NCBI GenBank assembly: GCA_028698335.1
Contig: JAQVDP010000004.1
Location: 186,001 to 250,000, forward strand
Source of the DNA: Nevskiales bacterium
Lineage (GTDB): Bacteria; Pseudomonadota; Gammaproteobacteria; Nevskiales; Nevskiaceae
Reading direction: 5' to 3'
DNA length: 64,000 nt
Below are positions 1 through 64,000 of the stretch, piece after piece. Every line of letters starts with the position of its first letter. Position 1 is the first letter of the stretch. The position numbers and the translations under genes are program-made. The notes beneath the pieces are model-generated. The model saw only the letters and a list, made by a program, of their open reading frames with translations, ran no database searches and had not been told where the DNA came from.

Positions 1-55
1 GCGCATGGGCGGCGGACTCGACGCCGCGGAGCTGGATACCGGAGTGCAGCAGTGA
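1..55 (+). CDS. C-terminal end of an upstream gene (probably sufD), partial
   Basis: Only the last 17 codons of a plus-strand reading frame are inside the window, ending in TGA at 53-55. The stop overlaps the GTG start of sufS in a GTGA arrangement, so the two genes are probably translationally coupled. In suf operons the gene before sufS is usually sufD, the scaffold partner of SufB and SufC in Fe-S cluster assembly. The 17 residues visible are too few to identify it, so the name rests on position alone. Confidence 0.4.
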   Translation, partial: RMGGGLDAAELDTGVQQ

Positions 56-1260
56 CGCAACTGAAACTCGACGCCATTCGTGCCGATTTTCCGATCCTTT
101 CCGAGGTCATCCACGGCAAGCGCCTCGCCTATCTCGACAACGCCGCCACGACGCAGAAACCGGAGGCCGTACTCGGTGCGCTGGACGGTTACTACCGGCA
201 CGCCAACGCCAATGTGCATCGTGCCGTGCACGAACTGGCGGCCCGTGCGACGAAGGCCTACGAAGGCGCACGCGACCGCATCGCCAGCTGGTTCAACGCC
301 GGGCGCGAGGAAATCGTGTTCACCCGCGGGACCACCGACGCAATCAATCTGGTTGCCCGCAGCTTTCTGCAGCCCCGGCTCGAACCCGGCGACGAGGTGC
401 TCGTCACGACGATGGAACATCACTCCAACATCGTGCCCTGGCAGCTCGCCGGCGCCCGTACCGTCGCCGCGCCGATCAACGACGCCGGCGAGCTCGACGT
501 CGACGCTTGGCGCGGCATGCTCAATGCCCGCACCAAGCTGGTCGCCGTGGTGCACGCCTCGAACTCGCTGGGCACGATCAATCCGATCGCCGACCTGATC
601 CGGGAGGCGCACGCGCGTGGCATCCCCGTGCTGGTCGATGGCGCACAGGCCGCCGCCCACATCGCCGTCGACGTGCGCGCGCTGGACGTCGACTTCTATG
701 CCTGCTCGGCCCACAAGTTCTACGGACCGACCGGCTTCGGCGTGCTCTACGGCAAGCGCGAGCACCTCGAGGCGATGCCGCCGTTGCAGGGCGGCGGCGA
801 CATGATCGACACGGTGTCGTTCGACGGCAGCACCTGGAACGAGCTGCCGTACAAGTTCGAGGCCGGCACACCGGATATCGCCGGCGCCATCGGAGCGGGC
901 GCCGCACTCGACTATCTGGCGGGCGTCGGACTGCAGGCGGCGGCGGCGCATGAACACGAGCTGCTCGGATACGCGACCGAGCGCATGCAGTCGGTTCCGG
1001 GCCTGCGCCTGATCGGGACCGCCGCCAACAAAGGGGGCATCCTCGCCTTCGTGATGGACTGCGCTCACCCGCACGACATCGGCAGTATCCTCGACCAGGC
1101 CGGTGTCGCCATCCGCACCGGGCACCATTGCACCATGCCGCTGATGCGGCGCTTCGAGGTTCCGGCCACGGCGCGGGCGTCGCTGGCGCTCTACAACGGC
1201 ACCGACGATGTCGATCAGCTGGTCGACGCGCTGCATACGGTCGTGCGCCTGTTCGCCTAG
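52..1260 (+). CDS. sufS: SufS-type cysteine desulfurase
   Basis: PLP-dependent cysteine desulfurase of the SufS/CsdA group (group II), 402 aa, which takes sulfur from cysteine and passes it to the SufBCD scaffold for Fe-S cluster assembly in the cytoplasm. The PLP lysine lies in SAHKFYGPTG (K222). The catalytic cysteine lies in RTGHHCTMP (C360), inside the short loop typical of SufS rather than the longer IscS loop. Length is normal for the family (about 405-415). It starts at a GTG that overlaps the stop of the preceding gene. No sufE, sufU or sufT follows directly, so the sulfur-acceptor partner must lie upstream or elsewhere. A GC-rich 116-bp gap without a clear terminator separates it from the next gene. 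Confidence 0.95.
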   Translation: MTQLKLDAIRADFPILSEVIHGKRLAYLDNAATTQKPEAVLGALDGYYRHANANVHRAVHELAARATKAYEGARDRIASWFNAGREEIVFTRGTTDAINLVARSFLQPRLEPGDEVLVTTMEHHSNIVPWQLAGARTVAAPINDAGELDVDAWRGMLNARTKLVAVVHASNSLGTINPIADLIREAHARGIPVLVDGAQAAAHIAVDVRALDVDFYACSAHKFYGPTGFGVLYGKREHLEAMPPLQGGGDMIDTVSFDGSTWNELPYKFEAGTPDIAGAIGAGAALDYLAGVGLQAAAAHEHELLGYATERMQSVPGLRLIGTAANKGGILAFVMDCAHPHDIGSILDQAGVAIRTGHHCTMPLMRRFEVPATARASLALYNGTDDVDQLVDALHTVVRLFA

Positions 1261-1376
1261 ACAAAAGCGGCCGCCCGGTCGCCCCGGCCGCGCCGCCCCG
1301 CATCACGGCGGTGCCGTGGGCACTGTGTCATCATGGCCAATCCAATGTTCACCGAGCTTGCTAGGCTTTTCCGGGC

Positions 1377-4300
1377 ATGACAGGGGCACGCGATTCGCAC
1401 ATTGCCGATGCGGGCATCACCGCTGCCCGACGCGGTTTCAGCCTGTACGCCAAGGCCGGCGTGCTGCTGGTGGTGCTCGCCCTGGCAGTCGCCGCCGGGC
1501 TTGCGTTCCTCAACCATCAGCTGTTGCTGCGCCCGTTGACGGAAGATCAGCAGCGCTACGAGATCGAGTCGGCGCTGCGGATCAAGCAGCAGCTGGGCGC
1601 ACTGCTCGGTCAGACCGAGGCGACCGCATCGATGCTTTCGCAGGTTGCCGGCGCCGGGACGGACCCGGCGCAGATGCAGCCGACCCCCGACATCCTAATC
1701 AGCGACGGCGCCGCGCGCCGGTCCGTGGTCGGCGTGGGGCTATGGCCGGAGATGCGCAACGATGACGCGCCGCGGCGCAGCCGTTACTGGCTGTGGACCG
1801 CGGACGGCGACGTCCGCTTGCGGACCGACTACAACGATCGCCGGGTCGCCCCCTATTTCCATGAGTCCTGGTATACGCCCGCGCGTTACGCGGCGCCCCG
1901 GCACTGCGCTTGGACCGCTCCGTACCGGCACCCCCTGGCACAGAAGCCCGTGGTCACCTGTGCGATGCCGATCCGGCACCGCGGAACGTTCTCGGGCGTG
2001 ATCACCGTCGACATCGACGTCGCCGCGCTCAACCGCATCATGGCCGAAGGCCTCCCGAACGAGCCGGCCTACTCCCTGCTGCTGACCGCGGACAACCACA
2101 TCATCGCCACCTCGCCCAGGGCACAGCAGGCCTATGCGGGGTTCTCCCGCAGCCCCGAACTGCGCCAGCAGGCACGCAACCTCGCGGAACTGGCGCAGCA
2201 GGACCGGCGCTACAACCCGCTGGCACTGGCGCTACACGCCGAATGGCAGGCGTTGATGTCGGCGGCACAGGCCGCCGAGGTCTTCGACGCAAGCACGCGG
2301 TCCAGGCTGCAGAACGACACCCGCGCGCTGTCGGCAGCGGACGCCGACACGATTCTTGCGATTCTGGCGGCGAACCGCTCCGACGCGCTGACGACGACCG
2401 AGGCGCTGCCGTGGAAGTCGCTGCCGGACGACGCGGTATTCGGGACTCCGGTCTTCACCTGGTTGCTGGAACTGCCCGGCACACGCTGGCGTCTGTTGCG
2501 GGTCACCGAAGCCGACAAGGGCTACAGCGCGCTGGAGCGGATGTTTGGACACCAGCGCCTCCTCGCCGGTGCGTTTCTGCTGGCGGCCTTCCTGTCCGCC
2601 TATCTGCTGTTGACGCGCTGGGTCCTGCGACCGGTTCGCGACCTGGCGGACCGCGTCAGTTCGACCAAGTCCCTGCACGACCTGTTGTTGACCCTGGATG
2701 AGTCCGGCAGCGGCGAAGTCAGCCAGATCGCACGGGGATACAACGATCACATGCGCCAGTTGCGGGAGCTGGCCAACCAGAGCAGCAGCGCCAGCGAGCA
2801 GCTTGCCAAGGAGGCCGCCGAGCGGCGTCTGGCCAACGAGCTCGCCGACCTGCAACGTGGCCGCGTGTACGGGCTGCTCAATGCACTGGACGATGCCGTC
2901 CTGATCATCGGCGCCAGCGGCCGGGTGGAGCTGGCCAGCCCCTCGGCACTCAAGCTGCTGGGCGTCAAGCGCGACGAGCTGCTCGACCGCCCCCTCAATG
3001 AAGTCGTCCGCCTCAACATCGCCGGCACCACGCTGTCGGACCTGGCCAGTCACGTCCTCAGACAGAACCGCAAACTCGAATACCACGAGGACGCGCTCCT
3101 CGCCACCAGCAGCGGCGAAATCTCGGTCAAGGTCGTCATCGCACCGGTTTTCGGAAAAGGCGGCCGCGCGCTCGGCACGCTGCTGATCCTCAGTGAGGTC
3201 GGGCGCCATCGCCGGGCGGAGTCTTCGCAGGGTCAGGCAATCGATCCGATCAGTGGCCTCCCCGGTCGGATCGCGCTGGATCACAGACTCCGACGGATGC
3301 TCGACACCGCGGCCGTGGTGCCGGCCCACCACGCCCTCCTCCAGCTCGACGTCGACCGCCTGCAGGACGTCAACGACGCGCTGGGTCGCAGCAGCGGCGA
3401 CGAGCTGCTCGCCAAGCTGGGCGAACTTCTGGTGCTGGAAACCCAGCGCGTCGGTTCGGTCTTCCATCTCGGCGGCGACCAGTACGCCGTCGTCGTCGGC
3501 AACATCGATGCCGCTGGCGCCTGCGCCTTCGCCGAGGAACTGCGCGAAGCCGTGTCGCGCCAACCCGTTCGTCTCAACGACCGCTCACAGCCGATCACCG
3601 TCAGCGTCGGGGTCGCCCCATTCGGCTCGCTGCCGAGCGACAATCCGGCCGCGGTCGTCGATCGCGCCGAGGCCGCATGCGCGGCGGCCAAGCTCGCCGG
3701 CCGCAATCAGGTGGTCCAGTACGAGCCGGAGCTGCACGCCAAGTCACTGGCGGTCGATGACAAGATCTGGATCCGGCGCATCCGCAACGGCCTGCAGCAG
3801 AACCTGTTCCACCTGACATCGCAGCACGTCGATGCGTCCGCCCAGCACGGCAGCGAGGGCAAGGTGTTCGAGATCCTGCTGGCGCTCGAGGACGAGGAAG
3901 GCTTCTGGAACGAGGCCAAATCCTTCGTGTCCGCGGCCGAACGCCATCATCTCAGCGGCGAGATGGACCGCTGGGTGATCAGCCATCTGTTGCGCAAGCT
4001 TTCCGCCAGTCGCAGCGTCTGCGACACCCTGTCGTACGCCGTCGTCCGGCTCTCCGCGCTGTCGCTCGCGGACCGGCAGTTTCTCGACTACGTCGTCGAG
4101 CAACTGGCCGAGCACGACCAGGTCGAGGCCTCCAAGCTCTGCTTCGAAGTCCGCGAAGAAGCGGTATTGGAACATCCGGCGCAGGCGCAGACCTTCTTCA
4201 GGGCGGCCGCGGCGATTGGCTGCCGACTCTGCGTCGGCAACTTCCACAGCACCCGGGTGGCCGATCTGTCGCTGCTGCGCGCGCTGCCACTGAATCTGAT

Positions 4301-4529
4301 CAAGATCAACGCCTCGAGTTTTCCCAACCTCGAGCAGGATCCGGTGGAGCAGTTCCTGGCCGAATCCACGGTGCGCCTGGCGCGCACCCTCGGCAAGCGC
4401 GTCGTCGTCTCGCAGATCGAGGCCCCGTGGCAGCTCAGCGCCTGGCGCAAACTCGGCTGCGACTACTACGTCGGCAATGCCATCGCACGTCCTTCGCCGA
4501 TCCTGTTCATGGAGCCACAGCGCGGCTAG
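1377..4529 (+). CDS. Membrane sensor protein with PAS and degenerate GGDEF-EAL domains
   Basis: Protein of 1050 aa. Visible in order: a short cytoplasmic N-terminus; TM1 at about 25-47; a periplasmic sensor region of about 340 residues that looks Cache-like; TM2 at about 394-413; a HAMP-like linker to about 475; a coiled coil; a PAS domain at about 497-600; a GGDEF domain with GGDQY at 699-703; an EAL-like domain from about 800. The GGDEF signature is altered at its last two positions. The EAL domain lacks the EAL triad (the matching stretch reads EILLAL), has GNFHST where active enzymes have DDFGTG, and IKIN instead of KID. It is therefore probably not an active phosphodiesterase and perhaps not a cyclase. 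It may be a c-di-GMP receptor or a CsrD-like factor. It converges on recJ with only 24 bp between the stop codons. Confidence 0.85.
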   Translation: MTGARDSHIADAGITAARRGFSLYAKAGVLLVVLALAVAAGLAFLNHQLLLRPLTEDQQRYEIESALRIKQQLGALLGQTEATASMLSQVAGAGTDPAQMQPTPDILISDGAARRSVVGVGLWPEMRNDDAPRRSRYWLWTADGDVRLRTDYNDRRVAPYFHESWYTPARYAAPRHCAWTAPYRHPLAQKPVVTCAMPIRHRGTFSGVITVDIDVAALNRIMAEGLPNEPAYSLLLTADNHIIATSPRAQQAYAGFSRSPELRQQARNLAELAQQDRRYNPLALALHAEWQALMSAAQAAEVFDASTRSRLQNDTRALSAADADTILAILAANRSDALTTTEALPWKSLPDDAVFGTPVFTWLLELPGTRWRLLRVTEADKGYSALERMFGHQRLLAGAFLLAAFLSAYLLLTRWVLRPVRDLADRVSSTKSLHDLLLTLDESGSGEVSQIARGYNDHMRQLRELANQSSSASEQLAKEAAERRLANELADLQRGRVYGLLNALDDAVLIIGASGRVELASPSALKLLGVKRDELLDRPLNEVVRLNIAGTTLSDLASHVLRQNRKLEYHEDALLATSSGEISVKVVIAPVFGKGGRALGTLLILSEVGRHRRAESSQGQAIDPISGLPGRIALDHRLRRMLDTAAVVPAHHALLQLDVDRLQDVNDALGRSSGDELLAKLGELLVLETQRVGSVFHLGGDQYAVVVGNIDAAGACAFAEELREAVSRQPVRLNDRSQPITVSVGVAPFGSLPSDNPAAVVDRAEAACAAAKLAGRNQVVQYEPELHAKSLAVDDKIWIRRIRNGLQQNLFHLTSQHVDASAQHGSEGKVFEILLALEDEEGFWNEAKSFVSAAERHHLSGEMDRWVISHLLRKLSASRSVCDTLSYAVVRLSALSLADRQFLDYVVEQLAEHDQVEASKLCFEVREEAVLEHPAQAQTFFRAAAAIGCRLCVGNFHSTRVADLSLLRALPLNLIKINASSFPNLEQDPVEQFLAESTVRLARTLGKRVVVSQIEAPWQLSAWRKLGCDYYVGNAIARPSPILFMEPQRG

Positions 4530-4553
4530 CCGGGCGCTCGACGCATCCTGGCC

Positions 4554-6284
4554 CTACGCCGGCTCCAGGTGGATCACGCGCAGATTCAGGGCCTCGAGCC
4601 CGCGATACCGGTTCACGGTCGGGACGTAAGCCACCCGCACCTGCCCACCGGCACACAGCGACTGCGCGCCGTCGAAGTGAATGGCCTCGACCACGGCGCC
4701 GTCATCCGCCGTCGCCAGGCGATACCGCACATGACGACCGTCGCTGCCGACCGGACGCGCATCGATGACGCTGAAGTCGTTGTCGAACGCAGGCTCGGGG
4801 CAGCCCTGCCCCCAGGGGCCGGCACGCTCCAGCGTCAGCGCGGTGTCGAGCGTCAGTTCCTCCGCCGCCAGTGGACCATCGGTTTCGATGACGCGCTGCA
4901 GCTGATCGGGCTCGACCACCGACGCGCATGCAGCGTCGAAGGCGCGTTCGAACGCCGCCAGATCGGCTTCGGCCAGCGACAGACCGGCGGCCATCGCATG
5001 TCCGCCGAATCGCAGGATCAGACCAGGCTGGCGGGCGTCGACCGCGGCCAGAACGTCACGCAGGTGGACGCCGGGGATCGAACGTCCGGAGCCCTTGAGC
5101 TCGCCGGCGGCCTGCGCCCTGGCGAACGCGACCACCGGGCGATGCCGCGCCTCCTTCAGGCGCGAAGCGACCAGACCGACGACACCTTCGTGCCAGTCCG
5201 GATGGAACACCGTCAGCCCGACGCCGGCGGCCCCGACCAGTTCCAGCGCGTCGAAATGCATCTGTTCCTGGATTTCGCGGCGGTCCCGGTTGAAGCGCTC
5301 CAGAGACTGCGCACGCGGTTCGGCGGCAGCCGCCGAATCCGCCAGCAGACATTCGATGCCGACGCGCATATCGTCGAGCCGCCCGGCGGCGTTGAGGCGC
5401 GGACCGATCCCGAAGCCGATATCCGCAGCGGTCAGGTGCGCCGGAAGGCGCCCGGCCGCGCGCAGCAGCGCCATGACCCCGGGGCGGGTTCGCCCCGCCC
5501 GGATGCGGCGCAGTCCCTGTTCGACCAGAATCCGGTTGTTGTGGTCCAGCCGGACCACATCCGCCACCGTCCCGATCGCCACCAGGTCCAGCAGCTCCGC
5601 CAGGTTGGGACCGTTGCCACCGCCGAAAGCGCCCTCGTCACGCAACCGGGCGCGCAGCGCCAGCAACACGTAGAACATGACGCCGACGCCGGCCAGATGC
5701 TTCGATGCGAATGCACAGCCCGGCTGGTTCGGATTGACGATGGCGTCGGCGGGAACCGCCGCGGCACCCGGCAGGTGATGATCGGTGACGATGACGCTGA
5801 CGCCGGCACGGCGCGCGCGCTCGACCCCGGCGTGGCTGCTGATCCCGTTGTCGACGGTCACCAGCACCTGCGCACCGAGCGCGATGGCCTCGTCCGCCAG
5901 CGCAGGAGACAGGCCGTATCCCATGCGGAACCGGTCCGGGACGACATACTGCACGTCCGCTGCGCCGAGCGCGCGCAGGCCCAGCACGGCGACGCTCGTC
6001 GCCGTCGCGCCATCGGCATCGTAGTCACCCGCGATGACGATGCGCTCGCGGTCGCGGATCGCCTGCGCCAGACGCGCGGCGGCGGCGTCGATTCCGAGCA
6101 GACCGCCCGGCGCCAGCAGCTGGGAGAGTTCGAGCCCAAGGTCGCCCTGACCGAAGCCCCGGGCCGCGTAGACCCGCCGCAAAACCGGATGCAGCTGCTC
6201 CGGCAAGCGCTCCGGCTGTCCCGGAGGACGGCGTCGAAGCTCTGGGGATTCCGGACTCACGGGACCGACCGGCGCCGCCGTCAC
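4554..6284 (-). CDS. recJ: Single-stranded-DNA-specific exonuclease RecJ
   Basis: Processive 5'-3' exonuclease on single-stranded DNA, used in RecF-pathway recombination, mismatch repair and base excision repair. The 576-aa length matches E. coli RecJ (577). The DHH phosphoesterase core shows AGDYDADG near the N-terminus and the signature VTDHH, followed by a DHHA1 region with GGHAMAAG and a C-terminal OB-like part. The start is a GTG at 6284, 19 bp after the thrC stop, so it is probably cotranscribed with hom-thrC. In E. coli recJ lies near prfB and lysS. I cannot see a separate promoter or terminator. Confidence 0.95.
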   Translation of the reverse strand: MTAAPVGPVSPESPELRRRPPGQPERLPEQLHPVLRRVYAARGFGQGDLGLELSQLLAPGGLLGIDAAAARLAQAIRDRERIVIAGDYDADGATATSVAVLGLRALGAADVQYVVPDRFRMGYGLSPALADEAIALGAQVLVTVDNGISSHAGVERARRAGVSVIVTDHHLPGAAAVPADAIVNPNQPGCAFASKHLAGVGVMFYVLLALRARLRDEGAFGGGNGPNLAELLDLVAIGTVADVVRLDHNNRILVEQGLRRIRAGRTRPGVMALLRAAGRLPAHLTAADIGFGIGPRLNAAGRLDDMRVGIECLLADSAAAAEPRAQSLERFNRDRREIQEQMHFDALELVGAAGVGLTVFHPDWHEGVVGLVASRLKEARHRPVVAFARAQAAGELKGSGRSIPGVHLRDVLAAVDARQPGLILRFGGHAMAAGLSLAEADLAAFERAFDAACASVVEPDQLQRVIETDGPLAAEELTLDTALTLERAGPWGQGCPEPAFDNDFSVIDARPVGSDGRHVRYRLATADDGAVVEAIHFDGAQSLCAGGQVRVAYVPTVNRYRGLEALNLRVIHLEPA

Positions 6285-6303
6285 CCGCGGCGACGTGACG
6301 TGC

Positions 6304-7425
6304 TCAGCGCAGGTGTTCGAGCAGCGCCCGCTCGACGTCTGCGCGCATCGCGGGAACCCGGATCAGGTCCTTCAGACCGTCCTTCATGACGATATCCGGA
6401 TCCTTGAGACCGTTTCCGGTCAGGGTGCAGACGACCGTCGAACCGGCGGCGATCTTGCCGGCCTTGATGTCACGCAGCGCACCGCAGAGCGAGGTCGCCG
6501 ACGCCGGCTCGCAGAAGACGCCTTCGCTGCGGGCCAGCATCGACTGCGTCGCGAGAATTTCCTCGTCGCTGCATTCGTCGAACCAGCCTTCGGACTCCTT
6601 CTGCACCGTCCAGGCCCGGTCCCATGATTGCGGATTGCCGATGCGGATGGCCGTGGCGACCGTCTCCGGATGCTCGACCGGGCCGCCGCGCATGAACGGC
6701 GCGGAACCCGATGCCTGATAGCCCACCATCCTGGGCCGGTTCGACGCGCAGGGACTGCCGAGAAAATCGCACTGCCCCTCGCACAGCGCACAGGCCTGCG
6801 TCGTGGCCCCGGCCATCTCGCAATAGCCGATCCAGTGGGCGGTGATGTTGCCGGCATTGCCGACCGGCAGGCAGTGATAGTCCGGCGCGCGTCCGAGTTC
6901 CTCGATGATCTCGAAGGCTGCGGTCTTCTGCCCCTGCAGGCGGTACGGATTGATCGAATTGACGATCGCGACGGGCGCGGTCTCGGCCACTTCCTTGACC
7001 AGGCGCATGCCATCGTCGAAGTTGCCCTGGATCTGCACGACGACGGCGCCATGCACAATGGCCTGGGCCAGCTTGCCCAGTGCGATCTTGCCCTCGGGAA
7101 TCAGCACGAATGCGGTGATGCCGGCACGCGCCGCGTAGGCGGCGGCCGCCGCCGAAGTGTTCCCGGTGGACGCACAGATGATCGCGCGAGATCCCTCGTG
7201 CACCGCCTGCGTGACCGCGACCGTCATGCCGCGATCCTTGAACGAGCCGGTCGGATTGAGCCCTTCGAACTTGACGTAGAGCTCGCCCTCGAATCCGATC
7301 TGGCGCTCGACATTGTGCAGGCGGATCAGCGGCGTCCGCCCTTCTCCAAGCGAAATGGCCTTGACGTCGTCAGCGAACGGCAGGCGGTCACGATAGTGTT
7401 CGATCAGTCCGGTGTAGCGATTCAT
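6304..7425 (-). CDS. thrC: Threonine synthase
   Basis: PLP-dependent enzyme making L-threonine from O-phospho-L-homoserine. With the ATG at 7425 the protein has 373 aa, which fits the shorter Bacillus-like threonine synthase clade rather than the 428-469 aa E. coli or Pseudomonas type. The PLP lysine is in TGSFKDRGM, and STGNTSAAAAAYAARAG is the usual phosphate-binding stretch. The frame stays open to 7467, but the extra residues are basic and unlike the family; MNRYTGLIEHYRDRLP is the typical beginning, with a weak GGAA ribosome site. It follows hom by 46 bp, giving the last two steps of threonine synthesis in one operon (homoserine kinase is not here). Confidence 0.95.
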   Translation of the reverse strand: MNRYTGLIEHYRDRLPFADDVKAISLGEGRTPLIRLHNVERQIGFEGELYVKFEGLNPTGSFKDRGMTVAVTQAVHEGSRAIICASTGNTSAAAAAYAARAGITAFVLIPEGKIALGKLAQAIVHGAVVVQIQGNFDDGMRLVKEVAETAPVAIVNSINPYRLQGQKTAAFEIIEELGRAPDYHCLPVGNAGNITAHWIGYCEMAGATTQACALCEGQCDFLGSPCASNRPRMVGYQASGSAPFMRGGPVEHPETVATAIRIGNPQSWDRAWTVQKESEGWFDECSDEEILATQSMLARSEGVFCEPASATSLCGALRDIKAGKIAAGSTVVCTLTGNGLKDPDIVMKDGLKDLIRVPAMRADVERALLEHLR

Positions 7426-7471
7426 GATTCGGTTCCACGGGCATCGCCGGCGGCGATGCACAGTCAATGAT

Positions 7472-8785
7472 TCAGTCGAGCTTCTCGACGCGCAGGCTCA
7501 CAGCGCTGCCGTGCACGAACGGCAGCGCCTGCATCTCGGCCACCGCCCCCTCGAAGTGATGTTGCGGGATCACCGAGGTGATCAGCGCGACGATGGCATC
7601 GTCACCGCCGCGCGGCTCACGCTGCAGGATGGCTTCGACGCTGATGTCGTGGCTGGCGAGGATCGCCGTCAACTGTGACAGCACGCCCGGCTCGTCGGCC
7701 ACCTGCAGGCGCAGATAGAACGCGCTGGCGGCATCGCGAACCGGCATGACCGGAAGTGCCTTCAGGGCCTCCGGCTGGAACGCCAGCGGCGGCACCGCCT
7801 GTTCGGGCGCCGCATCCAGTGCGCGGGCCACGTCGACGATATCGGCGATCACGGCGGATGCGGTGGCGTTGCCACCGGCGCCGGCGCCGTAGAAGCCCAC
7901 TTGGCCGACCGCATTACCGTGCACGACCACCGAATTGAGCACGCCGTCGACCTTCGCCAGCAGGGTGTCGTCGGGAATCAGGGTCGGATGCACGCGCAGC
8001 TCGACGCCGGCACCACCGCGCTTGGCGATCCCGAGCAGCTTGATCCGATAGCCGAAGACCTGCGCGATCTTGATGTCCTCGGGGGTGACACCGCGGATGC
8101 CTTCGACCGAAATCTTGTCGAAGCACAGCGGAATACCGAAAGCGATCGAGGCCAGAATCGCCAGCTTGTGCGCGGCATCGATCCCTTCGACGTCGAAGGT
8201 GGGATCGGCTTCGGCGTAGCCCAGCTTCTGCGCGACCGCAAGGGCGCCGTCGAAGGACTCTCCCTTCTCGGTCATCTGCGTCAGGATGTAATTGCAGGTA
8301 CCGTTGATGATGCCGGCGACGGTATCGATGACATTGCCGGCGAGGCCTTCGCGGATCGCCTTGACGATCGGAATGCCGCCGGCAACCGCCGCCTCGAAGG
8401 CGACAGCCACGTTCTGCGCGCGCGCCGCCTCGAAGATCTCGTTGCCGCCTTCGGCCAGCAGCGCCTTGTTCGCCGTGACCACCGGCTTGCCGCGCGCGAT
8501 CGCGGCCAGCGTCGCCTCGCGCGCCACGGTCTGACCGCCGATGAGCTCGACGACGATATCCACGTCCGCTTCGCGCGCCAGCGCAACCGCGTCCTGCCAC
8601 AGCTTGACCGTCCCGGTGTCGCAGTCGCGTTGCCGGGTCAGATCGCGCGCCGACGCGTCGGTGACGATGACCGGCCGGCCGACCCGGCGCTGGATTTCCT
8701 CGGCGTTGCCCTGCAGCAGGCGCAAGACGCCCTGCCCGACGGTGCCGAGGCCGATGACCCCGACGCGTACAGCCTGATCACTCAC
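7472..8785 (-). CDS. hom: Homoserine dehydrogenase with C-terminal ACT domain
   Basis: NAD(P)H-dependent reduction of aspartate semialdehyde to homoserine, the branch point to threonine and methionine. 437 aa. The N-terminal Rossmann motif is [12 protein letters not shown]. The catalytic domain carries [14 protein letters not shown] and the [16 protein letters not shown] region. A C-terminal ACT domain ([17 protein letters not shown], about 355-430) suggests allosteric feedback by threonine. It is a monofunctional enzyme, not fused to aspartokinase as in E. coli ThrA. The GTG start at 8785 overlaps the alaC stop by 4 bp (GTGA), so translation is probably coupled in an alaC-hom-thrC-recJ operon. 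Confidence 0.96.
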
Positions 8786-10014
8786 GTATTGGTCCTCTTG
8801 AGCATGCGCTTGATGCCGCGGATCGCCTGCCGCGTGCGATGCTCGTTTTCAATCAGGGCGAAGCGCACGTGCGTATCGCCGTATTCGCCGAAGCCGATGC
8901 CGGGCGAGACCGCAACCTTGGCCTCGTCCATCAGGCGCTTGGAGAACTCGAGCGAGCCCAGCTCGCGGAACGGCTCCGGAATCTCGGCCCATACGAACAT
9001 CGTCGCCTTGGGCTTCTCGACCTTCCAGCCGGCCGCGTTGAGGCCGTCGCAGAGAACGTCGCGCCGCGACCGGTACATTTCGCAGATCTCGCCGACGCAG
9101 TCCTGCGGGCCCTCCAGCGCGGAGATCGCCGCGACCTGCACCGGCGTGAACATGCCGTAGTCGAGGTAGGACTTGATCCGCGCGAGCGCGCCGACCAGCG
9201 TCGGGTTGCCGCACATGAAACCGACGCGCCAACCCGGCATGTTGTAGGACTTCGACAGCGTAAACGACTCCACGGCAATGTCCTTGGCTCCCGGCACCTG
9301 CAGCACCGACGGCGCGGTATAGCCGTCGAAGACGATGTCGGCGTACGCCAGATCATGGACCAGCCAGATCTGGTGCTCGCGGCACAGGGCCACGGCCTTC
9401 TCGAAAAAGCCCAGATCGACGCACTGGGTGGTCGGGTTGCCCGGAAAGTTGAGGATCAGCATCTTCGGCGCGGGCCAGGTCTCCTTGATCGCGCGCTCGA
9501 GCTCCTCGAAGAAGTCGACCTCCGGCGTCAGCCGGACATGGCGCACGTCGGCGCCGGCCAGAACCACCCCATAGGGATGGATCGGATAGGCGGGATTCGG
9601 GACCAGTACCACGTCGCCGGCTGACAATGTGGCGAACGCCAGATGCGCCAGCCCTTCCTTCGAACCGATCGTCGCGATGACCTCGGAATCGGGATCGAGA
9701 TCGACGTCGTAGCGGCGCTTGTACCAGTTCGCCATCGCCCGGCGCAGACGCGGAACGCCCTTGGACACCGAGTACCGATGGGTATGCGTCCCTTCCTCGT
9801 TGAGGTGTTCCGGCTTGACGTAGTCCGAGTCGGTGCCGCGCACCGCCGCCTCGACCAGCTTGTCGACGATATGCTTCGGCGTCGGCTGGTCCGGATTGCC
9901 CATGCTGAAGTCGATGACGTCGTCGCCGCGAGCTCGGGCCGCCTTCTTCATCTCAGCTACGACATTGAAGACGTATGGCGGCAGGCGCTGGATGCGCGGA
10001 AAGACTGTATTCAC
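8782..10014 (-). CDS. alaC: Alanine aminotransferase AlaC-type (class I/II)
   Basis: PLP aminotransferase of fold type I, 410 aa from the GTG at 10014, closely resembling E. coli AlaC (YfdZ), which makes alanine from pyruvate and glutamate. Characteristic stretches include RLPPYVFN near the start, [33 protein letters not shown], the PLP lysine in SKSYNMPGW, and [18 protein letters not shown] near the end. The frame is open to 10098, but the upstream residues are an Arg/Pro-rich run unlike the family, so [13 protein letters not shown] is taken as the true start. An alaC-hom-thrC order is common in beta- and gammaproteobacteria. The 108-bp gap to nlpD probably holds the operon promoter, though I see no convincing hexamers. 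Confidence 0.92.
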
Positions 10015-10122
10015 GGGAGTTCTGCGGCGTCGAGGCCTACGCGGAATGCGAGGCGCAAAAGGGGCGCGTATTAAATCAATTCGACCGGACGGCCGCAACA
10101 GAACGCGCGGGCATGCCCCGGC

Positions 10123-10872
10123 TCAGGAAGGCTGCTTCGGCAGCTGCCGCAACGGATCGATGGGTTTTCCGGCGCGCCGGATCTCGAAGTGCAGCATCGG
10201 CTTGTTCTCCGGCCCCCGGCCCATCCGTGCGATCGGCTGTCCGGCGGTGACGACATCGCCTTCCTTGACGTAGCGGGAATGGTTGTAGCCGTAGGCCGAC
10301 AGCAGGTCGTTGTCGTGCTTGATGATGATCAGCTCGCCGTAACCCTTGAGCGCATTGCCGCTGTAGACCACCTTGCCGGCGGCGGCGGCCACCACCGGCT
10401 GCCCGTCGCGCCCGCTCAGGTCGAGCCCCTTGCTGCCCTGCTGGCCGAAGCCACGCGCGACGCTGCCCGCGGTGGGCCAGACCCAGTCGCCGCTCCCCGT
10501 CGGAGCCGGCGTGGCCGACTGCGGTGGCGGCAGCACCACCGACGACGCCGGCGGCGGCGGCGACGCGGCCACCGGGCCGCTATCGCGGACCGGCTGGCGG
10601 GGCGCGGCCGACGCCGGACCTCGCAGGCGCAGCACCTGCCCCGGCACGATCAGATAGTCCGTGCCGATCCCGTTCCACCGCGCCAGATCGTGGTAGTCCA
10701 GATTGTTGCGAAAGGCGATCGAATACAGCGTGTCGCCACGGCGGACCATATAGTCGCCGGGCCCCACCGGCCGCTGCGGCCGAACCGGCTGGCTGTCCTC
10801 CCATGACGACCACCCGGCACAACCGTGGAGCAGGGTCACCACCAGCAGCAGACCGGCTCGCATCCGACTCAT
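10123..10872 (-). CDS. nlpD: NlpD-like lipoprotein, amidase activator (LysM + LytM)
   Basis: Outer-membrane lipoprotein of 249 aa that in E. coli activates the cell-separation amidase AmiC. The signal peptide ends in the lipobox LLHGC. A LysM domain follows (VRRGDTLYSIAF to VPGQVLRLRG), then a Pro/Ser-rich linker, then a LytM/M23 domain with GLDLSGRDGQPVVAAAAGKV and GYGELIIIKH. The zinc ligands are incomplete: G-L-D-L replaces the usual His-containing motif and HFEI replaces HxH. This is the same degeneration as in NlpD, so the protein should activate amidases rather than cut peptidoglycan. It ends the surE-pcm-yqaA-nlpD block. The rpoS gene that normally follows is absent. Confidence 0.9.
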   Translation of the reverse strand: MSRMRAGLLLVVTLLHGCAGWSSWEDSQPVRPQRPVGPGDYMVRRGDTLYSIAFRNNLDYHDLARWNGIGTDYLIVPGQVLRLRGPASAAPRQPVRDSGPVAASPPPPASSVVLPPPQSATPAPTGSGDWVWPTAGSVARGFGQQGSKGLDLSGRDGQPVVAAAAGKVVYSGNALKGYGELIIIKHDNDLLSAYGYNHSRYVKEGDVVTAGQPIARMGRGPENKPMLHFEIRRAGKPIDPLRQLPKQPS

Positions 10873-10891
10873 CGGCGCCCGGCCCCCAGGA

Positions 10892-11470
10892 TCATCCCTT
10901 CCAGATCCAGAGGCCGACGGCCAGAACGACCAGCGCCGCCCAGCCGATGACGTCGATATAGCGCTTCAGGTGCGGCTCGAGGCTACCGCCGAACCAGCGC
11001 ATCAGCCCGGACACGAGGAAAAAGCGCCCGCCGCGCCCGGCCAGCGCGCCCAGCACGAACAGCAGCATGTTCATCTGCGCCGCGCCGGCGGAAATGGTGA
11101 AGACCTTGAACGGAATCGGCGTGAATCCTGCGGTCAGGACCGCCCAGAAGCCGTAATGCTCGAACCAGCCCACGGCCGTCTCGTAGGCGGGCCGATACCC
11201 CCAGTGATCGATCAACGGCAGCACCGCATCGAGCAGAAAGTAGCCGATCAGGTATCCCAGCAGCCCCCCTCCGACAGACGTCAGCGTGGTCCAGGCCGCC
11301 AGCCGCAGCCAGCGCTGCGGCTGCGACAGCACCATCGGGGCCAGCATCACATCCGGCGGCAGCGGGAAGAACGATGCCTCGGCCGCGCTGGTCGCACCCA
11401 GATACCAGTGGGCGTGGCGATGGCGCGCCGCCCGCAGCATCCAGTCGTACAGCCGCCCGAAAATCCGCAT
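10892..11470 (-). CDS. yqaA: YqaA family inner-membrane protein (DedA/VTT-like)
   Basis: Integral membrane protein of 192 aa with several hydrophobic stretches, related to the DedA/VTT (SNARE-associated) superfamily. Visible segments are FPLPPDVMLAPMVL, a GGGLLGYLIGYFLLD segment, AVLTAGFTPIPFKVFTISAGA (a DedA-like re-entrant loop) and a final TM helix with a short basic tail. Its start shares one base with the pcm stop (TGATG), so it is translationally coupled. The same position between pcm and nlpD occurs in Xanthomonas. Biochemical role unknown; DedA relatives are linked to lipid carrier recycling and membrane homeostasis. Confidence 0.85.
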   Translation of the reverse strand: MRIFGRLYDWMLRAARHRHAHWYLGATSAAEASFFPLPPDVMLAPMVLSQPQRWLRLAAWTTLTSVGGGLLGYLIGYFLLDAVLPLIDHWGYRPAYETAVGWFEHYGFWAVLTAGFTPIPFKVFTISAGAAQMNMLLFVLGALAGRGGRFFLVSGLMRWFGGSLEPHLKRYIDVIGWAALVVLAVGLWIWKG

Positions 11471-12144
11471 CAGACCTTCCCCGCCAGCAGCGGCACGAAA
11501 CTGACCCGACCCAGATCCTGTTCCCGGGTGCCGGCACCCCGGCGATCAATCACGCGCAGGCTCTGCGCGCCATGGCTGCCGACCGGGATCACGAGGCGTC
11601 CGCTTGGCCCGAGCTGCTGGATCAGTGCCGACGGGATCGTGTCGGCACCGGCGGTGACCAGAATGCCGTCGTAGGGTGCGTATGGCAGCCAGCCGTTCAT
11701 GCCGTCGGCGTATCCGCAATGGATGTTGCGATACCCGAGCGTCGCCAGCCGGCGACGCGCGGTTTCGCTGAGGGGCCGGATCCGCTCGACCGTGAACACC
11801 GTCGGCACCAACTCCGCGAGGACCGCAGTCTGATACCCGCTGCCGGTCCCGACCTCGAGCACCCGTTGCGGCTTGCGTCCGGCCAGCAGCACCTGCGTCA
11901 TCATCGCGACGACCCATGGCTGCGAGATGGTCTGGGCGTGTCCGATCGGCAGCGCGTTGTTTTCGTAAGCGCGATTCTTCAGTGCGTCATCGACGAACGC
12001 ATGGCGCGGCACCTTGGCGATCGCCGCCAGAACGCGCTCGTCGCTGATGCCCTGCTGGCGCAGCGCGCTGATCAGGCGTTGCTGGGGCGCACCCGCCGCC
12101 GCATCGCCTCCACTCCGGCGCTGATGCATCCGCAACAGGCTCAT
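11470..12144 (-). CDS. pcm: Protein-L-isoaspartate O-methyltransferase
   Basis: SAM-dependent methyltransferase (224 aa) that repairs isoaspartyl residues in damaged proteins. The SAM site [18 protein letters not shown] and the PCMT signature ([16 protein letters not shown]) are clear. The start is the ATG at 12144, which overlaps the surE stop as ATGA. The same frame runs further upstream inside surE, but that part is the surE shadow. Partner of surE in the stationary-phase survival block, as in E. coli. Confidence 0.95.
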
Positions 12145-12887
12145 AGTGCCCGCGCCCACTGTCCGAGTTGCTCCAGCGCGCTGAACCGCGTCAGATCGAC
12201 CAGCAGGGGCGTGATCGCGACCCGATTGTGGGCAATCGCGTGAAAGTCGGTCCCGGGACCGGAGTCGCTCTCGGCCCCGGCCGCGCCGATCCAGTAGATG
12301 GTCCGGCCGCGCGGATCGGCCGCCTGCGTCACCGCTTCGGAGCGGTGACGGTTGCCCAGGCGTGTCACTTCGAAGCCTTGCAGCGCGTCCCAGGGCACGT
12401 CCGGGACGTTGACATTCAGAATGGTATCGCCCGGCAGCGGCGCCGCCTCCAGTTGCTCGACCAGACGCATGGCCACGCGGGCCGCGGTGTCGTAGTGCTG
12501 CGGATTGACCGCCACGCAGGAAACCGCGATCGCCGGAGCGCCCAGATGGCGACCTTCCATCGCCGCGGCCACCGTCCCCGAATAGAGCGTGTCGTCTCCC
12601 AGATTGGCACCGGCATTGATGCCGGACACCACCATGTCGGGCGTATCGTCCAGCAGGCCGGTCAAACCCAGATGGACGCAGTCGGTCGGCGTCCCATCGA
12701 CACACAGCGTGCCGTCCGCATGCTGCTGCACCCGCAAGGGCCGTAACAGCGTCAGCGAGTTGCTGGCGCCGCTGCGATTGCGATCCGGTGCCACCACGGT
12801 GACCTGGTGGCGCTCCCGCAGATGCTCACGCAGGCAGACCAGGCCCGGCGCCGTGCAGCCGTCGTCGTTGGATAGAAGGATCTTCAT
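12141..12887 (-). CDS. surE: 5'/3'-nucleotidase SurE
   Basis: Metal-dependent nucleoside monophosphatase (248 aa) associated with stationary-phase survival. The N-terminal ILLSNDDG carries the metal-binding Asp pair, and [25 protein letters not shown] is the second active-site block. The ATG at 12887 ([10 protein letters not shown]) fits all relatives; the frame is open to 12935 but those codons look non-coding. It is divergent from the Smr gene, with about 96 bp between the starts. In most gammaproteobacteria surE follows truD and ispF; here the 13 kb between ispF and surE is filled by the TonB module and two accessory genes. Confidence 0.95.
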
Positions 12888-12983
12888 CGGTACATGAATC
12901 GAAAAGCGGAGTTTACCGGCTTTGCCGGTTATCATGCGCTACAGCCGTCGCCCAGCGACGCCAGATCAGACGCGGAATCGTCC

Positions 12984-13517
12984 ATGAGCACCCACGACGA
13001 CGATCTAAACGAATTCCGTCGCGCGATGCACGGCGTGCGCCGTCAGGCGCCGGCCGGGCGCGTCGGCCGTCACCGCGTGATGCCGTCGCCGGACCCGCAC
13101 CTGAGCCGTGCCGATGACCGGGCCGTGCTCGAGGAAATGCTGTGGGAGCCGGACCCGGACGAACTCGAACACGGCGAAACCCTGATCTACCGGGCGCCCG
13201 GCCTCCAGGATGGCGTCTTCCGCCGTCTGCGCAGGCGCCATTACCGGATCGAGAAGGTCCTTGATCTGCACGGGATGAACCGGGCGCAGGCACGCATCGC
13301 GGTCAACGAGTTCCTCGGGAGCTGCGTCGACGCCGGAACGCGCTGCGTCCGCATCATCCATGGCAAGGGCAACGGCTCGCCGAACAGCGGCCCGATCCTC
13401 AAGCGCCTGCTCGATGGCTGGCTGCGCAAACGCAAGGACGTGCTCGCGTTCTGCAGCGCCCAGCCGGTCGACGGCGGCTCCGGCGCGGTCTACGTCCTGC
13501 TCAGAGCCAAGGCCTGA
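12984..13517 (+). CDS. smrA: Smr-domain protein (SmrA/YdaL-like)
   Basis: Small MutS-related protein of 177 aa. An acidic/basic N-terminal region is followed by a C-terminal Smr domain with the two hallmark motifs LDLHGM and IIHGKGN. Stand-alone Smr proteins are nucleases; some act on stalled ribosomes or mRNA. The ATG at 12984 (MSTHDDDLNEFRRAMHGV) matches the family start; an in-frame ATG at 12894 would add 30 unlike residues. It is divergent from surE. The shared upstream region has a perfect inverted repeat, ACCGGC-TTT-GCCGGT (12915-12929), of unknown meaning. It converges on the tetR gene with a 36-bp gap. Confidence 0.88.
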   Translation: MSTHDDDLNEFRRAMHGVRRQAPAGRVGRHRVMPSPDPHLSRADDRAVLEEMLWEPDPDELEHGETLIYRAPGLQDGVFRRLRRRHYRIEKVLDLHGMNRAQARIAVNEFLGSCVDAGTRCVRIIHGKGNGSPNSGPILKRLLDGWLRKRKDVLAFCSAQPVDGGSGAVYVLLRAKA

Positions 13518-13553
13518 GCCCCGGAGTGATCGACGCCGACGGGGCCGGCGCGG

Positions 13554-14198
13554 TCAGGGCATCGCGCCTGCATCGCAGGCGGGTGTTTCCCCGGTAAGCT
13601 CCAGCGCCAGCTGGTCGAGCAGCTGGTAGAAACGCTGGGTTCCGATCAGGCGCGCCGTCTGCAGCCCCCCCTGCAGCGCCGCCGCCAGTTCGATCGCCTT
13701 GTCGCTCGGCTGCCCCTGGAAGCGCAGTACCCCTTCCCGCCGACCCGTCTCCAGGGTGTCGCTGAGCCACTGATGGATGTCGCGCATCAGCAGGCGCACT
13801 TCATGGCGCATCGGCTCTGGCAGCGTTTCGAACTCCGCCGCCAGCGCGCCGCCGGGACAGAGCCGGCATGCCTCCCCCTGCAGGTAGCGACCGTAGGTCT
13901 CGAAATACGCGCGCAGCGTCTGCCAGGACGACCAGCCCGACGGCAGATCCGCCACCCAGGCGTGGAATCCGCCGCGATAGCGCTGCACCAATGCCACGCC
14001 GAGGTCGTCCTTGCTCGGGAAGTGATAATGGATCGCGGCGTTGCGAATGCCCAGCTGCACGGCGATGTGCTGATACGCGAAGCCCCCGAAGCCACGCCGC
14101 AACATCAACTCCTCGGCGCAGTTCAGAATCGCTTCACGGGTATCCCGCCGGCTCCGCGGCGCGGCTCGTGAGGCATCGGGGGGCATATGCTCCAACAT
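13554..14198 (-). CDS. TetR/AcrR family transcriptional regulator
   Basis: Regulator of 214 aa (210 if the ATG at 14186 is used). The N-terminal HTH runs over about residues 18-65: REAILNCAEELMLRRG, the turn-helix stretch YQHIAVQLGIRNAAIHYHF, then PSKDDL. The C-terminal ligand domain contains CRLCPGGALAAEFETLP, a Cys-rich pattern found in a large TetR subgroup. No obvious target gene is adjacent: its neighbours are smrA (convergent) and the end of the TonB operon, from which a strong terminator separates it. A short inverted repeat just upstream could be an autoregulatory operator. Ligand and regulon unknown. Confidence 0.85.
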   Translation of the reverse strand: MLEHMPPDASRAAPRSRRDTREAILNCAEELMLRRGFGGFAYQHIAVQLGIRNAAIHYHFPSKDDLGVALVQRYRGGFHAWVADLPSGWSSWQTLRAYFETYGRYLQGEACRLCPGGALAAEFETLPEPMRHEVRLLMRDIHQWLSDTLETGRREGVLRFQGQPSDKAIELAAALQGGLQTARLIGTQRFYQLLDQLALELTGETPACDAGAMP

Positions 14199-14201
14199 GG
14201 A

Positions 14202-14219
14202 CTGAGTCTATTCCCTCAG
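14202..14219. promoter_or_regulatory. Inverted repeat upstream of tetR (possible operator)
   Basis: CTGAG-N8-CTCAG lies 4 bp upstream of the tetR start, in the position of a leader or core promoter. TetR regulators often bind palindromes of this kind to repress themselves. The half-sites are only 5 bp, so this could be chance. Confidence 0.3.
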
Positions 14220-14238
14220 CCACGCACCGACAATGTGC

Positions 14239-14273
14239 AAAAAACAGCATGAGGCGCCGAAGCGCCTCATGCT
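14239..14273 (-). terminator. Intrinsic terminator of the TonB energising operon
   Basis: A perfect 12-bp stem (AGCATGAGGCGC at 14246-14257 with its complement at 14262-14273) around a CGAA/TTCG tetraloop. Read on the minus strand it is followed by a run of six T. It lies 85 bp after the stop of the TPR gene and before tetR, so it ends the DUF3450-to-TPR operon. Confidence 0.9.
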
Positions 14274-14357
14274 TTCGTTCCGCGAGCCGGCGCGTCCGGC
14301 CGCGACCGCTGACGCCCGATACCGCCGGTCGACCTGCCCCGCTCTGGTGCAGGCAGG

Positions 14358-15671
14358 TCAGGACGAAGACGCGACGCGGCGCCCTGCGCTGGCGGCCTCG
14401 CGAATCTCACGCAAGGCATCGCGGCGTTCCTGCTCCTTCTGCAGATACGCCAGCCACTGCTGCGCGACCTGGCGCGAGCCTTCGTACTTGGCGGCCTGAC
14501 CGAATGCGGTGCGGGCATCGCCGAAACGCTCGAGTTCGTAGAGCGCGAGCCCCTTGATCACATACACCTGGTCCTGGTCGGCGGCCCCGCCCTTGCCCAG
14601 CGCGCGGTCGGCTGCCGCAACCGCATCCGAATAGCGGCCTTCCTCATAGAGCATCTGCGCCAGCCGCAGCGTCAGCTGTGCGTCGCCACCGGCCTTGGAC
14701 GCCGCCTGCAACGCCTCGATCGCCTGGTCATAGTCCTTCGCCAGCACCCAGGCGTCGGCGAGCTGACGCAGGCTGCGCAGATTGCGTTCGACCACGTTCT
14801 TGTCCATTCCTTCCTGCAGAATCTGGGCGGCGCGGAACGGCACGTCGGCGGCCATCAGCAACTGCGACAGCGCCAGATAGTCCGACTCGGCCGAGAACAG
14901 GCCCAGATCGTGCGCCGCCATCATCGCCGCAAGCTGCTTGCTCTGGCGATCGGTCTCGCCATAGGCCGCCGCAAGCTGGATCCAGTACTCGCGCTTGGAA
15001 TAGTTCTGGCACAAGGTCTTGAGGACGTCGGCCATCTTCTTGTAGTCGTTCTGCGAGTAATAGATCGAGCGCAGCAGCAGCAGCGCATTCTCCTTCGGCA
15101 CCTGCCCCTTGGCACGGGCATCGGCGACCGCCTTCTCGATCGGCCGCAGCGCACGCGTGTAATCCTCGAGCTGGTAGTAGGCCGAGCCCAGGAGCAGATA
15201 GGCATCGGTGGTCGGCTCGTCGGCGATCTTGAACCAGTCCTCGAGCGTGCCAACGGCGGCCTTCCACTGCGAAGTGCTCATGTACATCTGCGCCAGTGCG
15301 TAGAGCGTGTGCTGACGCAGCGACGCCGGGATGGCCGACTGGGCCAGCACCTGCTGGTATGCCTTGATGGCACCCTTCTCGTCGCCTTTCTCGTAGGCGA
15401 TGTACGCGGTGAGGTTCCACGCCATCGCCTTCTCGTAGGCATTGCTCGAACGTCCGTCACGCAGATCGGACAGACGCTCCAGCGCCTCGTCCATACGCTC
15501 GGCATCCATCAGCTCGCGCGCCTTGGACAGCTGCTTGTAGGCGCGCTCGCGCATCGCCGGGACCCGTTCGGTCCGGACGTTCGGTTCCGAGCGGGTATCG
15601 TCCTCGGCCACAGCCACCATGGGCAGCGACAACATCATGCCGATCAGGCTGGAAACCATCAGCTTGCGCAT
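14358..15671 (-). CDS. Periplasmic TPR protein of the TonB2-type system
   Basis: Secreted protein of 437 aa. A signal peptide (MRKLMVSSLIGMMLSLPMVAVA) is followed by helical tetratricopeptide-like repeats over most of the length, with recurring patterns such as AYLLLGSAYYQLEDYTRAL, LRLAQMLYEEGRYSDAV and GLALYELERFGDARTAF. It ends in a basic, Glu-rich tail. The ATG at 15671 has a GGAG ribosome site at good spacing; a GTG at 15686 is less likely. TPR proteins are the usual last gene of operons with TtpC, ExbB2, ExbD2 and TonB2 in Vibrio and Shewanella, where they probably assist assembly of the energising complex in the periplasm. Last gene of the operon, followed by a terminator. Confidence 0.85.
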   Translation of the reverse strand: MRKLMVSSLIGMMLSLPMVAVAEDDTRSEPNVRTERVPAMRERAYKQLSKARELMDAERMDEALERLSDLRDGRSSNAYEKAMAWNLTAYIAYEKGDEKGAIKAYQQVLAQSAIPASLRQHTLYALAQMYMSTSQWKAAVGTLEDWFKIADEPTTDAYLLLGSAYYQLEDYTRALRPIEKAVADARAKGQVPKENALLLLRSIYYSQNDYKKMADVLKTLCQNYSKREYWIQLAAAYGETDRQSKQLAAMMAAHDLGLFSAESDYLALSQLLMAADVPFRAAQILQEGMDKNVVERNLRSLRQLADAWVLAKDYDQAIEALQAASKAGGDAQLTLRLAQMLYEEGRYSDAVAAADRALGKGGAADQDQVYVIKGLALYELERFGDARTAFGQAAKYEGSRQVAQQWLAYLQKEQERRDALREIREAASAGRRVASSS

Positions 15672-15690
15672 CGTCGAACTCCGCACGTCC

Positions 15691-16308
15691 TCAGTCCTTG
15701 GCCAACTGGAAGCGAATCAGGTTCTGCACGCCCTGCACTTCCACCGGTTTTCCGTTGATCACCCGCGGCTTGTAGCGGAACTTCTCCGCAGCGGCGACCG
15801 CAGCCCGATCGAAGATGTTCTCCGGGTCCGCATCGACGACGCTGACGTCCTTGACCGCGCCGCTGGCGGTGACGGTGAACTCGACCAGCACCCATCCCTC
15901 GATGCGCCGCTGCAATGCCCGCTGCGGATAGACCGGCTGCACCTTGACGATCGGCAGGTACTCGCCGTCGCTGCCGCCGCCATCGAGACCGACATCGACA
16001 TTGATGTCGACATCGGCACTGACCGCGCCGATCGACATCGACTGATCGACCTTCGCGGTCGACTGCTGCATCTGCGGCTTGGGCGTCTCCGGCGGCTTCT
16101 CCGGCTTGGGCGGACGCTCGGGCTTGCGCTCCTTCTTGGCGATCTGCTCTTCCTGCTTGACGCGGACGAAGTCGACGACACGACCGGTCGGCTCGTCGGT
16201 CAGGGCGCTGCGGCCGGTGCTGATCAGCAGATGCATCACGAAGAACGCGGCAAACGTGATCAGTGCCGCCAGCGGCACCGCGACCGGAATGCGGGCAGCG
16301 GGGACCAT
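15691..16308 (-). CDS. tonB: TonB family protein (TonB2 type)
   Basis: Energy transducer of 205 aa that couples the inner-membrane proton motive force to TonB-dependent receptors. One N-terminal TM anchor (about 8-30) is followed by a short Lys/Pro-rich spacer (about 57-80, repeated KPE/PPK) and a C-terminal TonB domain with YPQRALQRRIEGWVLVEFTV and RFQLAKD at the end. The short spacer is typical of TonB2 rather than E. coli TonB. Its start overlaps the exbD stop by one base (TGATG). It presumably serves the receptor at 22.5-25.5 kb. Confidence 0.93.
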   Translation of the reverse strand: MVPAARIPVAVPLAALITFAAFFVMHLLISTGRSALTDEPTGRVVDFVRVKQEEQIAKKERKPERPPKPEKPPETPKPQMQQSTAKVDQSMSIGAVSADVDINVDVGLDGGGSDGEYLPIVKVQPVYPQRALQRRIEGWVLVEFTVTASGAVKDVSVVDADPENIFDRAAVAAAEKFRYKPRVINGKPVEVQGVQNLIRFQLAKD

Positions 16309-16715
16309 CAGGGCTCCTGCGCGGCAATCGAGACGTTGTAGACCCCCGCCTGGCGCGATGCGTCCATCACCGCCACGAGCTTCTTGACGTTGGCATCCTG
16401 GTCGGCCTGGATCACGACGGACCCCTGCGGATTCTCCGCATGCAGGCGCTCGATGTTGGCGCGCACCTGATCGACCTCGATCCGGCGACGATTGATCCAG
16501 ATCTCGCCGTTGGCATCGATCGCGATCAGGATGTTGGCGCGGTCCTGCTTGGTCGCGGTCTGCGCGTCCGGACGGTTGACCTCGATGCCGGACTCCTTCA
16601 CGAACGAAGCCGTCACGATGAAGAAGATCAACATGATGAACACGACATCGAGCATCGGTGTCATGTCGATGGCTGAATCCTCGGATTCATCCATGTTCGG
16701 GAAAATCTGTCGCAT
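16308..16715 (-). CDS. exbD: Biopolymer transport protein ExbD
   Basis: ExbD/TolR family protein of 135 aa. It has a single TM helix near the N-terminus (MTPMLDVVFIMLIFFIVTASF) containing the conserved proton-carrying Asp in LDVV, then a periplasmic domain. It forms the inner-membrane motor with ExbB and powers TonB. Located 10 bp after exbB and overlapping tonB, consistent with one coupled operon. Confidence 0.95.
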   Translation of the reverse strand: MRQIFPNMDESEDSAIDMTPMLDVVFIMLIFFIVTASFVKESGIEVNRPDAQTATKQDRANILIAIDANGEIWINRRRIEVDQVRANIERLHAENPQGSVVIQADQDANVKKLVAVMDASRQAGVYNVSIAAQEP

Positions 16716-16725
16716 CTTGCGAACC

Positions 16726-17253
16726 TCAGTGATCGAACGTCAGCGACTCGGACAGCTTCTCGGTGCGAGCCTTGGTCTGACGGTCGAGAATCGTGATGAA
16801 GAACACGCCGGTCAGCGCGCCGACCATGCCTGCCATCGTCGGGATGGTCGCCTTCGAAATGCCGGAGGCCATGTTGCGCGCGCTACCGGTGCCGACCAGC
16901 GACATCACGTCGAAGACCTCCATCATGCCGGTGACCGTTCCGAGTAGCCCGCACAGCGGACTGATCGCCACGAGCGCCTTGATCAGATCGAGATGATTGG
17001 TCAGCAGCATCCGTGCCTCGGCCACCATGCCGCTGCGGATCTCGTGCGCCTCCCAGCTGCGCCGTTCCGGCCGCCCTTCCCAGCGCGCCACGACGCGCTG
17101 GGCCAGGGTCGGAAAGCCGTACCGCAGAAACAGGAAACGCTCGAGAATCAGCGTCCACATGACGAAGATGACCGCCATGATCACGAGCAGGACATCACCG
17201 CCCCGCTCGAGCAGCTGATAGACCGACTCGTAGGCGTCAAGCAGCTGGTACAT
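16726..17253 (-). CDS. exbB: ExbB-type proton channel subunit (short, ExbB2-like)
   Basis: MotA/TolQ/ExbB family protein of 175 aa with three TM segments. The conserved core is SPLCGLLGTVTGMMEVFDVMSLVGTG, then KATIPTMAGMVGALTGVFFITIL. The ATG at 17253 has a GAAGGCGG ribosome site and overlaps the end of the previous gene by 17 bp; the resulting length matches Vibrio ExbB2. An upstream in-frame ATG at 17274 would only add a few residues. It works with ExbD and TonB in this operon. Confidence 0.92.
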   Translation of the reverse strand: MYQLLDAYESVYQLLERGGDVLLVIMAVIFVMWTLILERFLFLRYGFPTLAQRVVARWEGRPERRSWEAHEIRSGMVAEARMLLTNHLDLIKALVAISPLCGLLGTVTGMMEVFDVMSLVGTGSARNMASGISKATIPTMAGMVGALTGVFFITILDRQTKARTEKLSESLTFDH

Positions 17254-18616
17254 GGCCGCCTTCGCGTTCGGCATGCTCGGCCATGATGCCGGTGGCGCGT
17301 TCCTGGATGATCGCACCCAGGCGCTTCGCACGGCCGGACACCACCGTATGCAACAGTACCGTCGGTACCGCGACGCACAGACCCAGCACCGTCGTCACCA
17401 GCGCCTGCGAAATGCCACCGGCCATCAGCTTCGGATCGCCGGTGCCGAACAGCGTGATCGCCTGGAAGGTATTGATCATGCCGGTCACCGTTCCAAGCAG
17501 GCCCAGCAACGGCGCAACCACCGAGATGATCTTGAGCAGCGGCAGGAAGCGCTGGATCCGCGGCACCTCCTGCTGCATCGACTCGGCCAGGCGCAGTTCC
17601 AAAGTCTCGGTGTCGGTCTTCTGCCACTTGCGATAGGTCGCCATGACCCGACCCAGCGGATTGTCATCGCGCGGTTCGGGCTGGTTCATCTGCTGGTGCA
17701 CCTTGCCGCTGATCAGGCCCAGCGAGACCAGACGCTCGATCGCCATCAGCAGCGCGACGATGCCCAGCGCGATGATGATGTAGCCGACGATGCCGCCCTG
17801 GCGGATACGCTCGGACAGACTCGGCGACTGGATCAGCAGCCCGAGAATCGAACCCCGTGAAGGATCCATCCACAGATCCTGGACCTGCCCGGGCGCCGCG
17901 GCCGCGAACTCGCGCGCCGACGAGGTGTACCGCCCGGCGGGCTGGCGCGTCAGCGCCTTGAGCTGCGCGGTCTCGGGTTCGTAGACGATGTAGCCGTTAT
18001 CCCCGACCACGTTGAAGGCGCCGACCCGGACCACCTCCTGCTGCTGGACTTCGCCATCCGGCTGGACGACGTCGGCCGGGTAGCGCGCCACCTTGCCGGC
18101 GGCGGTCATCTCACGCTGCATCTCGAACCACAGGCGCTCGATCTCCTCGATCTTGGGCAGCTTGGTGCTGGCGCCCGCCTTCTCGATCAGCGCGGTCAGG
18201 AATTCGTCGCGACCGGGATACTGCGAACTGAGAACCGAGCCCGCGACCTGTCCCTTGAAGTCTCCGGCGGTCTGCTGCAGCACACCGAACAGTTCCTTGA
18301 GCGATCCCAAACGCTCGTTGAGTCGCGACTGCGCGTCGGCCAGCTCGGCCTCGTTGGCCTGATACTGCTGTTCGCGGGTCGCGCTCTGCTGCTCGAGCCC
18401 GGCAAGGTCCGCCTCGCGCTGCTTGAGGATCTCACCCTGCTTCTCGCGTTCCTTGATGAACGCCTGCAGGCGCTGCTGCTGCTGGGCCGCGTCGCGGGCA
18501 ATGCCCTTCTCGACCAGCTTCAGCAGGTCGTCGACGGACTGGCTGGCCGGAGCGTTCTGCGCCTGCGCCGAGCCCGCACCCGCGAACAACAATCCGATGA
18601 TGAGCCACTTCTTCAT
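17237..18616 (-). CDS. TtpC-like long MotA/TolQ/ExbB protein
   Basis: Protein of 459 aa. A signal peptide (MKKWLIIGLLFAGAGSAQAQ) is followed by a Gln/Glu-rich coiled coil (about 30-130), a periplasmic domain, a TM helix near 275-300 (GYIIIALGIVALLMAIERLV), and a C-terminal ExbB core with PLLGLLGTVTGMINTFQAITLFGTG. This is the architecture of TtpC, the extra component that Vibrio TonB2 systems need in addition to ExbB2 and ExbD2. The ATG overlaps the DUF3450 stop (ATGA). The large periplasmic part probably contacts the DUF3450 and TPR proteins or the receptor. Confidence 0.9.
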   Translation of the reverse strand: MKKWLIIGLLFAGAGSAQAQNAPASQSVDDLLKLVEKGIARDAAQQQQRLQAFIKEREKQGEILKQREADLAGLEQQSATREQQYQANEAELADAQSRLNERLGSLKELFGVLQQTAGDFKGQVAGSVLSSQYPGRDEFLTALIEKAGASTKLPKIEEIERLWFEMQREMTAAGKVARYPADVVQPDGEVQQQEVVRVGAFNVVGDNGYIVYEPETAQLKALTRQPAGRYTSSAREFAAAAPGQVQDLWMDPSRGSILGLLIQSPSLSERIRQGGIVGYIIIALGIVALLMAIERLVSLGLISGKVHQQMNQPEPRDDNPLGRVMATYRKWQKTDTETLELRLAESMQQEVPRIQRFLPLLKIISVVAPLLGLLGTVTGMINTFQAITLFGTGDPKLMAGGISQALVTTVLGLCVAVPTVLLHTVVSGRAKRLGAIIQERATGIMAEHAEREGGHVPAA

Positions 18617-19392
18617 TGCGCCGCCTCCGCGGTCTCGATCGGCAAGCGGATCAGATCAGGCGCGGTCTGCGCCCGGGCGATCCGGATTCCCTGTTGAATC
18701 TGTCCCGAGTAGCTCGCCGGCAGCGTCTCCCAGCGGCCGTTGTCGGCATCCCAGCGACCGTACTGGCGGCCATCCAGGGTCTGGTAGAACAGGCCGAGGC
18801 GACCGATGCGGAGATAGTCGACCTCGCGCGCGCCGCCGTCCTGCTCCAGCGAGCCGCGATAGGCCTCGATGGTGTTGCCGTATTCGATCTCGGTCTCGTA
18901 GGCCGCCATCACGTTGCGGAACTTCTCGGCCACCGTCACGTCGGCGCTGCCCATCAGGCCCTTGAGCTTCTCGACACGCGCCGTGCGCTCTTCGGTCAGA
19001 AACGGCAGGTCCAGCGCAACGAACTGCTCCAGGGAGTCGATCATGCGCAGCATCAGCGGCACGATCTGCCGCTCGATGATGGTGACCTCGTCGATCGACT
19101 GGTGAATCGAGTCGAGCTCGGTGGTCTGATCCTTGATCTGGAGGTTCAGCTGTTCCAGGTAGGCCTGCAGACCATCGATCTGCTTTTCCACCGCCTTGTA
19201 CTGATCGATGCGCTTGCGCGTATCGTCATGAACGGCATCGACCTTGTCCTGGGCGCGCGCGCCCTGCGAGACGCGGCTGTCTTCACGACTGAGCGCCTGG
19301 CCGACATCCTTCTGCGCCGGCGCCGCAGCGCTGTACAACGCGACGGCGGCTGCGATCACGCAAGCCACCCGTCGCTTCGTTACTCTGTGCAT
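18613..19392 (-). CDS. DUF3450 periplasmic coiled-coil protein
   Basis: Secreted protein of 259 aa. An N-terminal signal peptide (cleavage near SAAAPAQ) is followed by a long predicted coiled coil (about 45-110, rich in Gln, Asp and Glu) and a C-terminal domain with RIGRLGLFYQTLDG and WETLPASYSGQIQQGIRIARAQTAPDL, characteristic of DUF3450. Genes of this family regularly precede ttpC in TonB2-type operons; the role is unknown but probably structural. First gene of the six-gene operon. A ribosome site AAAGG lies about 9 bp before the ATG. The mapped Pho-like promoter implies a leader of roughly 170 bp. Confidence 0.88.
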   Translation of the reverse strand: MHRVTKRRVACVIAAAVALYSAAAPAQKDVGQALSREDSRVSQGARAQDKVDAVHDDTRKRIDQYKAVEKQIDGLQAYLEQLNLQIKDQTTELDSIHQSIDEVTIIERQIVPLMLRMIDSLEQFVALDLPFLTEERTARVEKLKGLMGSADVTVAEKFRNVMAAYETEIEYGNTIEAYRGSLEQDGGAREVDYLRIGRLGLFYQTLDGRQYGRWDADNGRWETLPASYSGQIQQGIRIARAQTAPDLIRLPIETAEAAQ

Positions 19393-19569
19393 GGACCAAA
19401 CCTTTGATCAAGTTGGATAGGCTCAAGCCCGGGCGCGCCTCGACTGTGATGAATCGCCCCGGGTGTCAGTGCAGCGCCGTCCACAGCCCTCTCGAACGCC
19501 GCAACGCGAGCACACCCGTATTCCGTTGACGGGAATCGAGCCTGCCCGACACCACTGAAACTGCGCGCG

Positions 19570-19614
19570 AGGCTACCGGCGCCAGATGACAGAACGGTGA
19601 CGAATTGATGAATG
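19570..19614 (-). promoter_or_regulatory. Pho-box-like promoter of the DUF3450-ttpC-exbBD-tonB operon
   Basis: Read on the minus strand, three 7-bp repeats are spaced by 4 bp: CATTCAT (19608-19614), TCGTCAC (19597-19603) and CTGTCAT (19586-19592). The last is a perfect PhoB half-site. Exactly 10 bp downstream lies TAGCCT (19570-19575), which can serve as a -10 element. The 10-bp gap equals that of the E. coli pstS promoter. No good -35 is present, as expected for PhoB-activated promoters. Confidence 0.75.
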
Positions 19615-19637
19615 TCCGCGAACACCGGCGGCTCACC

Positions 19638-19667
19638 AAAAAAAACGGCGACCCGAAGGTCGCCGTT
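19638..19667 (-). terminator. Intrinsic terminator after the lipoprotein gene
   Basis: A 10-bp perfect stem (AACGGCGACC at 19644-19653 with its complement at 19658-19667) around a 4-base loop, followed on the minus strand by eight T. It lies 27 bp after the lipoprotein stop codon. It separates this gene from the energising operon, which has its own promoter. Confidence 0.93.
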
Positions 19668-19693
19668 CGATACATGAGAACCTCAGGGGTCCA

Positions 19694-22420
<2,727 letters not shown>

Positions 22421-22456
22421 CGCTGATTCCATCGTTCAGGTTTGAAGGGTCCGCGT

Positions 22457-22490
22457 ATTTCGCGACATGAAAATGACAGTAGTGAGACAG
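22457..22490 (-). promoter_or_regulatory. Pho-box-like promoter of the lipoprotein gene
   Basis: On the minus strand CTGTCTC (22484-22490), four bases, then a perfect CTGTCAT (22473-22479) make a Pho box with the standard 11-bp periodicity. Ten bases further on, CGAAAT (22457-22462) is a weak -10 candidate. Transcription from there would give a leader of about 30 bases before the ATG at 22420. Confidence 0.7.
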
Positions 22491-22544
22491 TCCCGAGTCG
22501 GAGACAGCGCCGGTTCCGGCACGCTCTCCGCCCGTTCTTCGGAG

Positions 22545-25544
22545 TTAGAAATCCATCGAATAGCCGAGCGAGAACTCGATACCCTTGCGATAGCTTTCGA
22601 TCACCCGACCGCCCTGGGTGTATTCGGTCTTCGCATCGAGCAGGTTCTTCGCCTTGAACTTGACCTTGCCCGAATCGCCGACTTGCTTTTCGTAGTTGAT
22701 GTTCACCAACAGCCGGCCCGCTTCCATGATGCTGGGCTGGTTGCGCGTGACGACGTCGATGCGATCGTCGAAGTAATTCAGCAACAGCGTCGCCTTCTGA
22801 CCGGATGTGTAGTGGTCGTAGTTCAGCTGCAGATTCGCGAGGAACGGGGACTGCCCCTGCAGATCGCGCTTCGGGTCGATCTCGAGACGCTGCCCGACGT
22901 CGTCGAGCGTGATCTCGGAGGAGATCAGCGCGACGTTACCGCTCAGCGACAGGCCATGATCCAGTCCGTCGAACAGGGTCTTGCTGGCATCGAGCTCGAT
23001 GCCCGAGACCTTGGCCGCCTCGTTGTTGCGGAAGGTCAGTGCACTGGTTGCCGAGCCCGAGCCGTCCGCGACGGAACGCTCCATCGGGTCGGAGATGTCC
23101 TTGTAGAACAGCGCCAGTGACGCGCTGTCCTTGTCGCCGAAGTAGTACTCGGCGCGGAAGTCGAAGTTGTCGATGGTCGACGCGACACAGGTCGGGCATC
23201 CGATGTACTCGCGACCGTTCTCGTCGTAGAAGCGGGACGGCGCGAGTTCGGTGATGTTCGGGCGCGAAACCGTCGCACTGTAGCCCCCGCGGAACTGCCA
23301 GTCGTCACCAAGGCGATAGATCACGGCGACTGCCGGCAACACCTCGTTCGACTCCTGCGACACCGGGCTGTTCGGGGCGTTCGGGAAGTCGAGGTCGAGC
23401 GAGAAATCGTCCTTGCGGACGCCGGCGACGACCGTCAGCGCTTCGCCAAAGGACGTCTCGCTGTTGACGTAGGCTGCGGTGGAAGTCTGCTCGGCGGTAT
23501 ACGAGTCGGTCGAAGCCGACCGCGCGTTGAGACGGAATGCGTCGTTCTCGAAGTTCTCGCGTGTCAGCAGCGACTCGAGATCCTGGTTCAGGTCGATCGG
23601 ATTGGAACCCTGGCGCACACCGAGCCGGACCAGTTCGACATCACGATCGCGGGTATTGGCCAGCACGCCGAACTTGAAGTTGGTGTCGATCGAGTCGCTG
23701 AACGTGATCGGCAGCGAATAGTCCAGACCGAAGTCGAGCCCGTCCTCGGTCAGGTCCGCATAGCTGCGCTCGACCGTTGAGATCGCAAGGCTGTCACCCA
23801 GATAGAGATAGCTGCGACGGTCCGGCGAATAACGGCTGGTCTGTGAGACGCCAGCGCGCCACTCGAGCTTGTGGTCGTTGAACAGGAATACCGAGCCCTC
23901 GAACTGCTGCGCGAGGAACTGTCGCTCGACCCACTCCAGCGTCACCTCGGTGAAGTTGTTGCCTTCGTTCTTGTCGAAGCCCGACTCGACCGAGGTACGG
24001 TCCTCGGAGTCACGCAGGATGATGGTCTTGCCGCTGACGCTCCAGCCGGCGTTGGCCTCATAGCCGGCGTACAGATAGGCGTTGACCGCGGTGCTGACCA
24101 CATCCCAGCTGTAGTCGGACGCGCGATCGAGGTCGTCGATGCTCGCATCCTGGCGCGACGAAGTCTTCTGGTCGTACGACACCGAGCCATAGAGGCCCAG
24201 TGCGCCGCTGTCGAGTTCGAACGGACGGCCCAGCGTGTAGGAGAGACCGAAGTTCGGATTCGCCGTGGTGGTCTTCGGGTTGTAGATGTTCGGCAGCATC
24301 GCCGCGAGCGCGGCCGCCTGCTGCTGGGTCACGCAGTCCTGTTGGCCCTCGATCTGACAGATGCTGAAACGCCGACCGCCGTTGGTCGCCGCCCGCACCG
24401 CACCCGGAAGTTCGCGCAGGCCGTCGTCGAAGCCGAAGAAGTCGGAATCACTGCCTTCGTAGGTATCGATGGTGTCGCCGGTCACGCCGGTGACGTAGCC
24501 GCCGGTGACCGACAGGCGATTGACCGGCTCCTCCGGCATGCCGCGGGTGGTCATGCGGATGATGCCGCCGGTGGTTTCGCCCGGCAGATCGGCCGAGAAG
24601 TTCTTCTGGATCTCAATTCCACCGAGAATCTCCGACGGAAACAGATCCAGCTGCACATCGCGACGGAACGGATCGGTGCTCGGCATCAGGTTGCCGTTGA
24701 GCGTGGCCGAGATATAGCGGCCGTCGAGTCCGCGCACGACCGCGTAGCGATCTCCGGTCACCGAGATGCCGACGATGCGCTTGAGCGACGCGGCGACATC
24801 GCTGTCGCCGAAACGCAGCAGGTCGTCGAGGCTGATCGCGTCGGTCACCGCGGTCGACATCCGCTCGACCTCTACGGTGGACGTCGCCGGCTTGTACGAC
24901 CCGACGACCAGCACTTCCTCGACCGCACCGGCAACGTCCGGACCGCTGTCGGCCGTCCGCAACGTGATGTTGGCTTCGACGCCGACGTTGGCGACCACGC
25001 GGAAGCCGTCCTGAACGGCCGTCTCGTAGTCCGGGTGCGAAACCTTCAGCGTATAGACGCCGCGCGGAACCTCGAGCTTGAACGCGCCGACGTCGTCGGT
25101 CGTGGTCGACAGGCCAAGCTCGTCGATGCTCACGGTCGCCCCGGCGACCGCGAAGGTTCCGGTGTTGGTCACATAGCCGCTGACCACGCCGGGAGCGCCG
25201 GCCTCGCCTTCGGCGTAGGTCTCGATCGCGATTTCCGGTTCTTCATTGAACGTCGCGAAGGTCACGCTGATGTCGGCGTTCTGGCCTTCAGCGACACTGA
25301 AGCTGTACTCGGCGAGCGTGGCGCCGCGCTTCTGCAGCAGCAACCGGTGGTCGCCCGCACCCAGCTCGTGTACCAGGTTGCCCTGACCGCCTGTCGTTCC
25401 GACATTGCTGCCGTCGAGTTCAACCTCGACGCCCTTGAGCGGATTCGCCCCGAGAAAGGTGTACAGCTGCAACTCTGCGGCCAGTGCATTGTGTGCGGTC
25501 AGCAACATGGCCAGGACGAGGACGAACTTCGACGCGATCTTCAT
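22545..25544 (-). CDS. TonB-dependent receptor with N-terminal carboxypeptidase-regulatory-like domain
   Basis: Outer-membrane receptor of 999 aa. Signal peptide (ends near ALAA, about 23); a first beta-sandwich-like domain (about 24-100, with LKGVEVELDGSNVG, PEGA-like); a second carboxypeptidase-regulatory-like domain (about 118-195, VSGYVTNTGTFAVAGATVSI); a TonB box EEVLVVG (209-215); a plug domain (about 225-345, with VRGLDGRYISATLNG and PGETTGGIIRMTTRG); and a 22-strand-type barrel ending in an aromatic C-terminus (GYSMDF). It probably imports a large or scarce substrate using the TonB encoded downstream. The Pho-like array upstream points to a phosphorus-containing substrate. Accessory N-terminal domains recall SusC-type receptors that work with a surface lipoprotein; the next gene encodes such a lipoprotein, though it is not SusD-like. 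Confidence 0.92.
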   Translation of the reverse strand: MKIASKFVLVLAMLLTAHNALAAELQLYTFLGANPLKGVEVELDGSNVGTTGGQGNLVHELGAGDHRLLLQKRGATLAEYSFSVAEGQNADISVTFATFNEEPEIAIETYAEGEAGAPGVVSGYVTNTGTFAVAGATVSIDELGLSTTTDDVGAFKLEVPRGVYTLKVSHPDYETAVQDGFRVVANVGVEANITLRTADSGPDVAGAVEEVLVVGSYKPATSTVEVERMSTAVTDAISLDDLLRFGDSDVAASLKRIVGISVTGDRYAVVRGLDGRYISATLNGNLMPSTDPFRRDVQLDLFPSEILGGIEIQKNFSADLPGETTGGIIRMTTRGMPEEPVNRLSVTGGYVTGVTGDTIDTYEGSDSDFFGFDDGLRELPGAVRAATNGGRRFSICQIEGQQDCVTQQQAAALAAMLPNIYNPKTTTANPNFGLSYTLGRPFELDSGALGLYGSVSYDQKTSSRQDASIDDLDRASDYSWDVVSTAVNAYLYAGYEANAGWSVSGKTIILRDSEDRTSVESGFDKNEGNNFTEVTLEWVERQFLAQQFEGSVFLFNDHKLEWRAGVSQTSRYSPDRRSYLYLGDSLAISTVERSYADLTEDGLDFGLDYSLPITFSDSIDTNFKFGVLANTRDRDVELVRLGVRQGSNPIDLNQDLESLLTRENFENDAFRLNARSASTDSYTAEQTSTAAYVNSETSFGEALTVVAGVRKDDFSLDLDFPNAPNSPVSQESNEVLPAVAVIYRLGDDWQFRGGYSATVSRPNITELAPSRFYDENGREYIGCPTCVASTIDNFDFRAEYYFGDKDSASLALFYKDISDPMERSVADGSGSATSALTFRNNEAAKVSGIELDASKTLFDGLDHGLSLSGNVALISSEITLDDVGQRLEIDPKRDLQGQSPFLANLQLNYDHYTSGQKATLLLNYFDDRIDVVTRNQPSIMEAGRLLVNINYEKQVGDSGKVKFKAKNLLDAKTEYTQGGRVIESYRKGIEFSLGYSMDF

Positions 25545-25905
25545 TCAGCAAAACCCGATGGATCGCACACGTGGCGCCCGGCGCTACGAGCAAGCGTTGG
25601 CCGCTACGCGTACGGATGTGGACGTGACCGGGGATTGGCGAGTCGGAGGTATGGCGTCTATGACCGTTTGGCGTCACGCCGTGACGGCGTGGCCACCCCT
25701 GACCATAGGGCGCTGTCGATTCCCCCGAAAGACGTCGTCACCCGGACCCGAGTTCAATTCGCGGGCGAGGCTACGCGTCGAGGATGACGGTAATGTGACC
25801 GTTTGATTTGGGAATGATGACAGCCACAACACAGCTGCAATATGTCGCCGCCGCTTCAGGCCGACGTCCGCGACGCCGGCGCGCCACCGCAGCGGGGGCG
25901 ATGGG
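25545..25905. other. Intergenic region between ispF and the TonB-dependent receptor
   Basis: 361 bp without a gene. It carries the Pho-like promoter at 25768-25823 (minus strand) and, downstream of it, a leader of roughly 215 bp before the receptor ATG. An inverted repeat, GGCGTCACGCCGTGACGCC-like (around 25669-25690), lies in the leader. I see no convincing small ORF and no terminator for ispF. Confidence 0.6.
25768..25823 (-). promoter_or_regulatory. Double Pho-box-like promoter of the TonB-dependent receptor
   Basis: On the minus strand four heptamers are spaced every 11 bp: CTGTCAT (25817-25823), CCCAAAT (25806-25812, degenerate), CGGTCAC (25795-25801) and CCGTCAT (25784-25790). Ten bases after the last lies TAGCCT (25768-25773), the same hexamer at the same distance as in the DUF3450 promoter. 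The pattern is that of two head-to-tail PhoB dimer sites. Confidence 0.75.
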
Positions 25906-26418
25906 CTAGCGCCGGAGCAGCAGCACGACGGCGTGCGCCGCGATGCCTTCCTTGCGGCCGACCGCGTCGAGGCGCTCGTGGGTCGTGGCCTTGACGTTGA
26001 CCTGCCCCACGCTCGCGCCAAGATCGCCTGCCAGACAGTCGCGCATCGCCGGGACGAACGCCGCCACCCGCGGCGCCTGCGCGATCAGGGTCAGATCCGC
26101 GTTGCCGAAGCGATACCCCGCATCGCCAACCCTGCCAACGACTTCACGCAGCAGCACACGGCTGTCGACCCCTTGGTAACGCGGATCCGTATCAGGGAAG
26201 AAGTGGCCGATATCCCCCAGCGCCGCCGCGCCGAGCAGGGCATCGCACAGCGCATGAATGAGAACATCGCCGTCGGAGTGCGCGACGATCCGATAGGGGC
26301 ACTCGATATGGACACCGCCGAGGACGACGCCCGCCCCGGCTTCCAGCCGGTGGACGTCATAACCGTGTCCGATCCGGAACGGCGGAATCGACTGCGGGTC
26401 CGGCACGGTGGTGTTCAA
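25906..26418 (-). CDS. ispF: 2-C-methyl-D-erythritol 2,4-cyclodiphosphate synthase
   Basis: MEP-pathway enzyme (up to 170 aa) forming MEcPP for isoprenoid synthesis. Signature stretches are GHGYDVHRLEAG (metal ligands Asp and His), HSDGDVLIHALCDALLGAAALGDIGHFFPDTD, and KATTHERLDAVGRKEGIAAHAV near the end. The start is uncertain: the TTG at 26418 overlaps the ispD stop (TTGA), whereas a GTG at 26406 would give a normal-looking start at VPDPQ. In most gammaproteobacteria truD and surE follow; here the Pho-linked TonB module follows instead. Confidence 0.95.
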   Translation of the reverse strand: MNTTVPDPQSIPPFRIGHGYDVHRLEAGAGVVLGGVHIECPYRIVAHSDGDVLIHALCDALLGAAALGDIGHFFPDTDPRYQGVDSRVLLREVVGRVGDAGYRFGNADLTLIAQAPRVAAFVPAMRDCLAGDLGASVGQVNVKATTHERLDAVGRKEGIAAHAVVLLLRR

Positions 26419-27206
26419 CGTTCTGCCCCCTTGATGCCCGGCCCCGGCGCGGCGGGCGCAACGCGCGGTTGCGCGCCTTCGGCACCGTCGCCGCGCAGCC
26501 AGAACGCGGCAAGCGCCAGATCCTCAGGATAGGTGACTTTGAGATTGGACGCCCGTCCCTCCACCAGCAACGGATGATGGCCGTCCATCTCCATCGCGCT
26601 GGCTTCGTCGGTGACGCGCGGATCGTCCACCCGTCGCCGCAACGCATCCATCAGATCGGCGAGGCCGAACAGCTGCGGCGTCTGTGCGCGCCACAGGCGA
26701 CTCCGATCCTCCGTGCCGATGACCCGCTGCCCGTCGGCGCGCTTGACCGTGTCACTGACCGGGATCGCGAGCAACGCTCCGCTCGAATCCAGCATGCCGT
26801 CGCGCAGGCGTTCGATCTCGTCGAGCGTCACACAGGGCCGGGCCGCGTCATGGACGAGCACCCGCACCGATTCGGCCCCGGCACTGAGCGCCTCGACGCG
26901 TTGCAGGCCCGCCAGCACGGACACGGACCGTTCCCGGCCGCCGACGGCGACATGCAGACGCGGATGACGTGCAATCGGCAAGGTCGCGAAAGCGGCATCG
27001 CGTTCGGCCAGCACCACGACCACACCGTCGATCCACTCTGCCGCCAGCAGAACTCCGAGACTCCATTCCATCACGGCCCGCCCGAGCAGCGGCAGATATT
27101 GCTTGGGTTGCTCGCTGCGCATGCGCGTGCCGCCGCCGGCCGCCGGCAACACCGCCCAGTAGCGCGGTGTGGCGCTGCTCTCAGAGGGTCTGGATTCGGT
27201 GGACAT
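26415..27206 (-). CDS. ispD: 2-C-methyl-D-erythritol 4-phosphate cytidylyltransferase
   Basis: MEP-pathway cytidylyltransferase, 263 aa from the ATG at 27206. The N-terminal nucleotide-binding motif is LPAAGGGTRMRSEQPKQYLPL; LVHDAARPCVT and the SDTVKRADG stretch are also typical. The frame extends to 27260, but those residues are Arg-rich and unlike the family. It overlaps ispF, the two-enzyme pair common in this operon position. Confidence 0.95.
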   Translation of the reverse strand: MSTESRPSESSATPRYWAVLPAAGGGTRMRSEQPKQYLPLLGRAVMEWSLGVLLAAEWIDGVVVVLAERDAAFATLPIARHPRLHVAVGGRERSVSVLAGLQRVEALSAGAESVRVLVHDAARPCVTLDEIERLRDGMLDSSGALLAIPVSDTVKRADGQRVIGTEDRSRLWRAQTPQLFGLADLMDALRRRVDDPRVTDEASAMEMDGHHPLLVEGRASNLKVTYPEDLALAAFWLRGDGAEGAQPRVAPAAPGPGIKGAER

Positions 27207-27294
27207 GATTCGGAAACGCTCGGATCGCCGGCGATGTCGCGGTGCCGCCCATGCGCCCATCCATCAGGACCCGCGCAACCGCCACAACCGGCAC

Positions 27295-27576
27295 CTACGG
27301 CGTCACCACGAGGTAGAAGGTCTCGCCCTCGCGGATCATGCCCAGCGTCGTCCGCGCTCGCGCCTCGATCGCGGCGACACCGGAACCGAGATCACGCACC
27401 TCGGCGTCCAGCGCCGCATTGCGCGTTCGCATCTGCTCGTTGTCATGATTCAGGGCACGCACCTGCTGCTTGAGCTGGTGGGTGTGCGCGACGCCGCCAT
27501 CGGCGATCCACAGGCGCCACTGCAGGACCACGAGCAGGACGCTGAGGATGCCGATGACGACGTTGCGGCCGTTCAT
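27295..27576 (-). CDS. ftsB: Cell division protein FtsB
   Basis: Small bitopic divisome protein (93 aa) that forms the FtsQLB complex. One N-terminal TM helix (VVIGILSVLLVVLQWRLW) is followed by a coiled coil (LKQQVRALNHDNEQMRTRN) and the conserved ending RTTLGMIREGETFYLVV. It lies 16 bp after eno in the common eno-ftsB-ispD order. Confidence 0.95.
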   Translation of the reverse strand: MNGRNVVIGILSVLLVVLQWRLWIADGGVAHTHQLKQQVRALNHDNEQMRTRNAALDAEVRDLGSGVAAIEARARTTLGMIREGETFYLVVTP

Positions 27577-27592
27577 AGCGGGATCTTACCGC

Positions 27593-28924
<1,332 letters not shown>

Positions 28925-28953
28925 CTACTGTTTATGGAGTGAAGAACTCTCGT

Positions 28954-28982
28954 ATTTTAGAACCGATCGGCCCAAGCGTCAC
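28954..28982 (-). promoter_or_regulatory. Candidate sigma-70 promoter of eno
   Basis: On the minus strand GTGACG (28977-28982), a 17-bp spacer, then TAAAAT (28954-28959). The start of transcription would be about 38 bp before the enolase ATG. The -35 match is 4 of 6 and the -10 match 5 of 6. Confidence 0.5.
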
Positions 28983-29107
28983 GACAGCGCCAACTGAGGG
29001 ATCCTCCTGCTACCGGCGCGCATCTTGCGTAAGCACTACGCCGACGCTCCGCGGCGACTTTTCGTACGCGCAGCGTCGAACGACAGAACAGTTCCTGGGG
29101 AAAGACC

Positions 29108-31708
29108 ATGATTGCCTGCACCACCCCGCTGCGCGCCCGCGCGGCATCGCTGGGGCTTATCGCCTCACTCGTCTGCACGTCCGCGTTCGCGATCCCTGAA
29201 CGCAAGGCGGCGGTCGGCGATCTGCTGGCGCGCCTGCAGCAGAACACCGGCGGCGCGTTGGCCGATTCACGCCTTGCCGCCAATCAATACCTGGCGCTGT
29301 CCACGCTCAGCGCGTTGCCGCTGATGGCCGACAACCCGGTCGACACACCGCTGGCGCGCGCGCTCGGCTTCCTGTCGATCTACGGCGAACTGGCCGGCGT
29401 GCGCGACGCCACACGGGAGCTGGTCCAGCAGCGCGTTTCGACCGACAGCGCCGGCGTCACCCACGTCCACCTCGACCAGATGCACCAGGGGCTGCCGGTG
29501 TTCGGCGCCCGCCTGGTCGTGCATATGAACGATTCCGGCATCACCGGTATGAGCGGCGTGTTCGTCGACGGTCTGGAGCAGTTGTCGACGCAGCCCGCCC
29601 TCAGCGTGGCCACCCTGCGGCAGCACGCACTGGCCGCAAGCCGCAAGCATCACCGGCAGGCTGCCCTGCATGTCGAATCGGGTCGCCTCATTGTCTACCG
29701 CACCGGCCTGCTCGAAGGCATCGCCGGCAGCAATCACCTCGCCTACGAGGCGACCGTCGCCGGCGCCGCCGGGCAGGCGGTGCGCGAACGGGTGATCGTT
29801 GACGCCAATACCGGTGCCGTCCTCAACCGGATCGACCAGATCCACCGCGTGCTCAACCGCGAGATCTTCACGCCGACGATGGACGTCCCGCCGGTCCTGA
29901 CCGAGGGTAGCCTGCTGGCACCGGCCGACCCGCCGTTCGCCGGCGACGTCGCCGGCTCCTCACGCACGCTCAACCTACCGACGGACAACCTCTACATCTT
30001 CGCCGGCGGCACCTACGCGCTGTACCAGAACCTGTTCGGCCGCGAAGGCTACGACGACGGCGCGATCCCGCCGGAGGAACAGATCCAGCGCAGCGTCTAC
30101 CTGATCAACGAAAACTGCCCCAATGCCTACTGGGATGGCACCTCGACCAACTACTGCCCGGGCTTCGACGCCGACGACGTGGTCAGTCACGAGTGGAGCC
30201 ACGCGTATACCGAATACACGCACGGCCTGGTGTATCAGTACCAGTCCGGCGCGCTGAACGAGTCGTACTCCGACATCTTCGGCGAGGCCTACGATCTGGT
30301 GAACGGCATCGAAGGCATCCTCGGGGCGACCCTGACCGAAGGCGAGTACTTCGAGAACGGCGGCAGCCGCTGGGTGCTCGGCGAAGACCTCAGTGAAGTT
30401 GCCGCCGGACTGCTGCTGCGCGACATGTGGGACCCGGACAACTTCGGCGTCAATGTGCCATTGGTCGGGCTGCAGATCCTCGGAACCCCCTCTCCGGGCA
30501 GCGTCATCACCTCCGAGAACTACTATTGCGGCACCGGCGACAACGGCGGGGTTCATACCAACTCCGGGGTCCCCAACCATGCGTTCGCGATGCTCGTCGA
30601 CGGCAAGAGCTTCAACGGCGTGGATATTCCCGCGATCGGCATGATCAAGGCGCTGCATATCTACTTCCAGGCCGAGACGCATTACCAGACGCCGACGACC
30701 AACTTCGCGCAGCACGCCGATGCACTCGAACAGTCGTGCCGGGACCTGATCGGCCGGCCGCTGAACGATGTCTTCGGGGAGGTTTCCGGCGAGGTCATCA
30801 CCAGCGCGGACTGCGCCGCGGTGCATGCGGCGATGGTCGCCGTCGAGATGCGCGAAGATCCGACCGAGAAATGCGACTACCAACCGGTACTGAAGCCCGA
30901 AGCCGAGACGCCGGCGCTGTGCGCCGACGGCGAGGATCCCGAGGCGTATTTCTCCGAAACCTGGGAAGGCGGCGCAATTCCCGCTGGCTGGACCCTCGGC
31001 AAGAATCTCACCGGCGACTCCGAACCGGAGGTGTTCGCATTTGCCGTCAGCGATGAACTGCCGGAGCCGCACAGCGGGCACGCCGCGTTCGCGCTCGACA
31101 ACACCGGCGGCACCTGTGCCGCGGGCGGCGACATTTCCGGATCGTTCTGGATGGATTCACCGGCCATCACGGTCGACGCAGCCGGCAGCTTCCTGACCTT
31201 CACCCACTTCATGCAGTCCGAACAGGGTTACGACGGCGGCAACCTGAAGTTCAGCCTCAACGGCGGCGACTTCGCGATCGTGCCGGCGGAGGCCTTCACC
31301 CACAACGGTCATAGCGGTCAGTTCGAGTCCTCGAGCACCAACACCAACCCGATGGCCGATGCCGAAGCCTGGACCGGCTCCGACCAGGGCCAGGCCACGG
31401 GCAGCTGGGGGCGGACCGTGGTCGATCTCAGCGCACTGGGCGCGGCGGTCGGCGACAGCCTGCAGTTCCGCTGGGAATTCGGAAACGACGGCTGTGCCGG
31501 CAACCTCGGCTGGTACGTCGACGACACCGCCGTCTACAGCTGCAAGGTCGGCGGCAGCGGCCTGCCGGTCAGCGGCGACGACCCGGTCCCCGACGACGGC
31601 GGCAACGGTGGCGGCGGCACCGGCGGCTCGTCCGGCGGCGGCGCCCTGGGCTGGCTGCTGCTGGGACCGATGCTGGGCCTCGCGCTCGCACGCCGGCGCC
31701 GGCACTGA
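29108..31708 (+). CDS. Secreted M4 (thermolysin-family) metalloprotease with GlyGly-CTERM tail
   Basis: Protein of 866 aa. A signal peptide (about 1-28) is followed by an FTP/PepSY-type propeptide (to about 250) and an M4 catalytic domain with HEWSH (361-365) and the third zinc ligand in NESYSD (E385), exactly 20 residues after H365 as in thermolysin. GGVHTNSGVPNHAF follows. The histidine that thermolysin carries in THYG appears as Phe (SFNG). A Gly/Asp-rich beta-sandwich (MAM or choice-of-anchor type, about 615-810) comes next. The tail is Gly-rich, then a hydrophobic helix GWLLLGPMLGLALA, then RRRR, the GlyGly-CTERM signal processed by rhombosortase in type II secretion species. A GGGGAAA ribosome site precedes the ATG. 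It sits on the opposite strand inside the otherwise conserved eno-kdsA block. Confidence 0.92.
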   Translation: MIACTTPLRARAASLGLIASLVCTSAFAIPERKAAVGDLLARLQQNTGGALADSRLAANQYLALSTLSALPLMADNPVDTPLARALGFLSIYGELAGVRDATRELVQQRVSTDSAGVTHVHLDQMHQGLPVFGARLVVHMNDSGITGMSGVFVDGLEQLSTQPALSVATLRQHALAASRKHHRQAALHVESGRLIVYRTGLLEGIAGSNHLAYEATVAGAAGQAVRERVIVDANTGAVLNRIDQIHRVLNREIFTPTMDVPPVLTEGSLLAPADPPFAGDVAGSSRTLNLPTDNLYIFAGGTYALYQNLFGREGYDDGAIPPEEQIQRSVYLINENCPNAYWDGTSTNYCPGFDADDVVSHEWSHAYTEYTHGLVYQYQSGALNESYSDIFGEAYDLVNGIEGILGATLTEGEYFENGGSRWVLGEDLSEVAAGLLLRDMWDPDNFGVNVPLVGLQILGTPSPGSVITSENYYCGTGDNGGVHTNSGVPNHAFAMLVDGKSFNGVDIPAIGMIKALHIYFQAETHYQTPTTNFAQHADALEQSCRDLIGRPLNDVFGEVSGEVITSADCAAVHAAMVAVEMREDPTEKCDYQPVLKPEAETPALCADGEDPEAYFSETWEGGAIPAGWTLGKNLTGDSEPEVFAFAVSDELPEPHSGHAAFALDNTGGTCAAGGDISGSFWMDSPAITVDAAGSFLTFTHFMQSEQGYDGGNLKFSLNGGDFAIVPAEAFTHNGHSGQFESSSTNTNPMADAEAWTGSDQGQATGSWGRTVVDLSALGAAVGDSLQFRWEFGNDGCAGNLGWYVDDTAVYSCKVGGSGLPVSGDDPVPDDGGNGGGGTGGSSGGGALGWLLLGPMLGLALARRRRH

Positions 31709-31720
31709 GCCGTCCGGGCG

Positions 31721-31758
31721 CAAAAAAGGGCCGGTGCATTGCACCGGCCTTTTTATTT
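31721..31758. terminator. Bidirectional intrinsic terminator between the M4 protease and kdsA
   Basis: GGCCGGT (31729-31735) pairs with ACCGGCC (31743-31749) and is flanked by six A on one side and five T on the other, so it can end both the plus-strand protease transcript and the minus-strand kdsA transcript. Confidence 0.9.
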
Positions 31759-31810
31759 CGATCCCGAGAACAACAGGCGGCGGATCTCTCACCGATCGCC
31801 GCAGCTGGAC

Positions 31811-34395
<2,585 letters not shown>

Positions 34396-35700
34396 TCAAT
34401 CGGGAATCCCCCTTGGTGCCCCCATCGGCGCCCGGCACCACTCGAAACGCAGGCCCGATGCGGCGGCTGCGGCACTGCGCCAGTAGCCCGCCACCGCCAG
34501 CAGCGTTTCGCCCCGGTACACCAGCGGCATGCGTTCGCGCACCCACGGCGGAATGCCGGCCTCCTGGCACAGCTGCTTCAACGTCCGGGTATGACGCCCC
34601 CCGTCCGGACGCAGCCGCTCGCCGCCACGGGCGAACCGGATCTCCAGCGCGGCCGTACCCGGTCCGCGACGGCGCAGCTCGCCGCATCCCTCGGGCAGAC
34701 GCTGGCGTGCGCCCTCGCCCCAGGTAATGACGACCCCGCCCGGCGCCGGCGGCAGCGCCGGCATCAGGAACAGACGGTCGCGGTAGCGCCGCGCCTCGGC
34801 GCCGCCGGCGCCGAGCACCGGCACCGCATCACGGCGGGCGCGGAGGACCTCCCGATCCAGACGCGCGAACCAGGCTTCGGCCGGCGCCTCGAACCCCAGC
34901 GCGCGCCACTCGAAATAGATCAGGTTGTGGCGCCGCTCGGGACTCAGGGCCAGCAGCGCCTTGACCGACAATCCGCCGTCAGCGTGCGCAGCGGCGCTGC
35001 GGTCCTGCTGCGCCAGCTCCGACAACAGCTCATCGGCCGCCGCCGCCCGCTGCGCCAGACGCACGAGGCTGCCCGTCGCCTGCGGAAACATGCCGGCCAG
35101 ACGCGGCATGATCTCGGTGCGCAGGAACGCGCGCGCCAGACGCGGATCGGCGTTGTGCGGATCGTCGATCCAGCCACCCTCCTGCCGGCCCAGGCCCTGC
35201 CCGCGCAGATACGCCTCGACCCGCGCCCGGGGAGTCGACAGCAGCGGACGCCACAGGACCCCACGCCCAAGCGGACGTTCGCGGCGCATCCCCGCCAGAC
35301 CGACCACACCGCTGCCGCGCAGCGCGCGCAACAGCACGGTTTCGGCCTGATCGTCCCGGTGATGGGCGGTGGCCATCACGTCGCCCGCGCGCAACAGCCG
35401 TTCCAGCGCCCGATAGCGCGCCCGCCGCGCGGCGGCCTCGATCCCCAGCCCGTCACTGACGGACACCTCGACCCGCAGCACGCGCAACGGCACGCCGAGG
35501 CGCCTGCACACCCGCCGGCAGTGCCGGAGCCAGTCGTCTGCGGCCGGCTGCAGGCCATGGTGAACGTGAACGGCACGGACCGCATACTCGGCCGCGAGCC
35601 GATGCAGCAACGCCGTCGAATCGCGACCGCCGCTGTAAGCGACCCAGACCTGCCCATCCGCCCCGTCGGGCAACGGCGGCAGTTTCAGATCTGGCGGCAT
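34396..35700 (-). CDS. tilS: tRNA(Ile)-lysidine synthase
   Basis: Modifies C34 of tRNA-Ile(CAU) to lysidine, an essential step for reading AUA. 434 aa, close to E. coli TilS (432). The PP-loop SGGRDSTALLH is near the N-terminus, with VHVHHGLQ, HHRDDQAETVLLRALRGSGVVGLAGM and the PLL..R block following. The C-terminal TilS domain has GRHTRTLKQLCQEAGIPPWVRERMPLVY. In the accA-tilS-pyrG order of Pseudomonas. Confidence 0.96.
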   Translation of the reverse strand: MPPDLKLPPLPDGADGQVWVAYSGGRDSTALLHRLAAEYAVRAVHVHHGLQPAADDWLRHCRRVCRRLGVPLRVLRVEVSVSDGLGIEAAARRARYRALERLLRAGDVMATAHHRDDQAETVLLRALRGSGVVGLAGMRRERPLGRGVLWRPLLSTPRARVEAYLRGQGLGRQEGGWIDDPHNADPRLARAFLRTEIMPRLAGMFPQATGSLVRLAQRAAAADELLSELAQQDRSAAAHADGGLSVKALLALSPERRHNLIYFEWRALGFEAPAEAWFARLDREVLRARRDAVPVLGAGGAEARRYRDRLFLMPALPPAPGGVVITWGEGARQRLPEGCGELRRRGPGTAALEIRFARGGERLRPDGGRHTRTLKQLCQEAGIPPWVRERMPLVYRGETLLAVAGYWRSAAAAASGLRFEWCRAPMGAPRGIPD

Positions 35701-35761
35701 GGGACGGAAGCCGGACGCAGCCGATGCCGCGACCGCGGATCGCGGCCGACGGCGCTCGGCT

Positions 35762-36724
35762 TCAGTGGGTCACCGTGAACGCGCCGTACTCCATCAGCCG
35801 CTGATAGCGCGTCGCCAGGAGCTGGGTGACCGGCGTGTGACACAGACGCTCGAGGTTGGCGCTGAGCTTCTGCTTGACCGTATTCATCATCGCCGCGGTG
35901 TCCCGGTGGGCGCCGCCCAGAGGCTCGGAGATGATTTCGTCGACCAGTCGATGCTCGTACAGATCCGGCGCCGTGATCCGCATCGCTTCGGCGGCCTCCG
36001 ATGCACGGCCGGCGTTCTTGAACAGGATCGAGGCGCAGCCTTCGGGCGAAATCACCGAGTAGATGCTGTACTGCAGCATCATCACGTGGTCGGCGACGCC
36101 GATCGCCAGCGCGCCGCCCGAACCACCCTCTCCGATCACCGTCGCCAGCACCGGCGTGCGCAGCCGCGACAGTTCGAACAGGTTGTGGGCGATCGCCTCG
36201 GACTGGTTGCGCTCTTCGGCGCCGATTCCCGGATAGGCTCCGGGCGTGTCGATGAAGGTCAGCAACGGCAGGTTGAACTTCTCGGCCATCTTCATCAGGC
36301 GCACCGCCTTGCGATAGCCCTCCGGCTTGGGCATGCCAAAGTTGCGGTAGACCCGCTCCTTGGCGTCGCGCCCTTTCTGCTGACCGATGACGACGACCGC
36401 ACGTTCGTCGAGCCGGGCGACGCCGCAGACGATGCTCGGATCGTCCGCATAGTGACGGTCGCCGTGCAGCTCCTCCCAGTCGGTGAACAGCGTATTGATG
36501 TAGTCGAGCGCGTACGGGCGCTGCGGATGGCGCGCCACCTGCGCCACCTGCCAGGGCGACAGCTTGGCGAAGATCTGCGCCGTCAGCTCACGGCTCTTGG
36601 CCTGGAGCCGCTCGATTTCCTCGGTCAGATTCACCCCGGAACCCGAGGTGGCAAAACGCAGCTCCTCGATCTTCTGCTCGAGCTCGGCGATCGGTTGTTC
36701 GAAGTCCAGATAATTCAGGTTCAT
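35762..36724 (-). CDS. accA: Acetyl-CoA carboxylase carboxyltransferase subunit alpha
   Basis: Alpha subunit of the carboxyltransferase that makes malonyl-CoA for fatty acid synthesis; 320 aa from the ATG at 36724 ([19 protein letters not shown]), the usual family start. A GTG at 36757 in the same frame would add 11 residues and is less likely. Typical blocks are [54 protein letters not shown] and [15 protein letters not shown]. It partners AccD, which is not here. 49 bp after dnaE. Confidence 0.97.
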
Positions 36725-36773
36725 CGCGTCGTTGCCCGGACTGTCGTCCACGGGCACTCCCTAGTTGTCGGTG

Positions 36774-39700
36774 CTATTCGTCATCGGACTGCCCCCCGCC
36801 CGCCGCCGCAAACCGGCGCTCCACCACCGGGGGCTGGTATTTCCGATAGGCGACTTTAGCGCAGTCCGGTCCCAAGAGTTGCTGTAATTCGATCAGCAGG
36901 GCGTCGTCGAGCTTGAGCCGCCAATCATCCGACAGATCCAGAGCGCAGGCCGCTTTCGGGCCGACGTAGCGGATCGTCACACCGATCCCGCCGGGATTGC
37001 GCCGCGACTGCAGCAGGCGCCGGAACAGCAGGACCTCGCTCAGCGGCAGCCGCCACTCGAGTTCGAGGCGCTGCGCGTAGTCCCGCATCACCTGATCGAT
37101 GCTGTAGAACTCGGCGCCGTACAGGCGCGGTTCGGGCGCACCGCCTTCTTCACGCGGCGGACTCATGCCGATCTCGCCGATCACGAAGATCAGGCCGTCG
37201 ACTTTGACGTAGGGCTGAAAGCGCGCGAATGCGTCGGCATCGATCCACGACGACAGCTCGATGCACTGGTCGGTCCCGGTGACGTGATCCTCGACGGTGA
37301 CCTTGTAACTGGCCCGCGCATTGCGCCCCTCCGCCGCCGCATCCCCCTTGAAGAAGCGCAGATCCTTGACCCAGCCCGCGAACATGACCTTGCTGCGCGG
37401 CTGCCATGCCCGCTTGCCGTCCGCCGCCGGAGGCCGCACCGTGGCGCGCTGCGCCGCGACCAGCTCGTGCAGTCGCCCACTGCAGATCTGGTCGATCAGC
37501 TCTCCATACGCCTGGATCGGATGCCCGGACATGTAGAAGCCGAGCGTGTCGCGTTCCTTCTGCAGAATCTCGCGCTGCGACCATTCGTCGACCCGCTCGG
37601 CCTCGACCGCCACATCGCTGCTGGCCGGGTCGGTTCCGAGCCCGAACAGGTCGTCCTGGCCGCTGCTGCGGCTCTGCTCGTCGGCTTCGGCCAGCTGCAG
37701 CGCCTTGGGCAGGGTCTTGGTCAGTGACGCACGATTGAGTCCGAAGCAGTCCAGCGTGCCCGAACAGATCAGCGCCTCGAACACACGGCGGTTGGCCTTG
37801 CGCGTGTCGACCCGGCGACACAGATCGAACAGATCCCTGTAGGGCCCGTGCGCCTCGCGCTCCTCGATGATGCCTTCAAGTGCGGCGGTGCCGACCCCCT
37901 TGATCGCGCCGAGGCCATACAGAACCTCGCCGGGCGCCGGCACGGTGAAGCGGATGTGGCTGCGGTTGATGTCCGGCGGCGTGACCTTCAGGCCCATCCG
38001 CAGACACTCGTCGCGCATCGTCACGACGGTGTCGGTATGGTCCATTTCGCAGGACAGCACGGCCGCCATGAACTCGGCCGGATGGTGCTGCTTGAGCCAC
38101 GCGGTCTGGTAGGACACCAGCGCGTAGGCCGCGGCATGGGATTTGTTGAAACCGTAGTTGGCGAACTTCTCCATCAGGTCGAAGACCTGCCGGGCGGTCT
38201 CGGGACCGATACCGCGTTCCTCAGCGCCCTTCTCGAAGATCTGCCGCTGCTTGGCCATCTCCTCGGCCTTCTTCTTGCCCATCGCCCGGCGCAGCAGATC
38301 GGCGCCGCCGAGCGTATAGCCGGCCAGGCGCTGCGACATCTGCATCACCTGCTCCTGGTAGACGAAGATGCCGTAGGTCGGCGCCAGCACCGGCTCCATG
38401 TCCGGATGCTGGTACTCGAACTCGAACTCGCCGCGCTTGCGCGCGCAGAACTCCGGGATCTGATCCATCGGCCCCGGGCGGTACAGCGACACCAGGGCGA
38501 TGATGTCCTCGAAGGTATCGGGCCGCAGATCCTGCGAAGCCCGCTGCATGCCGGGCGATTCCATCTGGAACACCGCAGTGGTCTTGCCACTGGCGTAGAG
38601 CTCGTAGGTCTCGCGGTCGTCGATCGGCAGCTGCAGCACGTCGATCGTCCGCCCCTCGGTCCTGGCGATGTTGTCCACCGCCTCCTGGATCACCGTCAGG
38701 GTCTTCAAGCCGAGGAAATCGAATTTGACCAGCCCGATCGCCTCCAGGTCCTTCATGTCGAACTGGGTGCGGACACCGCCGCCGCCGGGTTCGCAGAAGA
38801 TCGGCGCGTAGTCGGTCAACGGCTGCGGGGCGATCACGACGCCGCCGGCATGCACGCCGACGCCACGGGTCACGCCCTCGAGCGCCAGGCCCAGATCGAC
38901 GACCGCGCGCGTGTCCTCCTCGGTGTCGTAGCGGCGCTTGAGTTCCGGCACGGTGTCCAGGGCCTCGGCCAGGGTCGCGCCCGGCGTGCCCGGCACCAGC
39001 TTGGCGATCGAATCGGCGAAGCCGTAGCCGTGCCCGAGCACGCGTGCGACGTCGCGGATCACACCGCGCGCCGCCATCGTCGCGTAGGTGATGATCTGCC
39101 CGACGCGTTCGCGCCCGTATTTATGGGTGACGTATTCGATCACCCGGTCGCGGTTGTCCATGCAGAAGTCGATGTCGAAGTCCGGCATCGACACGCGCTC
39201 GGGATTCAGGAAGCGCTCGAACAGCAGGTTGTAAGGCAGCGGATCCAGATCGGTGATCTTGATCGCATACGCCACCAGCGACCCGGCGCCGGAACCGCGT
39301 CCGGGCCCGACCGGACAGCCGTGGGTCTTGGCCCACTCGATGAAGTCCGAGACCACCAGGAAGTAACCGGCGAATCCCATCTTCTCGATGATGCCCAGCT
39401 CGTATTCCAGGCGCTCCCGGTATTCGGCCTCGGGACGCGCCAGCGTGAGCTGCGCGATGCGCTCGGTCAGCCCCTGGTGGGCACGTTCGCGCAACCAGCT
39501 GTTGGCGTCGTAGCCCTCCGGCACCGGGAAGTTCGGCAGGTGGTACGGCGGCGCGAACCTGACGGTCAGCGAACAGCGCCGGGCGATTTCCACCGAGTTG
39601 GCCAGCGCTTCCGGAATGTCCGCGAAGAGTTCGGCCATCTCCTGCGGCGACTTCAGGTACTGCTCGGGGGTGTAGTCCCGGGGGCGCTTGTCGTCGCTGA

Positions 39701-40406
39701 GGATGCGGCCTTCGGCGATGCAGACACGGGCCTCATGCGCCTCGAACTCGCTGCGCTCCAGGAAGCGCACATCGTTGGTGGCGACGACCGGCACCCCGCG
39801 TGCGCGCGACAGCGCGCAGGCGGCGGCAACCCAGTCGTCGTCGCCGGGACGCCCACAGCGGGCGATCTCGAGATAGAGACGGTCCGGAAACATCGCCTGC
39901 AGGGTCGCCAGCGCCGCCAGCGCCGAGTCGACCTGATCGGCCTGGGCCGCACGGAACACCGCCCCGTCACGCCCGGTCATCGCCAGCAGGCCGTCGGCGT
40001 GCTCGGCCAGCCAGTCCCAGCGCGCCAGCGGCTGCCCCCGCCCCTGGCCCTCGGTGTAGGCACGCGACAACAGCCGGGTCAGATTCAGGTACCCGGCCTC
40101 GTTCTGCACCAGCAGCGTCAGGCGTTCGGGTTCGTCCTGCGGCGTCCGTTCCTCCAGCCACAAGTCGATCCCGATGATGGGCTTGACCCCCGCCCCCTCG
40201 GCCGACTTGTAGAACTTGACCATCGAGAACAGGTTGTTGCGGTCGGTCACCGCCACCGCGGGCATGCCCAGTTCGGCGGTCCGGCTCAACAGCGTGGCGC
40301 CGAGCCCGCCGCCCTTCCGCTTCGGCGGCTCGACCCGCACGATCCCGTCGGTCAACGAGTACTCGGTATGCAGACGCAGATGGACGAATTCCGCCATGGC
40401 CTTCAT
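36774..40406 (-). CDS. dnaE: DNA polymerase III alpha subunit
   Basis: Main replicative polymerase, 1210 aa. The N-terminal PHP domain begins HLRLHTEYSLTDG; the palm has the catalytic aspartates in PDFDIDFCMDNRDRVIEYV, followed by GRERVGQIITYATMAARGVIRDVARV; the fingers include GPMDQIPEFCARK. The HhH/OB part lies toward the C-terminus (SGHPIQAYGELIDQI, the OB fold near 990-1090). The ATG at 40406 (MKAMAEFVHLR) overlaps the rnhB stop as ATGA; ATG 40397 is an alternative. Confidence 0.97.
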   Translation of the reverse strand: MKAMAEFVHLRLHTEYSLTDGIVRVEPPKRKGGGLGATLLSRTAELGMPAVAVTDRNNLFSMVKFYKSAEGAGVKPIIGIDLWLEERTPQDEPERLTLLVQNEAGYLNLTRLLSRAYTEGQGRGQPLARWDWLAEHADGLLAMTGRDGAVFRAAQADQVDSALAALATLQAMFPDRLYLEIARCGRPGDDDWVAAACALSRARGVPVVATNDVRFLERSEFEAHEARVCIAEGRILSDDKRPRDYTPEQYLKSPQEMAELFADIPEALANSVEIARRCSLTVRFAPPYHLPNFPVPEGYDANSWLRERAHQGLTERIAQLTLARPEAEYRERLEYELGIIEKMGFAGYFLVVSDFIEWAKTHGCPVGPGRGSGAGSLVAYAIKITDLDPLPYNLLFERFLNPERVSMPDFDIDFCMDNRDRVIEYVTHKYGRERVGQIITYATMAARGVIRDVARVLGHGYGFADSIAKLVPGTPGATLAEALDTVPELKRRYDTEEDTRAVVDLGLALEGVTRGVGVHAGGVVIAPQPLTDYAPIFCEPGGGGVRTQFDMKDLEAIGLVKFDFLGLKTLTVIQEAVDNIARTEGRTIDVLQLPIDDRETYELYASGKTTAVFQMESPGMQRASQDLRPDTFEDIIALVSLYRPGPMDQIPEFCARKRGEFEFEYQHPDMEPVLAPTYGIFVYQEQVMQMSQRLAGYTLGGADLLRRAMGKKKAEEMAKQRQIFEKGAEERGIGPETARQVFDLMEKFANYGFNKSHAAAYALVSYQTAWLKQHHPAEFMAAVLSCEMDHTDTVVTMRDECLRMGLKVTPPDINRSHIRFTVPAPGEVLYGLGAIKGVGTAALEGIIEEREAHGPYRDLFDLCRRVDTRKANRRVFEALICSGTLDCFGLNRASLTKTLPKALQLAEADEQSRSSGQDDLFGLGTDPASSDVAVEAERVDEWSQREILQKERDTLGFYMSGHPIQAYGELIDQICSGRLHELVAAQRATVRPPAADGKRAWQPRSKVMFAGWVKDLRFFKGDAAAEGRNARASYKVTVEDHVTGTDQCIELSSWIDADAFARFQPYVKVDGLIFVIGEIGMSPPREEGGAPEPRLYGAEFYSIDQVMRDYAQRLELEWRLPLSEVLLFRRLLQSRRNPGGIGVTIRYVGPKAACALDLSDDWRLKLDDALLIELQQLLGPDCAKVAYRKYQPPVVERRFAAAGGGQSDDE

Positions 40407-41017
40407 GCCGCCCCGACCGATTCGCCGGACACCGCCGCCATGCCCTCGGCATGCAGGTAGCGCTGACACGGGGCGAAACTCATGCGATGCACCGGGCTGA
40501 CACCCAGGCGCTCGAGCGCTGCCAGGTGGACCGCCGTGCCGTAACCCTTGTGCCGGGCGAATGCGTAACCCGGAAACAGGGCGTCGAGACGCCGCAGCTC
40601 GCGGTCCCGGGCGACCTTCGCCAGGATGCTCGCGGCCATGATCGCCGGCTCACTGGCGTCGCCGCCGACGATCGTCCGCACCGGCACCTCGAGCACCGGC
40701 GCCTGATTGCCGTCCACCAGCACCAGCCCCGGGGATTCGGACAACCCGAGCACCGCCCGCCGCATCGCCAGCAGACTCGCCTGGAGGATGTTGATCCGGT
40801 CGATCTCGTCGACCTCCGCGCGCGCGACGCAATACACCGCGTCGCTCCCGCAGATGGCGTCGAACAGACGCTCGCGTCGCGGCTCCGAAATCTTCTTGGA
40901 ATCATCGAGGCCGGCCGGGATGTCGGATCCGAGAATCACCGCCGCAGCGTAGACCGGGCCGGCCAGACAGCCCCGCCCGGCCTCATCGACGCCCGCAACC
41001 GCAACGCGCCCGGTCAT
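40403..41017 (-). CDS. rnhB: Ribonuclease HII
   Basis: Removes ribonucleotides misincorporated in DNA and cleaves RNA-DNA hybrids, 204 aa. The type 2 RNase H motifs are GVDEAGRGCLAGPVYAAAVIL (catalytic Asp-Glu), DDSKKISEPRRERL, VDGNQAP and ASILAKVARDRELRRLD. The ATG at 41017 gives family-typical length; the frame is open to 41137 but that part is Ser/Arg-rich and unlike relatives. Coupled to dnaE. Confidence 0.96.
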   Translation of the reverse strand: MTGRVAVAGVDEAGRGCLAGPVYAAAVILGSDIPAGLDDSKKISEPRRERLFDAICGSDAVYCVARAEVDEIDRINILQASLLAMRRAVLGLSESPGLVLVDGNQAPVLEVPVRTIVGGDASEPAIMAASILAKVARDRELRRLDALFPGYAFARHKGYGTAVHLAALERLGVSPVHRMSFAPCQRYLHAEGMAAVSGESVGAA

Positions 41018-41146
41018 CGCCCTGCGTACCTCGAGCCCCTCTGGGACGCTTGACGGGAGACCTGATCGGGCGTGTTGCGGCAAACGTTCATCGGTCGACG
41101 ATTCTAGTGAGCTTGACAGCCTCCTGACCATCGCCACGCGGCCCGG

Positions 41147-42319
41147 TCAGTGCGCTCCCTGCGCGGCGAGGTCGGCGATCGCTCGGGCCGCACGTTGCGC
41201 GGCACCACAGCGCAGCTGCCCGCGCACGGCGTCGAATGCCCGCACCTGCCGTTGCCGGACCGCGGCATCCGTCAGCAGGGCCGTGACTTCGGCGGCGAGG
41301 CGGTCCGGACGCGCCTCGTCCTGCAACAGCTCCGGCACCACCGGCGCATCCGCGAGCAGATTGGGCAGGCTGACATGGCGGGTCTTGAGCAGCCCCAGTT
41401 TGAGCATCAGGAACGCGGTCAACGCCGCGCCGCGATAGGCGACCACCATCGGACGCCCGAGCAGCAGGGCTTCGAGGGTGGCGGTCCCGGATGCCAGCAG
41501 GACCACGTCGGCCGCCTGCATGACCTCCCGCGAACGCCCGTCCACCACCTGCCACCGACATCCGGGCGCGTGCTCGGCGATCGCAGCTTCGATCGCAGCG
41601 CGCAGCGCCGGCTTGGCCACCGGCGTCACGAAACGCACCTGAGGCACCTGCTCCGCAATCAGCTTTGCGGCTTGCGCAAAGGGCCCGCTCAGATAGCGGA
41701 TCTCCGACCCGCGGCTGCCCGGCATCACCGCGACCACCGGCTCCGCGCCGACCAGCCCCAGGCTGCCGCGCACCGCTTGCGGATCGGGATTCGCCTCAAG
41801 CGTATCCGCCAGAGGATGGCCGATGAAGTCGGCCGCCACCCCATAGCCCGCGTAGAACGCAGGCTCGAACGGGAACAGACAGAGAATCCGGTCGACCGCC
41901 CGTGCAATCGTCTTGACCCGGGAACGCCGCCACGCCCAGACCGTGGGGCTGACGACGTGGATCGTGCGGATGCCGGCTTCGCGCAGCCGCCGTTCCAGAC
42001 CGAGATTGAAATCCGGCGCGTCAATCCCGACCACCACATCGGGGCGCTCCCGGAGCAGACGCTCGACCAGCGCGCGCCGCAGCCGCAGCAGGCGTGGCAG
42101 TTCCCGCAGGACCTCGGCCAGTCCCATGACCGACAGCGCGTCGATCGACTCGATCGGCTCGCAGCCTGCGGCGATCATCCTCGGCCCGGCCACGCCGTAG
42201 CTCAGAGTATCCGGATGTTCGTGCCGGAGCGCCTCGATGATGGCGCCCCCGAGAATGTCGCCGGACAGTTCGCCGGCAACCCACGCAATCCGCAACGGCC
42301 GCCCGCTCGCCGCTCCCAT
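41147..42319 (-). CDS. lpxB: Lipid-A-disaccharide synthase
   Basis: GT19 glycosyltransferase that joins UDP-diacylglucosamine and lipid X, 390 aa, peripheral on the inner membrane. Typical: AGELSGDILGGAIIEAL, GIDAPDFNLGLERRLREAGI, VSPTVWAWRRSRVKTI, LFPFEPAFY, FIGHPLAD, LPGSR-like MPGSRGSEIRYL and ASGTATLEALLLGRPMVVAYR. The ATG at 42319 lies 7 bp after the lpxA stop; the open frame further upstream overlaps lpxA and is rejected. Confidence 0.97.
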   Translation of the reverse strand: MGAASGRPLRIAWVAGELSGDILGGAIIEALRHEHPDTLSYGVAGPRMIAAGCEPIESIDALSVMGLAEVLRELPRLLRLRRALVERLLRERPDVVVGIDAPDFNLGLERRLREAGIRTIHVVSPTVWAWRRSRVKTIARAVDRILCLFPFEPAFYAGYGVAADFIGHPLADTLEANPDPQAVRGSLGLVGAEPVVAVMPGSRGSEIRYLSGPFAQAAKLIAEQVPQVRFVTPVAKPALRAAIEAAIAEHAPGCRWQVVDGRSREVMQAADVVLLASGTATLEALLLGRPMVVAYRGAALTAFLMLKLGLLKTRHVSLPNLLADAPVVPELLQDEARPDRLAAEVTALLTDAAVRQRQVRAFDAVRGQLRCGAAQRAARAIADLAAQGAH

Positions 42320-42326
42320 GGCGGCG

Positions 42327-43106
42327 CTAGCGCGCCAGCGCGCGCTTGGAGGACTCGATGAACGCCAGGATCTGCGCCACGTGCGGGGAACGCTGCGCGA
42401 TCTCGCCAAGCTGCAGCTTGACGTCGCTCATCAACGCTCCGGACAGATAGACCCGCTTGAACGCGTCCTTGATGGCCCCGATGTCCTCTGCCGAGAATCC
42501 GCGCCGCTTGAGCCCCTCGGTGTTGATGCCCCGAGGACGCGCCGGCTGCCCTTCGGCGATGACAAACGGCATCAGGTCGCGCAGGACCACGGCGCCGCCG
42601 CCGGTATAGCTGTGCGCGCCCACCCGGCAGAACTGGTGAACCAGCGTGTATCCCCCCAGGCCGACGTAGTCCTCGATCGTGACGTGGCCCGCCAGCGTGC
42701 TGCCATTGGCCAGGATCGTATGCGACCCGACGATGCAGTCATGCGCGATATGAGCCTGGGCCATGACCCAGTTGTCGTCGCCCAGGCGGGTCAGGCCCTG
42801 ATCCTTGAGCGTGCCACGCTGGATCGTGACGTACTCGCGGATCGTGTTGTTGTTGCCGATCTCGACCCGGGTGTCATCGTCGTCGCGTGCCGACTTGTCC
42901 TGGGACAGCTCGCCCAGCGACGCGAACTGGTAGATCCGGTTGCCGCGGCCGATGCTCATCGGCCCGCGCAGGACCACGTGCGGACCGATCCACGTGCCTT
43001 CGCCGATGCTGACGTTGGCGCCGATGATGCTGTACGGCCCGACCTCCACGCTGGGGTGCAGCTGCGCCGTCGGGTCGACGATGGCTGTCGGGTGAATCCC
43101 GCTCAT
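42327..43106 (-). CDS. lpxA: UDP-N-acetylglucosamine acyltransferase
   Basis: First enzyme of lipid A synthesis, 259 aa. A left-handed beta-helix of hexapeptide repeats starts at [25 protein letters not shown]. Catalytic His in [30 protein letters not shown] and the helical C-terminus ([11 protein letters not shown]) follow. The start overlaps the fabZ stop (ATGA). Confidence 0.97.
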
Positions 43107-43573
43107 GCCGCGTCGGCCTTCGCCGCCCGCTTGGCGTCCTTGAGGACGCACATCAGCTCCGCCGAGCAGGCCATTTCGCCGTCCACGGTGGCTTCGGCGC
43201 TGAACTTCCACAGGTCTCGTTTCTGCTTCTCCAGGCGCACCCGGAAGCGGAGCTGATCGCCGGGCACCACCGGGCGCTTGAAGCGGGCGCCATCGATCCC
43301 GGCGAAGTAGAGGATGAATCCGGAATCGGCCCGCAACCCCGATTTCTGCACGGCGAGAATGCCGCAGGCCTGCGCCATCGCCTCGAGCATCAGCACCCCC
43401 GGCATCGTCGGCACCCCGGGAAAATGCCCCGGAAAGAACGGCTCGTTGAACGTCACGTTCTTCAGCGCCAGCAGAGTGTTGCCGTCATCCTCGATCGACG
43501 TCACCCGGTCGACCAGCAGGAACGGATAGCGATGCGGCAGCATCTCCAGAATGTCGCGGATGTCATACATCAT
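43103..43573 (-). CDS. fabZ: 3-hydroxyacyl-ACP dehydratase FabZ
   Basis: Dehydratase of the fatty acid elongation cycle, 156 aa, hot-dog fold. The catalytic pair is in [22 protein letters not shown] (His and Glu); [11 protein letters not shown] is the N-terminal signature. The ATG at 43573 has the ribosome site GAGGAT at good spacing and overlaps the lpxD end by 11 bp. The C-terminus is slightly longer and Lys/Ala-rich. Confidence 0.97.
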
Positions 43574-44627
43574 CGAGCGGATCCTCGTTATGGTCGGTCT
43601 CTCCACCGCTGAGCCGATGTTCAATTTCTTTGACGCGCTGTTCGAGCCGCCCCAGACGCTTGACCCGGGCCACCGTACGACGCCATTCGCGCGCCTCGTC
43701 CAGCGGCAGGCCGGAGCCGTACACGCCCGGCTTGGTGATGGCGCCAGTGACCATCGCCCGCCCCAGCAGAACCACATCGTCGGCCACTTCGATATGTCCG
43801 GTGATGCCGACGGCGCCGCCGATCATACAGCGGCGCCCGATGCGTGTGCTGCCGGCGATGCCGGTCGCCGCTGCGATCGCCGTGTGCTCTCCGATGACGC
43901 AGTTGTGGGCAATCTGGATCAGGTTGTCGAGGCGGGCACCGTTCTCGATGATCGTGTCGTCGATCGCACCGCGATCGATGCAGGTATTGGCGCCGATTTC
44001 GACGTCGTCGCCGATGCGGACGCTGCCCAGCTGCGGGACCGACTCCCAGCCCTCCGGCCCGTGCGCGTTGCCGAAACCACGGCCGCCGACGACGCATCCG
44101 GGATTGAACTGGCAGCGTGCTCCGACGCGGACCCTCGCGCCGATGAAAACGTTGGCGACGAGCCGACATCCGTCGCCGATGACGGCCTCGCGCCCGATCA
44201 CACTGTTCGGCCCGACGAAGCAGCCCGCGCCGACGCTCGCGCCGGCCTCGATGACCGCGCCGGGCCCGACGTGGCAGCCGGCGCCGATCCGCGCGCTCGG
44301 ATCGACGCATGCACGCGGGTGGACTCCGGGCTCGAAGTCACGATCGGGATCGAACACCGCGGCAATGCGCGCGTAAGCCAGATACGGATCGGCCGCGATC
44401 AGCGCGGGGACCGGCGCCTTGTCGGCATCCGCCTGGCGCAGGATCACCGCCGCGGCATGCGTCGCCGACAACTGCGCACGCAGTTTCGGATTCGACAGAA
44501 ATGAAATTTTTCCGGGGATCCCCGGCGCCAGATTGCAGACGCCATCGACGGTCACGTCGGCGTCTCCCTGCACCGCGAGCCCGAACCGCTCGGACAGCTC
44601 CCGCAGCGTCACGCAGGTCGAGGTCAT
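43563..44627 (-). CDS. lpxD: UDP-3-O-acylglucosamine N-acyltransferase
   Basis: Third lipid A acyltransfer step, 354 aa. An N-terminal uridine-binding domain ([13 protein letters not shown]) is followed by hexapeptide repeats forming a left-handed beta-helix, with catalytic His in [13 protein letters not shown], then a C-terminal helical tail. The N-terminal part is followed by [19 protein letters not shown] terminator-like hairpin separates it from skp, unlike the usual uninterrupted skp-lpxD order. Confidence 0.97.
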
Positions 44628-44647
44628 CGCTCCACCTTCCTTCCACG

Positions 44648-44682
44648 AAAAAGGCCGGGTTGAGCATACGTCAATCCCGGCC
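44648..44682 (-). terminator. Intrinsic terminator-like hairpin between skp and lpxD
   Basis: On the minus strand a GGCCGGGATTGA arm (44671-44682) and a TCAACCCGGCC arm (44653-44663) form a stem of about 11 bp (one bulge) around a 7-base loop, followed by five T (44648-44652). It lies about 50 bp after the skp stop and 20 bp before the lpxD start, so it could reduce read-through to lpx genes. Confidence 0.75.
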
Positions 44683-44731
44683 GTCCGGCCGCTGACCGCG
44701 CCCCGCCGCAGCGGGGCCAGGCCGGCTTGCT

Positions 44732-45241
44732 TTACTTGCTCGCCTTGAGGCGCTTGAGCACTTCGTCGGTGATATCCAGCGCGTCGTCCGAGTACACCGG
44801 GTTCTCGATGACCACCATCAGACCCCGCTCCTTGGCGACGTCGTCGATCACACCCTTGATCTTGCCCATCATCTCGACGAACAGCTGGCGCTCACGATTC
44901 TGGCGCTCTTCCTGGAACTGGCGGCTCTTGTATTCGAAGTCGATCTTGCGCGTGTTGAGATCCTTCTCCTTCTTCGCGCGATCGCCCGCCGACAGCAGCT
45001 CGGCTTCCTTCTTGAAGGAGTCGATGTCCTCGGCCAGCTTCTTGGCCTCGGCCTGCAGGTCGTTCGCGCGACGCTCGAACTCCTGCTTCATCTTGTCCTG
45101 GCCGGTCTTGAACTGGGGCGACTGCTGCACCAGCTCGTTGGACCTGATCGTCGCGATCTTGTCGATCTGCGCCATCGCCGGCCCTGCCATCAGCATCGAT
45201 GCCGCCAGTGCCGCTCCTGCAATCGTCTTAACCATCCTCAT
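44732..45241 (-). CDS. skp: Periplasmic chaperone Skp/OmpH
   Basis: Trimeric jellyfish-shaped chaperone for outer membrane proteins, 169 aa from the ATG at 45241. A signal peptide (MRMVKTIAGAALAASMLMAGPAMA) is followed by a short beta region and a long charged coiled coil (about 40-125, KKEAELLSAGDRAKKEKDL) forming the tentacles, ending in VIENPVYSDDALDITDEVLKRL. ATG 45253 is an alternative; a GAGAG ribosome site fits 45241 better. Directly after bamA, as in most gammaproteobacteria. Confidence 0.93.
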   Translation of the reverse strand: MRMVKTIAGAALAASMLMAGPAMAQIDKIATIRSNELVQQSPQFKTGQDKMKQEFERRANDLQAEAKKLAEDIDSFKKEAELLSAGDRAKKEKDLNTRKIDFEYKSRQFQEERQNRERQLFVEMMGKIKGVIDDVAKERGLMVVIENPVYSDDALDITDEVLKRLKASK

Positions 45242-45300
45242 CGTATCTCTCATCAATCGTATTTGTAGTGAACCCCTGCCCGCCTTTCGGCGCCGCACCA

Positions 45301-47607
45301 TCAGAAACCCGATCCGAACGTGATCTGGAAGCGATCGGTACGATCACCCTCCTGCTCGTTCAGCGGGAATGCATAACTCATGTCCAGCAGCCCCAGGAAC
45401 GGGGTGAACCACGAGAAGGCAATACCGGCCGACTGGCGCAGCTCGTTGAACTCGAAGTCACCCGGCTCGGCAAACACGTTGCCGATGTCAAAAAACGCCG
45501 ACAGTCGGGTCGAACGGCCGTCGCTCTCGATCGGCAGCGGAATGATCAGCTCGGTCTGCGCCGTGGTGCGCAGCTTACCACCGTAGGGATTGCGATACGG
45601 CGTATCCAGCGGTCCGAGCGAGCCATCGCGATAGCCACGGACGGTGCGCGGTCCACCGGCGAAGAAGTTCTCGTACGGCGGCACGTCGCCTTCACCGCCA
45701 TATGAATCGACATAGCCGATCGAGCTGTCGAGCTGCACCGTGAACCGGAACGGCAGCGGCAGGTATGCCTGCGTCCGGTAGGTCAGGGTGAAGTACTCGA
45801 TATCGCTGCCCGGCACCGCGATGTCGGCACTCAGTGACTGCAGCGCCCCGCGTGTCGCGAAGAACGTACGGTTACGCGAGTCGTAGCTGATGCCGGTGCG
45901 CAGCTGATAGGTCGAGAAACGCGTCCCGTTGCGCACCACGAACGCCAGCACTTCGTCGGAGGTCGTCCCCGGGAAGGTCTCGAGGGCGACGTCTTCGAAG
46001 CCCACACCGGCACGCAGCGCCACGTACTCCGACAGCGGAATGCCATACGTCAGGTTGGCGCCGAGAATGTTCGAGTTGAACCCCGACGAGAAGCGGATCA
46101 CCGATTCCGATTCGCGATAGGTCAGCGAGATCGACTGGCTGATGCCGTCCGACGTGAAGTACGGGTCGGTCCAGCCCAGGTTGATGCTGCGCGAGATCGT
46201 GTTGTTCTCGATCGACGCATTGACCCGGTTGCCGGTTCCGAGGAAGTTGGTATGCGTCACCTGGCCGGTGATCAGGAACCCCTGCGAGCCCGAATAACCG
46301 ACGCCGAACTGCACCGAACCGGGCGGACGCTCCTTGACCTTGAAGCTGACGTCGACCAGATCGTCGGTGCCCGGAACCGGGCGGGTATCGACTTCGGCCT
46401 CCTCGATGAACGGCAGGCGCGCGAGGCGGACGCGCGAACGTTCGACTGCGGACTTCGAGTACGGCGCCGCTTCGAGCTGGCGCATCTCGCGCCGCAGGGT
46501 CTCGTCGTTGGTGCCGGTGTTGCCGGTAAAGGTGATGCGACGGACGTAAGCGCGCTTGCCCGGCTCGATGACGTAGTTGATGCTGACCTGTTCGTTGTCC
46601 TCGTCGATCTCGGGGACCGGCGTGACCTTGGCGAAGGCATAGCCGACATCCGACAGCGCTGCCTCGATCCGGTCGGCCGAGTCGGTCGCCTGCTTGCGTG
46701 AGAACGTGTCGCCGGCGCGGGTCGTGGTCAACGCCTGCAGGAACCGCTCGTTGAGGATGGTCTCGCCGGAGAAGCGCCGGTCCTTGACCGTGTAGATCTT
46801 GCCTTCGTCGACGTTGACCGTGATGTAGATCGCTTCCTTGTCAGGCGTCAGCGCGACCTGGACGGAGTCGATGTTGAACTTCAGATAACCGCGGTCCTGG
46901 TAGTACGACTGCAGTTTCTCGAGGTCGCCGACCAGTTTCTGTTTGGAATAGCGGTCGCTGCGCTGGAACGGCATCCAGTTCGTCGCGCGCTGCTCGAACT
47001 GATCGATCAGCTCCTCGTCAGTGAACACCTTGTTGCCGAGGATGTTGATGTCCTGGATCTTGGTGACCTTCCCTTCGGTCACCTTGATGTCGAGGCTGAC
47101 CCGGTTGTTGGGCTCCTCGGTGACCTTGGAATCGATGGCGACGTCGTAGAACCCGTTGGCGTAGTACTGGCGACGCATCTCCTGCTCGACTTGGTCGAGC
47201 AGTTCGCGGCGGAACAGCTCGCCCTCGGTCAAGCCCAGATCCTTGAGCGACTGGTTGAGTTCGTCCCCGCCGATCTTGTCGTTGCCCTCGATCTCGAACT
47301 TCGAGATCGCCGGCCGCTCCTGCACCTTGATCAGCAGGACCGACCCGTCGTGTTCAAGGGCCACATCCTGGAACAGCCCGGACCCGTAGAGCGTGCGGAT
47401 CGCCTGGCGGGCGGTCGCACTGTCGACCTTGTCGCCCACCGCCAGCGGCAGGTAGGTCAGCACGGTACCGATCTCAAGGCGCTGCAGCCCCTCCGCCTTG
47501 ATCTCGGAGATCGTGAAGGGCTCAAAAGCGCTCGCCTTGAAACTCAGCGCCAGCGCTGCGATCGCGCAGGCAATGGCGGTCCTCGGAAATCTCGTTTTGC
47601 TTCTCAC
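45301..47607 (-). CDS. bamA: Outer membrane protein assembly factor BamA
   Basis: Central component of the BAM complex that inserts beta-barrel proteins, 768 aa. Signal peptide (about 1-27), five POTRA domains (about 28-425, e.g. FTISEIKAEGLQRLEIGTVL) and a 16-strand barrel with the conserved loop-6 motif VRGY, ending in ITFGSGF with the C-terminal Phe. The start is a GTG at 47607 with a GGAA ribosome site. It lies between rseP and skp. Confidence 0.97.
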   Translation of the reverse strand: MRSKTRFPRTAIACAIAALALSFKASAFEPFTISEIKAEGLQRLEIGTVLTYLPLAVGDKVDSATARQAIRTLYGSGLFQDVALEHDGSVLLIKVQERPAISKFEIEGNDKIGGDELNQSLKDLGLTEGELFRRELLDQVEQEMRRQYYANGFYDVAIDSKVTEEPNNRVSLDIKVTEGKVTKIQDINILGNKVFTDEELIDQFEQRATNWMPFQRSDRYSKQKLVGDLEKLQSYYQDRGYLKFNIDSVQVALTPDKEAIYITVNVDEGKIYTVKDRRFSGETILNERFLQALTTTRAGDTFSRKQATDSADRIEAALSDVGYAFAKVTPVPEIDEDNEQVSINYVIEPGKRAYVRRITFTGNTGTNDETLRREMRQLEAAPYSKSAVERSRVRLARLPFIEEAEVDTRPVPGTDDLVDVSFKVKERPPGSVQFGVGYSGSQGFLITGQVTHTNFLGTGNRVNASIENNTISRSINLGWTDPYFTSDGISQSISLTYRESESVIRFSSGFNSNILGANLTYGIPLSEYVALRAGVGFEDVALETFPGTTSDEVLAFVVRNGTRFSTYQLRTGISYDSRNRTFFATRGALQSLSADIAVPGSDIEYFTLTYRTQAYLPLPFRFTVQLDSSIGYVDSYGGEGDVPPYENFFAGGPRTVRGYRDGSLGPLDTPYRNPYGGKLRTTAQTELIIPLPIESDGRSTRLSAFFDIGNVFAEPGDFEFNELRQSAGIAFSWFTPFLGLLDMSYAFPLNEQEGDRTDRFQITFGSGF

Positions 47608-47630
47608 CGGGTTCCGATTTTGTTTAATGA

Positions 47631-48986
47631 TTAATTCAACAGGCGCACGATATCGTTATAGAACGCCACGCTCATCAGCAGCGCCAGCAACGTCAGCCCC
47701 AACCTTTGTCCCGCCTCTTGGGCACGTTCCGACACCGGCGAACCCTTGAGCGCCTCAACGGCGTAATACAACAGATGCCCCCCGTCGAGGACCGGCACCG
47801 GCAACAGATTCAGCACGCCCAGGCTAATGCTCACCACAGCCATGAAGCTGAGAAACGACACCAGTCCCACCTGTGCCGAATACCCAGCCACCTGAGCGAT
47901 CTGAATCGGGCCACTGACGTTCTTCACCGAGACGTCCCCGGTGACCATCCGCCAGAGCATTTTCAATGTCATCGACGCGATCCGCCACGTCTCGATCGCA
48001 GCCTTTGGCAGAGCTTCGAACGCGCCGTATCGGTTAACAGCGCGCAAATCCTGCCATAAGTCCCCGGGGTTCGCCACGGCCGCGCCGAAACGCCCGTGGC
48101 TGTCGGCACCCTCGCCGACCCTGCCGATGATGACGGTCAGGCTCAGCTCGCGTCCGTCACGCAGCACGTCGACCTTCACCGCCTCGCCGGGATGCGCCTG
48201 CAGCCAGCGCGCCCATTGCTGCCACGACTCGATCTCGACGCCATCATGGCGCAACAGCGTGTCGCCGGGCTCGAAGCCCGCCTCCGCGGCCGGCTCGCCC
48301 GGCAGGACCTGCTCGAGCACCGGCGGCAACGGCGGCTGATACGGGATCATGCCCAGATCGTCGAACAGATACTCGGGATCGACACGGACCGCGCTCAGGT
48401 CCAGGACGGTGTCGCGCAGCTGCCCGTCGGGGCGTTCGACGGTGATGTCGAGATCGGCCCGGTCGAGTGCATTCTCGATCAGCACCGTGCGCAATTCCGC
48501 CCAGGTATGGACCGGCTCACCGGCAACCGCGACAACCTGCTCCTGCGCCTGCAAATGGGCCTCCGCGGCAACGGTGCCGGCGGGTGGCTCGCTCAGGATC
48601 GGCTTGATGCCCTGGACCCCGATCACGAATACCGCCCAGTACAGCAGAACCGCGAGCGCGAAGTTGAACAACGGCCCCGCGGACACGATTGCCATGCGCC
48701 GCCACACCGTCGCGTTGTTGAACGCGAGCGGCCGGTCGCCCGGCGCCACCGCCTGCTCGCGCTCGTCGAGCATCTTGACGTAGCCGCCGAGCGGGATCGC
48801 CGAAATCACCCATTCGACGCCGTCGCGGGCACGGTGCCGCCACAGGGGCTTGCCGAACCCGATTGAAAACCGCAGCACGCGCACGCCGCACCGGCGCGCC
48901 ACCCAGTAGTGGCCGAACTCGTGAAACGCCACCAGAACGCCGATCGCAACGACGAAACCGCCGACTGAGCGCAGCACCTCAAGCAT
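47631..48986 (-). CDS. rseP: RIP zinc metalloprotease RseP
   Basis: Inner-membrane site-2 protease that cleaves RseA-type anti-sigma factors in the envelope stress response, 451 aa. The zinc motif HEFGH is at 22-26; two PDZ domains occupy the periplasmic centre (GTVAAEAHLQAQEQVV, AEAGFEPGDTLLRHDG); the third ligand region is PVPVLDGGHLL near the end, with flanking TM helices. The start overlaps the dxr stop by 8 bp. Confidence 0.96.
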   Translation of the reverse strand: MLEVLRSVGGFVVAIGVLVAFHEFGHYWVARRCGVRVLRFSIGFGKPLWRHRARDGVEWVISAIPLGGYVKMLDEREQAVAPGDRPLAFNNATVWRRMAIVSAGPLFNFALAVLLYWAVFVIGVQGIKPILSEPPAGTVAAEAHLQAQEQVVAVAGEPVHTWAELRTVLIENALDRADLDITVERPDGQLRDTVLDLSAVRVDPEYLFDDLGMIPYQPPLPPVLEQVLPGEPAAEAGFEPGDTLLRHDGVEIESWQQWARWLQAHPGEAVKVDVLRDGRELSLTVIIGRVGEGADSHGRFGAAVANPGDLWQDLRAVNRYGAFEALPKAAIETWRIASMTLKMLWRMVTGDVSVKNVSGPIQIAQVAGYSAQVGLVSFLSFMAVVSISLGVLNLLPVPVLDGGHLLYYAVEALKGSPVSERAQEAGQRLGLTLLALLMSVAFYNDIVRLLN

Positions 48987-50157
48987 CCAGAGTCTCCATC
49001 GCTATCCGACGTGCCCAGGCATCGACGCCCAGGATCGCTTCGAGATCGTCTCCCTGCGGCAGGGCTTCCCGCCCCATCGCCTCCAGGCACCCCGCGATCA
49101 GGGGCGCAATCCGTCCGTACGGCAATCGGCCGTCCAGAAACGCTTGGACAGCGACTTCGTTGGCTGCGTTCAATACATTCGGCGCGGCGCCGCCGCTACG
49201 CAGCGCCTGCCGCGCCAGCCCCAGACAGGGAAACCGGCGCTCGTCCGGAGCCTCGAACCGCATCCGCGCCAGCGCCGGCAGATCGAGCCCGCCGACACCC
49301 GATTCCCAGCGCTCCGGAAACGCGAGCGCGTGCGCGATCGGAACCCGCATGTCGGACTGCCCGATCTGCGCAAGCATCGAACCGTCGACGTATTCCACGA
49401 CCGAATGGATCGCGCTCTCGGGATGGATGACGATCTCGATGTCCGGTTCGGCCACCGCGTAGAGGACCGATGCCTCGATCAGCTCCAGACCCTTGTTCAT
49501 CATCGTCGCCGAATCCACCGAGATCTTCGGCCCCATCACCCAGTTCGGATGCCGGACCGCCTCCGCCGGCGTCACCGACGCCAGCGCCTCGAGCGGCGTT
49601 TCGCGGAACGGCCCGCCGGACGCGGTCAGGATCAGCTTGCGTACACCGCGCGGCGCGGAGCCGCAGCGGCTGCCCGCGGGCAGACACTGGAAGATTGCGT
49701 TGTGCTCGGAATCGATCGGAACCAGCGTGGCGCCCGATCCCGCCGCCGCCGCCAGCAGCAGCTCCCCGGCCATCACCAGCGGCTCCTTGTTGGCGATCAG
49801 CACGCGCTTACCGGCATGCACCGCAGCAAGAGTCGGCAGCAGGCCCGCGGCGCCAACGATCGCCGACATCACCTGGTCGGCTTCGTCGAGCGCGGCAAGC
49901 ACCGAGACCGCCTCGGGACCTCCGGACACCTCGCAGCGCAGCCCGGCTTCGCTCAATCGAACGGCAAGGGTCCGCGCGGCCGCCGCGTCCGCCATGGCCA
50001 CATATCGCGGGCGGAATTCCGCCACCAGAGCGACCATGGCGTCGACGTCGCGATGTGCCGTCAGCGCCAGGACCGAGATGCGGTCGCGGTGGCGACCGGC
50101 GACGTCGAGCGTATTGCGCCCGATCGTACCGGTTGCGCCGAGAACCACCAGCTGCAT
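48979..50157 (-). CDS. dxr: 1-deoxy-D-xylulose 5-phosphate reductoisomerase
   Basis: Second MEP-pathway enzyme, 392 aa, forming MEP with NADPH. The Rossmann motif is VVLGATGTIGRNTLDV at the N-terminus; NKEPLVMAGELL, SEHNAIFQCL, LTASGGPFRE, HPNWVMGPKISVDSATMMNKGLE and the C-terminal helical domain are typical. The ATG at 50157 begins exactly at this motif; the open frame upstream overlaps cdsA. The position between cdsA and rseP is the Pseudomonas order (in E. coli it lies before uppS). Confidence 0.96.
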   Translation of the reverse strand: MQLVVLGATGTIGRNTLDVAGRHRDRISVLALTAHRDVDAMVALVAEFRPRYVAMADAAAARTLAVRLSEAGLRCEVSGGPEAVSVLAALDEADQVMSAIVGAAGLLPTLAAVHAGKRVLIANKEPLVMAGELLLAAAAGSGATLVPIDSEHNAIFQCLPAGSRCGSAPRGVRKLILTASGGPFRETPLEALASVTPAEAVRHPNWVMGPKISVDSATMMNKGLELIEASVLYAVAEPDIEIVIHPESAIHSVVEYVDGSMLAQIGQSDMRVPIAHALAFPERWESGVGGLDLPALARMRFEAPDERRFPCLGLARQALRSGGAAPNVLNAANEVAVQAFLDGRLPYGRIAPLIAGCLEAMGREALPQGDDLEAILGVDAWARRIAMETLDA

Positions 50158-50162
50158 CACCG

Positions 50163-50975
50163 CTACAACCCCGTCAACTGCAGACCCAGCACCATCACGG
50201 GCGCCGCCGCCAGGATGCTGTCGACCCGATCGAGGATGCCGCCGTGTCCGGGCAGAATATGACCGCTGTCCTTGACGCCGACCATCCGCTTGAACATCGA
50301 TTCGGAGAGATCGCCGATGACCGATGCAACCGCGACGATCAGCGACAGGCCGAGCAGCGCGGCGACCTGCGCCGCGCCATAGACCTCGAACACGAAAACG
50401 CCCGCCGTCAGCGCCCAGGCGGCGCACAGCAGCAAGCCGCCCAGCGCGCCCTCGATGGATTTGCCCGGTGATATTTCAGGGGCCAGCTTGCGCTTGCCGA
50501 ACGCGCGCCCGGCCAGAAACGCACCGGTATCCGCGGCAAACACCAGGAACAGGACGAACAACAGGCGCAGCGGGCCGTTGGGCATCGCGTGCAGGGTGGC
50601 GACGGCGTTGATCGCGGAAACGATCAGCACCAGTCCCAATGCCCCCATCAGCACCGCACCGGGGCGATGCCGCTGCAGATTCTGTGGATAGCCCGCAAAA
50701 ACCAGCGGCGCGGCCAGCCACCAAGGCACTGACGCGACCGAGACCAGCGCATGCGCGGGCACCCGCCAGGCCAGCCCCAGGCATCCCAGCGCGATCGCGG
50801 CGTACAGCGCGCGCCGCCCCACGGTGGTCCACCCCATCAGCGCCGCCCACTCCCAGGCGATGACGCCGCCAACCGCCGACAGGACCCCGTACAGCCATGC
50901 CGTCGGTGCAAACCACACCAGGGACAGCAGCAGCGGGAGCAGAACCAGCGCCGTGGCGACGCGCTGGATCAGCAT
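50163..50975 (-). CDS. cdsA: Phosphatidate cytidylyltransferase
   Basis: Integral membrane enzyme making CDP-diacylglycerol for all phospholipids, 270 aa with seven or eight TM helices. The family signature is complete at the C-terminus: SESMFKRMVGVKDSGHILPGHGG, then ILDRVDS. The ATG at 50975 (MLIQRVATALVLLPLLL) has an AGGG ribosome site; the open frame runs to 51140 but the extra residues are not family-like. 5 bp before dxr. Confidence 0.95.
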   Translation of the reverse strand: MLIQRVATALVLLPLLLSLVWFAPTAWLYGVLSAVGGVIAWEWAALMGWTTVGRRALYAAIALGCLGLAWRVPAHALVSVASVPWWLAAPLVFAGYPQNLQRHRPGAVLMGALGLVLIVSAINAVATLHAMPNGPLRLLFVLFLVFAADTGAFLAGRAFGKRKLAPEISPGKSIEGALGGLLLCAAWALTAGVFVFEVYGAAQVAALLGLSLIVAVASVIGDLSESMFKRMVGVKDSGHILPGHGGILDRVDSILAAAPVMVLGLQLTGL

Positions 50976-51063
50976 GCCGCCACCCTGCACCCGTCCTGCG
51001 GGCATGGACGCAGCGGCTGCAACGCACAGTAGATAACCCGGACCTCGTCTCGCATCACACGCC

Positions 51064-51783
51064 TCAGGCCGCTTCCGGGACACGCCCGTAGCGGCGCTCG
51101 CGCCCGACGTACCAGGCCATCGCCTCGGCGAACGCATCATCGTCGAAGTCCGGCCACAGGACCGGGCTGAAATACAGCTCGGTATAGGCCAGCTGCCAAA
51201 GCATGAAATTACTGATCCGGCTCTCTCCGCCGGTGCGGATGAGCAGATCCGGATCCGGAAACTCGGCCGTGCTCAGCGCCGCGGACAGGTTCTCGGCATC
51301 GATCGGACGCCCTTCCGCCGCCAGCCGCTGTGCGGCCTGCAGCAGATCCCACTGACCGCCATAGCCGACGGCGATGACCAGCACCAGACCGTCGTTGTCG
51401 GCGGTCAGCGCCTCGGCCTTTTGCATCTGCGCGCGCAGATCGTCCGAAAACCCGGCGTGATCGCCGATGAAACGGATGCGGATGCCATTCTTGTGCAGCG
51501 TCTTGACCTCCCGGTCGAGAGTCAGACGAAACAGCTGCATCAACAACTTGACCTCGACCTCGGGGCGCTTCCAGTTCTCCTGCGAGAACGCGAACAAGGT
51601 CAGCACCTCGACGCCGCGACGGGCGGCCTGCCGCACGATCCGCCTGACCGACCGTACCCCGGCGCGGTGACCGGCCGTACGCGGCTTGCCGCGTTGCCTG
51701 GCCCAGCGACCATTGCCGTCCATGATCACGGCGACATGCCGCGGCACGGAACTCGATGGCGTCTGTGGGACGTCCTTGGTCAT
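51064..51783 (-). CDS. uppS: Isoprenyl (undecaprenyl) diphosphate synthase
   Basis: Cis-prenyltransferase that makes the C55 lipid carrier for cell wall and LPS synthesis, 239 aa. Signature [17 protein letters not shown] (catalytic Asp), [24 protein letters not shown], and the C-terminal [23 protein letters not shown] block. 19 bp after frr. Confidence 0.97.
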
Positions 51784-51802
51784 GGCGTCGGATGCCGATG
51801 CC

Positions 51803-52360
51803 TTACATCGACATCAGTTCCTTTTCCTTCGCGGCCGCCACTTCGTCGACCTTGTCGATGAACTGGTCGGTCACCTTCTGGATCTCGGCTTCGCCGCGCT
51901 TGACGTCGTCCTCGCCGATCTCCTTGTTCTTTTCCAGCTCCCGGATCGACGAGTTGGCGTCGCGACGGACGTTGCGGACGGCAACACGCGCGCCTTCGGC
52001 TTCGTTGCGCACGACCTTGGCCAGGTCGCGACGACGTTCCTCGGTCAGCGGCGGCATCACGATCCGGATCACCGTGCCGGCCGTGTTGGGCGTCAGGCCC
52101 AGGTCCGAGGTCAGGATCGCCTTTTCGATCGCTCCGACCAGCCCCTTGTCCCAGGGCGTAATGCTGATCGTGCGCGCGTCCTCGACGCTGACCGAAGCCG
52201 CCTGCGAAATCGGCACTTCCGATCCGTAATAGTCGACGCGGACGTGATCGAGCAGGGCCGCGTTGGCGCGGCCGGTGCGAAGCTTCATCAACTCGGTCTT
52301 CAGCGAATCAACGCACTTCTGCATGCGCTGACTGGCATCGTTCTTGATTTCATTGAGCAT
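51803..52360 (-). CDS. frr: Ribosome recycling factor
   Basis: Splits post-termination ribosomes with EF-G, 185 aa, the standard length. Blocks: [41 protein letters not shown], and the C-terminal [14 protein letters not shown]. Located between pyrH and uppS, as in E. coli and Pseudomonas. Confidence 0.98.
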
Positions 52361-52405
52361 TCAGAGATCTCCGCAGAACGGACGCAGCGGTCCGCAACAC
52401 TAAGT

Positions 52406-53128
52406 TCAAACGCTGACGCGGGTCCCGATCGTCTCGTCGCCGGAGACGATCTCCAGCAACGCGCCGGGCCGATCCATGTCGTAAACCCGCAATCGAATGC
52501 CATGGTCACGGCACAGCACCATCGCCGTCTGGTCCATGACCGCGAGCCGCTTGGACAGCGCCTCGTCGTATGTCAGTTCGGAATACTTCACCGCATCCGG
52601 ATCCTTCTTCGGATCGGCGGTGTAGATGCCATCGACCTTGGTTGCCTTGAGCATCAGGTCGGCATTGATCTCCACCGCCCGCAGCGCCGCGGCCGAGTCG
52701 GTGGTGAAGAACGGATTTCCGGTTCCCGCCGAGAAGATCACGACCCGGCCCTTTTCCAGATGCCGGACCGCCCGACGGCGGATGTAGTCCTCACAGACCT
52801 GATTGATCTTCAGCGCCGACTGCACCCGGACCGGCACTCCGACGCGTTCGATCGCGTCCTGCAGCGCCAGCGCGTTGATGACCGTCGCGAGCATCCCCAT
52901 CTGGTCGCCGGTGACCCGGTCCATCCCGGCCCGGGCCAAACCCTCACCGCGGAAGATATTGCCCCCGCCGACCACCAGCGCCACCTGCACGCCGCGATCG
53001 ACGACGCCCTTGATCTCGGTGGCAAGGAAATTCAACACGTCGGCTGAGATGCCGAATCCCGCCTGCCCCAACAAGGCCTCTCCGGAGAGCTTCAGCAGGA
53101 TCCTGTGATAGGCGGGCGTGTCGGTCAT
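52406..53128 (-). CDS. pyrH: Uridylate kinase
   Basis: Hexameric bacterial UMP kinase, 240 aa, of the amino acid kinase fold. [35 protein letters not shown] and the [18 protein letters not shown] nucleotide block are all present. Follows tsf after a 160-bp gap that includes a GC-rich stem-loop. Confidence 0.98.
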
Positions 53129-53235
53129 CGGTCGGCTTCGGCTGGAACGAAAAGGCGAGAAATCGGGTCGGCCCCGCCCATCTGTCAGGACGAAGAACCG
53201 GCTGAAACGACCTGTTTGCGCGGGCCGCTTAGCAG

Positions 53236-53258
53236 AAGGCCCCGTGAACCGGGGCCTT
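53236..53258 (-). other. Stem-loop in the tsf-pyrH gap (terminator-like, no T-run)
   Basis: AAGGCCCC (53236-53243) pairs perfectly with GGGGCCTT (53251-53258) around a 7-base loop, 31 bp after the tsf stop. No T-run follows on the minus strand. It may be an mRNA-stabilising or partial termination element rather than a full terminator. Confidence 0.5.
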
Positions 53259-53288
53259 CACCTCGATGGCGGCGGATTCTAGCGCGAA

Positions 53289-54176
53289 TCAGGCCTTGAT
53301 GCCTGCCTGCGCCATCACTTCCGCAGCAAAATCTTCCTTCTTCTTCTCGATGCCTTCGCCGACCGCGAAACGCACGAAACCGGCCACCTTGGCCTGCTTG
53401 GCCTGAAGCAGCTTTTCGACGCTCTGGTCCGGCTCCTTGACGAAGGGCTGCCCGAGCAGCGTGATCTCGCCGACGAACTTGCGCAGCTTGCCTTCGACCA
53501 TCTTGGCGACGATCTCGGCGGGCTTGCCTTCCGCCTGCTCCGCAACCTGCGCCTCGATCACGCGACGCTCGTCGGCCAGCATGTCGGCCGGCACCGACGC
53601 CGAGTCCAGATACTTCGGGCTCATCGCGGCAATATGCATGGCCAGATCCTTGGCCAGCGTCTCGTCACCGGCTTCCATCGCGACGATGACACCGATCTTG
53701 TCGCCCGGGTGCATGTAGGTCACCAGCGGGCCGGCAGCCTTCTCGACACGCTCGAAGCGGCGGATCGTCATGTTCTCGCCGATCTTGCCGATCAGGGCAC
53801 GACGACGGGCGTCCAGCGTCTCACCGGCGTCGTCGAGCGCGGCCAGCGCCTCGACGTCGGCCGGTGCCTGCTCGAGCGCGAGCTCGGCCGCACGCTTGGC
53901 CAGACCGCGGAAATCGTCACCCTTGGCGACGAAGTCGGTTTCGCAGTTCAGCTCGACCACGACCACGGCGGCATCGCTCTTGGCGAACGCCAGCACGCCT
54001 TCAGCGGCGGTGCGGCCGGCCTTCTTGTCGGCCTTGGCGGCACCGTCCATGCGCAGCTTCTCGGCCGCAGCGTCCAGGTTGCCCTCGGTCGCTTCCAGCG
54101 CCTTCTTGCAATCGCCCATGCCCGCACCGGTGCGGTCACGCAGTTCCTTTACGAGGGCGGCAGTAATCTGCGCCAT
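53289..54176 (-). CDS. tsf: Elongation factor Ts
   Basis: Nucleotide exchange factor for EF-Tu, 295 aa. The N-terminal UBA-like domain reads TAALVKELRDRTGAGMGDCKKALEA; the core has ELNCETDFVAKGDDF; two subdomains follow. The ATG at 54176 has a strong GGAGGG ribosome site located inside the end of rpsB; a TTG at 54179 is too close to it. 3 bp after the rpsB stop, so coupled translation is likely. Confidence 0.98.
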   Translation of the reverse strand: MAQITAALVKELRDRTGAGMGDCKKALEATEGNLDAAAEKLRMDGAAKADKKAGRTAAEGVLAFAKSDAAVVVVELNCETDFVAKGDDFRGLAKRAAELALEQAPADVEALAALDDAGETLDARRRALIGKIGENMTIRRFERVEKAAGPLVTYMHPGDKIGVIVAMEAGDETLAKDLAMHIAAMSPKYLDSASVPADMLADERRVIEAQVAEQAEGKPAEIVAKMVEGKLRKFVGEITLLGQPFVKEPDQSVEKLLQAKQAKVAGFVRFAVGEGIEKKKEDFAAEVMAQAGIKA

Positions 54177-54179
54177 CAA

Positions 54180-54950
54180 TCAACCCTCCGTCTGTTCGGC
54201 AGCCTGGCTGCCGCTGTTGGTCTTGGCGTCCTCGGACACCTCTACGAACTCGCCACCACCCACGGTGTTGGCGCCGCGGCCGTCGAGGATCGCGTCGGCC
54301 ATGCACTGCGCATAGACCTTGATCGCACGGGTCGCGTCGTCGTTGCCCGGGATCACCATGTCGATGAGTTCCGGATCGTTGTTGGTGTCGACCACCGCGA
54401 TGACCGGGATGCCCAGCTTGCGGGCTTCGGCAACCGCGTTCTTCTCATAGCCGGTGTCGATCACGAACAGGCAGTCCGGCAGGCTCGGCATTTCCTTGAT
54501 ACCGCCGAGCGAACGGCTCAGCTTCTCCAGCTCGCGCTGGAAGGTCAGCTGTTCTTTCTTGGTGAGGCGGTTGATCGAGCCGTCCTCGACCTGCTTCTCC
54601 ATTTCGATCAGGCGCTTGACCGACGCCTTGACCGTCTTGAAGTTGGTCAGCGTGCCGCCCAGCCAGCGCTGGTTGACGTACGGCATGCCGGCACGCCGGG
54701 CTTCTTCCTCGATGGTCTCGCGCGCAGCGCGCTTGGTGCCGACGAACAGGATGCGACCGCCGTTGGCGGCCAGCTTGCCCGCGAACGAGCAGGCATCCTT
54801 GAGCATCGGCAGGGTCTGCTCGAGGTTGATGATGTGGATGCGGTTACGATCGCCGAAGATGAATTCGTCCATCTTCGGGTTCCAGTAGCGGGTACGGTGG
54901 CCGAAATGGACGCCGGCCTCCAGCAACTGGCGCATGGTGACACTCGCCAT
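54180..54950 (-). CDS. rpsB: 30S ribosomal protein S2
   Basis: Small-subunit ribosomal protein, 256 aa. Start [20 protein letters not shown] with an AAGGAG ribosome site 8 bp before the ATG at 54950; the frame is open to 55004 but that is the leader. Typical [33 protein letters not shown] and [19 protein letters not shown]. First gene of the rpsB-tsf operon, under a good promoter and a leader of about 120 bp. Confidence 0.98.
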
Positions 54951-55070
54951 GGGTGAGACTCCTTGGGTTATAGGCAAACCGCGTCGTTTCAGATCAGCAC
55001 CCAAGTCGACGCGGATGGATTTTCAAGGACAATACGGCCCCACAGGGGTTTTCCCGATTGCCTTTGAAGG
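54951..55070 (-). promoter_or_regulatory. rpsB 5' leader (possible S2-binding autoregulatory element)
   Basis: About 120 bp between the predicted transcription start and the rpsB ATG. It contains a small hairpin, CCCC-TGT-GGGG (55053-55063 on the plus strand), and a sequence-rich region just before the ribosome site. E. coli rpsB has a leader through which S2 represses its own operon. I infer a similar element from position; I did not model the structure. Confidence 0.35.
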
Positions 55071-55076
55071 GCGCGC

Positions 55077-55105
55077 TTTATACCATAGCGCCCCTTTGAA
55101 AACAA
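55077..55105 (-). promoter_or_regulatory. Sigma-70 promoter of rpsB-tsf
   Basis: On the minus strand TTGTTT (55100-55105), exactly 17 bp, then TATAAA (55077-55082). The -10 matches 5 of 6. The TSS would be near 55070. Confidence 0.75.
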
Positions 55106-55159
55106 CGATTTCTCCGCGCCGCGCGGGCGAAATCCTCTACAACCGGGCGCCCCTCCCCT

Positions 55160-55924
55160 ATGGCCATTTCGATCAAGACTCCCGACGAACAACAGAAGAT
55201 GCGCGAAGCCGGCGCCGCTGCCGCGCAGGTGCTGATGATGATCGAACCGCACGTGCGCGCCGGCATCTCCACCGAGGAACTCAACCGCCTCTGTCACGCC
55301 TACATCGTCGAAGAACTGGACTGCATTCCCGCCCCCCTGAACTACAAGGGCTTCCCGAAGTCGATCTGCACCTCCGTCAACCATGTGGTGTGCCACGGCA
55401 TCCCCGGCGCCAAGGTGCTGAAAAAGGGCGATGTCCTGAACATCGACATCACGGTGATCAAGGACGGCTTCCACGGCGACACCAGCCGCATGTTCTACAT
55501 CGGCGAGCCGAGCATTCTGGCCCGGCGCCTGACCGAGACGACCCATGAGGCGATGATCGAGGGGATCAAGCTGGTCCGCCCCGGCACCCGACTCGGCGAC
55601 ATCGGCAACGCGATCCAGCGTTACGCCGAGCAGCGCGGCTTCTCGATCGTCCGCGAATATTGCGGTCACGGGATCGGCCGCGTGTTCCATGAGGACCCGC
55701 AGGTGCTGCATTACGGCAAACCTGGCACGGGTCTTGAACTCCAGGCCGGGATGACTTTCACGATCGAACCGATGATCAATGCCGGCAAGGCGGACGTGCG
55801 CCTGTTGCCGGATGGCTGGACGGTCGTCACCAAGGACCATTCGCTGTCGGCCCAGTGGGAACACACGGTCCTGGTGACCGAAGATGGCGTCGAGGTGCTG
55901 ACCCTCCGCGATGGCCAGATGTAA
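55160..55924 (+). CDS. map: Methionine aminopeptidase, type I
   Basis: Removes N-terminal Met from nascent proteins, 254 aa. The five metal ligands are recognisable: LNIDITVIKDGFHGDTSRMF (two Asp), HGIGRVFHEDPQ (His), TFTIEPMIN (Glu) and QWEHTVLVTEDG (Glu). Divergent from rpsB, as in E. coli, with 209 bp between the starts. The ribosome site is weak (pyrimidine-rich before the ATG). Confidence 0.98.
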   Translation: MAISIKTPDEQQKMREAGAAAAQVLMMIEPHVRAGISTEELNRLCHAYIVEELDCIPAPLNYKGFPKSICTSVNHVVCHGIPGAKVLKKGDVLNIDITVIKDGFHGDTSRMFYIGEPSILARRLTETTHEAMIEGIKLVRPGTRLGDIGNAIQRYAEQRGFSIVREYCGHGIGRVFHEDPQVLHYGKPGTGLELQAGMTFTIEPMINAGKADVRLLPDGWTVVTKDHSLSAQWEHTVLVTEDGVEVLTLRDGQM

Positions 55925-56018
55925 CGCAATACGGATAGCCGACCCCATGCCCGAATCGACCATGCCCGAAGCCCCGCGCCTGTCGCCGGCTTCACCCCAG
56001 CCGCAGACAGCCTGAGCC

Positions 56019-58697
56019 ATGGGCGCAGAATTCGACCTCGGCGACGACGAAGGCGCCGCAATCTTCAGCGCGCATCGCGTGCGCTCGCGCCTGTCCCAGG
56101 GGGGCTACGCGGTCAGCACCTTCCGTGAAACGCTGAGCTGGGGCAGTCAGCGCCTGTACAGCCTCTTCGACGACGGCGCGCCCGCAGACTCGCTGGTGCA
56201 CGCCCGCACCCATCTGGTCGACGAGGTGCTGCGCGCGGCCTGGCAGAAATTCCTGCCGGAGGCGACCGAGGGACTCGCACTGGTCGCGGTCGGCGGCTAC
56301 GGTCGCGGCGAGCTCCTGCCGTACTCGGATATCGACATCCTGCTGCTGCACAGCGGCGACGCCCTCGAGGCGCACCGCAAGGCGCTCGAGGCCCTGACGG
56401 CCTTCAACTGGGACATCGGACTCGAGGTCGGCCAGAGCGTCCGCACGGCGGAGGAATGCGTCGAGGAGGCGGCCAAGGACATCACCGTCATCACCAACCT
56501 GCTCGAAGCCCGGATGCTGGTCGGCGACGCTGAACTGTTCGCCAGGATGCAGGACGCACTGACGCCCGACAGGGTCTGGTCGGTCAAGGATTTCTTCGAG
56601 GCCAAGAAGGCCGAACAGGCCGCCCGTCATCGCAAGTACGACGACACCGGCTACAAGCTCGAACCCAACGTCAAGGAAAGCCCCGGGGGCCTGCGCGATA
56701 TCCACACGATCGGATGGGTCGCCAAACGCCATTTCGGCGCGCAGACGCTGGGCGAGCTGCGCGAACGCGGCTTTCTGACCAAGCAGGAATGCGACGAGCT
56801 GTTCGCCGGCCAGGATTTCCTGTGGCGGGTGCGCTTCGCGCTGCACATGATCACGGGTCGGCGCGAGGATCGCCTGCTGTTCGACAGCCAGATCAAGGTT
56901 GCGCAGCTGTTCGGCTACGTCGACACCGACTCGAACAAGGCGGTCGAACAGTTCATGCAGCTGTACTACCGCACCATCAAGTCGCTGTCGTGCCTGAACG
57001 ACATGCTGCTGCAGTTGTTCGACGAGGCCATCCTCAAGCCTGCCGAGGGCCAGCCCCAGATCCTCAACGCCCGTTTCCAGATCCGCAACGGCTATCTCGA
57101 GGCGCGCGACCCGGAAACCTTCTGCAAGCAGCCATGGGCCCTGCTCGAGGTCTTTCTGCTGCTGCAGCAGCACCCGCGCATCGAGGGCATCCGCGCGCAG
57201 ACCCTGCGCCTGATCCTGCGTGACGGGCGCCTGCTCAACGACGAGGTCCGCAATTCGGTCAAGGCCCGCGCGCTGTTCATGGAGATGTTCCGCGAAGGCC
57301 GCGGCCTGACCCGCAACCTGCGCCGGATGAACCGCTACGGCGTTCTCGGACGCTACCTGCCGCAGTTCGGGCGCATCGTCGGATTGATGCAGTACGACCT
57401 GTTCCACACGCTGACGGTCGACGAACACATTCTTTATGTGGTGCGCAACGCCCGTCGATTCGCGATGCAGCGTTTCCGGCACGAGCTGCCGTTCTGCAGC
57501 CAGATCATGGAGCGCCTGCCCAAGCCGGAGCTGCTGTATCTCGCCGCATTGTGGCACGACATGGCCAAGGGCAGAACCGGCGATCACTCCGAGCTGGGCG
57601 CCGACGAGGCGCGACGCTTCTGCCTCGAGCACGGCCTCTCCCATTCCGACGCCAAGCTGGTCGCGTGGCTGGTGCAGGACCACCTGCTGATGTCGCTCAC
57701 GGCGCAGAAACAGGACATCAGCGACGCCAATGTCGTCACCGCGTTCGCACACCGCGTCGGCGATCGCGCCCGACTCGACTACCTGTTCCTGCTGACCTGC
57801 GCGGATATCCGCGGCACCAATCCCGCCCTGTGGAACTCGTGGCGGGAATCCCTGCTGCGCGACCTCTACCGCCAGAGCGTGCGCATTCTCGAAGGCGGTG
57901 TCGATGAAGGCACGCTGGAACAGGAACGCGCAACCGAAGCCCGCAATCGCGCATTGACGCTGCTCGCCGGCCGCTCGATCGACGCGGCAACCGCCGAACA
58001 GGTCTGGGCACGATTCGGACGCGACTACTTCCTGCGCCACTCGCCGGAGGAACTCGCCTGGCAGCTGCCGGCCATGCTGTCCGCCAACGAGGCCGACCTG
58101 CCGCTGGTCATGGTCGATGCGGTCGACAACCGCGGCACCTCGGTCTTCATCTACACACGCGACCGCGATCATCTGTTCGGACTGAGCACCGGCGTGCTCG
58201 CCCGGCTGGGCCTGAACATCCTCGACGCACGTCTGGACACCACCGACGACGGCTTCGTCCTCGATTCCTACGTCGTCCAGGAAAGCGACAACACACCGAT
58301 CGTGCCGGGCATCCGCACGGAGGAAATCCGGCAATCGCTGAGCAAGGTCCTCAGCGATCCGGAGGTCTCGACGGTGGACGTCAACCGCCGTGTCTCCCAG
58401 CGCCTGAAGCACTTCGACACGCCGACGCAGGTCTATTTCAGCCAGGACGAGGCCCGGCAGCGAACGGTGCTGGAGCTTGTCGCCGCCGACCAGCCCGGGC
58501 TGCTGTCGCTGATCGGCCGCGTATTCCAGAAGCGCGGCATCCTGGTCAACGCCGCCAAGGTCGCGACGATCGGCGAACGCGCGGAAGACGTGTTCTACGT
58601 CACCGACCGCATGCGCCGGCCGATCACCGACGACAAGGTTCTCAACGAGCTGCGCGAAGTCCTGTTGCGAACCCTGGACCGCCAGGATCGCAACTGA
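56019..58697 (+). CDS. glnD: [Protein-PII] uridylyltransferase / uridylyl-removing enzyme
   Basis: Nitrogen sensor that uridylylates and deuridylylates PII, 892 aa. The nucleotidyltransferase motif GGYGRGELLPYSDIDILLL lies at 92-110 with the DxD pair. An HD hydrolase domain (LAALWHDMAKGRTGDHSELG, about 508-527) is followed by two C-terminal ACT domains for glutamine (TRDRDHLFGLSTGVLARLGLN; ELVAADQPGLLSLIGRVF). Separated from map by a 94-bp gap without visible signals. The map-glnD-dapD order is as in enterobacteria. Confidence 0.98.
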   Translation: MGAEFDLGDDEGAAIFSAHRVRSRLSQGGYAVSTFRETLSWGSQRLYSLFDDGAPADSLVHARTHLVDEVLRAAWQKFLPEATEGLALVAVGGYGRGELLPYSDIDILLLHSGDALEAHRKALEALTAFNWDIGLEVGQSVRTAEECVEEAAKDITVITNLLEARMLVGDAELFARMQDALTPDRVWSVKDFFEAKKAEQAARHRKYDDTGYKLEPNVKESPGGLRDIHTIGWVAKRHFGAQTLGELRERGFLTKQECDELFAGQDFLWRVRFALHMITGRREDRLLFDSQIKVAQLFGYVDTDSNKAVEQFMQLYYRTIKSLSCLNDMLLQLFDEAILKPAEGQPQILNARFQIRNGYLEARDPETFCKQPWALLEVFLLLQQHPRIEGIRAQTLRLILRDGRLLNDEVRNSVKARALFMEMFREGRGLTRNLRRMNRYGVLGRYLPQFGRIVGLMQYDLFHTLTVDEHILYVVRNARRFAMQRFRHELPFCSQIMERLPKPELLYLAALWHDMAKGRTGDHSELGADEARRFCLEHGLSHSDAKLVAWLVQDHLLMSLTAQKQDISDANVVTAFAHRVGDRARLDYLFLLTCADIRGTNPALWNSWRESLLRDLYRQSVRILEGGVDEGTLEQERATEARNRALTLLAGRSIDAATAEQVWARFGRDYFLRHSPEELAWQLPAMLSANEADLPLVMVDAVDNRGTSVFIYTRDRDHLFGLSTGVLARLGLNILDARLDTTDDGFVLDSYVVQESDNTPIVPGIRTEEIRQSLSKVLSDPEVSTVDVNRRVSQRLKHFDTPTQVYFSQDEARQRTVLELVAADQPGLLSLIGRVFQKRGILVNAAKVATIGERAEDVFYVTDRMRRPITDDKVLNELREVLLRTLDRQDRN

Positions 58698-58831
58698 ACC
58701 GCTGCAGCGCTGCGGCGAACTTGCTACCTTTCGCCCCCGGCCACGCCGGCAGCCGCGGGCCGGCAGCGCCCGCCGGCGCCGCAGTGGACGGGCGCAGCCC
58801 CCATCGACCTTAATCCGCATCTCCAGATCCA

Positions 58832-59653
58832 ATGAGCAACGAAGAACTGAAGCGCACCATCGAATCGGCCTGGGACAACCGCGACGCTCTCGATCGCACG
58901 GACGCCGCGCTGCGCGAGGCCGTGCACGCCGCCATCCTGCTGCTTGATCGCGGCCAGGGCCGCGTCGCCGAGCCGACCGCCAGCGGCTGGCAGGTCAACG
59001 AATGGCTCAAGAAAGCGGTGCTGCTGTACTTCCGCCTCCACGACAACGCGCCGATCGAAATGGGCGCGCTGCGCGGCTTCGACAAGGTCCCCCTCAAGTA
59101 CGCCGACTACAGCACCCAGGACTTCGCCGAGCAGGGCGCCCGTGTGGTGCCGCCGGCCGCCGTCCGCAAGGGCGCCTACATCGCATCCGGCGCGATCCTG
59201 ATGCCCTCCTACGTCAACATCGGCGCCTACGTGGGCAGCGGCACGATGGTCGACACCTGGGCGACGGTCGGATCCTGCGCCCAGATCGGCGCCAACTGCC
59301 ACCTTTCCGGCGGTGTCGGCATCGGCGGCGTGCTCGAACCGCTGCAGGCAAGCCCGACGATCATCGAGGACGACTGCTTCATCGGCGCCCGCTCCGAGAT
59401 CGTCGAGGGCGTGATCGTGGAAAAGGGCGCGGTGATCTCGATGGGCGTCTTCATCGGACAGAGCACGCCGATTTACGATCGCGAAAACGGCGAGATCAGC
59501 TACGGCCGGGTTCCCGCCGGCGCCGTGGTCGTCGCCGGCTCGCTGCCGAAGGACGGCGGGCGCTACAACCTCAGCTGCGCGGTCATCGTCAAGCGCGTCG
59601 ACGAGAAGACGCGACAGAAGGTCGGCATCAACGCGCTGCTGCGCGATCTCTGA
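58832..59653 (+). CDS. dapD: Tetrahydrodipicolinate N-succinyltransferase
   Basis: Succinylase branch of lysine and meso-DAP synthesis, 273 aa. N-terminal helical domain, then hexapeptide beta-helix ([34 protein letters not shown]), [13 protein letters not shown] and the C-terminal extension [18 protein letters not shown]. 134 bp GC-rich gap after glnD. Followed by dapE after 15 bp. Confidence 0.98.
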
Positions 59654-59668
59654 CGACCGGATGCCGCC

Positions 59669-60790
59669 GTGACCGCCGAACTCGAACTGACCCAGGCGCT
59701 GATCCGCAGGCGCTCGCTGACCCCGGATGACGCCGGGTGCTGCGATCTGATCGGCGAGCGCCTCGAGCGGCTCGGCTTCACGCTCGAATACATCAACGCC
59801 GGCGGCGTCACCAATCTGTGGGCGACCGTCGGCAGCGGCGCACCGTTGATGATTCTGGCGGGCCACACCGATGTGGTCCCGCCCGGCCCGATCGAGCAGT
59901 GGCACAGTGACCCGTTCGAGCCGACCGTCCGCGATGGCGTTCTCTACGGCCGCGGCGCGGCCGACATGAAGTCGGGCCTCGCGGCCATGGTCTGCGCCGT
60001 CGAGCGCCTCCTGACGCGCCGCCCCGTCAAGGGCACCCTTGCCTTCCTCATCACCAGCGACGAGGAAGGCGCCGCGCGTCACGGCACCCGCTATGTGGTC
60101 GAGGTCCTGCGCAGCCGCGGCATCACCCCGGACTACGCGCTGGTCGGCGAGGCAACCGGCGCGCATGAACTGGGGGATCGCGTGACGATCGGCCGGCGCG
60201 GCTCCCTCGGCTGCAATCTGTCGATCCTCGGCAAGCAGGGCCACGTCGCCTATCCGGACAAGGCCGACAACCCGGTTCATCGCTTCGCGCCTGCGCTCGC
60301 GGAGCTGGTCGCGACGCAATGGGACAGCGGCAACGTGCATTTTCCGCCGACCTCGTTCCAGATCTCCAACGCCAGCGCCGGCACCGGCGCGAACAATGTC
60401 ATTCCCGGCCATCTCGATCTGGTGTTCAATTTCCGCTATTGCACCGAGTCGACCGCGGAGGATCTCAAGGCCCGCGTCACCGGGATTCTCGACCGTCACG
60501 AACTGCGCTACGAAGCCGACTGGTGGCACAGCGGCGAACCGTTTCTGACGGCTCCCGGACAGTTGATCGATGCCGTGACGCAGGCGATCGGAGCCGAAAC
60601 CGGGCACCAGCCGGTTCTGTTCACCGGCGGCGGCACTTCGGACGGCCGCTTCATTTCGCCGTGGGGTGCCCAGGTCGTCGAGATCGGACCGGTCAACGAC
60701 AGCATCCACAAGGTCAACGAACACGTAAACGTCGACGACCTGCCACGCCTGAGCCGCATCTACGAGCGCGTCCTCGACCAGCTTCTGTGA
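59669..60790 (+). CDS. dapE: Succinyl-diaminopimelate desuccinylase
   Basis: M20 di-zinc hydrolase acting in the step after the DapC aminotransferase, 373 aa. Metal-binding motifs: AGHTDVVPPG (His, Asp), YGRGAADMKSG, SDEEGAA (catalytic and metal-bridging Glu), GEATG and, near the C-terminus, GGTSDGRFI. Dimerisation lid region in the middle. Start at GTG 59669. Coupled by a GTGA overlap to the next gene. Confidence 0.97.
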   Translation: MTAELELTQALIRRRSLTPDDAGCCDLIGERLERLGFTLEYINAGGVTNLWATVGSGAPLMILAGHTDVVPPGPIEQWHSDPFEPTVRDGVLYGRGAADMKSGLAAMVCAVERLLTRRPVKGTLAFLITSDEEGAARHGTRYVVEVLRSRGITPDYALVGEATGAHELGDRVTIGRRGSLGCNLSILGKQGHVAYPDKADNPVHRFAPALAELVATQWDSGNVHFPPTSFQISNASAGTGANNVIPGHLDLVFNFRYCTESTAEDLKARVTGILDRHELRYEADWWHSGEPFLTAPGQLIDAVTQAIGAETGHQPVLFTGGGTSDGRFISPWGAQVVEIGPVNDSIHKVNEHVNVDDLPRLSRIYERVLDQLL

Positions 60791-61830
60791 TCAACGCCAC
60801 CAGCTACCAGCCATCCGGACTGCTGCGCCATGCGCAGATTCAATCGGTGCTGGCCAGCAAAAGCCCGCGCAAGCGCATCTGGCGCCGCCGCGGCAACGGC
60901 ATGGAGGCGGCAGCCCAGCCACATGTCCTGGACGCGGGCGACGGCATCCGTCTGAGCGGATACTGGTCGCCACAGGCCGACGCGGCGGCGTCGCGTGGAC
61001 TGGTCGTACTGATCCATGGCTGGGAGGGCTGTCACGACTCCGCCTACCTCTACTCGATGGCCTGCGCGCTCTACGCGGCCGGCTACTCGGTGTTCCGGCT
61101 CAACCTCCGCGACCATGGCGGCACGCATCATCTCAACCGCGAGGTCTTCCACTCGGCGCGCATCGACGAAGTCGTCGGCGCGATCCGCGCCACGCAGGCA
61201 TTCGAACCCAGGTCGCCTCTCTACGTCGTCGGATTCTCCCTGGGCGGCAACTTCGCGCTGCGCGTCGGCATCCACGGCCCCGCCACCGGGGTCGTTCCGC
61301 AGCTGTCGGTCGGCATCTGTCCGTCGATCAATCCGCGCTCGACCATTGAGGCGATTGATACCGGTTCGGCGATGTTCCGCTGGTACTTCGCGGACAAATG
61401 GCGCAAGACCGTACGTGCCAAGATCGCCGCCTGGCCCGAGTACGCGGATCAGGGTGAAACCTATCTGCGCCCCGACAGCCTCCTGGAAATCACCCGCCGA
61501 TTTGCCGAGGAGCAGACCGGATACGGCAGTATCGATGACTACCTGGCGGCCTACACGCTCGACCACGACCGCCTGACCAGCGCCCCGTCGCCCCTGGCGA
61601 TCATCACCGCCGCCGATGATCCGGTCATTCCGATCCGTGACTTCCGGGGCCTGACCGCACGGGGCTCATTGCGGAACCTCGACGTCACCCGTCACGGCGG
61701 CCACTGTGGATTCATCGAGAACCTGCGCATGCAGAGCTGGGCCGAAACCCGCACGCTGGAACTGCTGGACTCGGCGTCCGAGAGCGCTGCGCGCGGCGCT
61801 GCGATGGCACCGGCCTCGCAACCCGGCTGA
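60787..61830 (+). CDS. yheT: YheT-type alpha/beta hydrolase
   Basis: Alpha/beta-fold hydrolase of the UPF0017/YheT family, 347 aa. N-terminal LLRHAQIQSVLAS with the following RRRGNGME is the family opening; LIHGWEGCHDSAY is the oxyanion HG motif; the nucleophile elbow is VGFSLGGNFALR (Ser); Asp in ITAADDPVIP and His in HGGHCGF complete a triad. Start GTG at 60787 overlaps the dapE stop. Substrate unknown; relatives are putative esterases. Last gene before the tRNAs. Confidence 0.88.
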   Translation: MINATSYQPSGLLRHAQIQSVLASKSPRKRIWRRRGNGMEAAAQPHVLDAGDGIRLSGYWSPQADAAASRGLVVLIHGWEGCHDSAYLYSMACALYAAGYSVFRLNLRDHGGTHHLNREVFHSARIDEVVGAIRATQAFEPRSPLYVVGFSLGGNFALRVGIHGPATGVVPQLSVGICPSINPRSTIEAIDTGSAMFRWYFADKWRKTVRAKIAAWPEYADQGETYLRPDSLLEITRRFAEEQTGYGSIDDYLAAYTLDHDRLTSAPSPLAIITAADDPVIPIRDFRGLTARGSLRNLDVTRHGGHCGFIENLRMQSWAETRTLELLDSASESAARGAAMAPASQPG

Positions 61831-61950
61831 ACCGCACAGAACCCGCCGCACCCCTGACGGCGAGCGCCCGATCGCCGTCGCGGCGCCTGATCAGTGGATG
61901 TTTCGTCATCCCGTTTCCCGGCCGCGCAGCCATGTCGAGAGCAGTTCCGC

Positions 61951-61956
61951 TACAAT
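61951..61956 (+). promoter_or_regulatory. -10 element of tRNA-Ser
   Basis: TACAAT lies 22 bp before the tRNA-Ser 5' end, followed by a GC-rich CGCGCCC discriminator. No good -35 is seen at 16-18 bp. Confidence 0.45.
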
Positions 61957-61978
61957 CGCGCCCGGTCGAACCGCAGAC

Positions 61979-62066
61979 GGAGAGGTGGCAGAGTGGTCGA
62001 TTGCGGCGGTCTTGAAAACCGTTGAACCGCGAGGTTCCGGGGGTTCGAATCCCTCCCTCTCCGCCA
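61979..62066 (+). tRNA. tRNA-Ser(UGA)
   Basis: 88-nt class II tRNA. The acceptor stem GGAGAGG pairs with CCTCTCC, then discriminator G and encoded CCA (62064-62066). The anticodon loop CTTGAAA gives anticodon TGA (62013-62015). It has a long variable arm, as expected for serine, and the T loop GTTCGAATC. Confidence 0.97.
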
Positions 62067-62138
62067 ACCTGTCGACGCCGTGGCTCATCCCGGCGCAGAC
62101 GGACGGTCCGATGATCTGCGATCGACGTGGTCCAGCCA

Positions 62139-62167
62139 TTGTGATCAGGTGGACGCCCCCCTATAAT
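62139..62167 (+). promoter_or_regulatory. Sigma-70 promoter of tRNA-Thr
   Basis: TTGTGA (62139-62144), a 17-bp spacer, then a perfect TATAAT (62162-62167), followed by a GC-rich discriminator CGCGCCCCC. The tRNA begins 12 bp after the -10. Confidence 0.85.
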
Positions 62168-62179
62168 CGCGCCCCCGAT

Positions 62180-62255
<76 letters not shown>

Positions 62256-62621
62256 CCTCTTTCGCCCCGCCTTGCGGAGGCTGCCGAGCCGGATGCCAAC
62301 AGCAAGCCCGGCCGTCACGCAACGCGCGTGACACGCCCTTCGGGAGGCTACACGACTACAGGTGCGCTGCCGCAACAGCGCCGCGGCCGTGGCCGATGCG
62401 CATCCGCTTCATCCACAGCGCAGCCGGTAATAAATTCCATACAAACAATGCCATCCCTGTGATAGCCTGAGTGCTTTCTCAGGGAACGGATTCCAGGGGT
62501 GGGGAGCCATGGATCGGGCCGTACCGTATTTCATCGCCTCCCGGCACCGCCGGTCCGGGGCTCGTGGCCTTTCGTCTGCGATCGTCTATTTCCTACAGCC
62601 GGCTTCCGGGATTCTTGCTCA
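62256..62621. other. Intergenic region between tRNA-Thr and the pilin operon
   Basis: 366 bp without a gene. It contains a perfect 7-bp inverted repeat GTCACGC-N5-GCGTGAC (62314-62332), which has no T-run and may end the tRNA transcript or bind a regulator, and an AT-richer patch near 62430-62480 that could hold the pilin promoter (TGTGATAGC resembles an extended -10). I found no sigma-54 GG-N10-GC pattern close to the pilin start. The region upstream of the pilin ATG is open in frame but unlike prepilins. Confidence 0.5.
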
Positions 62622-63143
62622 ATGAATGCGGAACGAGGCTTCACCCTGCTTGAATTGATCGTGACGGTCGTCGTCGCGTCGATTCTCCTGACGGTCGCCG
62701 TTCCCTCCTTCACGACGCTGATTCGCAGCAATCGCGCCGCGTCGGAAGCCAATGCGCTGCTGACCATGCTCACGCTCGCCCGCAGCGAAGCGATCAAGCG
62801 CAATGCCGCCGTCGTCCTCTGCCGCTCCACCAGCGGCACGGCCTGTGCGTCCGGGTCCGGAGACTGGAACAGCGGCGTGATGGTCTATGTCGATCAGGAT
62901 GGAGACGGCGCGTACAACAACTCGGACGTCATCGTACAGGCGGCGATCCCGCTGAGCGCGGTCAGCTCGATCACGTTCAACGCCGGATCGTGGCTCAATT
63001 TCAACCCAAACGGCTCCACCAACAAATTCGGCTCGTTCACGATCACACCTGCCAACGACACGAACTACACACGGAAAGTCGTACTCAGCCCCACCGGCCG
63101 ACCCCGAATCTGTGATCCCGCCAAGGACGCCACATGCACCTGA
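62622..63143 (+). CDS. fimT: Type IV minor pilin, FimT/GspH family
   Basis: Prepilin-like protein of 173 aa. The leader is very short (MNAERG), then the processing site G/FTLLE with Glu5 of the mature protein, the hydrophobic helix (LIVTVVVASILLTVAVPSF), and a GspH-type beta domain with DQDGDGAYNNSD and a Cys pair at the end. The ATG at 62622 is chosen because it gives a proper prepilin leader. It overlaps pilV by 10 bp and begins the fimT-pilV-pilW set that primes type IV pilus assembly. Confidence 0.88.
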   Translation: MNAERGFTLLELIVTVVVASILLTVAVPSFTTLIRSNRAASEANALLTMLTLARSEAIKRNAAVVLCRSTSGTACASGSGDWNSGVMVYVDQDGDGAYNNSDVIVQAAIPLSAVSSITFNAGSWLNFNPNGSTNKFGSFTITPANDTNYTRKVVLSPTGRPRICDPAKDATCT

Positions 63144-63679
63144 ACCCGCCAGCCAAGCACCAGCATGGTGTCAGCCTGATCGAGGTGCTGATCGCCATCG
63201 TCGTGATCGCATTCGGCCTGCTGGGCATCGCCGGCCTGCAGACGACCGCGCTCGCCAACAATTATCTGGCCTACCAGTCCACACAGGCGGTCATGCTCGC
63301 GGAAAGCATGGTCGACAGGATGCGCGCCAACACCGAGGGCGTCGAAAACTATCTCCTCTCCCCCGGCAGCACGCCGTCGAGCCCGGCCAAGAACTGCGCG
63401 ACGGCGGCATGCACCAGCAGCGAGCTGGCGGCATGGGATATCGCGCAGTGGGTATCGATGGTCGGCGGCGGCAAGTTCACCAACCTGCCCGCCGGACCGC
63501 AGGCGCTGATGCCCGACGGCAAGGCGTCGATCGTCTGCTCCGACAGCCCCTGCACCCGCGAATCGGTCCGGATCATCACGGTCTACTGGGACCCGGACCG
63601 CACCGGCGCCAGCACTTACACCTGCAAGGCGGACGTGACGACCGACTACCGCTGCTACCGCCTGACCTACGCGCCATGA
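63134..63679 (+). CDS. pilV: Type IV pilus minor pilin PilV
   Basis: 181 aa. Leader up to QHG, processing site G/VSLIE with the conserved Glu, N-terminal helix (VLIAIVVIAFGLLGIAGLQTTAL), then a globular domain with several Cys. PilV initiates pilus assembly together with PilW and PilX, and tethers PilY1. Overlaps fimT at the start, and its stop overlaps the pilW ATG (ATGA). Confidence 0.9.
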   Translation: MHLNPPAKHQHGVSLIEVLIAIVVIAFGLLGIAGLQTTALANNYLAYQSTQAVMLAESMVDRMRANTEGVENYLLSPGSTPSSPAKNCATAACTSSELAAWDIAQWVSMVGGGKFTNLPAGPQALMPDGKASIVCSDSPCTRESVRIITVYWDPDRTGASTYTCKADVTTDYRCYRLTYAP

Positions 63680-64000
63680 AGCCAATCCGCCTGTCCATCG
63701 GCTCGGGGGCTCAACGGGGCCTGTCGCTGGTCGAACTGCTGATTTCGATCACACTCGGCCTGATCCTGCTGGCCGGCATCACCCAGATCTTCGTCAGCAG
63801 CAAGCAGGGCTACCGCGTCCAGCAGAGCAACAGCGAGCTGCAGGAGAACGGTCGCTACGCAATGGAGTACATCGGTCAGGCGATCCGCCACGCCGATTTC
63901 TGGGGCGGCGTCGAGGCGTCGACCCTGCTCGTCAGGGGAACCGTGGACGGCCCCGCCGGTGCCACCACCTGCACGTCGGGCTGGCTCACCGATGTTACGA
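63676..64000 (+). CDS. pilW: Type IV pilus minor pilin PilW, partial (cut by window end)
   Basis: The first 108 codons are present. Leader MKPIRLSIGSGAQRG, processing site G/LSLVE, N-terminal helix (LLISITLGLILLAGITQIFV), then the typical PilW stretch NSELQENGRYAMEYIGQAIRHADFWG. ATG at 63676 overlaps the pilV stop (ATGA). PilX and PilY1 would be expected next, outside the window. Confidence 0.88.
   Translation, partial: MKPIRLSIGSGAQRGLSLVELLISITLGLILLAGITQIFVSSKQGYRVQQSNSELQENGRYAMEYIGQAIRHADFWGGVEASTLLVRGTVDGPAGATTCTSGWLTDVT

Follow-up and report, generated by a model that had tools for sequence, protein, structure and literature searches.

The DNA analysed here, hereafter the window, is a 64 kb stretch of a Nevskiales bacterium genome (GCA_028698335.1, contig JAQVDP010000004.1, positions 186,001-250,000). 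Protein domains were assigned by Pfam at 0.001, and all of the features given coordinates below lie on the minus strand. A gene for a TonB-dependent receptor of 999 amino acids (22545..25544) encodes a CarboxypepD_reg-like N-terminal domain, a plug and a barrel; at this threshold the receptor matched only CarboxypepD_reg, PEGA, plug and barrel models, with no STN signalling domain. Downstream lies the gene for an ElpS-like lipoprotein (19694..22432), for which the sequence and a structure model indicate two tandem beta-helix domains, 77% alike. Its lipobox and leader suggest that the true start is probably at 22420. The lipoprotein had no Pfam match at 0.001, hence none to the SusD-type families PF07980 and PF14322, and is modelled as a beta-helix. 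IspF, IspD and enolase are the upstream neighbours of this module. The 15 proteins scanned, which lie between 12.1 and 32.6 kb, included no type II secretion (T2SS) families. Adjacency to T2SS genes is also absent from most of the relatives examined.

Six further genes follow the lipoprotein. They encode a DUF3450 protein of the TtpB type (18613..19392; PF11932, 283 bits), a large ExbB/MotA-type protein whose N-terminal part is weakly DUF3450-like and which is TtpC-type by position (17237..18616; PF01618), ExbB (16726..17331; PF01618), ExbD (16308..16715; PF02472), TonB (15691..16308; PF03544) and a TPR protein that is TtpD-type by position (14358..15686; PF13432). Terminator-like hairpins, called in the window by consensus match only, lie in the gap between the lipoprotein and DUF3450 genes (19643..19668; 11-bp stem and T tract), with a counterpart in the related genome G039, and 3′ of the TPR gene (14246..14273; 12-bp stem and T tract). 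The number of such matches is not clearly above that in shuffled sequence, being 11 versus 7.1 (sd 2.7) for the window and 5 versus 6.6 for G039.

Tandem 7-bp repeats on an 11-bp grid had been reported before the receptor, the lipoprotein and the DUF3450 operon in a first-pass annotation, and these were confirmed by direct reading and by the top scores of a PhoB-type matrix. The receptor array (25784..25823) has four units, CTGTCAT N4 CCCAAAT N4 CGGTCAC N4 CCGTCAT, of which the second is poor. Those of the lipoprotein (22462..22490; CTGTCTC N4 CTGTCAT N4 ATGTCGC) and the DUF3450 operon (19586..19614; CATTCAT N4 TCGTCAC N4 CTGTCAT) have three units each. The annotation had noted a perfect or near-perfect CTGTCAT in each array, and a perfect copy is present in all three. 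The hexamer TAGCCT, a putative -10 element, could be read exactly 10 bp past both the receptor array (25768..25773) and the DUF3450 array (19570..19575), as claimed. The corresponding hexamer of the lipoprotein, GACCCT (22446..22451), has the same 10-bp gap and a poorer sequence, and is a weak candidate. It falls outside the range that the annotation had given for this site. A -35/-10 match was also sought between 13900 and 26500, and none was found, which is weak evidence as only 1.4 were expected.

In order to score these sites, both strands of the window were scanned with the matrix, which was given E. coli weights, and 150 third-order Markov windows served as background. The top six two-repeat scores and the top eight three-repeat scores in the 64 kb all fell at the three arrays. 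Using a composite of two repeats, 10 bp and TANNNT, the window's best three sites were those of the DUF3450 operon (24.98), the receptor (21.66) and the lipoprotein (15.77). Scores of at least 25.0, 21.6 and 15.7 were reached in 0, 3 and 24 of the 150 Markov windows, respectively. The three-repeat score, computed separately, was 25.89 for the DUF3450 operon, 18.95 for the lipoprotein and 15.88 for the best receptor triple, with 25.9 reached in none of the 150 windows, 19.0 in 3 and 15.9 in 22. On some measures a lone lipoprotein or receptor site could thus arise by chance. Not one Markov window held even two composite sites of at least 15.7, in agreement with the earlier claim that a triple recurrence is unlikely, and the three linked sites are not a product of chance. 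That a short motif has simply recurred at random is, we believe, virtually ruled out, since its position and geometry are conserved in orthologues and it co-occurs with known Pho genes.

The genome encodes PhoB/PhoR and a Pst system, PhoR and PstC/A/B being named from gene order and sequence only. The DNA-recognition helix of the encoded PhoB aligns without any substitution to the E. coli helix of PDB 1gxp. A scan of the genome with the pattern found 18 places, compared with 5 for a reversed control. The 17 distinct sites include the three window arrays and seven at phosphate-related genes. In these seven the motif, a 10-bp gap and TANNNT precede phoB, pstS, the genes for a PhoD phosphatase, two PF04185 phosphoesterases and polyphosphate kinase, and that for a PlcP-like metallophosphoesterase. 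When the window sites were ranked against the pst and phoB promoters, as the annotation had proposed, two tied with phoB (2 mismatches) and the third with pstS (3 mismatches). OmpR-type regulators also bind tandem repeats, and several regulators of the OmpR/PhoB type are encoded in this genome (43 matches at search level, of which eight, PhoB included, span nearly the whole model), so that another member of this family with a similar habit might control the module in place of PhoB. We consider this very improbable, since the half-site is that of PhoB, the same geometry precedes phoB, pstS and other phosphate genes, and PhoB alone among the matches exceeds the curated cut-off.

Conservation was examined by comparing the regions upstream of receptor orthologues with 100 shuffles each (n = 76 testable regions). 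The array was kept in 55 of the 76 regions, which beat 95 of the 100 shuffles, and 47 of these beat 99. When orthologues were grouped at 60% identity, 23 of 35 groups had at least one positive. Repeat pairs scoring at least 14 were found at an 11-bp spacing in 29 of 85 regions and at 7-10 or 12-15 bp in at most 2 of 85. TANNNT stood at offset 10 in 24 of 47 regions; for none of the other offsets between 0 and 26 did the count exceed 4. The conserved spacing values are therefore the 11-bp grid and the 10-bp gap, and together with the genome scan they support the proposal that the sites fit the PhoB mode, in which the box serves as the -35 element about 10 bp from the -10. Those of the annotation's proposed checks that are computable were favourable, within limits: 21 of the 76 regions lacked a positive array, the congener G040 has only a weak site (score 5.0), and most relatives do not keep a second array for the lipoprotein beside the receptor (5 of 78 regions positive in the matching test). 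A whole-locus scan of the 21 negative loci located a strong site elsewhere in four (L144, L152, L164 and L158) and no consistent site in the remaining 17.

The gene order DUF3450, TtpC-like, ExbB, ExbD, TonB and TPR is also found in G039, G001, G033 and L158. Among DUF3450 genes linked to the receptor, five of eight loci have a box; in one of the three without it (L166), the gene lies some hundreds of bases past the lipoprotein. None of 29 unlinked DUF3450 copies reached a score of 16, and six passed the 5% shuffle level with scores up to 13.4. In L158, a Lysobacterales MAG, the genes for DUF3450, ExbB, ExbB, ExbD, TonB, TPR, receptor and lipoprotein all lie behind one strong PhoB-type site, which scores 21.5 and immediately precedes the likely start of DUF3450. 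The cultured relative Hydrocarboniphaga effusa (L111) has the receptor and the lipoprotein, and the flanks available for its locus gave no match to the energiser.

Several parts of the module resemble known systems. According to the available portion of the Caulobacter crescentus report (PMC2996285), a TonB-dependent receptor (CC0171) adjoins a lipobox lipoprotein, ElpS (CC0170), that is under phosphate-starvation control, as is predicted here from the array; Cc0171 itself is reported as constitutive and independent of phosphate, a point against the Pho reading. In a Brevundimonas locus (L172) with relatives of both proteins, the lipoprotein gene comes first, then the receptor gene and then gspC, D, E and F, the arrangement described for Caulobacter; this synteny gives an indirect link to CC0170/CC0171. 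Neither the shuffle test nor the whole-locus scan found an array upstream in L172. Unlike the Caulobacter pair as described there, that of the window has no T2SS genes among those scanned on either side, its receptor has an array of its own, and its lipoprotein is tandem-duplicated and linked to a TonB energiser. Fjoh_3856/3857 (PUSIII) of Flavobacterium johnsoniae likewise comprises, in the part of the account available (PMC8115612), a low-phosphate-induced FI lipoprotein beside a TBDT. That lipoprotein weakly resembles pectate lyases and polygalacturonases, and the window lipoprotein is modelled as a beta-helix like those enzymes; the organism belongs to a different phylum, and the likeness is one of description and fold model.

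The energiser has its six genes in the same order, DUF3450 first and TPR last, as the Vibrio TonB2 and TonB3 operons, ttpB-ttpC-exbB-exbD-tonB-ttpD, in the accessible text of PMC6957404. There, TonB3 has a receptor gene at the operon start, and the iron-responsive TonB2 has a putative Fur box where the window operon has a PhoB-type array instead. PhoB-controlled ExbB/ExbD/TonB genes have a precedent in the P. aeruginosa PUMA3 locus (exbB2D2-tonB4), which, in the sections available (PMC4971064), also needs the ECF sigma factor VreI and has its pho box upstream of a -35. Unlike in PUMA3, no signalling domain was found by Pfam in the window receptor.

Taken together, these results make it very likely that the three transcription units of this module for uptake across the outer membrane belong to the Pho regulon. 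Under phosphate limitation, PhoB in its phosphorylated form would bind the tandem repeats standing in for the -35 and recruit RNA polymerase to the TANNNT hexamer 10 bp downstream. Induction would yield the receptor with its partner lipoprotein, together with a dedicated TonB2-type energiser (DUF3450/TtpB, TtpC-like, ExbB, ExbD, TonB and TPR/TtpD). We propose that the energiser has its own promoter because the terminator-like hairpin past the lipoprotein, if functional, isolates it. The module may import a phosphorus-bearing molecule, which the lipoprotein would help to bind or process at the surface. Since many related bacteria keep the phosphate switch, the module probably scavenges a phosphorus-containing nutrient. 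Receptor-lipoprotein pairs of this type have been described before, and the novelty would lie in an energiser placed under Pho control. On balance we favour the view that a complete TonB2-type energiser, an iron-uptake device under Fur in Vibrio, has been recruited to the Pho regulon and dedicated to one receptor-lipoprotein pair. The result would be a TonB machine, complete in itself, for a phosphorus-bearing substrate, with a single PhoB-type site in one relative and three separate PhoB-type promoters tuning the parts here. This reading is strengthened by L158, which places all eight genes behind one site. It would show clearly how regulation can assign a TonB complex to one task. Many bacterial TonB receptors lack a known purpose, and here the conserved phosphate switch points to a nutrient to test. 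If the proposal is correct, the ElpS/Cc0171 observation extends from Caulobacter to many Gammaproteobacteria, and the puzzle of ElpS, a phosphate-starvation lipoprotein whose job is unknown, becomes approachable through its receptor.

The boxes could also be real and the module still serve, while phosphate is short, for the uptake of iron (perhaps released from phosphate minerals) or of another nutrient, in which case it would be Pho-controlled without importing phosphorus. TonB2-type energisers are indeed described from iron uptake under Fur in the available part of PMC6957404. We regard this explanation as unlikely, since phosphate and phosphorus-free lipids are the themes of the genes that flank the receptor in relatives, and since ElpS, in the available part of PMC2996285, responded to phosphate but showed no response to iron. 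Of 81 receptor loci in other genomes, 24 have an OlsF cluster, which in 18 lies directly upstream in divergent orientation; 11 have a PlcP-like metallophosphoesterase cluster and 8 a PHO4 transporter cluster, each cluster being named from one identified member.

Both strands of the window were scanned with a PhoB scoring matrix of seven positions, based on E. coli PhoB weights. The best six two-repeat and best eight three-repeat matches all fell within three places, upstream of the TonB-dependent receptor (25784-25823), the ElpS-like lipoprotein (22462-22490) and the DUF3450 operon (19586-19614). When two repeats, a 10-bp gap and a TANNNT hexamer were scored together, the DUF3450 site was the best in the window (24.98), and the receptor (21.66) and lipoprotein (15.77) sites were also among its top three. 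As a control, 150 third-order Markov windows were scored: none reached 25.0, 3 reached 21.6 and 24 reached 15.7, while none held two sites of at least 15.7 together. The minus-strand reading and the top matrix scores bear out the Pho-box-like arrays that the first-pass annotation had placed before these three units, and the Markov windows agree with its judgement that recurrence of three linked sites by chance is unlikely. At the lipoprotein the gap is likewise 10 bp, but the hexamer is GACCCT instead of TAGCCT. By predicted starts, leaders of ∼170-220 nt precede the receptor and DUF3450 (25545-25767 and 19393-19569); neither matched an Rfam family.

The 4.3-Mb genome encodes PhoB, with a match above the curated cut-off, in the gene run phoB-phoR-pstS-porin-pstC-pstA-pstB-phoU, where phoR, pstC, pstA and pstB are named from order and sequence, not family search. 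For phoB the promoter is CTGTCAC N4 TCGTCAT, 10 bp, TATCCT, and for pstS it is TTGTCAT N4 CTGCAAC, 10 bp, TAATCT. Searching the whole genome for CTGTCAY N4 CTGTCAY N10 TANNNT with up to 3 mismatches gave 18 places, compared with 5 for the reversed pattern. Two overlap at the lipoprotein, leaving 17 distinct places. The window sites account for 3, and were thus recovered, as a genome scan had been proposed to show, by the same pattern as the phoB and pstS promoters. Seven lie at phosphate genes: phoB, pstS, a PhoD phosphatase, two PF04185 phosphoesterases, one with the TAGCCT seen in the window, polyphosphate kinase and a PlcP-like metallophosphoesterase. Six of these are 22-65 bp ahead of the called start; the metallophosphoesterase site falls within the longest frame, at its 5′ end, and requires a later start to be assumed. 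For the remaining 7 places, either no gene is recognised or the gene has no evident link to phosphate. Judged from sequence, the three window sites are with high probability PhoB-type promoters. Locus L037 has PhoB-type sites at 2838-2855 and 6119-6147, separated by 3.3 kb; one precedes a PF04185 phosphoesterase and the other lies at a CBS-domain histidine kinase.

Of 58 family genomes, 22 have a receptor orthologue, as do 26 of 369 genomes drawn from the class, the window counted in both. Their distribution is patchy, with 2 of 10 other congeners above threshold. At least 80 receptor loci were named, and 76 of those listed had upstream DNA. Against 100 first-order shuffles, 55 of these upstream regions beat 95 and 47 beat 99; for the listed neighbouring lipoproteins the numbers were 5 and 3 of 78. 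Grouping the listed loci at 60% identity gave 35 groups, of which 23 held at least one positive. Spacing was analysed in 85 regions: to the 76, nine were added from the window, three further genomes (G039, G001 and G002), phoB and pstS. With the repeats set 11 bp apart, 29 regions held a pair scoring at least 14; no other spacing between 7 and 15 bp gave more than 2 such regions. In the 47 regions with a good pair, TANNNT began at offset 10 in 24, and none of the other offsets between 0 and 26 accounted for more than 4. New here is the demonstration of this promoter geometry across many Gammaproteobacteria. Of the 21 negative loci, 4 have a strong site elsewhere: downstream of the extrapolated start but ahead of the first aligned residue in L144, L152 and L164, and at the head of the operon in L158. 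The comparison of orthologues supports retention of the repeats in most relatives (55/76), but not in all, as 17 of the 21 negatives lack a consistently placed site and that of L130, from the same genus, is weak. One genome, G380, carries two distant receptor copies with equal score (L185 and L199).

DUF3450 proteins occur in most family genomes (52 of 58), so that unlinked copies could serve as a control. A box beating all 200 shuffles was present at 5 of 8 receptor-linked DUF3450 loci (window, G039, G001, L114 and G002), the lowest scoring 16.1, and at none of L112, L166 and G033; the first and last of these have the DUF3450 gene close behind the lipoprotein. None of 29 unlinked copies scored 16 or more; 6 of them did exceed the 5% shuffle level, the highest of these scoring 13.4. 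A ninth linked case, the Lysobacterales MAG locus L158, has eight co-directional genes (DUF3450, two ExbB-type proteins, ExbD, TonB, a TPR protein, receptor and lipoprotein), and its strongest site, GCGTCAA N4 CTGTCAT, 10 bp, TAGACT, is just ahead of the likely DUF3450 start. In the window, one terminator-like hairpin separates the lipoprotein from the DUF3450 promoter, with a counterpart at the equivalent position in G039, and another lies past the TPR gene. All are consensus matches, and such matches are not clearly more numerous than in shuffles. The Vibrio TonB2 operon, which carries a putative Fur box (PMC6957404), has the same gene order as this energiser: DUF3450, large ExbB-type, ExbB, ExbD, TonB, TPR. 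Control of ExbB/ExbD/TonB genes by PhoB has a precedent in P. aeruginosa PUMA3 (PMC4971064). A linked TonB2-type energiser carrying its own box is new. The large ExbB-type protein (17237-18616) has a DUF3450-like N-terminal part scoring 23.4 of 32.6 bits, under the Pfam cut-off, which hints that TtpB and TtpC may share an ancestor.

The lipoprotein (19694-22432) is a tandem duplication of two domains with 77% identity between halves; relatives have one or two copies of the domain. Of 398 genomes drawn from the phylum, 51 contain its relatives. The predicted structure of one domain (mean pLDDT 80.6, pTM 0.88) aligns with parallel beta-helix proteins, among them NosD, AlgE4 and polygalacturonases. 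The receptor-lipoprotein pair resembles an already known kind responsive to phosphate starvation. Caulobacter ElpS is a lipoprotein produced under phosphate starvation whose gene adjoins receptor Cc0171 and a T2SS (PMC2996285), several TonB-dependent receptors belong to the Caulobacter PhoB regulon (PMC11208175), and low phosphate strongly induces a weakly pectate-lyase-like lipoprotein of Flavobacterium johnsoniae together with its TBDT (PMC8115612). The order lipoprotein, receptor, gspC-F at one Brevundimonas locus (L172) is the Caulobacter arrangement; no array was found upstream there.

The module's substrate and its mechanism at the surface are matters of inference. Among 81 loci of other genomes, receptor flanks contain an OlsF (ornithine lipid synthase) cluster in 24 (L120 7689-9428 and 23 others), directly upstream and divergent in 18; its representative scores 728 bits against a cut-off of 620. 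This links the receptor to the making of phosphorus-free lipid. The flanks also contain a metallophosphoesterase cluster in 11 loci and a PHO4 transporter cluster in 8. In the window, a thermolysin-type (M4) metallopeptidase (29108-31708) ends in a glycine-rich, hydrophobic, arginine-rich tail, which we take to be as in GlyGly-CTERM proteins.
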